A stretch of 27,063 nt of DNA from positions 1 through 27,063 of IMG/VR virus record IMGVR_UViG_3300037139_000146, one strand, 5' to 3'. The number at the start of each line of letters is the position of its first letter. The first letter of the stretch is position 1. Positions 1 to 27,063 of this stretch are shown piece by piece. The notes beneath the pieces are model-generated. The model saw only the letters and a program-made list of their open reading frames with translations. It did no database searches and had not been told where the DNA came from. Source of the stretch: a virus. The translations under genes were made by a program, and so were the position numbers.

Positions 1-11
1 GGAGTCCTAGT

Positions 12-365
12 ATGGCAGAGATCAGCTCCCACACGGCCACGATCGCCGTCGGCGCGAGCAAGTCGGGCGTCTTCAACATCGGCGGGTTCCGCGCGCTCGC
101 GCTCGTCGTCCCGGTCGGGTTCACGGCGACCACGGTGACATTCCTCACGTCGCCCGATGGCACCGGCGACGACGCCGTCCCGATCTACGACGACACGGGT
201 GTTGAGGCGTCGGCCACGGTGGCGGCCGGCCAAGCGACCTCGCTCGCGACGATCGCTGCCGTGCTCGCCCCGTTCCAGAACTTACTCCTCCGGAGCGGTA
301 CCAGCGGGTCGCCGGTCAACCAGGCAACGGCCGCGACGCGCGTCACGATTCTCCTCAAGGGATAG
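12..365 (+). CDS. Small putative virion-associated beta-sandwich protein
   Basis: A 117-residue protein starting at ATG 12, with GGAG at 1-4 as ribosome binding site. There is no signal peptide or membrane segment. The sequence is rich in Val/Thr/Ala strands, with a middle motif of the type 'vTFLTSPDGTGDD..PIYDDTG' and a C-terminal 'LLLRSGTSGSPVNQ'. I associate this pattern with small phage structural proteins encoded near capsid or appendage genes (from memory, not searched). Its style resembles the 132-residue protein at 20565-20963, which also has an 'S-D-D-G-S-T-Y' strand motif. The SWIM-type gene follows after 14 bases. A role as decoration or appendage protein is inference; the exact function is unknown. 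Confidence 0.7.
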   Translation: MAEISSHTATIAVGASKSGVFNIGGFRALALVVPVGFTATTVTFLTSPDGTGDDAVPIYDDTGVEASATVAAGQATSLATIAAVLAPFQNLLLRSGTSGSPVNQATAATRVTILLKG

Positions 366-379
366 CGGGGAGCACGGGG

Positions 380-718
380 ATGCCGGGCGCGGTCCGGTCC
401 GTTGGCCCCCGGCCGTGGCGCGAGGCGCCGATCGACCGCGACCGGCTGATCCGGGCGATCGGCATGGCGGTCGAGATGCCGGAGCCCGGGATCTATCGGG
501 TCCGCTCCGAGACTGCGGCGAGCGAGACGTATTGGGTGAACATGCGGGACGAGGATGTGCCGCTCTGCGACTGCGGCGACACCACGTTCCGCGACACCCT
601 CTGCAAGCACGCGCTCGCCTGCCTGTTGTATCACGACGACCCGCGGGCGTGGCACGCGGTCATGCGCGTGATCCAGCGCGCGTTCCACTCAGGCGGCCTG
701 GGCCTCACGATTCTGTGA
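380..718 (+). CDS. SWIM-type zinc finger protein
   Basis: 112 residues from ATG 380, with GGGGAG at 367-372 upstream. The core shows a SWIM-like arrangement C-x-C-x9-C-x-H: Cys63, Cys65, Cys75 and His77, with strand residues 'YWVN' just before it. SWIM domains bind one zinc and occur in DNA-binding or protein-interaction contexts; standalone short SWIM proteins occur in phages. The segment after the motif (residues 78-112) is a predicted helix followed by a hydrophobic tail. The next gene has its own promoter, so this gene probably ends an upstream transcription unit together with the gene at 12-365. The zinc site is visible in the sequence; the cellular role is unknown. Confidence 0.72.
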   Translation: MPGAVRSVGPRPWREAPIDRDRLIRAIGMAVEMPEPGIYRVRSETAASETYWVNMRDEDVPLCDCGDTTFRDTLCKHALACLLYHDDPRAWHAVMRVIQRAFHSGGLGLTIL

Positions 719-778
719 CCCACATCACGGTACCGGCACTCCCTTTCTGCACTGTGACAAAAACGGCCTCACGGTGCC

Positions 779-808
779 TTGACAGGGACCGGGCGTGCGC
801 ACTAGTGT
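779..808 (+). promoter_or_regulatory. Sigma70-like promoter for the lipoprotein gene
   Basis: TTGACA at 779-784 is followed after 18 bp by TAGTGT at 803-808. A second TTGACAGGGA...ACTAG element occurs at 12118-12149, and the shared text supports both. It lies about 75 bases upstream of the lipoprotein start at 882. Confidence 0.5.
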
Positions 809-827
809 GGGAGATTGCGGGATGAAC

Positions 828-863
828 GCAACACCCAGGGCAACACCCACAGCAACACCCAAG
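828..863 (+). repeat. Three 12-bp tandem repeats in the lipoprotein leader
   Basis: The decamer GCAACACCCA occurs at 828-837, 840-849 and 852-861, a strict 12-bp period, between the promoter and the ribosome binding site GGAGGT at 871-876. In the 5' leader of the lipoprotein mRNA these could be a regulator or RNA-binding site. A period of 12 is also a whole number of codons, so the repeat would stay open if the ATG at 824 were used. Confidence 0.6.
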
Positions 864-881
864 CACTCTCGGAGGTCAGTC

Positions 882-2438
882 ATGCGGACCGGATGGCGGG
901 GATGGACGGCACGGGTAGCGGCGGCGGCCATTGGCGCCGCGGTCGCGTACGGGTGCACCACGCCCGGGCCCGGTGGGACCGATAGTCTCACCGCGCCGGT
1001 CGAGGCGACCCGGGCGGCTGCGGCATGGGCTGCCACGCCGCCGGCCCTCGCGCGCGCGGCTGCGGCCGTGCGATATCCGCTGGTCCGGATCCAGCCGCAT
1101 GACACCACGCTCGCGGTGGGCGGGTCGGTCACCCTCTCGGCCACCATCACCTTGGCCGACGGTAACGCGCATACCGGGCTCCATATCATCTGGACCTCGT
1201 CGAACACGGCGGTCCTCTCGATTGGCCGCGGGTCGAGTCCCGTCGTCACGGGCAAGTCGGCCGGCACCGCGACGGTGACCGCGCGCGATCTGAGTGGGAC
1301 GACCGGCACGCTCACGATCGCCGTCGGCACGACGACCCCGCCCCCACCGCCGGCACGCGTCGCATCCGTGGCCGTGGCGCCCGCCAGTGCGAGTTTGAGC
1401 GTCGGGCAGACGGATCACCTGACCGCGACCGCGAAAGATTCCGCGGGGACCGTGATCGCGGGCGCCGCGATCACGTGGGGCTCGTCCGCACCGGCCGACG
1501 CCAGCGTCTCCTCCACCGGACTCGTCACCGCAGTCGCCGTCGGGTCGGCCGCCATCACCGCGACGAGTAACGGCCACAGCGGGTCGAGCGCGATCACGGT
1601 GACGAAAGCAGTCACGCCGCCGCCCCCGCCGCCCGGCACCTGGAACCTCCCGGCCGGATGGACGGTGGTGTGCCAGACCGGCGCGGTGACCTCGGCCTCG
1701 GCCGGGTTCTCGATGCCGTCGGGCGGCGCCATCAACTTCGGCGGCCCGGTCCCGTGCGCGTGGACCCGGAACGGCGGGAACGGGACGATCGGCTTGGCGT
1801 CGGCGGCGAGTAATCCCGACGGATCGGCCAATACCGACGTCCAGTCGTCGGGCTACCGCGTGATGTTCCCGGCGGGCCAAGTGAACGACCCGGGGTGGGA
1901 TATGTACTTCTACCACGCGGTCGGGACCGGCAGTTACTACATCGGATGGAAGCAGCGGTGGCAGCCGCGTGGGAGTTACGCGTCGCTCTTGTCGGCGCTC
2001 AACTCTGGCGACAGCAAGGCATGGGCGCCCAAGGGACCATCGGGCGGGGACCTCACGATCATGTCGTTCATGGGGTTCAACTCGGTCCCCGTGATCGGGC
2101 TCGATTTCCAGGGCGTCGATGACCACGCGATCCCCGATGTCAATCAGACGGGCGCGTCCGGCACGATGCCGGTCACCGGGGCGATGACGTTGCCCGGTGT
2201 CGCGGCCGGGAACGGCGCGTGGGACCAGGAGGAAGTCATCATCCGGTCCACCGGGGCGCAGTCCTCGAGTACCGTCTCACTCTACGTGAACGGCGCACTC
2301 GTGGGCACCGCGACGGGCGTTACCAACGCGAGTGCGTGGAACGCGACGGAGCAATACCTCTCGCGCTCGATCTATGGCGGGACGGAAAACAGCACCACGT
2401 ATACCGATATCGACCAGGTGACGGTCGCCGTCCACTAA
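882..2438 (+). CDS. Putative lipoprotein with two BIG2-type Ig-like domains and a lectin-like C-terminal domain
   Basis: 518 residues. ATG 882 is chosen over upstream in-frame starts because GGAGGT (871-876) sits five bases before it and a lipoprotein signal then begins at residue 1. The signal has basic residues, a hydrophobic stretch at 12-22 and a lipobox-like A-Y-G-C at Cys25. Two BIG2-like domains follow (about 66-148 and 157-240), each ending in a proline-rich linker; the second has the classic 'SVGQT..LTATAKDSAG..ITW..S' and 'STGLVTAVAVGSAAITATS' strands. Residues 250-518 form a separate domain whose strands and final 'VSLYVNGALVGTA' suggest a concanavalin/LamG-like fold. It is probably expressed on the host envelope from its own promoter and terminator, as lysogenic-conversion or exclusion genes are. 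The alternative is a virion adhesin. Architecture is clear; the function is inferred. Confidence 0.75.
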   Translation: MRTGWRGWTARVAAAAIGAAVAYGCTTPGPGGTDSLTAPVEATRAAAAWAATPPALARAAAAVRYPLVRIQPHDTTLAVGGSVTLSATITLADGNAHTGLHIIWTSSNTAVLSIGRGSSPVVTGKSAGTATVTARDLSGTTGTLTIAVGTTTPPPPPARVASVAVAPASASLSVGQTDHLTATAKDSAGTVIAGAAITWGSSAPADASVSSTGLVTAVAVGSAAITATSNGHSGSSAITVTKAVTPPPPPPGTWNLPAGWTVVCQTGAVTSASAGFSMPSGGAINFGGPVPCAWTRNGGNGTIGLASAASNPDGSANTDVQSSGYRVMFPAGQVNDPGWDMYFYHAVGTGSYYIGWKQRWQPRGSYASLLSALNSGDSKAWAPKGPSGGDLTIMSFMGFNSVPVIGLDFQGVDDHAIPDVNQTGASGTMPVTGAMTLPGVAAGNGAWDQEEVIIRSTGAQSSSTVSLYVNGALVGTATGVTNASAWNATEQYLSRSIYGGTENSTTYTDIDQVTVAVH

Positions 2439-2451
2439 CCGGCGCCCGTCC

Positions 2452-2488
2452 GGGGCCAGTCACCGCGTGGTGGCTGGCCCCGTTGGTT
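2452..2488 (+). terminator. Terminator-type hairpin after the lipoprotein gene
   Basis: Arms at 2452-2464 and 2469-2481 form a 13-bp stem with one G-U pair and loop GCGT, followed by GTTGGTT. It begins 14 bases after the lipoprotein stop codon. The stem is strong but the trailing T-run is short, so termination may be partial. Confidence 0.6.
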
Positions 2489-2522
2489 GGCACGCAGGCG
2501 ACGCAGGAAAGCGAGGCAGTCC

Positions 2523-3119
2523 ATGAGACGCGACATGAGTACGATCCAGTTGACGTTGATCGAAGCCGAGGGGGACGCCGTTGGGCCGGCGCTCACGCTG
2601 GCCCGCGCGATGGCCGAGCGGTCGGGCACCGCGATGGTGACGGTCACCACGCACCGGCGCCGGCCACCGAGTCGGAGCGGGTCCCCGCGCCCCGCGATGC
2701 GGCCCATGGCGCCGATGGAACCCATGGCGCCGATGTCGCCCATGCGACCGCTCGCGCCGCTGCCGCCGCTCACGATGGCGCCGGGCGCATCGTTGCCCGG
2801 GCCCGCGGCGCCGTCGGTCCCGACCGAAACCAGCGAAGCCGCGGCCGGGTCGATCGAGGCGGTGGCCGGCGGCTATCGCGCCCGCGTCCTGCTCTGGCTC
2901 TACGACCGCGAGCCGGCCGGCGGGACGTCGGACGAAGGGGAGCGGGCGCTCGGCTTCTCGCACCAGACCTGCAGCTCCCGGCTTTGGCAGTTAGAGAAAT
3001 CCGGATACGTCGAGCGCACCAAGGCGCGGCGCACCACACGGAGCGGCCGCACGGCCGGCGTGTATCGGCTCACCGCATCCGGGTTCCTCGCGGCCAAGCG
3101 GATGGCGGCGCCGGTATGA
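2523..3119 (+). CDS. Winged-helix DNA-binding protein with a Met-Pro rich linker
   Basis: 198 residues from ATG 2523, with GAGG at 2513-2516 six bases upstream; an internal ATG at 2535 is a weaker alternative. Residues 1-50 are a short mixed segment. Residues 57-83 are a low-complexity run of M-x-P/M-A-P units. Residues about 114-190 look like a winged helix: a first helix 'RARVLLWLYD', a recognition helix in 'SHQTCSSRLWQLEKSGYVERT', and a wing ending 'GVYRLTASG'. This C-terminus matches phage winged-helix proteins whose replication or regulatory role is usually unproven. The stop TGA overlaps the next ATG as ATGA, pointing to coupled translation. DNA binding is likely; the target is unknown. 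Confidence 0.72.
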   Translation: MRRDMSTIQLTLIEAEGDAVGPALTLARAMAERSGTAMVTVTTHRRRPPSRSGSPRPAMRPMAPMEPMAPMSPMRPLAPLPPLTMAPGASLPGPAAPSVPTETSEAAAGSIEAVAGGYRARVLLWLYDREPAGGTSDEGERALGFSHQTCSSRLWQLEKSGYVERTKARRTTRSGRTAGVYRLTASGFLAAKRMAAPV

Positions 3120-3643
3120 GAGAGAGACCTGACAGCATGGCCAAGCTCACGTCCCGTGCGCGCCGCGAGCACCGACTCCAACGACTCCGGCTCACGGCGC
3201 ACGCCGCGGTCTTCGCTCGAGATGCGGCGGAGCGCGCGCGAGGCGAGGCGTTCTACGCGTCGCTGGACCCGGGCATCCGAAACGAAGTCCGCACGCTGAT
3301 CGAAGCGGGTGTCGAAACCTTTGAGTCGTGCGAAGGCACAGACGGCCATTGCTATCCAGAACCGACGGTCGCCTTCGAGGGCGAACACGCCGCGGCCCTC
3401 TACGCGCTCCATATCGCCGTGCAGCGAGGGTTACCCGTGGACAAACTCCGGCGCGTCTGGCACATCGGCAAAGACGGGATGCCGGACCGCCCTCGATGGG
3501 AGATGACGTTCCATCACCCGGGGGGCGGCGGGCTCCAATACACCGAAGGCCGCGACGGGTTCGCGTATTGGACGCGAGTCCAGGGCGTGAAGGGCCAGCG
3601 ACTTGACCGTCAGCGGAAGCCTCGGGCAAAGCGCGACCCATGA
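3116..3643 (+). CDS. Conserved phage hypothetical protein (WEMTF-type)
   Basis: 175 residues if translation starts at the ATGA overlap (3116). ATG 3137 is an alternative, giving 168 residues, but no good Shine-Dalgarno sequence favours it, whereas other genes in this operon use ATGA overlaps. The N-terminus is a basic helix. The conserved core reads 'LIEAGVETFESCEG..GHCYPEPTVAFEGE', then 'GLPVDKLRRVW' and 'WEMTFHHP', a pattern I recognise from many uncharacterised tailed-phage proteins (recall, not searched). No catalytic signature is assignable. The operon position between a winged-helix protein and a PolX-like protein suggests DNA metabolism or its regulation, but this is inference. Confidence 0.7.
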   Translation: MRERPDSMAKLTSRARREHRLQRLRLTAHAAVFARDAAERARGEAFYASLDPGIRNEVRTLIEAGVETFESCEGTDGHCYPEPTVAFEGEHAAALYALHIAVQRGLPVDKLRRVWHIGKDGMPDRPRWEMTFHHPGGGGLQYTEGRDGFAYWTRVQGVKGQRLDRQRKPRAKRDP

Positions 3644-4224
3644 CATCACTCGCGGGGCCGGTCTCGCTGTCCTACGCGGAGGCCGCGCCGGTTGGGGTGG
3701 CCGTTCACGACGCGCTCGCACCCGTCACGGACCGCTGTCAGGTGGTCGGCGGCCTCCGGCGTCGGACGACGTTGGTGAGTGCGGTCGAGGTGCTCGTCAC
3801 CTACCGGATGACCGAGCCGGACCTGCTCGGGGGCCGGACCGCGCGGATGGATGTGGTGCTTGCGGCGCTCGCGCGGCTCGGCCCGATCGCCGCCGTCTCC
3901 GAGAGCCGTATCGTCGTGCGGCACGCGAGTGGGCTCTCGATCCATTGCTTCCCCTACCACGCGGACGCCGTGACGTGGGCGTGGCTCGTGCTGCAGGCGA
4001 CCGGGCCGGCGTCGTACGCGGAGGTGGTCCGTCGTGGCGTGGAGGCGCGGGGGTTCCGGGCGACCGACCGCGCGGTCCTGAGCACTGTGACAGATGTCCC
4101 GTTCGACGTGGACGACGAGATGGTGCTGTGCCAGCGGGCCGGCGTGCCGTACGTCGAGCCCCGGGAGCGGGCGGCGTGGGCGCTCAAACCGGGACCAGTC
4201 CCCACATCCGACGGTCGCGACTAG
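3640..4224 (+). CDS. PolX-like nucleotidyltransferase with apparently mutated catalytic site
   Basis: 194 residues, starting in an ATGA overlap with the previous gene. The layout follows short phage PolX/pol-beta-like nucleotidyltransferases: an N-terminal helix, a G-G-x-R-R-R segment at 37-42 (family 'GS.RR'), a strand at 46-53, a central strand near 99-104, 'ATGPASYAEVVRR' at 120-132 (family 'TGS..hn..lr'), and 'AGVPYVEPRER' near the C-terminus (family 'LGlpyi.PElRE'). In active members the first strand carries D-x-D/E and the central strand a third Asp. Here those positions read A48-V-E50 and His102. On this alignment two of three metal ligands are gone, so catalysis is doubtful and a binding role is more likely. 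The family assignment is by eye. Confidence 0.6.
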   Translation: MTSLAGPVSLSYAEAAPVGVAVHDALAPVTDRCQVVGGLRRRTTLVSAVEVLVTYRMTEPDLLGGRTARMDVVLAALARLGPIAAVSESRIVVRHASGLSIHCFPYHADAVTWAWLVLQATGPASYAEVVRRGVEARGFRATDRAVLSTVTDVPFDVDDEMVLCQRAGVPYVEPRERAAWALKPGPVPTSDGRD

Positions 4225-4244
4225 CGGTCCGGTGGGGCTATATT
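4220..4244 (+). promoter_or_regulatory. TAGCGG-type phage promoter, copy 1
   Basis: TAGCGG at 4222-4227 is followed after 11 bp by TATATT at 4239-4244, overlapping the end of the PolX-like gene. The same element with identical spacing occurs at 16796-16820 and 22992-23016, each ahead of a structural operon. It would drive the appendage genes from 4287 on. Confidence 0.65.
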
Positions 4245-4246
4245 GT

Positions 4247-4260
4247 GGCCCTACAGGGCC
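4247..4260 (+). promoter_or_regulatory. 5' leader hairpin GGCCC-TACA-GGGCC
   Basis: A 5-bp GC stem with a TACA loop beginning 3 bases after the -10 hexamer, so at or near the predicted 5' end of the transcript. It is nearly identical to the hairpin at 23096-23115 and related to that at 16828-16843. It is a likely mRNA-stabilising or protein-binding site. Confidence 0.5.
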
Positions 4261-4286
4261 GATTCTTTAGGGAGCGGGGAGGGGGC

Positions 4287-4643
4287 GTGGACGGGAAACA
4301 CCCGATCGTGGTCGATTGCACGGACCTCCGGCACGCGCCGGAGTACGCGGATATTGATGCGGCGTACGGCGAGGCGAAGCACATGGCCGCCCGCCTCCAC
4401 CGGCCGATCGCGGTCTTCGTGCCCATCGGGATCGTGCAGCCGCCACAGGTCGAGCTCACCGAGTACCAGCTCGCGGTCGCGTGCTCCGCCACGGCGTCGG
4501 ACGAGGGAGAAGATGACACCGCCGGGCCGGTGGCGGCCGAGCATATCCATCACGTCCCGCGCGCGGACCACTCGATCGCGCGACAGACCCTTGAGCTGCT
4601 CGCGGCGGACCGGGCGCACCTGCGCGCTGCTTTGTCGGCATGA
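4287..4643 (+). CDS. Hypothetical protein, first gene of the appendage operon
   Basis: 118 residues. GTG 4287 is preferred because GGGGAGGGGG (4276-4285) lies just upstream and the predicted transcript starts only near 4250, which excludes longer forms. The N-terminal half looks like a compact alpha/beta unit ('HPIVVDCTDLRHAPEYADID', then 'AARLHRPIAVFVPIGI'). The C-terminal half holds an acidic stretch, a His-rich segment and a final helix ('LELLAADRAHLRAAL'). There is no signal peptide or membrane segment. Its stop overlaps the next start as ATGA. I do not recognise the family. Being first after a promoter shared with structural operons suggests a late gene. Confidence 0.65.
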   Translation: MDGKHPIVVDCTDLRHAPEYADIDAAYGEAKHMAARLHRPIAVFVPIGIVQPPQVELTEYQLAVACSATASDEGEDDTAGPVAAEHIHHVPRADHSIARQTLELLAADRAHLRAALSA

Positions 4644-5041
4644 TGGACACCTTGGGATCCGACGCCGCCGACGCGGTCGCAACCGACCCGGCTGCCGTCT
4701 TCCCGGAAGACATCGCGCCCGCGCTCGCGGCGCTGGCCGACCAGCCGCCACAACCGATCATCCGCCTTACCTGGCGCCAACGGATGACCGGGATCCTGGT
4801 CGACCGGTTCGGCGGGAAGCCGCCGACCGACAGGACCCGCACGTCGGCCGACGCGATGAAGTGGCAGGAGATCCAACGCATCATGGCCATGTCCCGGAGG
4901 GAGATCCTCCGGATCGCGGGCATCGGCTACCAGCCGAAGGTGCCGGCGACCACGGCCGACTTTGCCGCGCTCGGGCGCGCGGAGATGAAGCGACGCCGCA
5001 AGGCGCGCGCGGCGACCGGCCACAATCCCGTCCTCCTCTAA
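4640..5041 (+). CDS. Hypothetical protein, possible structural or assembly factor
   Basis: 133 residues from an ATGATGG start that overlaps the previous stop codon. The N-terminal 40 residues are acidic and Ala-rich. Residues 41-100 are amphipathic ('IIRLTWRQRMTGILVDRFGG', 'MKWQEIQRIMAMSRREILRIAG'). The C-terminus is strongly basic ('RAEMKRRRKARAATGHNP'). No membrane segment or enzyme motif is visible. It sits directly before the first recognisable fibre-type gene, so a role in tail appendage assembly is possible but only inferred from position. Confidence 0.62.
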   Translation: MMDTLGSDAADAVATDPAAVFPEDIAPALAALADQPPQPIIRLTWRQRMTGILVDRFGGKPPTDRTRTSADAMKWQEIQRIMAMSRREILRIAGIGYQPKVPATTADFAALGRAEMKRRRKARAATGHNPVLL

Positions 5042-5052
5042 CCGGACCGGCC

Positions 5053-5559
5053 ATGCCATTGCCACTCAGAGACGCGTTGCTCCTCGGGACCTCGGATCCA
5101 GGGGCCGCGACTGGATTCAATCCGCAACTCGCCAACACCGTCCTCGCCGGGCCAGCCTCCGGCCCGGCCGGCCCCGTGACCGCGCGCGCGCTCGTCGCCG
5201 CCGACATCCCGGCCATCCCCGCGTCCCTCGTCGGCCCTGGCCCGGCGCACAAGGTCCTGACCGACGGCGTGACCGTCGCCTGGGCGGTGGCCCCCGGCAA
5301 GCCCAATTATGCGAGCCTCACGCTCGGTGGTAACCGCACGCTCGCGATCACGGGCGCGGCCGATGGTACGACCGGCGTCCTCATGGTGACGCAGGACGCG
5401 ACGGGCTCACGCACGCTCGCGCTCCCGGCCGGAAGCGCGGTGGCGGGTGGCGGAACGGGCGCCGTGACACTGAGCGTGACGGGCGGTGCGGTTGATCGGT
5501 TGACGTGGTACTTCGACGGCACGGCGTACTGGTGGAGCGCCGACCTCAACTTCACCTGA
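5053..5559 (+). CDS. Tail fibre/appendage protein with repeated beta-strand domain
   Basis: 168 residues from ATG 5053. The first third contains 'ARALVAADIPAIPASLVG', a segment type common in phage fibre and appendage proteins. The last half is a beta-rich fibre domain: 'NRTLAIT', 'DGTTGVLMVTQDATGSRTLALP', 'DRLTWYFDGTAYWW'. The 'tQDaTGSRTL' motif is a familiar signature of tail fibre modules (recall). There is no transmembrane helix. It starts the fibre cluster that runs to 9505. Assignment to the virion appendage is fairly secure, but which fibre it belongs to is not. Confidence 0.75.
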   Translation: MPLPLRDALLLGTSDPGAATGFNPQLANTVLAGPASGPAGPVTARALVAADIPAIPASLVGPGPAHKVLTDGVTVAWAVAPGKPNYASLTLGGNRTLAITGAADGTTGVLMVTQDATGSRTLALPAGSAVAGGGTGAVTLSVTGGAVDRLTWYFDGTAYWWSADLNFT

Positions 5560-5564
5560 TCCAA

Positions 5565-5765
5565 ATGGATGCGGAGCCGCAAGCCGACGGCGACGGGAGC
5601 GAGTGGCCGACCCACACGCCCTACCGCGCCCGCGAGCCGTGGGAGCAGGGCGACCCGCCGTGGCCGGAGGAAGACGCGGGACCGGAGTACCGCGCCTATC
5701 GCGCGGTCGCAGGCGATGAGGCCGCGATCGAGCAGGTGATCGCGGAGACGCAACGGGTGACGTAG
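5565..5765 (+). CDS. Small acidic hypothetical protein
   Basis: 66 residues from ATG 5565, six bases after the previous stop, without an obvious Shine-Dalgarno sequence, so it is probably translated by coupling. It is rich in Glu, Asp and Pro in the first 45 residues ('DPPWPEEDAGPEYRAY') and ends in a short helix ('EAAIEQVIAETQRVT'). No domain is recognisable. Short acidic proteins of this kind occur between fibre genes as assembly helpers, but that is only a guess. Confidence 0.5.
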   Translation: MDAEPQADGDGSEWPTHTPYRAREPWEQGDPPWPEEDAGPEYRAYRAVAGDEAAIEQVIAETQRVT

Positions 5766-5806
5766 CAAAGATCGCCCGCACCCCTCGGGGGTGATGGGAT
5801 GGGAGG

Positions 5807-5842
5807 ACCGAGGCCGCGCCCGGCGACGGGCCCGGCCTCGGT
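5807..5842 (+). other. 36-nt hairpin with GCGA tetraloop in an intergenic gap
   Basis: Outer arms 5807-5816 and 5833-5842 are perfectly complementary (10 bp). After one C-C mismatch, inner arms GCCCG (5818-5822) and CGGGC (5827-5831) close a GCGA loop, which fits the GNRA class. There is no T-run, so it is not a typical terminator; an mRNA processing, stability or protein-binding element is more likely. It lies between the genes ending at 5765 and starting at 5903. Confidence 0.6.
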
Positions 5843-5902
5843 GCACCACCACGCAGCGCAACAGATGGACGGATAGTCGGGCGACGGACGCGCGGCGGGT
5901 GC

Positions 5903-6262
5903 ATGGCGGCTGGGCTCTGGAACTTCACGATCGAGCAGGGTGAGTACTGGACCAAGACGCTCACGTGGAAAGACGCGAGCCTCGATCCCATCCCGCTCAC
6001 CGGATGGCACGCCATCCTCACGATCGCGCGTGAGGCGGAGAGCACACCGCAGCTCGTCATCAGCGACACCACGACGGGGATCGTCCTGGGAGGCGACGCC
6101 GGCACGATCGCGATGACGATCGACCTGACCGGCGAAGACGAATCGCTCCCGCTGCTCACGACCGGCAATCCGCGCTATTGGCTCAACCTCATTGCGCCCG
6201 GCGGCCAGATGCGGCCGTTCTTCCGCGGCCGGTTCTTGGTTCGGCCAGACCCGAGCGCGTAG
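5903..6262 (+). CDS. Putative tail appendage/baseplate-type protein
   Basis: 119 residues from ATG 5903; the upstream region has only a weak Shine-Dalgarno match. The pattern is 'FTIEQGEYWTKTLTWKDA...PIPLTGWHAILTIARE', followed by short strands ('TTTGIVLGG', 'TIAMTIDLTG') and a final 'YWLNLIAPGGQMRPFFRGRFLVRPD'. Many phages encode such a protein just before their fibre genes, typically 'QGdtf..tltw.d..g.p.dLtG'. It probably folds as a beta-sandwich that anchors fibres or chaperones. No catalytic residues are evident. The fibre genes at 6264 and 6569 follow immediately. Confidence 0.7.
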   Translation: MAAGLWNFTIEQGEYWTKTLTWKDASLDPIPLTGWHAILTIAREAESTPQLVISDTTTGIVLGGDAGTIAMTIDLTGEDESLPLLTTGNPRYWLNLIAPGGQMRPFFRGRFLVRPDPSA

Positions 6263-6263
6263 G

Positions 6264-6569
6264 ATGGCCGACGACTCGCTCACCGTCGTGGTGACGGAAA
6301 ATCCGACCTATGTCGCCATCGCAGAAGACAACACGACCGTGACGATCGCGGACGACGCGCTCACGGTCGTCGACGTCGCAGAGCAGGGGCCGCCCGGACC
6401 GCCCGGCGAACAGGGGCCGCCCGGCTCAACGGAAGGCGGCAATGCGATTGAACTCGACGGCATTCCAGTCACGCTCACAAGTCCGCAGCCCAACGATGTG
6501 CTGATCTATTCCGGCGGTGCCTTTGTGAATGCACCCGCGGACAACCTGACTGACGGGGGCAATTTCTAA
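6264..6569 (+). CDS. Short fibre protein with collagen-like triplets
   Basis: 101 residues from ATG 6264, one base after the previous stop. Residues 1-40 are alternating Thr/Val strands. Residues about 41-53 are four to five Gly-x-y triplets ('QGPPGPPGEQGPPG'), the collagen-like motif used for trimeric stalks in tail fibres. The C-terminal part ('NDVLIYSGGAFVNAPADN') is a common fibre attachment segment. The stop TAA overlaps the next ATG (TAATG), so it is coupled to the long fibre gene. A trimeric stalk or linker subunit is the likely role. Confidence 0.75.
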   Translation: MADDSLTVVVTENPTYVAIAEDNTTVTIADDALTVVDVAEQGPPGPPGEQGPPGSTEGGNAIELDGIPVTLTSPQPNDVLIYSGGAFVNAPADNLTDGGNF

Positions 6570-7783
6570 TGGCTGACACGATTCGCATCAAACGCCGGGC
6601 CGCGGGTGGTGCCGCGGGCGCGCCCTCGTCGCTCGCGAACGCGGAACTCGCGTACAACGAGCAGGACGACACGCTCTACTACGGCACCGGCACGGGCGGC
6701 GGCGGCGGCTCCGCGACCTCGGTCATCCCGATCGCCGGCAAGGGCGCATACGACACGCTGGGCACCGCGCAAACGATTACGGGCGCCAAGACATTCTCGG
6801 TCTCGCCGCAGGTCCCCACCGCGACGCTGAGCGACGACTCGACCAACGCGGCCTCGACCGCCTTCGTCGCGGGACAGAACTACATCACGACCGCCGAAGC
6901 GGAAGCGATCCGACTCGACCAGTTCGCCGCGCCGACCTCACCGGTCTCGCTCAACGGCCAAGAGTTGCAGAATCTCGGCGCGCCGGCCAACCCGAATAGC
7001 GCCGTCCGGCTCATCGACTTGGACGGCGTGATCCAGGGACTAGACCAGAAGCCCACCGCGCGCGCCGCGACCACGGCCGCACTCCCGGCGAACACGTACA
7101 ACAACGGGACGGGTGGCGTCGGTGCCACGCTGACCGGGAACAGCAACGGCGCGCTCCCCGCGCAGGACGGCGTCACGCTCGCCGTGGACGATCTGTTGTT
7201 CGTCAACAATGAGGCAGCCCCGGCGAACAATGGGCTGTTCGTGCTCACGCAGGCGGGGAGCGGCGGCGCACCCTATATCCTCACGCGGCACGTCGATATG
7301 GACTCGGCGGCCGAGTTCCCCGGCGCGATCATCGTCGTGGGCAGCGAGTCCGTCACGCTGAACGGCGGGATCTATCTCCGGAACGCGACGTCGGGGACCC
7401 TCGTCGTCGGGACGACCGCCAACACATTCTCGAAACTCAATAGCGCGACCTCTCTCTCGGGGACGTCAGGCGAGATCGACATCTCGGCCGGGGTCGTGTC
7501 GATCGACAGCGGCTACGTCGGCCAAGCATCGATCACCACCCTCGGCACGATCGCGACCGGCGTGTGGGCCGGGACTGCGGTCGCCGTGCCACACGGGGGA
7601 ACGGGCGCGGCCACGCTCACCGGCTACGTGAAGGGGTCCGGGACGTCGGCGTTGACCGCTGTGACTAGCATCCCGAATACCGATGTCTCCGGACTGGGGA
7701 CGATGTCCACGCAGGCGGCGTCCGCGGTCGCGATCACGGGTGGCACGATCGATGGCGTCACGTTCGACGGCGGGTCGTTCTAG
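6569..7783 (+). CDS. Tail fibre protein 1
   Basis: 404 residues, starting in a TAATG overlap. The N-terminal 45 residues ('MADTIRIKRRAAGGA', 'SLANAELAYNEQDDTLYYGTG') form the phage fibre N-terminal type that attaches to the tail, and are paralogous to the start of the next gene. Then come an Ala/Thr-rich shaft ('AQTITGAKTFS', 'DDSTNAASTAFVAGQNYIT'), a central beta domain around 'DLLFVNNEAAPANNGLFVLTQAG', and shaft repeats 'GVWAGTAVAVPHGGTGAATLTGYVKG', a GGTGA fibre motif. It ends in 'ITGGTIDGVTFDGGSF', a tip motif. It is probably trimeric. No enzymatic motif for polysaccharide cleavage is visible. Confidence 0.82.
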   Translation: MADTIRIKRRAAGGAAGAPSSLANAELAYNEQDDTLYYGTGTGGGGGSATSVIPIAGKGAYDTLGTAQTITGAKTFSVSPQVPTATLSDDSTNAASTAFVAGQNYITTAEAEAIRLDQFAAPTSPVSLNGQELQNLGAPANPNSAVRLIDLDGVIQGLDQKPTARAATTAALPANTYNNGTGGVGATLTGNSNGALPAQDGVTLAVDDLLFVNNEAAPANNGLFVLTQAGSGGAPYILTRHVDMDSAAEFPGAIIVVGSESVTLNGGIYLRNATSGTLVVGTTANTFSKLNSATSLSGTSGEIDISAGVVSIDSGYVGQASITTLGTIATGVWAGTAVAVPHGGTGAATLTGYVKGSGTSALTAVTSIPNTDVSGLGTMSTQAASAVAITGGTIDGVTFDGGSF

Positions 7784-7786
7784 CCC

Positions 7787-9505
7787 GTGGCCGACACGAT
7801 CAAGATTCGACGCTCCTCAACGGCGGCCGCGGTCCCGACCACATCCCAGCTCGCCGATGGCGAGTTGGGACTCAACATCAACGACGGCATCCTCTACACC
7901 CCGCAGAACATCGGCGGCACGCGCACGATGCAGGCGCTGGCTGGCGGGAAGCAATTCCTGCTCAAGACCGGCAACTATACGATCCTGCCCAGTGACCCGA
8001 AGGTCATCGGGTTCTTCGGGACCGCCGACGGCACGTTCACGCTCCCCGCCGCGTCGTCGTGCGTCGGCCAGGAGTTCGATCTCTACAACCTGACCAGCAA
8101 CACAATCGCCAGTCCGACTGGCGCGCACAATCTGTTCGTGGCGCTGAGCGGTGGCGACTTCCTCTTCAACCAGGACGCGCTACTCGGCGACGTCATTCCG
8201 GCTCCGATCCAGGGCAAACGCTACTTCTCGTTGCCCAGCGGTGACGGCGGCTGGATCTGTCTCGGCAACGCGGTGCCGCCCAACGCGCTGACCTGGGCGC
8301 AAGCGCCGATCGAGATCGTGAACAGCACGGGCGCCAGCTTCTCGTCGGCGTCGAGCGTCACGACATCGCCCGCGTGGCCGTTCGCGCCGCTCCCCGGTTC
8401 CGTCCCCGCCGGCGCGCTCTACGTTGTCTGCGCGACGTGGAACAGTGCGTCGGTGACCGCGACCGTCACCGACGCCGGCGGGAATACCTTCACTCCGGTC
8501 TTCGGCAGTCCGATCGTCGAGGGCTCGCAGTCGTCGCAGATGTGGTATTGCTGCGGCGGCATGGGCCTCGTCGGCAGCGAGACGTTCACGGTCACATTCA
8601 GCGGGCCGGTGACGGGCTACGTCGCCGCTGCCGCGTTCAGCGGGATAGCCCTCGCGTCCGCGCTGGGTGCCTCGAATAGCAGCGAAGCCTCAAGCGGCGT
8701 GACGACGGTCAATCCGACCGTCACGACCACACAGGGGCAGGATCTGATCGTTGCGTTTACGTACGGAGCGAATACCTTGACCGGCGCTGCCGGCGCCCTC
8801 ACGCTCCAGAGTAACGCCAGCGGGCCAGCGGCCATCCTCCAGGTCGCGAAAGCGGTCAATGTCGGCAATGTCGCGCAGCTCCCAGTCACGCAATCCACGG
8901 GCGCCGCGATCGGCCTCATCGCCGCATTCAAAGGGCTCGCGGTGCATCTCCCGGAATTGCCGACGCTCCTCTCGTCGAACGACTTGGGCGACGTTCCCAA
9001 CACCGCGACCGCGCGGACGAACCTTGGGATCGTGAAGGTCAACAGCACGACGTCGGACCCGGGCACGGGGAACGACGGCACGCAGGGCTATGCGGTCGGC
9101 TCGACGTGGGTCAACACCTCTACCCAACGAGAATGGGTAGCGATTAGCGTTGCAACCGGGGCGGCAGTATGGCGCAAGCAAACGACGATTGTTGGGAACA
9201 AAGATGGAAGCGCCGCACTTGTAACATTCAACATTGGCACATCCGTACCGGCGGGCCTCTATCGCGTTAGCGCGTATGTCGCGTTCAATGGCACGGTCAC
9301 GATCGTCGCGACGATCGGATGGACGGACGAAAACGGCCATGCAATGACAGATGGCTCGGGTTCGCAAGCTGCGAGCGGCAACACCTGGTTTTTCACGTCT
9401 ATTCCGTTCTACGTCAACGCGTCAAGCAACATCACTGTTGCGATGTCGGTGAGTTCCGGCACAGGAGCAGACGCCAAGTACCACTTCGCCCTCGAAGCGT
9501 TGTGA
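7787..9505 (+). CDS. Tail fibre protein 2 with Ig-like and receptor-tip domains
   Basis: 572 residues from GTG 7787, three bases after fibre 1. The N-terminus ('MADTIKIRRSSTAAAVPTTS', then 'GELGLNINDGILYTP') repeats that of fibre 1. Residues 50-160 form a beta domain. Residues 175-375 look like an Ig-type domain ('VTDAGGNTFTPVFGSPIVEG', 'ETFTVTFSGPVTGYVAAAAF'). 'YAVGSTWVNTSTQREWVAIS' at about 430-450 is a common fibre module. The last 100 residues form a distinct tip that may contact the receptor. GC content falls from 9120 onward (about 47% over 9181-9240 by hand count), consistent with a recombined tip. Confidence 0.82.
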   Translation: MADTIKIRRSSTAAAVPTTSQLADGELGLNINDGILYTPQNIGGTRTMQALAGGKQFLLKTGNYTILPSDPKVIGFFGTADGTFTLPAASSCVGQEFDLYNLTSNTIASPTGAHNLFVALSGGDFLFNQDALLGDVIPAPIQGKRYFSLPSGDGGWICLGNAVPPNALTWAQAPIEIVNSTGASFSSASSVTTSPAWPFAPLPGSVPAGALYVVCATWNSASVTATVTDAGGNTFTPVFGSPIVEGSQSSQMWYCCGGMGLVGSETFTVTFSGPVTGYVAAAAFSGIALASALGASNSSEASSGVTTVNPTVTTTQGQDLIVAFTYGANTLTGAAGALTLQSNASGPAAILQVAKAVNVGNVAQLPVTQSTGAAIGLIAAFKGLAVHLPELPTLLSSNDLGDVPNTATARTNLGIVKVNSTTSDPGTGNDGTQGYAVGSTWVNTSTQREWVAISVATGAAVWRKQTTIVGNKDGSAALVTFNIGTSVPAGLYRVSAYVAFNGTVTIVATIGWTDENGHAMTDGSGSQAASGNTWFFTSIPFYVNASSNITVAMSVSSGTGADAKYHFALEAL

Positions 9506-9526
9506 CGGATTGTCACGCGCTGTGAC
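9502..9526 (+). promoter_or_regulatory. Alternating GTGAC/GTCAC/GTGAC element
   Basis: GTGAC (9502-9506), GTCAC (9512-9516) and GTGAC (9522-9526) are spaced exactly 10 bp apart, one helical turn, across the stop codon of fibre 2. They could form alternative short hairpins or a protein site read on one face of the helix. No repressor is assigned. Confidence 0.35.
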
Positions 9527-9974
9527 CGCGCGCCGCGCTGTCATCTCTGCCGCTCGCCGTCGGGTCCTCGGACCGTCGCGCGCGGGGTGAACGGTCGCGC
9601 GGGTGACGAAGGGGCCATGCGTTCCTCACGGCGCGTTCACAGTCCGGACGCTGCTGTTGCCATTCCTCACCCGCGGCCCCACTGTGTGCGGGCGCCGATC
9701 GTGCACACGAAAACGGGACCCACCGGGCCCGACCGGCGCCCCGTTGTTCCGATTCGTGCACTGGTATATGTTGGAGACGCGTTCGTGGTCCGCGCCGCCC
9801 GCGTCTCCCCGTGTGCATCGCTCGATGCCCGTCGGTGTCACCGTTCCGCCCGTGTGAATGCTTATGCCGTGGGATTCCCCGCCCGTTGTGGCCACCGCGT
9901 CCGTTCGTGCGTCTCTCCCGGACCGACGACAGGGCCACGCGGACCGTCGACTCCGGGTGAGTCAGCGCGAGAAC
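9527..9974 (+). other. Gap of about 450 bases without a supported gene
   Basis: Open frames exist on both strands, but they lack ribosome binding sites, are Arg-rich or erratic in composition, and resemble no family. A possible promoter is TTGTTC at 9744-9749 with TATGTT at 9767-9772 (17-bp spacing), about 200 bases before the gene at 9975. An imperfect GC-rich inverted repeat with arms AACGGG and CCCGTT spans about 9711-9746. It probably holds transcription signals between the fibre operon and the early-type genes. Confidence 0.4.
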
Positions 9975-10559
9975 ATGGCCGGCGGGGTCACCGGTGGTGA
10001 CGGCGAGGGCGACGGGTCGGCGGTGGCCGAGACGCCCGATGAGACCGCCGAGTGGGACGCGGAGGCCGCCGCCGAGACCCGCCATCCGGTGCGCGGACGG
10101 GTCGCGTGCGAGGCCCGGTACGACGGAGGCCGGCGCCTCACCTTCGTGATCTATGAACGGACCGTGGAGGCCGTCACCGAGGCGCGGAGCATCGAAATCA
10201 CCTATCGCAACCGCGCCGGCCGGTGCCTCGGCGAGTGGCGGCTCTACCGAGCCGATGACCTGGCGCTGGTCGCCCCGTTCTTGGAGCGGTGCCGCATACA
10301 ATCGCACTCCGGCGCCATCCCCGTGATCGGAACCGGAGCGTCGGGGCGGATCCTCCGGAGCCACGGCGTCGAGGCGTGTGTCTTGACCCACCTGTTCCCC
10401 GAATGCCTGGCCGCGGAGGCCCTGCCGGTCGTGCCGTTTGCCCCGGCCCCCGCCGTGCCCGCCCGGCTCTTGGGCGCGCTCCCGCCGGGCGAGGCACCAC
10501 CCGCCCACGTCCCGGCCCCTCCGGTGGTGCTCGGCCCCACCGAGGCGCTCATCGCGTAA
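9975..10559 (+). CDS. Hypothetical protein with Pro-rich C-terminus
   Basis: 194 residues. ATG 9975 is the first plausible start; the open frame reaches back to 9858, but those residues are Arg-rich and have no start signal. Residues 1-40 are acidic and Gly/Glu-rich. Residues 40-145 look like a folded alpha/beta core ('GGRRLTFVIYERTVEAV', 'SIEITYRNRAGRCLGEWRLY', 'LVAPFLERCRIQSHSGAIPV'). The last 45 residues are Ala/Pro-rich and likely disordered. Three cysteines are scattered, without a zinc motif. I do not recognise the family. It is followed by a promoter and the early-type operon at 10654. Confidence 0.55.
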   Translation: MAGGVTGGDGEGDGSAVAETPDETAEWDAEAAAETRHPVRGRVACEARYDGGRRLTFVIYERTVEAVTEARSIEITYRNRAGRCLGEWRLYRADDLALVAPFLERCRIQSHSGAIPVIGTGASGRILRSHGVEACVLTHLFPECLAAEALPVVPFAPAPAVPARLLGALPPGEAPPAHVPAPPVVLGPTEALIA

Positions 10560-10593
10560 GCCCCCGTGGGTCCGGACGGGCCGAATCCGGCCC

Positions 10594-10621
10594 TTGCGTG
10601 CCTCGCCGAGTCTAGTTACAT
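10594..10621 (+). promoter_or_regulatory. Possible promoter before the zinc/XRE/Gp157 operon
   Basis: TTGCGT at 10594-10599 is followed after 16 bp by TTACAT at 10616-10621, about 33 bases before ATG 10654. The -10 match is moderate. No hairpin follows, unlike the TAGCGG-type promoters. Confidence 0.4.
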
Positions 10622-10653
10622 TCGGTACTAGCACTCACGCACCGGAGGGGGCG

Positions 10654-11118
10654 ATGCACCAGAAGCATGAGCGGCGTCCGCCGCAGGACCATCCGCAGCA
10701 CCATCTGCAGGGACCGCCGGCACTCCATCGCTGTCGGACGCGGGTCGGGGGGCCGACCACGGTCCAGTGTTTCCGGGAGGCGGTCGTCTTCCCGACCGAC
10801 GGCGGGGCCGGGTACTGCGAGCGACACGCGCCGCCGGCCATGGCGCGGAACCAAGAACCCCAAGTGCTCCGGCGCGTCACGCTCGAGGAGGTGCTCTCCC
10901 GGTCGGTGGCCGCGACGGCGCGCTACAAAGACGACCTGATCGTCGCGGTCCTGACGGCGGACCCGTCGGACCTGCCGCCCGATGTCGCGATCGCGCGCCA
11001 CATCGTGGTCGAAGCGATCGGCGCCGTCAAGGATCTCCGCGAGACGATCGACCGGGAAGCCGAGGGGCCGCTGGTCCCGGCGACGGACACCATCGTGGTC
11101 ACGATCCGTGGCGGGTAA
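10654..11118 (+). CDS. Small zinc-binding hypothetical protein
   Basis: 154 residues from ATG 10654 with GGAGGGG (10644-10650) as ribosome binding site. The N-terminus is His/Gln/Pro-rich. A likely zinc site follows: 'HRC' near residue 29, 'VQC' near 41, and 'YCERH' near 57-61 (C-x-x-H). Residues 70-154 are helical, with 'VTLEEVLSRSVAATARYKDDLIVAV' and a final beta segment 'DTIVVTIRGG'. The next gene's GTG start overlaps its stop codon. Zn-binding proteins of this type are frequent in phage early regions; no function can be assigned. Confidence 0.7.
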   Translation: MHQKHERRPPQDHPQHHLQGPPALHRCRTRVGGPTTVQCFREAVVFPTDGGAGYCERHAPPAMARNQEPQVLRRVTLEEVLSRSVAATARYKDDLIVAVLTADPSDLPPDVAIARHIVVEAIGAVKDLRETIDREAEGPLVPATDTIVVTIRGG

Positions 11119-11440
11119 GGCCTCGACGAGATATTTCCCGGCCGAGCACTACCTCACGATCGCCGCCGAGCGACTGGACGACTGCACCGCGATCCCGGCC
11201 CGGCTCTCGGAGGCGCGCGCCGACGTCGGGAAATATCTCCGGCAAGCGCGCGAAGCGCTCGGGCTCTCAGCGTCCACCGTGGCGCGGGGCGCCACGGTGG
11301 ACGTGGGGAATCTCCGGAATATCGAAGCGGCGGCCCCGAAGGCGGGCCGCCCGCAGGGCGCATGGAGCGAGCCGGTGGTGACGCGCGTGTTGGCGTTTCT
11401 CACCGAGCAGGCGCAGCACTCACGCACCGCAACAGACTGA
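11108..11440 (+). CDS. XRE-like helix-turn-helix regulator
   Basis: 110 residues from GTG 11108, overlapping the end of the previous gene. Residues 38-80 read as a Cro/C1-type helix-turn-helix: 'VGKYLRQAREALGLSASTVARGATVDVGNLRNIE', with the family's helix 1 'lr.aREalGlS', turn and recognition helix. The N-terminal 35 residues contain an additional helix. It is short for a repressor and has no dimerisation or cleavage domain, so a Cro-like or accessory regulator is likely. Likely operators were not identified; the nearest candidate promoter is at 10594-10621. It is placed just upstream of the Gp157-type recombination gene. Confidence 0.65.
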   Translation: MAGKASTRYFPAEHYLTIAAERLDDCTAIPARLSEARADVGKYLRQAREALGLSASTVARGATVDVGNLRNIEAAAPKAGRPQGAWSEPVVTRVLAFLTEQAQHSRTATD

Positions 11441-11447
11441 GGAGACT

Positions 11448-12029
11448 ATGGAAACCGCAACCGCAACACCGCCGGCCGAACCACCCCGCCGGACCCTGTA
11501 CGAGCTCACCGGCGATGCCCTCGCCCTCTCCGACCTCCTCGAGACGACCGAGGGTGAGGTCACCGAGGAGATCGACCAGTGGATGACAGAGCACGCGGCC
11601 GCGCTCTGCCGGAAGTCGGACGGGATCGGCTTCTACATCAAGGAGCAGGAGGCGGTCGCGAAAGCGTGTAAGGAGGAGGCCGCCCGGCTCACCGCCCGCG
11701 CCAAGTCCTCGGAGAACCGGATCGCCGGCATGAAACGGGTGGTGGATCACGCAATGGTCGCGTTGGGCGTTGAGAAGTTGGTCGGCACCATCTTCACGAT
11801 CGCGCGGCAGAAATCGGGCGGCGTCCCCAAACTCACCCTCCTCGTTCCGACCGACGTGCTACCGGCCGAGTATGTCGATGTCACGACGCCGGCACCGGTC
11901 GTCACGCCCAACCAGGACCGGCTCCGCGCCTGGCTCGCGACCGAGGGCGGGGGCGTGGTCGTGCGCGAGGGGGTGGAGATCCGCGTCGCGCGGCTCGAGG
12001 ACCCGACCTACACCATCCGGATTCGCTAG
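11448..12029 (+). CDS. Siphovirus Gp157-family protein
   Basis: 193 residues from ATG 11448, with GGAG at 11441-11444 three bases upstream. It shows the Gp157 layout: 'RTLYELTGDALALSDLL' near the start, a long central coiled coil ('FYIKEQEAVAKACKEEAARLTARAKSSENRIAGMKRVVDHAM', described by its heptad pattern), and 'GTIFTIARQKSGGVPKL' and 'LPAEYVDV' in the C-terminal half. Gp157 genes commonly sit beside phage single-strand annealing or replication genes and are linked to phage resistance phenotypes in some hosts; the molecular function is unsettled. No recombinase is adjacent here. The coding end is followed by a hairpin at 12040-12062. Confidence 0.8.
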   Translation: METATATPPAEPPRRTLYELTGDALALSDLLETTEGEVTEEIDQWMTEHAAALCRKSDGIGFYIKEQEAVAKACKEEAARLTARAKSSENRIAGMKRVVDHAMVALGVEKLVGTIFTIARQKSGGVPKLTLLVPTDVLPAEYVDVTTPAPVVTPNQDRLRAWLATEGGGVVVREGVEIRVARLEDPTYTIRIR

Positions 12030-12039
12030 TAGCGGGCAC

Positions 12040-12062
12040 CCGGGACATCTCGGCCGTCCCGG
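12040..12062 (+). terminator. Weak terminator-type hairpin after the Gp157-type gene
   Basis: CCGGGAC (12040-12046) pairs with GTCCCGG (12056-12062) around a 9-base loop. It is followed by ATTGG, so the T-run is poor. It lies 11 bases after the Gp157 stop and 56 bases before the next promoter. Confidence 0.4.
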
Positions 12063-12117
12063 ATTGGCCCCGTGGGACTTGCAGTCGGCACCCCGGGGCC
12101 ATATCTTGGGCAGAACC

Positions 12118-12149
12118 TTGACAGGGATACTCCGGGCCCGAACTAGAAT
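12118..12149 (+). promoter_or_regulatory. Sigma70-like promoter for the RNA/tRNA region
   Basis: TTGACA at 12118-12123 is followed by ACTAGAAT (12142-12149). The -10 is either ACTAGA (18-bp spacing) or TAGAAT (20-bp). The shared string TTGACAGGGA...ACTAG with the promoter at 779 supports it. It is well placed for the structured region, two small genes and the tRNAs that follow. Confidence 0.55.
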
Positions 12150-12156
12150 CGACCGA

Positions 12157-12545
12157 TGTACTGAGGCGGACCGTGCGAGCCGGTGAGCTGCCACCGTAAG
12201 AGCGCAACCTTTCAATCGCCAACGAAATCGATGGCGTTGTTTCTCTCGAGTCTTTCCGGGCTCGGCGTGCCACCCGCGCAGCGGCTGTGAAGCCCCTGCG
12301 TCGGTACGCGATGGCTGCGTAAGCAGTCACGGGACAGGGCTGATCCCGGGCCTTGTACATCCAACCGGGTGTGTCGGACGGTTGCCGGACCCAAACCGGC
12401 TGGTGGAGGACGGCCAGCAATGGTCGCCCCGCAGGACGGCCGCCATGCGCGGCTACGCTCGTAGGACGGATCGAAGACGTACAGCGACACCCGGCTGCAA
12501 AGCCGGCGGGTCCACTCACGATGCGTGGCGCTGGCCCGCGCCGAA
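12157..12545 (+). ncRNA. Candidate structured non-coding RNA or long leader
   Basis: About 390 bases after a strong promoter contain no supported coding region but an unbroken series of hairpins: 12181-12196, 12217-12236, 12312-12329 (7-bp stem with GTAA tetraloop), 12330-12348, 12362-12384, 12385-12399, and a multi-arm structure closed by CAGCG (12482-12486) with CGCTG (12529-12533) enclosing two hairpins. GGACGG recurs at 12376, 12408, 12434 and 12464. Large ornate phage RNAs such as GOLLD and ROOL lie near tRNA clusters, so this location is suggestive. No homology can be claimed from sequence alone; a long 5' leader of the gene at 12572 is the alternative. Confidence 0.5.
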
Positions 12546-12571
12546 GTGGTCAGCAATGAACAGGAGGCGAA

Positions 12572-12865
12572 ATGGCGACGCGAGAGACACCGATCCGCGC
12601 CATGAGTGTCAGCAACACGGAGCACGGCTTACGGAAGCGCGTCTACTGCACAAGCGTGGAAACGCATCTGGCCGGTACGACGGTCAAGCTCGTAAGCGCC
12701 GACGGCCCGGAGTCCGTCGATGGTCCATCCGGTCGAGCCGGCATGGGGGATATGTCGATCCACCTCCGATTCGGGATCGGCCAAGTGCCCGACGAACAGT
12801 TCTTCGTCGGTGATTTCTACGAGGTAGACATCATCAACCAAAACGGCGAACGCTGCCGCGCATAG
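12572..12865 (+). CDS. Small hypothetical protein
   Basis: 97 residues from ATG 12572 with an excellent AGGAGG (12562-12567) four bases upstream. It is mostly short strands: 'LRKRVYCTSVETHLAGTTVKLVSA' then 'MSIHLRFGIGQVPDEQFFVGDFYEVDIINQNG'. The second half has the balance of a small beta barrel, and the ending 'FYEVDI' resembles OB-like or structural folds, without clear homology. No zinc site or membrane segment is seen. It lies after the structured region and before a small membrane protein, likely in the same transcript. Confidence 0.65.
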   Translation: MATRETPIRAMSVSNTEHGLRKRVYCTSVETHLAGTTVKLVSADGPESVDGPSGRAGMGDMSIHLRFGIGQVPDEQFFVGDFYEVDIINQNGERCRA

Positions 12866-12912
12866 CAGCGACGCCGACGGGTCCACTTCACTCACCACAC
12901 AAGAGGAATCAC

Positions 12913-13092
12913 ATGGACTTTTTTCACTTGATCGGGACCGCCCTCGTCGGCGCGGCCATCTTTGCCAGTGGGCTTCTCGTTGGCCGTAACAATCCTGCGC
13001 TCACCACCAAGCTCGAGTCGATCGCGAGCGATGTGAAGACGTTGATCTCCGTCGGCGTCGGCGCGGTCAAGGGCGCAGCGGCGAAGGTCTAG
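12913..13092 (+). CDS. Small single-span membrane protein
   Basis: 59 residues from ATG 12913, with AGAGGA five bases upstream. Residues 6-24 ('LIGTALVGAAIFASGLLVG') form one hydrophobic, Gly/Ala-rich transmembrane segment. After 'RNNPAL' comes an amphipathic helix ('TTKLESIASDVKTLISVGVG'). The N-terminus is short and bears Asp2, suggesting N-out or hairpin insertion. Size and layout are compatible with a small holin-like protein, an antiholin or a membrane-targeted modulator; no lysis genes are adjacent, so holin is unproven. It ends 10 bases before tRNA-Ala. Confidence 0.6.
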   Translation: MDFFHLIGTALVGAAIFASGLLVGRNNPALTTKLESIASDVKTLISVGVGAVKGAAAKV

Positions 13093-13102
13093 TCCTGGGG
13101 TT

Positions 13103-13174
13103 GGGCCAGTAGCTCAGCGGGAGAGCGCCCGTTTCGCACGCGGGATGTCGTGCGTTCAAATCGCACCTGGTCCA
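13103..13174 (+). tRNA. tRNA-Ala (anticodon CGC)
   Basis: Acceptor GGGCCAG (13103-13109) pairs with CTGGTCC (13167-13173) and includes the G3-U70 pair, the alanine identity element; the discriminator is A13174. The D stem is GCTC/GAGC, anticodon CGC lies at 13135-13137 within a TTCGCAC loop, and the T arm is GTGCG-TTCAAAT-CGCAC. CCA is not encoded. It would read the Ala codon GCG, frequent in this genome. Confidence 0.92.
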
Positions 13175-13178
13175 TTGT

Positions 13179-13251
13179 CGCAGGGTGGAGAAACAGTCAT
13201 CTCGCTGCGCTCATAACGCAGAGAAAGCGGGTGCGACTCCCGCCCCTGCTA
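13179..13251 (+). tRNA. Initiator-like tRNA-Met (anticodon CAT)
   Basis: Acceptor C13179-G13185 pairs with 13244-13250 over six bp, leaving C1 opposite U72 unpaired as in initiator tRNAs. The D stem GAGA/TCTC gives A11-U24, another initiator hallmark. The anticodon stem is five pairs with anticodon CAT at 13212-13214. The T stem is intact (GCGGG/CCCGC). Two canonical elbow features are missing: the 8-nt D loop AACAGTCA has no GG, and the T loop starts T-G-C, so position 55 is G rather than U. Discriminator is A13251; CCA is not encoded. A functional variant or a decaying copy are both possible. Confidence 0.82.
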
Positions 13252-13256
13252 TTCCG

Positions 13257-13330
13257 CGCGATGTAGCTTAGTCGGCCAAAGCGCCCGGTTCGGGACCGGG
13301 AGATCCTCCGTTCAAGTCGGAGCATCGCGA
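13257..13330 (+). tRNA. tRNA-Pro (anticodon CGG)
   Basis: The acceptor CGCGATG/CATCGCG is perfect. D stem GCTT/AAGC, anticodon stem CCCGG/CCGGG with loop TTCGGGA and anticodon CGG at 13291-13293, and T arm CTCCG-TTCAAGT-CGGAG are all intact. C1-G72 and discriminator A13330 suit proline. It begins five bases after the tRNA-Met. Confidence 0.92.
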
Positions 13331-13449
13331 CTCAGTGGAGTGCACCGTCCCACGCGCTACCGACGCCCCCGAGTGGGGGACCACAAGGCGACCGGAGATA
13401 TCCGGGGCTGAGTTGGAGTGTAAAGGGGTCGCGACCCAGCGGTGCGTTT
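13331..13449 (+). other. tRNA spacer with three palindromic hairpins
   Basis: The gap holds CCCCC-GAGT-GGGGG (13366-13379), CCGGA-GATA-TCCGG (13392-13405) and the 12-bp palindrome GGGTCGCGACCC (13426-13437). No tRNA fits either strand. These could separate tRNA precursors for processing or mark excision sites of a lost tRNA or mobile segment. Confidence 0.5.
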
Positions 13450-13521
13450 GCGGGAGTAGCTCAGCGGCAGAGCGCCACGTTGCCAATGTGGATGTCGCCG
13501 GTTCGATCCCGGCTTCCCGCT
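13450..13521 (+). tRNA. tRNA-Gly (anticodon GCC)
   Basis: The acceptor GCGGGAG/TTCCCGC has a single G-U at pair 7. D stem GCTC/GAGC, anticodon loop TTGCCAA with anticodon GCC at 13483-13485, and T arm GCCGG-TTCGATC-CCGGC are canonical. Discriminator U13521 is the glycine identity base. CCA is not encoded. Confidence 0.93.
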
Positions 13522-13532
13522 TGCGAGGAGTC

Positions 13533-13575
13533 CCACACACCCGTGAGGGAACGGCACCGTAGGACCGGTGTGTGG
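13533..13575 (+). terminator. Hairpin after the tRNA cluster
   Basis: CCACACACC (13533-13541) and GGTGTGTGG (13567-13575) are perfect 9-bp arms, and ACGG-CA-CCGT lies inside the 25-base loop. It lies 12 bases after tRNA-Gly. It is not followed by a T-run, so it may be a processing stem or a weak transcription stop rather than a classic terminator. Confidence 0.4.
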
Positions 13576-13622
13576 CACGCCCGCTCTTGCCGTTAGCCGG
13601 GTCGGGCGGCTACCGTCGTAAG

Positions 13623-13922
13623 GTGCCCCACTCAGCGTCCGGCAGTCCGGCCATTCGGCTGGTGGGTGCATGCTGCCCGGACTGCGGCGCCCGCATCCAC
13701 GCGATGGCGCTTGAGACCGGACCGCAACTCGTCAACCACACCGCGACCTGGACGACCGCCGTCGGACACCGACGCCGATGCAAGGCGATGTGGGTTGCGG
13801 TCGCCGTCGCCTCCGACCTCTCACTCATCGGGCCGTTCGTCACCCGCGAGGAGGCCGAGGCACGTCTCCGCCACGAGGTCGCCGACTGGATCGCGCGCGC
13901 GATGACATCCGTGGCCGCGTAG
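13623..13922 (+). CDS. Small putative zinc-binding protein
   Basis: 99 residues if GTG 13623 is the start, preceded by AAGG. An upstream GTG at 13572 would lie inside the hairpin at 13533-13575 and is less likely; a downstream GTG at 13659 is also possible. A 'CPDCGARIH' knuckle near residues 17-25 and 'GHRRRC' at about 48-53 can make a four-ligand zinc site. The C-terminal half has a strand 'MWVAVAVASDLSLIGPFVT' and helix 'REEAEARLRHEVADWIAR', a small dimer-like fold. It is followed closely by the portal gene. The family is unknown; the start is uncertain. Confidence 0.55.
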   Translation: MPHSASGSPAIRLVGACCPDCGARIHAMALETGPQLVNHTATWTTAVGHRRRCKAMWVAVAVASDLSLIGPFVTREEAEARLRHEVADWIARAMTSVAA

Positions 13923-13949
13923 TGGGACACCCCGAGTGAGGCGGACCTA

Positions 13950-16520
13950 GTGGCGTACTCGCTCCGCCGGGCCGTCCAACGCGTGGCGGCCCGCGCGATC
14001 AACTGGGCCGCCAACGATCCCTACGCCCGGGGCCAACTCCACGACGCGCTCGCGCACGCGTTCGGCATCGCGCTGGGCGACCGACACCCGCGGACGATCC
14101 AGCAAATGCTGGTCAATACGTCGTGGGTGTTCGCCGCGAATCGCCAGATCGCGGGCCGCGGCGCGCGCGTCAAACCCGTGCTCGAGTTCTGTACGCGGGA
14201 ACGGAACAAGCCGGTCAAGCGGACGCCGGCGCATGAGCACCCGTGGCTCGACTTGGTGGCGAGTCCCAACGTCGACGAGTCGGGGATGACGTTCCTCTGG
14301 CGGCAGATTCTCTTGCTCAATACCGCCGGCTCCTACGTCGTCGCGGTCGAGCCCCAGGTGATCGACTTCACCCCGCTCGGCATTAACTTCAAGACCACCC
14401 GGATCGCGGGCTTACGGCTCTTAGAGATCGAGCGCACGCGCGTGTATTCCTCCGAGCGGCGGCTCGTCGCCGGGTTCAACTACACCTCCCCACTCGGGTG
14501 GGTCAAGTTCTACCCCGCGCACCCGGCGACGTACGAGGAGCGGGAAGGGTGGAAGCGGAACCCGACGCCGTTCGCGTTCCGCGTGGTGATGCCCTCGCCG
14601 GATAGCTACGACGGCCAGTCGGTGACACAGGCCGCCGAACAGGCGATCAACACCAGCCAGGGCATTAACCAGCTCCACCAAAATAAGCTCTATAACGGCA
14701 TGCACAACGATCTCATCTTCTTCTTGAAAAAGAAGGGGATGGACGATATCAAGCGGTTCGAGGAGGCCGTCCTCAAGATCAAGGCGGGGATCGGGAAGGC
14801 GGGCGATCCGATCGTGTTGCCGGAGGAGTTGGTGACGGTCGCGCCGAATCCGACCAAGATGTCGGACATGCAGTTCCCGAAGATGGCCGAGGCCGCGCGG
14901 CACGAGATCCTGGCCGTCATGGGCGCCTCGGACGGGATGCTGGGATTGGTCGCGGATGTCAACCGCGCGAACGGCGACGCGCTCGAGCGGCTGTTGGCGA
15001 TGGGGACGATCGACCCGATTTTGGCGCTGATCGCCGACGGCTATAACAACGCGCTCCTCCCCCTCTACGCCGCGCAGTCGACGCACTCGTGGTACGAGGC
15101 GCGGTTCCCCTCGGCGTTGGTGCAGGACGAGACGGTGCAGGCGACCAACCTCAAGATGTTGGTCGGCGGCACGATTATGACGCCGAACGAGGCGCGCGAG
15201 AAGATCAACTTGCCGGCCGTCGCGGACGGCACGGACTTGGTCGGCGGCAACCGCTCGGAGCCGCTGGCGCTGATCGCGGCCGCGGCGGGCACGACCGACA
15301 CGCTCGCGGAAATGACGATGCCCAAGGGCGACGCCGGCTCCGTCGACCCGGTGGACGCGGGCGACGAGCCGACCGACCAGGGCAACGACGCGCCGGACCG
15401 CGCACGCGCGGCGGCGCTGCCCGAGCACGCGGCGATGTTCCCGCTCACGATCGACATCGGGTCGGGCGGCGATGTGCTGGTGGGCAAGGAGATCGCGACC
15501 AAGCATGACGCGGCCCCCGCAGCGGACACCGCCGGCACCGCGCCCCGCACCGCGTCGCTCCGCGCCGGGCACCGGTTGTCGACGAGCGACGCGCGGCACG
15601 CGCGGTGGGCCGACGACATGGAGACCCACGCGGGCTACGCGCGGCAACTCCGCGCGCGGGTCGCCAAGGTGTTCCGCGCGTGGCAGTCGGATGTGCAGTC
15701 GGTGTTGGAGACCGGAGGGGCGGCGATCCTCATGGCGGATCTCCGGCGGGGGACGGCACGCGCCGCCGGGGACGATGACACGCAGCACCGGCTGCAGGAT
15801 ATCGCGGTCTGGATCGCCGCACTCCGGACCGAATATCGGCCGTGGGCCCGGGCGCTCGTGCTCGACCAGATCGAGCGCACGTTCGACGACCTGGGGATCG
15901 ACGCCAGTCAGTTGGACGCCGACGATCCGGCGGTCGACCGGTGGGTGGAGATGCGGGCCGACGCGTTCGCCGCGCAGGTCGCGACCACGCAGCAGCAGGC
16001 GATCGTCGACGGGATGACGGACTCGCTGGCCGATAACCTGGACAGCGACGACATCTCAGACGCGGCGGACGACTGGTTCCCGAACGCGAACAGCGGCCGC
16101 GCGCGCCGGATCGGGACAACCGAGACGACGATCGGGGCAGGCGCCGGCGTGTTCCTCGGAGTCGCGGCCGCGCGGCGCACGTTGTCGGACCCCAACGTCG
16201 ACGCCGCCGCGCTCACCGGCGACGCGGCAGACGTGACCGACGACTTCGGGTCGGGCGCGTCCGACCACGTGGGCCTGATGTGGCTGTCGCAGCGCGACAA
16301 CAGGGTCCGGGAGACGCATGTCGAGGCGGACGGCCAGGTCGTGGTCGCCGGCGATGTGTTCACGGTCGGCGGCTATCAGATGAACTTCCCCGGCGATGAC
16401 TCGCTCGGCGCCGGGCCCGAAGAAATCTGCGAGTGTCGCTGCGACGCGGTCGCGGTCCCGCTCGACCTCTCGGACGACCCGGCGGATACGAGCGACGGCA
16501 AAGAGGCGGAGGCGGAATAA
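13950..16520 (+). CDS. Portal protein fused to a MuF-like minor head protein
   Basis: 856 residues from GTG 13950 with GAGG at 13938-13941. Residues about 30-430 are a phage portal: 'WVFAANRQIAGRGARVKPVL', a wing-type region with 'NDLIFFLKKKGMDDIKRFE', and 'EILAVMGASDGMLGLVADVN', a classic portal segment. The portal forms the dodecameric DNA channel at a capsid vertex. A disordered acidic/Ala region (430-540) links to residues 540-856, which carry the MuF-like signature 'WLSQRDNRVRETHVEADGQ' near 775 and a C-terminal 'EEICECRCDAV'. MuF is normally a separate minor capsid protein. Its stop TAA overlaps the next ATG. No terminase precedes it. Confidence 0.85.
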   Translation: MAYSLRRAVQRVAARAINWAANDPYARGQLHDALAHAFGIALGDRHPRTIQQMLVNTSWVFAANRQIAGRGARVKPVLEFCTRERNKPVKRTPAHEHPWLDLVASPNVDESGMTFLWRQILLLNTAGSYVVAVEPQVIDFTPLGINFKTTRIAGLRLLEIERTRVYSSERRLVAGFNYTSPLGWVKFYPAHPATYEEREGWKRNPTPFAFRVVMPSPDSYDGQSVTQAAEQAINTSQGINQLHQNKLYNGMHNDLIFFLKKKGMDDIKRFEEAVLKIKAGIGKAGDPIVLPEELVTVAPNPTKMSDMQFPKMAEAARHEILAVMGASDGMLGLVADVNRANGDALERLLAMGTIDPILALIADGYNNALLPLYAAQSTHSWYEARFPSALVQDETVQATNLKMLVGGTIMTPNEAREKINLPAVADGTDLVGGNRSEPLALIAAAAGTTDTLAEMTMPKGDAGSVDPVDAGDEPTDQGNDAPDRARAAALPEHAAMFPLTIDIGSGGDVLVGKEIATKHDAAPAADTAGTAPRTASLRAGHRLSTSDARHARWADDMETHAGYARQLRARVAKVFRAWQSDVQSVLETGGAAILMADLRRGTARAAGDDDTQHRLQDIAVWIAALRTEYRPWARALVLDQIERTFDDLGIDASQLDADDPAVDRWVEMRADAFAAQVATTQQQAIVDGMTDSLADNLDSDDISDAADDWFPNANSGRARRIGTTETTIGAGAGVFLGVAAARRTLSDPNVDAAALTGDAADVTDDFGSGASDHVGLMWLSQRDNRVRETHVEADGQVVVAGDVFTVGGYQMNFPGDDSLGAGPEEICECRCDAVAVPLDLSDDPADTSDGKEAEAE

Positions 16521-16771
16521 TGCCGCCCTGCCGGATCGCGCTCAACGACCGCATCTGCGAGTTCCCGTGCAAGCTGCGACCCGGGGACATCTGCCACGTC
16601 CCGCTCACATGCCCGGAGGAACCGCGCGGGTGGGTGTGGGACGGCAATCGCGAGGCGCCGACGCTCACGCCATCGATCGCGTGCCATGGGTACAAAGACC
16701 GAGAGGGAACGCTTCGGCAGGAGTGCGGCCTCCACATGCATATCCGAGACGGACAGGTCGTCCCCTGTTGA
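16520..16771 (+). CDS. Small Cys-rich phage protein
   Basis: 83 residues from an ATG in the TAATG overlap with the portal gene. It carries C-x8-C pairs ('CRIALNDRICEFPC', 'GDICHVPLTC'), the core 'GWVWDGNREAPTLTPSIACHG', and 'CGLHMHIRDGQVVPC' at the end. The 'W.W.GN...PTLTPS' pattern followed by C-x-x-H is a family I have seen in many phages without an assigned role; metal binding is likely. It sits between portal and protease and is probably made with the head proteins. Confidence 0.68.
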   Translation: MPPCRIALNDRICEFPCKLRPGDICHVPLTCPEEPRGWVWDGNREAPTLTPSIACHGYKDREGTLRQECGLHMHIRDGQVVPC

Positions 16772-16795
16772 GCGAGTGACCCACCGCCTCTTGCC

Positions 16796-16820
16796 TTTAG
16801 CGGTAGACACGGTGTAGCAT
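16796..16820 (+). promoter_or_regulatory. TAGCGG-type phage promoter, copy 2
   Basis: TTTAGCGG at 16796-16803 is followed after 11 bp by TAGCAT at 16815-16820. Spacing equals that of copies 1 and 3. TTGCCT at 16791-16796 gives an alternative sigma70 reading with 18-bp spacing. It lies 110 bases upstream of the protease start at 16930. Confidence 0.6.
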
Positions 16821-16827
16821 CGATGTG

Positions 16828-16843
16828 CGGCCCTGCGGGGCCG
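16828..16843 (+). promoter_or_regulatory. 5' leader hairpin CGGCCC-TGCG-GGGCCG
   Basis: A 6-bp stem with a TGCG loop beginning 7 bases after the -10 hexamer. It shares the GGCCC-N4-GGGCC core with hairpins at 4247-4260 and 23096-23115. It is possibly a shared binding or stability element of late transcripts. Confidence 0.5.
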
Positions 16844-16873
16844 TTGCTGGGCACAATGAGACCACCGCAAATG

Positions 16874-16920
16874 CGGGCCGAGGTTCCAGAGATGGGACCG
16901 GCGGCCCGTTCGTCGTTTCC
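16874..16920 (+). terminator. Terminator- or attenuator-like hairpin in the protease leader
   Basis: CGGGCCG (16874-16880) pairs with CGGCCCG (16902-16908), and GGTTCC (16882-16887) with GGGACC (16894-16899). The 3' tail TTCGTCGTTTCC (16909-16920) closely matches the tail of the terminator at 21010. It lies between the promoter at 16796 and the protease ATG at 16930, so it may attenuate the head operon. Confidence 0.5.
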
Positions 16921-16929
16921 GGGAGTGGG

Positions 16930-18732
16930 ATGGCCGTCGCTCACGTCGCTCGCGAAGCCCGCGCCACACTGATCCGCGCCCCAGGCGACGGATCGCGCGT
17001 CGCGCCCAACGGCGCCGCGTACGATCACCGCTTCGTCGCGGCGACCGAGCGACTGGCCACGGACGGCGGCGTGATCCTCCTCTCCGCCTGGCGCTTCGCC
17101 GACTACCAGCTCCGCCCGGTCGTCGTCGACCAGCACGACATCTACGGCTGGAAGCCGCTCACCGATGCGGTGCTCGGTCGCACCGTGTGTATCGGGCTCG
17201 AGGCGGGACTCCCGCCCGAGATGGTCGGCCCCTCCGGTCAGGCGCTCGTCGCCTACGTCCTCTGGGCGCGGACCGAGTACGGCCAAGAAGTCCGGTCGCT
17301 CTACGAAGACGGGATGCTGAACGACGTGTCGGTCCGGTGGGATCCCTCCACGACCGGCATGCGGGACCCGTCCGCCGCCGAAGTCGCGGCCTACGGCGTC
17401 GGCACCGAGTGGGTGTGTACGCTCGCCAACCTGGTGGAGATCAGCGCCGTCATGTTCGGCGCCGACCCGGGTGCGCAGGCGCTCCGTACCGGCGCGGGCC
17501 GCACGCGACTCCACAAGGTCCGCCACCGCGCGGTCCTGAACGCCAAAGCGGTCGCACAGGCGATCGCCGCACGCTATTCGACGCGCGGCCCGGCGCAAGA
17601 CACCGCGATCACCTCCGACGCCACCACGAACACGGGGGCGACGGGTCTCTCCGGGACCGGCAACGCCACGCAGGTCGGCGGGACCGAGTACCCGCATGCG
17701 GTGCTCGACGGCGGGCCGGCGTGCGGCCGCTGCGGGCTCCGGTGCTGCGAGGTGTGCGTCGGGGACGTGTGCACCGGGACGTGTTGCGACCGCTGCGCGC
17801 AGGAGCGCGCGCGGGCGGATGCCGAGCGCACCGCGGCCACCTGCGGCAACTGCGACGATTCGTGCTGCGACGACTGCGACTCCGCGTCCTGCGAGGGCGA
17901 CTGTTGCGAGCGGTGTGACGAGATGCGGGGCGCGGACCCGGATGACCAACAGGACTTGGGGTTCGACGCCACGACGGGCGAGGGCGCGACCACCGATCTC
18001 CGGGATGACGACGGGGCCGGCGGCGCGGATCGTGGGGCCACACCCGCGACCACTGCACCGGTCGATCCGCCGGCCGTCGTCGTGTCACCCGCAGTCGCTC
18101 CGGCTGTCGCGCCAGTGGCTGATGCCGCCGCGCCGCGCGCGGTGTCGCATCCCGATTGTGCTGCGTGCGCGGCGCGCGCCGCGCGAGGCCAAGTCGATGG
18201 CGCGGCCGCCGCGGCCGCGATCGGCGCGATCGGCGACGCGTTCGATGCGATGGCCACGCTCGCGACCGCGACGATGACCGTGCTCGAGGCGGGCGCCTCC
18301 TCGCTCGACGAGCTCGAAAACTTGGTGGGCCCGAGCGCGGACGTGCAGAACGCCGTCGACGCCGCCAGCGATGTGCAGGCGTCGACCACGACCGCCGTCG
18401 GCGGCACGCCCGCGCCGACCTCGAAGCCCGCAGCGAAGCCTGCGGCAACACCGGCCGCGAAGCCCGCAGCAAAGCCGGCAGCGAAACCCGCGGCCAAAAG
18501 CACCAAGGGTCGGACCGTGCTCTCGGTCGCCGACGCGGCACTCCGCGTCCGGCGCGCCGCGGCCGATCTCCGCGCGGCCAATCGGATCGCGGCCGAGCAG
18601 GCACGCGCCACACCCGACGCACCCGACGCACCCAAGCAGGCGCCGACAGGCAGCGCAGCGGTGGATCCGCCGTTTCTGGATTTCAGCAGGCTCGCGGCGG
18701 TGCCGACCACAGGTAGGTCAACAGCCACGTAG
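16930..18732 (+). CDS. Prohead protease with duplicated Cys-rich module and scaffold-like tail
   Basis: 600 residues. ATG 16930 (GGGAG at 16921-16925) is preferred; upstream starts would lie in the hairpin leader. Residues 1-185 resemble an HK97-type prohead protease: 'ILLSAWRFADYQLRPVVVDQ' ending at His69, 'LNDVSVRWDP' with Ser134, and 'LVEISAVMFGADPGA' with Ser172 as catalytic candidates. Residues 265-289 and 305-329 are two copies of a nine-cysteine unit, C-x2-C-x3-C-C-x2-C-x4-C-x3-C-C-x2-C. Residues 400-600 are Ala-rich, helical and contain KPAA repeats, as expected for a scaffold. The protein precedes the major capsid gene, which supports protease-scaffold function. The Cys module is unusual for this role. 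Confidence 0.75.
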   Translation: MAVAHVAREARATLIRAPGDGSRVAPNGAAYDHRFVAATERLATDGGVILLSAWRFADYQLRPVVVDQHDIYGWKPLTDAVLGRTVCIGLEAGLPPEMVGPSGQALVAYVLWARTEYGQEVRSLYEDGMLNDVSVRWDPSTTGMRDPSAAEVAAYGVGTEWVCTLANLVEISAVMFGADPGAQALRTGAGRTRLHKVRHRAVLNAKAVAQAIAARYSTRGPAQDTAITSDATTNTGATGLSGTGNATQVGGTEYPHAVLDGGPACGRCGLRCCEVCVGDVCTGTCCDRCAQERARADAERTAATCGNCDDSCCDDCDSASCEGDCCERCDEMRGADPDDQQDLGFDATTGEGATTDLRDDDGAGGADRGATPATTAPVDPPAVVVSPAVAPAVAPVADAAAPRAVSHPDCAACAARAARGQVDGAAAAAAIGAIGDAFDAMATLATATMTVLEAGASSLDELENLVGPSADVQNAVDAASDVQASTTTAVGGTPAPTSKPAAKPAATPAAKPAAKPAAKPAAKSTKGRTVLSVADAALRVRRAAADLRAANRIAAEQARATPDAPDAPKQAPTGSAAVDPPFLDFSRLAAVPTTGRSTAT

Positions 18733-18745
18733 CGCGCGACACAGC

Positions 18746-18800
18746 GGGCCGCCCACCGCGGCCCCAGACGACGCCTGTCGCCGCGTGCTCCTCTGAGCAC
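18746..18800 (+). promoter_or_regulatory. Two hairpins in the major capsid leader
   Basis: GGGCCGC-CCACC-GCGGCCC (18746-18764) and GTGCTC-CTCT-GAGCAC (18785-18800) lie between protease and capsid genes. They could be RNase processing sites or modulators that raise capsid synthesis. No promoter was recognised in this gap. Confidence 0.45.
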
Positions 18801-18849
18801 CCGCGGGAACGACGAGGCCAACGGGAAGTTGGAGGGGGAGGACAGCAGT

Positions 18850-20217
18850 ATGGCCGCAACGATCAACACGATTGAGGAGTTTCGCGCGCACGTCCTGAAG
18901 GAACTGCCGTCGATTCTCGCAGAGAATCCGCAGGTCGTGCTCGACGCGATGGCGAAGAATCCCGAGGCCATGCGTGCCTCGCTCACCAAGATGGGCTACA
19001 TCGTCAGCGATGACGTGAAGACCATCGCGAGCGAGACGATGACCACGCTCCGCGATCGCCAGGAGACCGGCTCGATCGCGTCCGGCTTCGGCACGCGCAC
19101 GCGGGAGAAGGTGCGCATGCACGCGCGCCGGGTGTTGGACGAGGACACCGGCAAGCAGCGCACCACGTACCTGGACGCCGAGACCGAGCCGCTCGCGGGC
19201 CAGTGGATCCGCGCCTTCTTCGCCTCGAAGGGCGGGGGCGAGGCGAAGGACCCGGTGACCGGCGACCATATCGGCGTGATCGCCGAGCGGATGGCGAAGG
19301 CCACCCGCGCGCCGGCCACCCCGATGACGGCGGAAGCCGGCACGGGCGGCGGGTTCTTGGTTCCCCTGTTGGTCGCGGCCGAGGTGTTCGAGTACATGAA
19401 CGAACGCTTCCTGCTCCGCGGCATGGTGCAGGTGTTCGTCTCGGCCGCCCCGCTCACGATCCCGCGGCGTCTGTCGCAGGTCTCGGTGTATCGCCAGGGC
19501 CCGGGCACGGACCTGACCGAGGTGAACATCGCCTCGACGTTGGGCGACGCGAAGTTGTCGCCCGAGCGCGTCGGTGCGATCACCTACGTCGATCCGGCGT
19601 TGGCCTTGGCGGCCGCGGTCGGGCCGGTGCGCTGGGTGATCGGCCAGTTGGCCGAAGCGCTGGCCAAGGACTACCAGCGGACGATCGTCATCGGGAGCGC
19701 GTCCAAGCGCGAGCCGCGTGGGATCTTGGGCCTCGCGACCTCTGGCCTGCCGCTGGCCGACATGGCGCAGACCTCGACGTACGACAACACGTCGAACCAG
19801 ACCAAGCGCGACTCGATCCGGAAACTGTACTACAAGGTCAACCAGCCGCACCGTGAGTCGCCGCGGTTCGTGTGGATCACGAACAACGACGGCGTGCAGA
19901 CGATGAACTCGGTCAACGACTTGAACCAACAGCCGTTCACCGACGCGAAGGAAGGCCAGCCGCCGAAGTACATCGGCAAGACCGTCGTCGAGACCTTGGC
20001 GATCGTGTCGGCGACGGGCCCGGAGAGCACCACGCTCGTCGGCGGGGACATGGGCCAGTACGCGTGGCTCGAGTCGCCGGACGGGCTCACCATGCAGCAG
20101 ACCACCGAGGGTGGCCAGGCGTGGTCGAGCGACACGATCGGCATCAAGATCCTGCAGCGCGTCGACGGGGAGCCGGTGATCCCGCAGGCGTTCTGCTCCA
20201 TGACCGGCGTCAACTAG
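18850..20217 (+). CDS. Major capsid protein (HK97 fold)
   Basis: 455 residues. ATG 18850 is chosen because GGAGGGGGAG (18831-18840) lies upstream and no better start exists. The N-terminal 170 residues form a charged helical delta-like region ('HVLKELPSILAENPQVVLD'). The remainder shows HK97-fold hallmarks: 'AGTGGGFLVPLLVAAEVFEY', 'RLSQVSVYRQGPGT', 'AKDYQRTIVIGSAS', 'EPRGILGLATSG' and a final 'GEPVIPQAFCSMTGVN'. It makes the icosahedral shell; the N-terminal part is probably removed by the upstream protease. It is expressed with the protease and small downstream head proteins. Confidence 0.92.
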   Translation: MAATINTIEEFRAHVLKELPSILAENPQVVLDAMAKNPEAMRASLTKMGYIVSDDVKTIASETMTTLRDRQETGSIASGFGTRTREKVRMHARRVLDEDTGKQRTTYLDAETEPLAGQWIRAFFASKGGGEAKDPVTGDHIGVIAERMAKATRAPATPMTAEAGTGGGFLVPLLVAAEVFEYMNERFLLRGMVQVFVSAAPLTIPRRLSQVSVYRQGPGTDLTEVNIASTLGDAKLSPERVGAITYVDPALALAAAVGPVRWVIGQLAEALAKDYQRTIVIGSASKREPRGILGLATSGLPLADMAQTSTYDNTSNQTKRDSIRKLYYKVNQPHRESPRFVWITNNDGVQTMNSVNDLNQQPFTDAKEGQPPKYIGKTVVETLAIVSATGPESTTLVGGDMGQYAWLESPDGLTMQQTTEGGQAWSSDTIGIKILQRVDGEPVIPQAFCSMTGVN

Positions 20218-20224
20218 CTCGGTC

Positions 20225-20494
20225 ATGGTCACGCTCACGGTGATGCGGACCGCCAAAGTGTTCGGCCGAGATGTCTCGGCCGGACACACGGTGGCCGTCC
20301 CGGAGTCGGAGGCGGCGCTCTACCTCCGGCAGTACGTGCAGGTCGGCGACCAGATCGTGCACCTGTTCGCGACGGCCCCGGCGCCGGTGGTCGAGAAGGT
20401 CGCAGAGCCACCGAAGGTCGACCCGCCAAAGGTCGAGCCCAAGCCGGAGCCGGTCGCACCCGCACCCGCACCAGAGAAGCCCGCGGCCAAGTAG
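20225..20494 (+). CDS. Small head-associated protein with Pro/Lys tail
   Basis: 89 residues from ATG 20225, seven bases after the capsid stop. Residues 1-45 form a small beta unit ('TVMRTAKVFGRDVSAGHTVA', 'EAALYLRQYVQVGDQIVHLF') similar in style to small head proteins next to capsid genes. Residues 50-89 are almost only Pro, Lys, Glu, Val and Ala ('PPKVDPPKVEPKPEPVAP') and likely flexible. Possible roles are capsid decoration or connector attachment. The family is not recognised. Confidence 0.65.
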   Translation: MVTLTVMRTAKVFGRDVSAGHTVAVPESEAALYLRQYVQVGDQIVHLFATAPAPVVEKVAEPPKVDPPKVEPKPEPVAPAPAPEKPAAK

Positions 20495-20564
20495 CCGCGA
20501 TCACTCGCATTCACGGCGCCCCGGCCAGCCAGGCCCACCGCCACATCTATAGTAGGGAGGACGT

Positions 20565-20963
20565 ATGGCTCGGCAGTACGCGAATCTGGTGAAGGTGGCG
20601 CTGGCGTTCAACGGTGCGCTCACGGCGACCGGCGCCAAGACGGCGATCTCGGACCCCCGCTTGGGAGACTTCATCTCCGGCTGGGCGTTGCTCAACGTGT
20701 TCAGCGTCTCGGGCACCACGCCCGCCTCGCAGATCAACGTCGAGGGATCGGACGACGGCTCGACCTACGTGACGCTCGGCTCGTTCGCGTCGGCGGCGGC
20801 GGCCGGTGCACAGATCATCTCGCTGGACCAGCTCAAGCCGTGGATGCGGATCAACGCGATCACGCTGGCGGGGACCTCGACGCCGACTGTCAACGCATCG
20901 GTCGTGATCGTGGCCGAGCAGACCAAGCTGCTGCCCGGCGACGGGACCGTCATCTCGAGCTAA
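20565..20963 (+). CDS. Small structural protein after the capsid gene
   Basis: 132 residues from ATG 20565 with GGGAGG (20555-20560) just upstream. A TATAGT hexamer at 20548-20553 might serve as a -10, but no -35 or TAGCGG element is present. It is beta-rich, with 'DFISGWALLNVFSVSGTTP', 'EGSDDGSTYVTLGSF', 'WMRINAITLAGTSTPTVNAS' and a final strand. The middle motif recalls the protein at 12-365. It is likely a decoration or stabilising capsid protein; a strong terminator follows 46 bases after its stop. Confidence 0.7.
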   Translation: MARQYANLVKVALAFNGALTATGAKTAISDPRLGDFISGWALLNVFSVSGTTPASQINVEGSDDGSTYVTLGSFASAAAAGAQIISLDQLKPWMRINAITLAGTSTPTVNASVVIVAEQTKLLPGDGTVISS

Positions 20964-21009
20964 GGCGCTCGACCCGACGGCGCTCGACGCCACGCACCAC
21001 CGCAGGAGA

Positions 21010-21060
21010 GAACGCCCGGTCCGATCGCACGCGCGACCGGACCGGGCGTTCGTCGTTTTC
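21010..21060 (+). terminator. Strong intrinsic terminator ending the head operon
   Basis: Perfect 14-bp arms (21010-21023 and 21038-21051) with a smaller TCGC/GCGA stem inside, followed by GTCGTTTTCCTT. This is the best terminator in the window. Only 20 bases separate it from the next gene (21081) and no promoter is seen there, so connector genes may be made by read-through. Confidence 0.88.
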
Positions 21061-21080
21061 CTTAAACTCAGCCACGGCCT

Positions 21081-21689
21081 ATGCCGGATATCACGCTCGG
21101 TGAACTGAAAGAGTACATCGGGATCCCGGCGGCCGACACCACGCGCGACCGACGGGTCACGACGTTGGCCAACACCGCCAACGCCTACGTGCGCCGTCGG
21201 ACCGGCCGCGCGTGGGGCGTCGAGACACTGACCGAGACCTACCAGGGCACCGGCACCCGGTCGCTCACGCTTCGTCGCTATCCGGTGACGAACCTGGTCT
21301 CCGTGACGATCGGCAGTTGGTCCGTCGAGCTCACCGACGACACGATCATCTCCTGCGATAAGCGCCAGGGGATTCTCTACCGGACGGACGGGCTCCACTG
21401 GGAGTTCGGCTTCTACGGCGAGGTCCCGAGCCGCTACGATCGGCGGTTCCCGGACACGCACCGCTATCTGATCAGCGTGGTCTATGCCGCGGGACTCGAT
21501 GTGCCGGACGATCTCCACGGCGTCACGCTCGAGATCGCGCAATTCCTGTGGAACGCGTCGGGCGGGATCACCGGCGAGTCGGGCGGCGGCGTCCGCACGT
21601 CGCTCAGCGACAAGGACCTGAGCAAGATCCCCACCGTGCGGGATATCCTCGAATCGTACGAGGACCCGGCGAAAGGGTACACGACGTGA
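21081..21689 (+). CDS. Head-tail connector (gp6-like)
   Basis: 202 residues from ATG 21081; no Shine-Dalgarno sequence lies upstream, only the terminator tail. The N-terminal helices ('LGELKEYIGIPAADTTRDRRV', 'TLANTANAYVRRRTG') and the following beta core ('TLRRYPVTNLVSVTIGSWSV', 'GFYGEVPSRY', 'RYLISVVYAAGLDVPDDLHG') suit a gp6-like head-tail connector that forms a ring under the portal. It ends in a hydrophilic tail with a 'PTVRDILESYEDPAKGY' helix. The following genes have connector, gp10 and tail terminator features, supporting the assignment. Confidence 0.68.
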   Translation: MPDITLGELKEYIGIPAADTTRDRRVTTLANTANAYVRRRTGRAWGVETLTETYQGTGTRSLTLRRYPVTNLVSVTIGSWSVELTDDTIISCDKRQGILYRTDGLHWEFGFYGEVPSRYDRRFPDTHRYLISVVYAAGLDVPDDLHGVTLEIAQFLWNASGGITGESGGGVRTSLSDKDLSKIPTVRDILESYEDPAKGYTT

Positions 21690-21696
21690 CCACGAT

Positions 21697-22059
21697 ATGA
21701 CCTACGGCAACTCGTTGCTCGGCGCCTATGGCCGTCGCGGCGAGGCGTGCGCCGTCGTGATCCCGACGAGCGCGTCGTACGACGACACCACGCAGCTCAA
21801 CACGATCGCGACCGCGACGATCGCGGTCACGGGGATCATCCGCAGCTACAGCGTGAACGAGGTCGGCGGCGCCGATGGGTTGATCGCGCTCGGCGACCGG
21901 GAAGTGTCGATCGACGGCGGCCAGTTCGCCGGGGTATTGCCCGACCCGAGTGCGCGGATCGTGGTCGAGGGGACGAACCAAGAGGTCGTCCGTCGCTGGG
22001 CGGTCAAGGCCGGGGCGCAGATCATCACGCTCCTCTACCATATCCGGGGTTCCATTTAA
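21697..22059 (+). CDS. Putative head closure or adaptor protein
   Basis: 120 residues from ATG 21697. Composition is beta-rich: 'TIATATIAVTGIIRSYSVNE', 'GDREVSIDGGQFAG', 'RIVVEGTNQEVVRRWAVKAG', ending 'QIITLLYHIRGSI'. Length and the position between the gp6-like and gp10-like genes match head closure proteins of siphoviruses, which block DNA leakage and dock the tail. No residue-level signature is certain. It starts seven bases after the connector stop and ends one base before the next gene. Confidence 0.6.
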   Translation: MTYGNSLLGAYGRRGEACAVVIPTSASYDDTTQLNTIATATIAVTGIIRSYSVNEVGGADGLIALGDREVSIDGGQFAGVLPDPSARIVVEGTNQEVVRRWAVKAGAQIITLLYHIRGSI

Positions 22060-22060
22060 G

Positions 22061-22492
22061 ATGATCGCGCTCGAGGCCGGCCGCGATCTGTCGTCGCTCT
22101 TAGACGAGGGCGGCAGCGCCTTCCACGAGATCGTCGCCATGCAGCGCGCGATCGCCACGGAGGTGTTCGAGCGCGTGGTCGAGCGGACGCCGGTCGACAC
22201 GGGCCGCGCGCGCGGCAACTGGCGGATCGCGCGGAACGAGATCGACGATCGGGTGGACGTCAACGAGTTCGACCCCGACGCGAGCGAGCCACCGGCCAAG
22301 GCCGCCGAGGCGCTCGAGGGGCTCCGGCCCGGCGACAGCGTCAACATCACGAACGGGCTCCCCTATATCTGGTCGCTGGAGCACGGGCACAGCCGGCAGG
22401 CGCCGGAGGGGATGATCCTCCTGACCGCGGCCGAGTTCCCGGGGATCGTCGAGCACGCCGCGGCGACACTCGACGTGAGTCTCGTTCGATGA
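22061..22492 (+). CDS. HK97 gp10-like neck/tail completion protein
   Basis: 143 residues from ATG 22061. The HK97 gp10-type pattern is clear: 'VVERTPVDTGRARGNWRI' near 50-67, then 'SVNITNGLPYIWSLEHGHSR' near 95-114 and 'QAPEGMILLTAAEF' afterwards. These are the 'tPvdtGraraNW' and 'nnlpYa..lE.GhS.qaP' signatures of proteins acting at the head-tail joint. The N-terminus is a helix. The next gene starts in an ATGA overlap, as expected for coupled gp10 and tail terminator genes. Confidence 0.8.
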   Translation: MIALEAGRDLSSLLDEGGSAFHEIVAMQRAIATEVFERVVERTPVDTGRARGNWRIARNEIDDRVDVNEFDPDASEPPAKAAEALEGLRPGDSVNITNGLPYIWSLEHGHSRQAPEGMILLTAAEFPGIVEHAAATLDVSLVR

Positions 22493-22923
22493 GCCTGAGC
22501 GCGCGGAAAGCGATCATCGGCGCCGCACAACTCGCCGCCAAGGCCGCGTGGGTCGGGCTCGGCAACGATCCGGCATTGATCGCCCGGCCCAATGTGCCGT
22601 TCACGCCGCCCAACCCGCAGGTCCCCTACATCGACATCCACGTCCTGTTCGGCAAGGCGGAGATGATGACGATGGGCGTGGCGGGGACGGGGTTCGGCTT
22701 CGATGAGTCGCCGGTCGTGGTCAAAATCAACGTGTATACCGTGGCCGGGGTCGGCGCGGGCACCGCACTCGACATCTGCGACGCGCTCACCGACGCGTTC
22801 GCGCGGCAACAAATCGGCGCGGTGCGCTACGGAGCGCCCACCGGCCCTGTGCCGGTCCCGAGCGCCGAGGGATGGGCGCAGCACGCGCTCTCCTTTATCG
22901 GCTACGCGGAAACGGCCGTCTAA
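22489..22923 (+). CDS. Tail terminator protein
   Basis: 144 residues, starting in an ATGA overlap. The pattern 'RPNVPFTPPNPQVPYIDIHV', 'VVVKINVYTVAGVGAGTALD', 'ALTDAFARQQ' and a last strand 'HALSFIGYAETAV' fits tail terminator proteins (DUF4128/gpU-like), which cap the tail tube and connect it to the head. A helix-rich N-terminus precedes the beta core. GGGCCG-CGCAC-CGGCCC at 22951-22967 may end the transcript behind it, before the tail tube promoter. Confidence 0.7.
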   Translation: MSLSARKAIIGAAQLAAKAAWVGLGNDPALIARPNVPFTPPNPQVPYIDIHVLFGKAEMMTMGVAGTGFGFDESPVVVKINVYTVAGVGAGTALDICDALTDAFARQQIGAVRYGAPTGPVPVPSAEGWAQHALSFIGYAETAV

Positions 22924-22950
22924 GCGCCACCGACGCAGCGCATTCCCCAC

Positions 22951-22967
22951 GGGCCGCGCACCGGCCC
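22951..22967 (+). terminator. Possible terminator after the tail terminator gene
   Basis: GGGCCG (22951-22956) and CGGCCC (22962-22967) form a perfect 6-bp stem around CGCAC. It is followed by TGTAGG rather than a T-run. It lies 27 bases after the stop codon and 25 bases before the TAGCGG promoter of the tail tube operon. Confidence 0.45.
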
Positions 22968-22991
22968 TGTAGGACCCGACGCCCCATAGCA

Positions 22992-23016
22992 TTTAGCGGG
23001 ATCGACGCCATATAGT
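22992..23016 (+). promoter_or_regulatory. TAGCGG-type phage promoter, copy 3
   Basis: TTTAGCGG at 22992-22999 is followed after 11 bp by TATAGT at 23011-23016, identical spacing to copies 1 and 2. It drives the tail tube, chaperone and tape measure genes from 23134. Confidence 0.65.
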
Positions 23017-23027
23017 GCAACCATCAC

Positions 23028-23115
23028 ATCGCCCCGGCACGGGCGATCACGCGCGCGGCGCGCGTGCGTTTGGTGATGGACTCAACGGTCCATTGGGTGG
23101 CCCCACAGGGCCACC
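23028..23115 (+). promoter_or_regulatory. Structured leader of the tail tube operon: three hairpins
   Basis: ATCGCCC/GGGCGAT (23028-23047) is the first stem. The 19-base palindrome of CACGCGCGC and GCGCGCGTG (23048-23066) is the second. GGTGGCCC-CACA-GGGCCACC (23096-23115) is the third and near-identical to the hairpin at 4247-4260. A ribosome binding site, GGAGG, follows directly at 23128-23133. The leader is about 110 bases and may set the high expression of the tail tube. Confidence 0.55.
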
Positions 23116-23133
23116 TTCGGGGAGGGGTGGAGG

Positions 23134-23553
23134 ATGGCGTTTTTCCGCGGGATTGACGGGTCGCTCATGGTCGCGACCAATGTGCTGGGTCAGCTCAAGG
23201 CGTGGGAGCTGAACATCGACATCAAGAACCTCGACACCTCGGCCGTGGGCCAGGCATGGGCGACCTCGGTCACCGAGATCGGGTCGTGGAACGGGAGCCT
23301 CGAGTGCTATCTCGATGGCAGCTCCGGTCAGGCCGCGCAGGCCGCGCTCCTGGCCGCCAGCACCGGCGCGACGCCGGGCGGCGCGGGGATCGCCATCAAG
23401 TTCGTCGCCGCATCGACGAGCGGGAGCCCGGTCAGCTACTTCGCCGGCACCGTCAACGTCAAGCAGATCCAGACGGGCGTCAAGGTCGGTGGCGTCGATA
23501 TGGTCAAGTTCACGTTCCAGGGGACCGGGGAACTCGACATCACCTGGGCATAA
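23134..23553 (+). CDS. Tail tube protein 1
   Basis: 139 residues from ATG 23134 with GGAGG immediately upstream (23128-23133, which abuts the start). The N-terminus 'MAFFRGIDGSLMV' is nearly the same as that of the next gene. The core shows the tail tube pattern 'AWELNIDIKNLDTSAVGQAW', 'SVTEIGSWNGSLECYLDGSS' and a final 'VKFTFQGTGELDITW'. Such proteins stack as hexameric rings around the tape measure. It lies behind a structured leader for strong expression. The tandem paralogue makes it unclear which one is the main tube subunit. Confidence 0.75.
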   Translation: MAFFRGIDGSLMVATNVLGQLKAWELNIDIKNLDTSAVGQAWATSVTEIGSWNGSLECYLDGSSGQAAQAALLAASTGATPGGAGIAIKFVAASTSGSPVSYFAGTVNVKQIQTGVKVGGVDMVKFTFQGTGELDITWA

Positions 23554-23566
23554 AGGCGCTTAGGCC

Positions 23567-24241
23567 ATGGCCTTCTTCCGCGGGATTGACGGATTCATTG
23601 CCGTGGGCGGCGCGCTGGTGGGCGCCCCCACGGTCAACGGTGCCCTCACCGCCGGCGCCGTCACACTCAACATCGACGTGGCGAGCGGCGTGCTGCTCGG
23701 CGTCGTGGCCGCCGGCGACACCTTCACGATTGCCGGCGAGACCGGGTCACCGGTCCACACGGTCACCAGTCCGGTGCCCGTCGTCGCCGCGACCAATGCC
23801 ATTGCGGGCGTGACGTTCACGCCAGCGATCGCGACGGGCGGGACGCTCACGGGCGCCGTGATGACGTTCGCGAGCAACGCGCTCCCACAGGCGACCGGAT
23901 GGGACCTGGACATCCAGATCAAGGATTTGGAGACCACGTCGCTGGGTGACAAGTGGCGCTCGAGCGTCACCGAGATCGCGTCCTGGAGCGGCAGTCTCGC
24001 GATGCGACTCGACTACAGCCTCCCAGCGCAAGCCGCGGTGTTCAATCGACTGAGCGGCGCGACCCCGGGCGGCATCCTCGGCACGATCGTGCTGGGCGTC
24101 GGGCAGGGCGCGACCACGTTCAAGGCGGCAGTCGGTGCGGCGGAGTTCAAGAGCGCCGCGCTCAAGAACCAGATCGGCGCGATCCTCGACGTCAAGGTCG
24201 CGTTCACCGGCACGGGACAGCTCTCGCTGTTGTGGACGTAG
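23567..24241 (+). CDS. Tail tube paralogue with an inserted beta domain
   Basis: 224 residues from ATG 23567, 13 bases after tube 1. Residues 1-9 and about 108-224 align with tube 1 ('TGWDLDIQIKDLETTSLGDK', 'SSVTEIASWSGSLAMRLDYS', 'VKVAFTGTGQLSLLWT'). Residues about 19-107 are an extra domain rich in Ala, Val and Thr, with 'VTLNIDVASGVLLGVV' and 'GVTFTPAIATGG', without a counterpart in tube 1. It may decorate the tube or form a special ring. Alternatively this is the major tube and tube 1 a shortened relative. Confidence 0.75.
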   Translation: MAFFRGIDGFIAVGGALVGAPTVNGALTAGAVTLNIDVASGVLLGVVAAGDTFTIAGETGSPVHTVTSPVPVVAATNAIAGVTFTPAIATGGTLTGAVMTFASNALPQATGWDLDIQIKDLETTSLGDKWRSSVTEIASWSGSLAMRLDYSLPAQAAVFNRLSGATPGGILGTIVLGVGQGATTFKAAVGAAEFKSAALKNQIGAILDVKVAFTGTGQLSLLWT

Positions 24242-24302
24242 GCAGGAGAACACGCAGGGCAACTCACCGACGCACCGATCATTTCTGAGGAGACGCACCA
24301 AC

Positions 24303-24737
24303 ATGGCAGAGGGACAGACGTTCGACAAAGCGGCGGCCGACCGGGCGGCGAGCGGGAAGCCGTCGGCGATCAGCGTGATCGTCAACGCGTTCGCGATGAA
24401 ACCGCAGCCCTACGTCACGCCGTGGCTGCAACCGGATGGGACGCCGCTCGTGCTCTACTTCACGCCGCAAACGCTGGCCGACAACGATGTGATCCGGACG
24501 CTGAGCGGCGACAAGGACATCAAGGGCTACGACTTCGAGCTCGCCCTCTTGGTGAGCAAAGCGCGGCACGAGGACGGGACGCTGGCGTTCGCGCCCAGCG
24601 ATGCGGCGGTCATCAAGTCCAACGCGCGCGCGGGCGATGTCCGGGAGTTGCTCACGTTCATGTATACCGTCGGCACCGTGACGCACAGCGAGGCCAAGGA
24701 CGAACTGGGGAAAACCCCCAGCTCCGCTGGCTCCTAA
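24303..24737 (+). CDS. Tail assembly chaperone, zero-frame product (gpG-like)
   Basis: 144 residues from ATG 24303, preceded by a gap with GAGGAG (24287-24292). The length, acidic core ('DKDIKGYDFELALLVSKARH') and position between the tail tube and tape measure genes fit the tail chaperone gpG type that coats the tape measure before tube assembly. The zero frame ends at 24737, shortly after the G/A/C-rich stretch at 24707-24719. A -1 open frame overlaps this end and continues to 24865, giving a longer product. Confidence 0.7.
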   Translation: MAEGQTFDKAAADRAASGKPSAISVIVNAFAMKPQPYVTPWLQPDGTPLVLYFTPQTLADNDVIRTLSGDKDIKGYDFELALLVSKARHEDGTLAFAPSDAAVIKSNARAGDVRELLTFMYTVGTVTHSEAKDELGKTPSSAGS

Positions 24738-24865
24738 GCTGGGCGGCGGAGCATAAGCGCACGCTCGGTGAAGTGTACGGCGTCCCGGGCGGGATGCTCT
24801 ACGTCGAGCGCGTGCTCTGGGGCGCCTACTACGCGATCCTAGCAGACGAACGGGCCTTCCAGTAA
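24707..24865 (+). CDS. Frameshift extension of the tail chaperone (gpT-like part)
   Basis: The -1 frame relative to the chaperone gene, read from the slip region on, ends at TAA 24863-24865 and adds about 50 residues ('WLLSWAAEHKRTLGEVYGV', then 'LYVERVLWGAYYAILADERA'). The stretch GGGGAAAACCCCC (24707-24719) lets a glycine or proline tRNA re-pair after slipping back one base. GCTCCGC (24721-24727) and GCGGAGC (24746-24752) form a 7-bp stem right after it, with the zero-frame stop in the loop. It is not a perfect X-XXY-YYZ heptamer, so the exact slip codon is uncertain. Without a separate start, this part makes sense only as a fusion. Confidence 0.6.
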   Translation, partial: GENPQLRWLLSWAAEHKRTLGEVYGVPGGMLYVERVLWGAYYAILADERAFQ

Positions 24866-24892
24866 CGCGTCCAGTGATGCAGGAGTAATCGG

Positions 24893-27063
24893 ATGGCAGG
24901 GAGCGGGGCGGAATATCCGATTGCGCGCATCACGATCGACTACGTCGGCGTCCGTCAGGCCGTCGACGAGTCGAAGCGTGCGCTGTCGGAACTCTCGTCG
25001 TCCGCGCGGACCGCCATGTCGGAGGTGCAGGCCGGCAGCCAGTCCATCGGCTCGCTCGGCACCGACAGCGCGAGCGCCGCCCAAGCGTTGGCCGGCCTCC
25101 GGTCCACGCTCGATGGCGTGTCGTCCGGGATGTCGAACACCGCGCGCGTCGCGCGCGAGGAGTTGGCGACCGGGCTCAAAGACACCGCGGCCGCCGCGCA
25201 ATCCATCCAGGGCGCACTCGGCACCGCCAGCCAAGGCGCTGAGTCGGCGCTCTCGGGCGATGCCTTCGGCGGGGTCGTGGCGGGGATGGAAGCCGCCGGT
25301 GAGGCCGCGACCGCGATGGAAGCGACGGTCGGCGACTCGATGGATGAGGTCGCGACCGGGATGGCGGACGCGGGCGGCGTCGCGGCCGGGGCGTTGGCCG
25401 GCGGGATGGACGCCGCCAGTCTCGCGACCGCCGCGCTTGGCAAGGCCGGGGCCGCGACCGCGGCATCGGTCGGGCAACTCGACGCGGTCGCTGCCGGGAT
25501 GGGGAAGGCGGGTCGCGCGGCGCTGACAGACATCGCGGCAGGGATGAGCGAGACCCAAGGGGCGGCGGCATCGCTGAACGCGGGCGGCGTCGAAGCACTG
25601 GACGCGGTCGCGACCGGCATGTCGGCAGCGGGTGAGCAGTCCGCCGCGATGGCAACCGAGATCACCGCTGGCGGCGCCGCCGCCGCGACCGCCGCCGAGT
25701 CGCTGGTCGAGCACGGCGCGGCGAGCGCGGTGGCGGCGGACGGGACGTCGGCGTTGGTCGGGCAGCTCGCCAACTCGGTGGCCAAGTTCGCGACCGTCGA
25801 TGCGGTGATCCACGGCGCGGTCGAAGTCTTCCACGACTGGGTCGGCGCAATAGAGGACGCGGAGCAGGCAGGCGCGCGACTCAACGCGATGATTACGGCG
25901 ACCGGCGATGCCTCCGGCGTGACGGCCCATCAGGTCAAAGAATTCGCCGACACGATGGAGACCAAGACTCTCTTCAAAGCGGAAGATATCGAACAGGCGG
26001 TCGCCGAGCTGATGACGTTTACGTCGGTCCACGGCGACGTATTCAAGCGCGCGGAGCACGATGCGCTCGAACTGGGCCAGCAGATGGGAAGTGCCGAGGC
26101 GGGAGCCAGGGGCCTGGGGTTCGCGTTGGAGAATCCGGAGGTGGGGCTTACGCGGTTGCGCCGCGCCGGTGTGGCGTTCACCGAGATGGAGACGGAGCGC
26201 ATCAAGGTGCTCCAAAAATCCGGGGACCTCGAGGGTGCGCAGGTAGCCGTACTGGCCGCAGTTGAGGCGCACCTGAAGGCGATCGCGGAGGCCGCGCACG
26301 ACGCCGGGCTCGTCGGGGAACTGCACGACATGGCGGTCGCGTGGAAGAACATGCTCGACTCACACGCGGACGACGCGCTCGTCACGCGTGGTATCTGGGT
26401 GCTCACGGAAGCGTTGAAGGGTCTCTCGTCGCTCTCCCCGGCGGACGCGCTCAAGGCGCACCTGGGCGGCATGGCGGACGAACTCGACGCGATCGCGCGG
26501 CACGCGGAGAGCGTCGGCATGGCGTCGCTCGATCACCCGCAGAACCATGTCGAGGAGTTGCTGGCGTTCGAGGAGAAAAAGCAGGCGGACAACGGCGGCC
26601 AGCTCACCGACCCGGACCAAGCGCACCGGATCACGGTCCTCCGGGAAGTCCTCGACATTGAGCAGCAGTTGGCGAGGGCCGCGAACGCGACGCACGTCGC
26701 GGATGTCGCCGCGGAGGACGCGGCCGACAAGCGGGCGAAGAAAGAGCGCGACGCCCTCGAGGCGGCGCGACAGCTCGCCGAACAACAGAAAGCGGATGCC
26801 GAGCGTCGGAAAAAAGAGAACGAGGGCCTCGAGTATCTGAGCTCGCTCGAGGAGGAAAACCTCGCGGTCAAAAACCACCCCACGGATCCGGTCGCGGCCG
26901 AGGCGCAAAAAGCCTACGACAAGGTGCTCGACGCGTACCTGCCTGAGTACATGGCGGAGGAGGCGCGCCAGTTGGTCCTGAGCACGGGCGCGCTCAAAGA
27001 GAACCTGCACGCCACGGAAGAACTCGCGCGGAAGAAAGCCGAGGCGGCGCAGCGCGTTCAGGA
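24893..27063 (+). CDS. Tape measure protein, 5' part
   Basis: Open from ATG 24893 to the window end (at least 723 codons). I translated it and found no stop codon; the gene continues beyond 27063. Residues 1-60 start the protein, followed by a long Ala/Gly/Met-rich region (about 90-290) with loosely repeated 'GM.AAG' units. Residues 320-480 match prophage tail length tape measure proteins: 'ITATGDASGVTAHQVKEFAD', 'AEDIEQAVAELMTFTSVHGD', 'RGLGFALENPEVGLTRLRRA', 'ERIKVLQKSGDLEGAQVAVL'. The later part (600-723) is strongly charged coiled coil. It sets tail length and may help DNA injection. Confidence 0.88.
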   Translation, partial: MAGSGAEYPIARITIDYVGVRQAVDESKRALSELSSSARTAMSEVQAGSQSIGSLGTDSASAAQALAGLRSTLDGVSSGMSNTARVAREELATGLKDTAAAAQSIQGALGTASQGAESALSGDAFGGVVAGMEAAGEAATAMEATVGDSMDEVATGMADAGGVAAGALAGGMDAASLATAALGKAGAATAASVGQLDAVAAGMGKAGRAALTDIAAGMSETQGAAASLNAGGVEALDAVATGMSAAGEQSAAMATEITAGGAAAATAAESLVEHGAASAVAADGTSALVGQLANSVAKFATVDAVIHGAVEVFHDWVGAIEDAEQAGARLNAMITATGDASGVTAHQVKEFADTMETKTLFKAEDIEQAVAELMTFTSVHGDVFKRAEHDALELGQQMGSAEAGARGLGFALENPEVGLTRLRRAGVAFTEMETERIKVLQKSGDLEGAQVAVLAAVEAHLKAIAEAAHDAGLVGELHDMAVAWKNMLDSHADDALVTRGIWVLTEALKGLSSLSPADALKAHLGGMADELDAIARHAESVGMASLDHPQNHVEELLAFEEKKQADNGGQLTDPDQAHRITVLREVLDIEQQLARAANATHVADVAAEDAADKRAKKERDALEAARQLAEQQKADAERRKKENEGLEYLSSLEEENLAVKNHPTDPVAAEAQKAYDKVLDAYLPEYMAEEARQLVLSTGALKENLHATEELARKKAEAAQRVQ

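Follow-up and report, generated by a model that had tools for sequence, protein, structure and literature searches.

The 27,063-nucleotide stretch of viral DNA that was analysed (the window; IMG/VR record IMGVR_UViG_3300037139_000146) contained a gene whose product is best read as an HK97-like (S78-type) head protease fused to a scaffold-like extension, with a doubled nine-cysteine unit as its metal-thiolate module, most likely binding zinc (probability roughly 0.55). It is established that there are two units, in which reading frame and at which place among the head genes of the window they are encoded, and that a second phage contig (L158) carries the unit again in the corresponding slot. 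This arrangement suggests that phage head assembly includes a metal-binding component that has not been described. To our knowledge, a dedicated metal-thiolate module has been described for neither the protease nor the scaffold of HK97-type heads, and searches of the open-access literature brought up no report of one. The virus of the window infects bacteria.

Head genes of the window and the protease

The gene order was portal-MuF, a DUF6527 gene, gene 16930-18732 and then the major capsid protein (MCP). The features of this region were as follows:

13950-16520, plus strand: portal protein fused to a MuF-like domain (Phage_portal E = 1.9e-26; head morphogenesis families phrog_2662 4e-45 and phrog_2468 3e-20)
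16520-16771, plus strand: small Cys-rich DUF6527 protein between portal and protease (PF20137 E = 3.3e-8)
16930-18732, plus strand: predicted head maturation protease with a long C-terminal extension, 600 amino acids, start ATG at 16930 (translation, and slot between portal-MuF and MCP)
16987-17574, plus strand: S78-like protease domain, residues about 20-215 (alignment with five phage head proteases; PHROG 3244 E = 0.0063)
17134-17136, plus strand: H69 of the protease domain (same alignment)
17329-17331, plus strand: S134 of the protease domain (same alignment)
17437-17451, plus strand: E170-I-S172-A-V174 of the protease domain (same alignment)
17722-17796, plus strand: nine-cysteine unit 1, CGRCGLRCCEVCVGDVCTGTCCDRC, residues 265-289 (translation)
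17797-17841, plus strand: charged 15-residue spacer between the units, AQERARADAERTAAT (translation)
17842-17916, plus strand: nine-cysteine unit 2, CGNCDDSCCDDCDSASCEGDCCERC, acidic, residues 305-329 (translation)
18157-18168, plus strand: separate C-A-A-C, residues 410-413
18169-18729, plus strand: scaffold-like C-terminal part with an Ala-rich stretch, an (A)AKPAAKPAAK linker and a charged terminal stretch (composition only)
18850-20217, plus strand: HK97-type MCP (Phage_capsid E = 1.1e-28; TIGR01554 5e-31)

The assignment of gene 16930-18732 as a head maturation protease was supported, with its activity predicted. The original prediction of a prohead protease agreed with the gene order, with the motif positions and with weak PHROG matches, while Peptidase_S78 stayed below detection. 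Residues H69, S134 and E170/S172/V174 were invariant, and in order, in the alignment with five annotated phage head proteases. PHROG profiles of head maturation proteases matched weakly (phrog_3244 at the E-value given above; phrog_80 E = 0.05), as did a comparison with the five comparators by hhalign (probability 4.5%, E = 0.009). A Pfam search of the protease part returned no match up to E = 10 and did not reach Peptidase_S78 (PF04586). When phages were searched by tblastn, the whole protein and the module had no match, and the protease domain had phiKM1 as its sole head-protease match (E = 0.6). Fast divergence of the protease domain likely explains profile scores below the curated cut-offs; given these weak scores, the product is filed as S78-like and not as a Pfam member.

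The five comparator head proteases were 244-265 residues long and contained 0-2 Cys each, versus 600 amino acids and 22 Cys in the window protein. A long Cys-bearing extension is thus not normal for this protease type, as had been proposed for HK97-type proteases in general and as the five comparators bear out.

Other genes of the window gave observations of their own. The DUF6527 open frame (16433-16771) contained 8 Cys, and with the protein of 16520-16771 the head region may encode a second metal-binding protein. Two adjacent genes (23134-23553 and 23567-24241) encoded proteins that both start with MAFFRGIDG; the first had a weak match to major tail protein PHROGs, and the two may be tandem tail-protein paralogues. 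A small protein (6192-6569) contained a short collagen-like stretch, GPPGPPGEQGPPG.

The doubled nine-cysteine unit

The 22 Cys of the 600-residue product were located at residues 87, 163, 265, 268, 272, 273, 276, 281, 285, 286, 289, 305, 308, 312, 313, 316, 321, 325, 326, 329, 410 and 413. Eighteen of these formed units 1 and 2, which had identical spacing (C-x2-C-x3-CC-x2-C-x4-C-x3-CC-x2-C, 25 residues each). Translation of the gene thus bore out the original prediction of two 25-residue units, equal in Cys spacing and 15 residues apart; the further C-x-x-C, which it had put near residue 405, is at 410-413. At a shift of 40 residues all nine Cys superposed; when the residues of this 65-residue region were shuffled 20,000 times, only 4 shuffles gave nine Cys pairs at any one shift. 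Each unit was composed of two C-x2/4-C-x3-CC-x2-C halves with the middle Cys in common. The unit was rightly called internally repetitive and rightly said to be low in residue identity outside the cysteines, with 3 of 16 non-Cys positions identical between the two units. The spacer AQERARADAERTAAT is probably helical, as read from its residues.

A frame error, raised earlier as a possible source of the pattern, is unlikely because G+C by codon position in the module (0.62/0.68/0.93) was the same as in the remaining gene. The open reading frame was also present on three further contigs at 99.96-99.97% DNA identity, one of which (L002) spans all of it and two its 3' part. Because the copies in the window lineage hardly differ from one another, they carry no signal of selection on the Cys.

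No Pfam, NCBIfam or PDB sequence match covered the module. The CxxCxGxG repeats of PF00684 were absent from both window units, which had no Pfam match, and no metallothionein profile of Pfam or NCBIfam matched the module. Single-sequence AlphaFold2 models were poor for the window protein (mean pLDDT 36) and of low confidence for the L158 protein described below (pLDDT 58.7).

Carriers in other viruses and in cells

The main scan covered 2.9 million viral contigs with an eight-Cys version of the unit in which most non-Cys codons were barred from starting with T. Six stretches were returned: two of the window lineage, and one each in L158, L159, L160 and L161. L159 and L160 lay in short Arg/Cys-rich frames and L161 contained stops; none of the three looked gene-like. 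Without the constraint on non-Cys codons the pattern was found in more than 120 contigs, and those inspected, the window lineage excepted, were low-complexity Cys runs, many with stops. A half-unit scan and a variable-spacing scan each added, among the matches listed, mainly low-complexity artefacts. A ParB/DNA-methyltransferase-like phage protein (L199, L177) with C-G-K-C-G-G-E-C-C-K-A-C near its C-terminus, which also came from these two scans, was set aside, as it is not a head protein. Viral contigs thus rarely carry the unit, as far as these patterns can tell; they demanded near-exact spacing and, where the codon constraint applied, would miss units rich in T-initial codons.

The only other credible gene with the unit in the pattern scans of viral contigs was in L158 (IMGVR_UViG_3300009285_007812). 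Its gene order, on the minus strand, was a MuF-like gene, a methyltransferase-Tad3-XkdF protease fusion, ORF2 and an MCP (E = 1.1e-9). The XkdF protease belonged to S78_2 (E = 9.6e-27). ORF2 encoded 479 amino acids and carried CGSCGGECCPDCKDGECDGTCCDAC, with nine-Cys spacing identical to that of the window units, followed by a charged spacer and by DnaJ-type CxxCxGxG zinc-finger repeats (PF00684, DnaJ_CXXCXGXG, E = 3.2e-10); RtpA/anti-TRAP-like matches were also found. ORF2 as a split end of the L158 protease was rejected, because in PHROG 3017 the EVSLVD motif comes ahead of the protease domain, and ORF2 was consequently treated as a separate scaffold-slot protein. Two DnaJ-like phage matches of ORF2 were inspected and rejected, one being bacterial DnaJ and the other a short zinc protein outside a head context.

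BLASTP of the window protein against ORF2 gave E = 1e-7 over the module, with 42% identity over 60 residues. With the Cys held fixed, the module alignment still beat shuffles (p = 0.02), which lends modest support to a common origin of the two modules; residue similarity beyond the Cys was modest. The window MCP had no significant match to the L158 MCP (E = 0.072).

The 1488-amino-acid fusion (L158 2563-7029, minus strand) contained several D12 adenine-methyltransferase stretches, a Tad3 (Thoeris inhibitor) domain (PF25185, E = 1.8e-8) and the XkdF head protease, possibly a counter-defence domain fused to a head protease.

Searches of viral contigs and genome contigs found no diverged homologue of the window gene. 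One contig (L127) encoded an MCP 53% identical to that of the window and stopped short of the protease gene. MCP searches of genome contigs returned nothing. Searches of 296, 343 and 398 genomes from the phyla of a Streptomyces, an Aeoliella and an Acidovorax locus, respectively, returned only distant capsids, and the short flanks of these capsids contained no gene with repeated CCxxC.

Credible carriers in genome contigs were Methanosarcina proteins and one Planctomycetota protein (L141). Five Methanosarcina proteins (L137, L140, L147, L149, L151) had a signal-peptide-like start, and are therefore probably exported, and contained many tandem copies of similar Cys spacing. By pattern, such spacing was present in 7 of 31 Methanosarcina genomes. 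L137 belonged to no Pfam or NCBIfam family. The Methanosarcina repeats may form disulfides or bind other metals, a possibility that counts against the zinc reading.

Proposed function and known systems

Metal binding is the favoured, putative function of the module. C-x-x-C-G knuckles and Cys density resemble those of zinc-thiolate proteins, and prohead assembly takes place in the cytoplasm, which keeps thiols reduced. This cytoplasmic assembly, together with the occurrence of the unit in a matching slot of two phages whose capsid sequences are unrelated, in one of them beside DnaJ-type zinc fingers, favours a zinc-thiolate module within the scaffold-like extension. In the reducing cytoplasm each unit would fold around two or three zinc ions, and the two units together, being compact, would form a rigid point on the flexible extension for docking or self-association. 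Attached there to capsid, portal or another copy, the protease-scaffold would be kept inside the prohead, and at maturation the module would be cut away or expelled. The role of the module may be that of an assembly or docking element, a metal-dependent maturation step or client binding. If zinc is bound, one step of head assembly in these phages would depend on metal. The occurrence of the module in both phages, with their unrelated capsids, would further indicate that phages exchange scaffold modules. It is doubtful, though conceivable, that a mobile nine-cysteine metal-cluster module recurs in the scaffold/protease proteins of unrelated HK97-type phages as a metal-dependent assembly or maturation switch.

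It is unlikely that, instead of serving as a structural docking point, the module buffers metal like a metallothionein or is a zinc module that, like the Cys-rich domain of DnaJ, binds clients, here the capsid protein. Nine Cys per 25 residues is a metallothionein-like density, and the L158 protein has DnaJ-type repeats and RtpA/anti-TRAP-like matches. However, the window module is no free small protein but part of one chain with a protease, encoded between the portal and capsid genes, and the spacing of the module lacks both the C-x-C of classical metallothioneins and the DnaJ-like G-x-G after the knuckles.

Disulfides, either cross-linking protease-scaffold copies or fixing a small disulfide-rich fold that remains part of the particle once the cell has lysed, are still less probable. 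The very high Cys density and the probable export of the Methanosarcina proteins fit such bonds, but HK97-type proheads form in a reducing cytoplasm, scaffold and protease material is normally removed, and the L158 unit shares its chain with zinc fingers of the DnaJ type; crosslinking in cytoplasmic proheads is thus less likely than metal binding. Independent origin of the units in both phages by low-complexity repeat expansion, with no specific role, is the least probable explanation: nearly all inspected unconstrained matches were low-complexity frames and the window units share few residues outside the Cys, but both credible carriers are normally coding and in the same head-gene slot, their modules are similar (E = 1e-7), and the two window units, different elsewhere, agree in nine exact positions.

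The proposed zinc-thiolate module can be set beside several known systems. With the caudovirus prohead serine protease, Peptidase_S78 (PF04586)/PHROG 3244, the window protein shares gene order, the His, Ser and E-x-S-x-V positions and a weak PHROG match; it differs in length (600 versus about 250 amino acids), in Cys number (22 versus 0-2) and in being below Pfam detection. The central Cys-rich domain of DnaJ (PF00684) and anti-TRAP have paired C-x-x-C knuckles like the window module, and these bind zinc in DnaJ and anti-TRAP, whereas the CxxCxGxG repeat is missing from the window module and its adjacent cysteines (CC) are foreign to the DnaJ pattern. The nine-Cys beta domain of metallothionein resembles the window unit in having nine Cys in about 25-30 residues; metallothioneins, unlike the window module, have C-x-C spacing and are free small proteins. 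The Methanosarcina proteins share the C-x3-CC-x2-C-x4-C-x3-CC-x2-C spacing and the C-x-G-x-CC-[DE]-x-C wording, and differ in their signal-peptide-like start, many tandem copies and lack of a protease or phage context. L158 ORF2, from a PF14550 system, is like the window protein in its nine-Cys spacing, in a charged spacer followed by a further Cys module and in its place directly upstream of an HK97-type MCP. It differs in having one unit, with DnaJ-type CxxC knuckles in place of the second, and in being separate from the protease ORF, in a system with an S78_2 instead of an S78-like protease and an MCP without a sequence match to that of the window.
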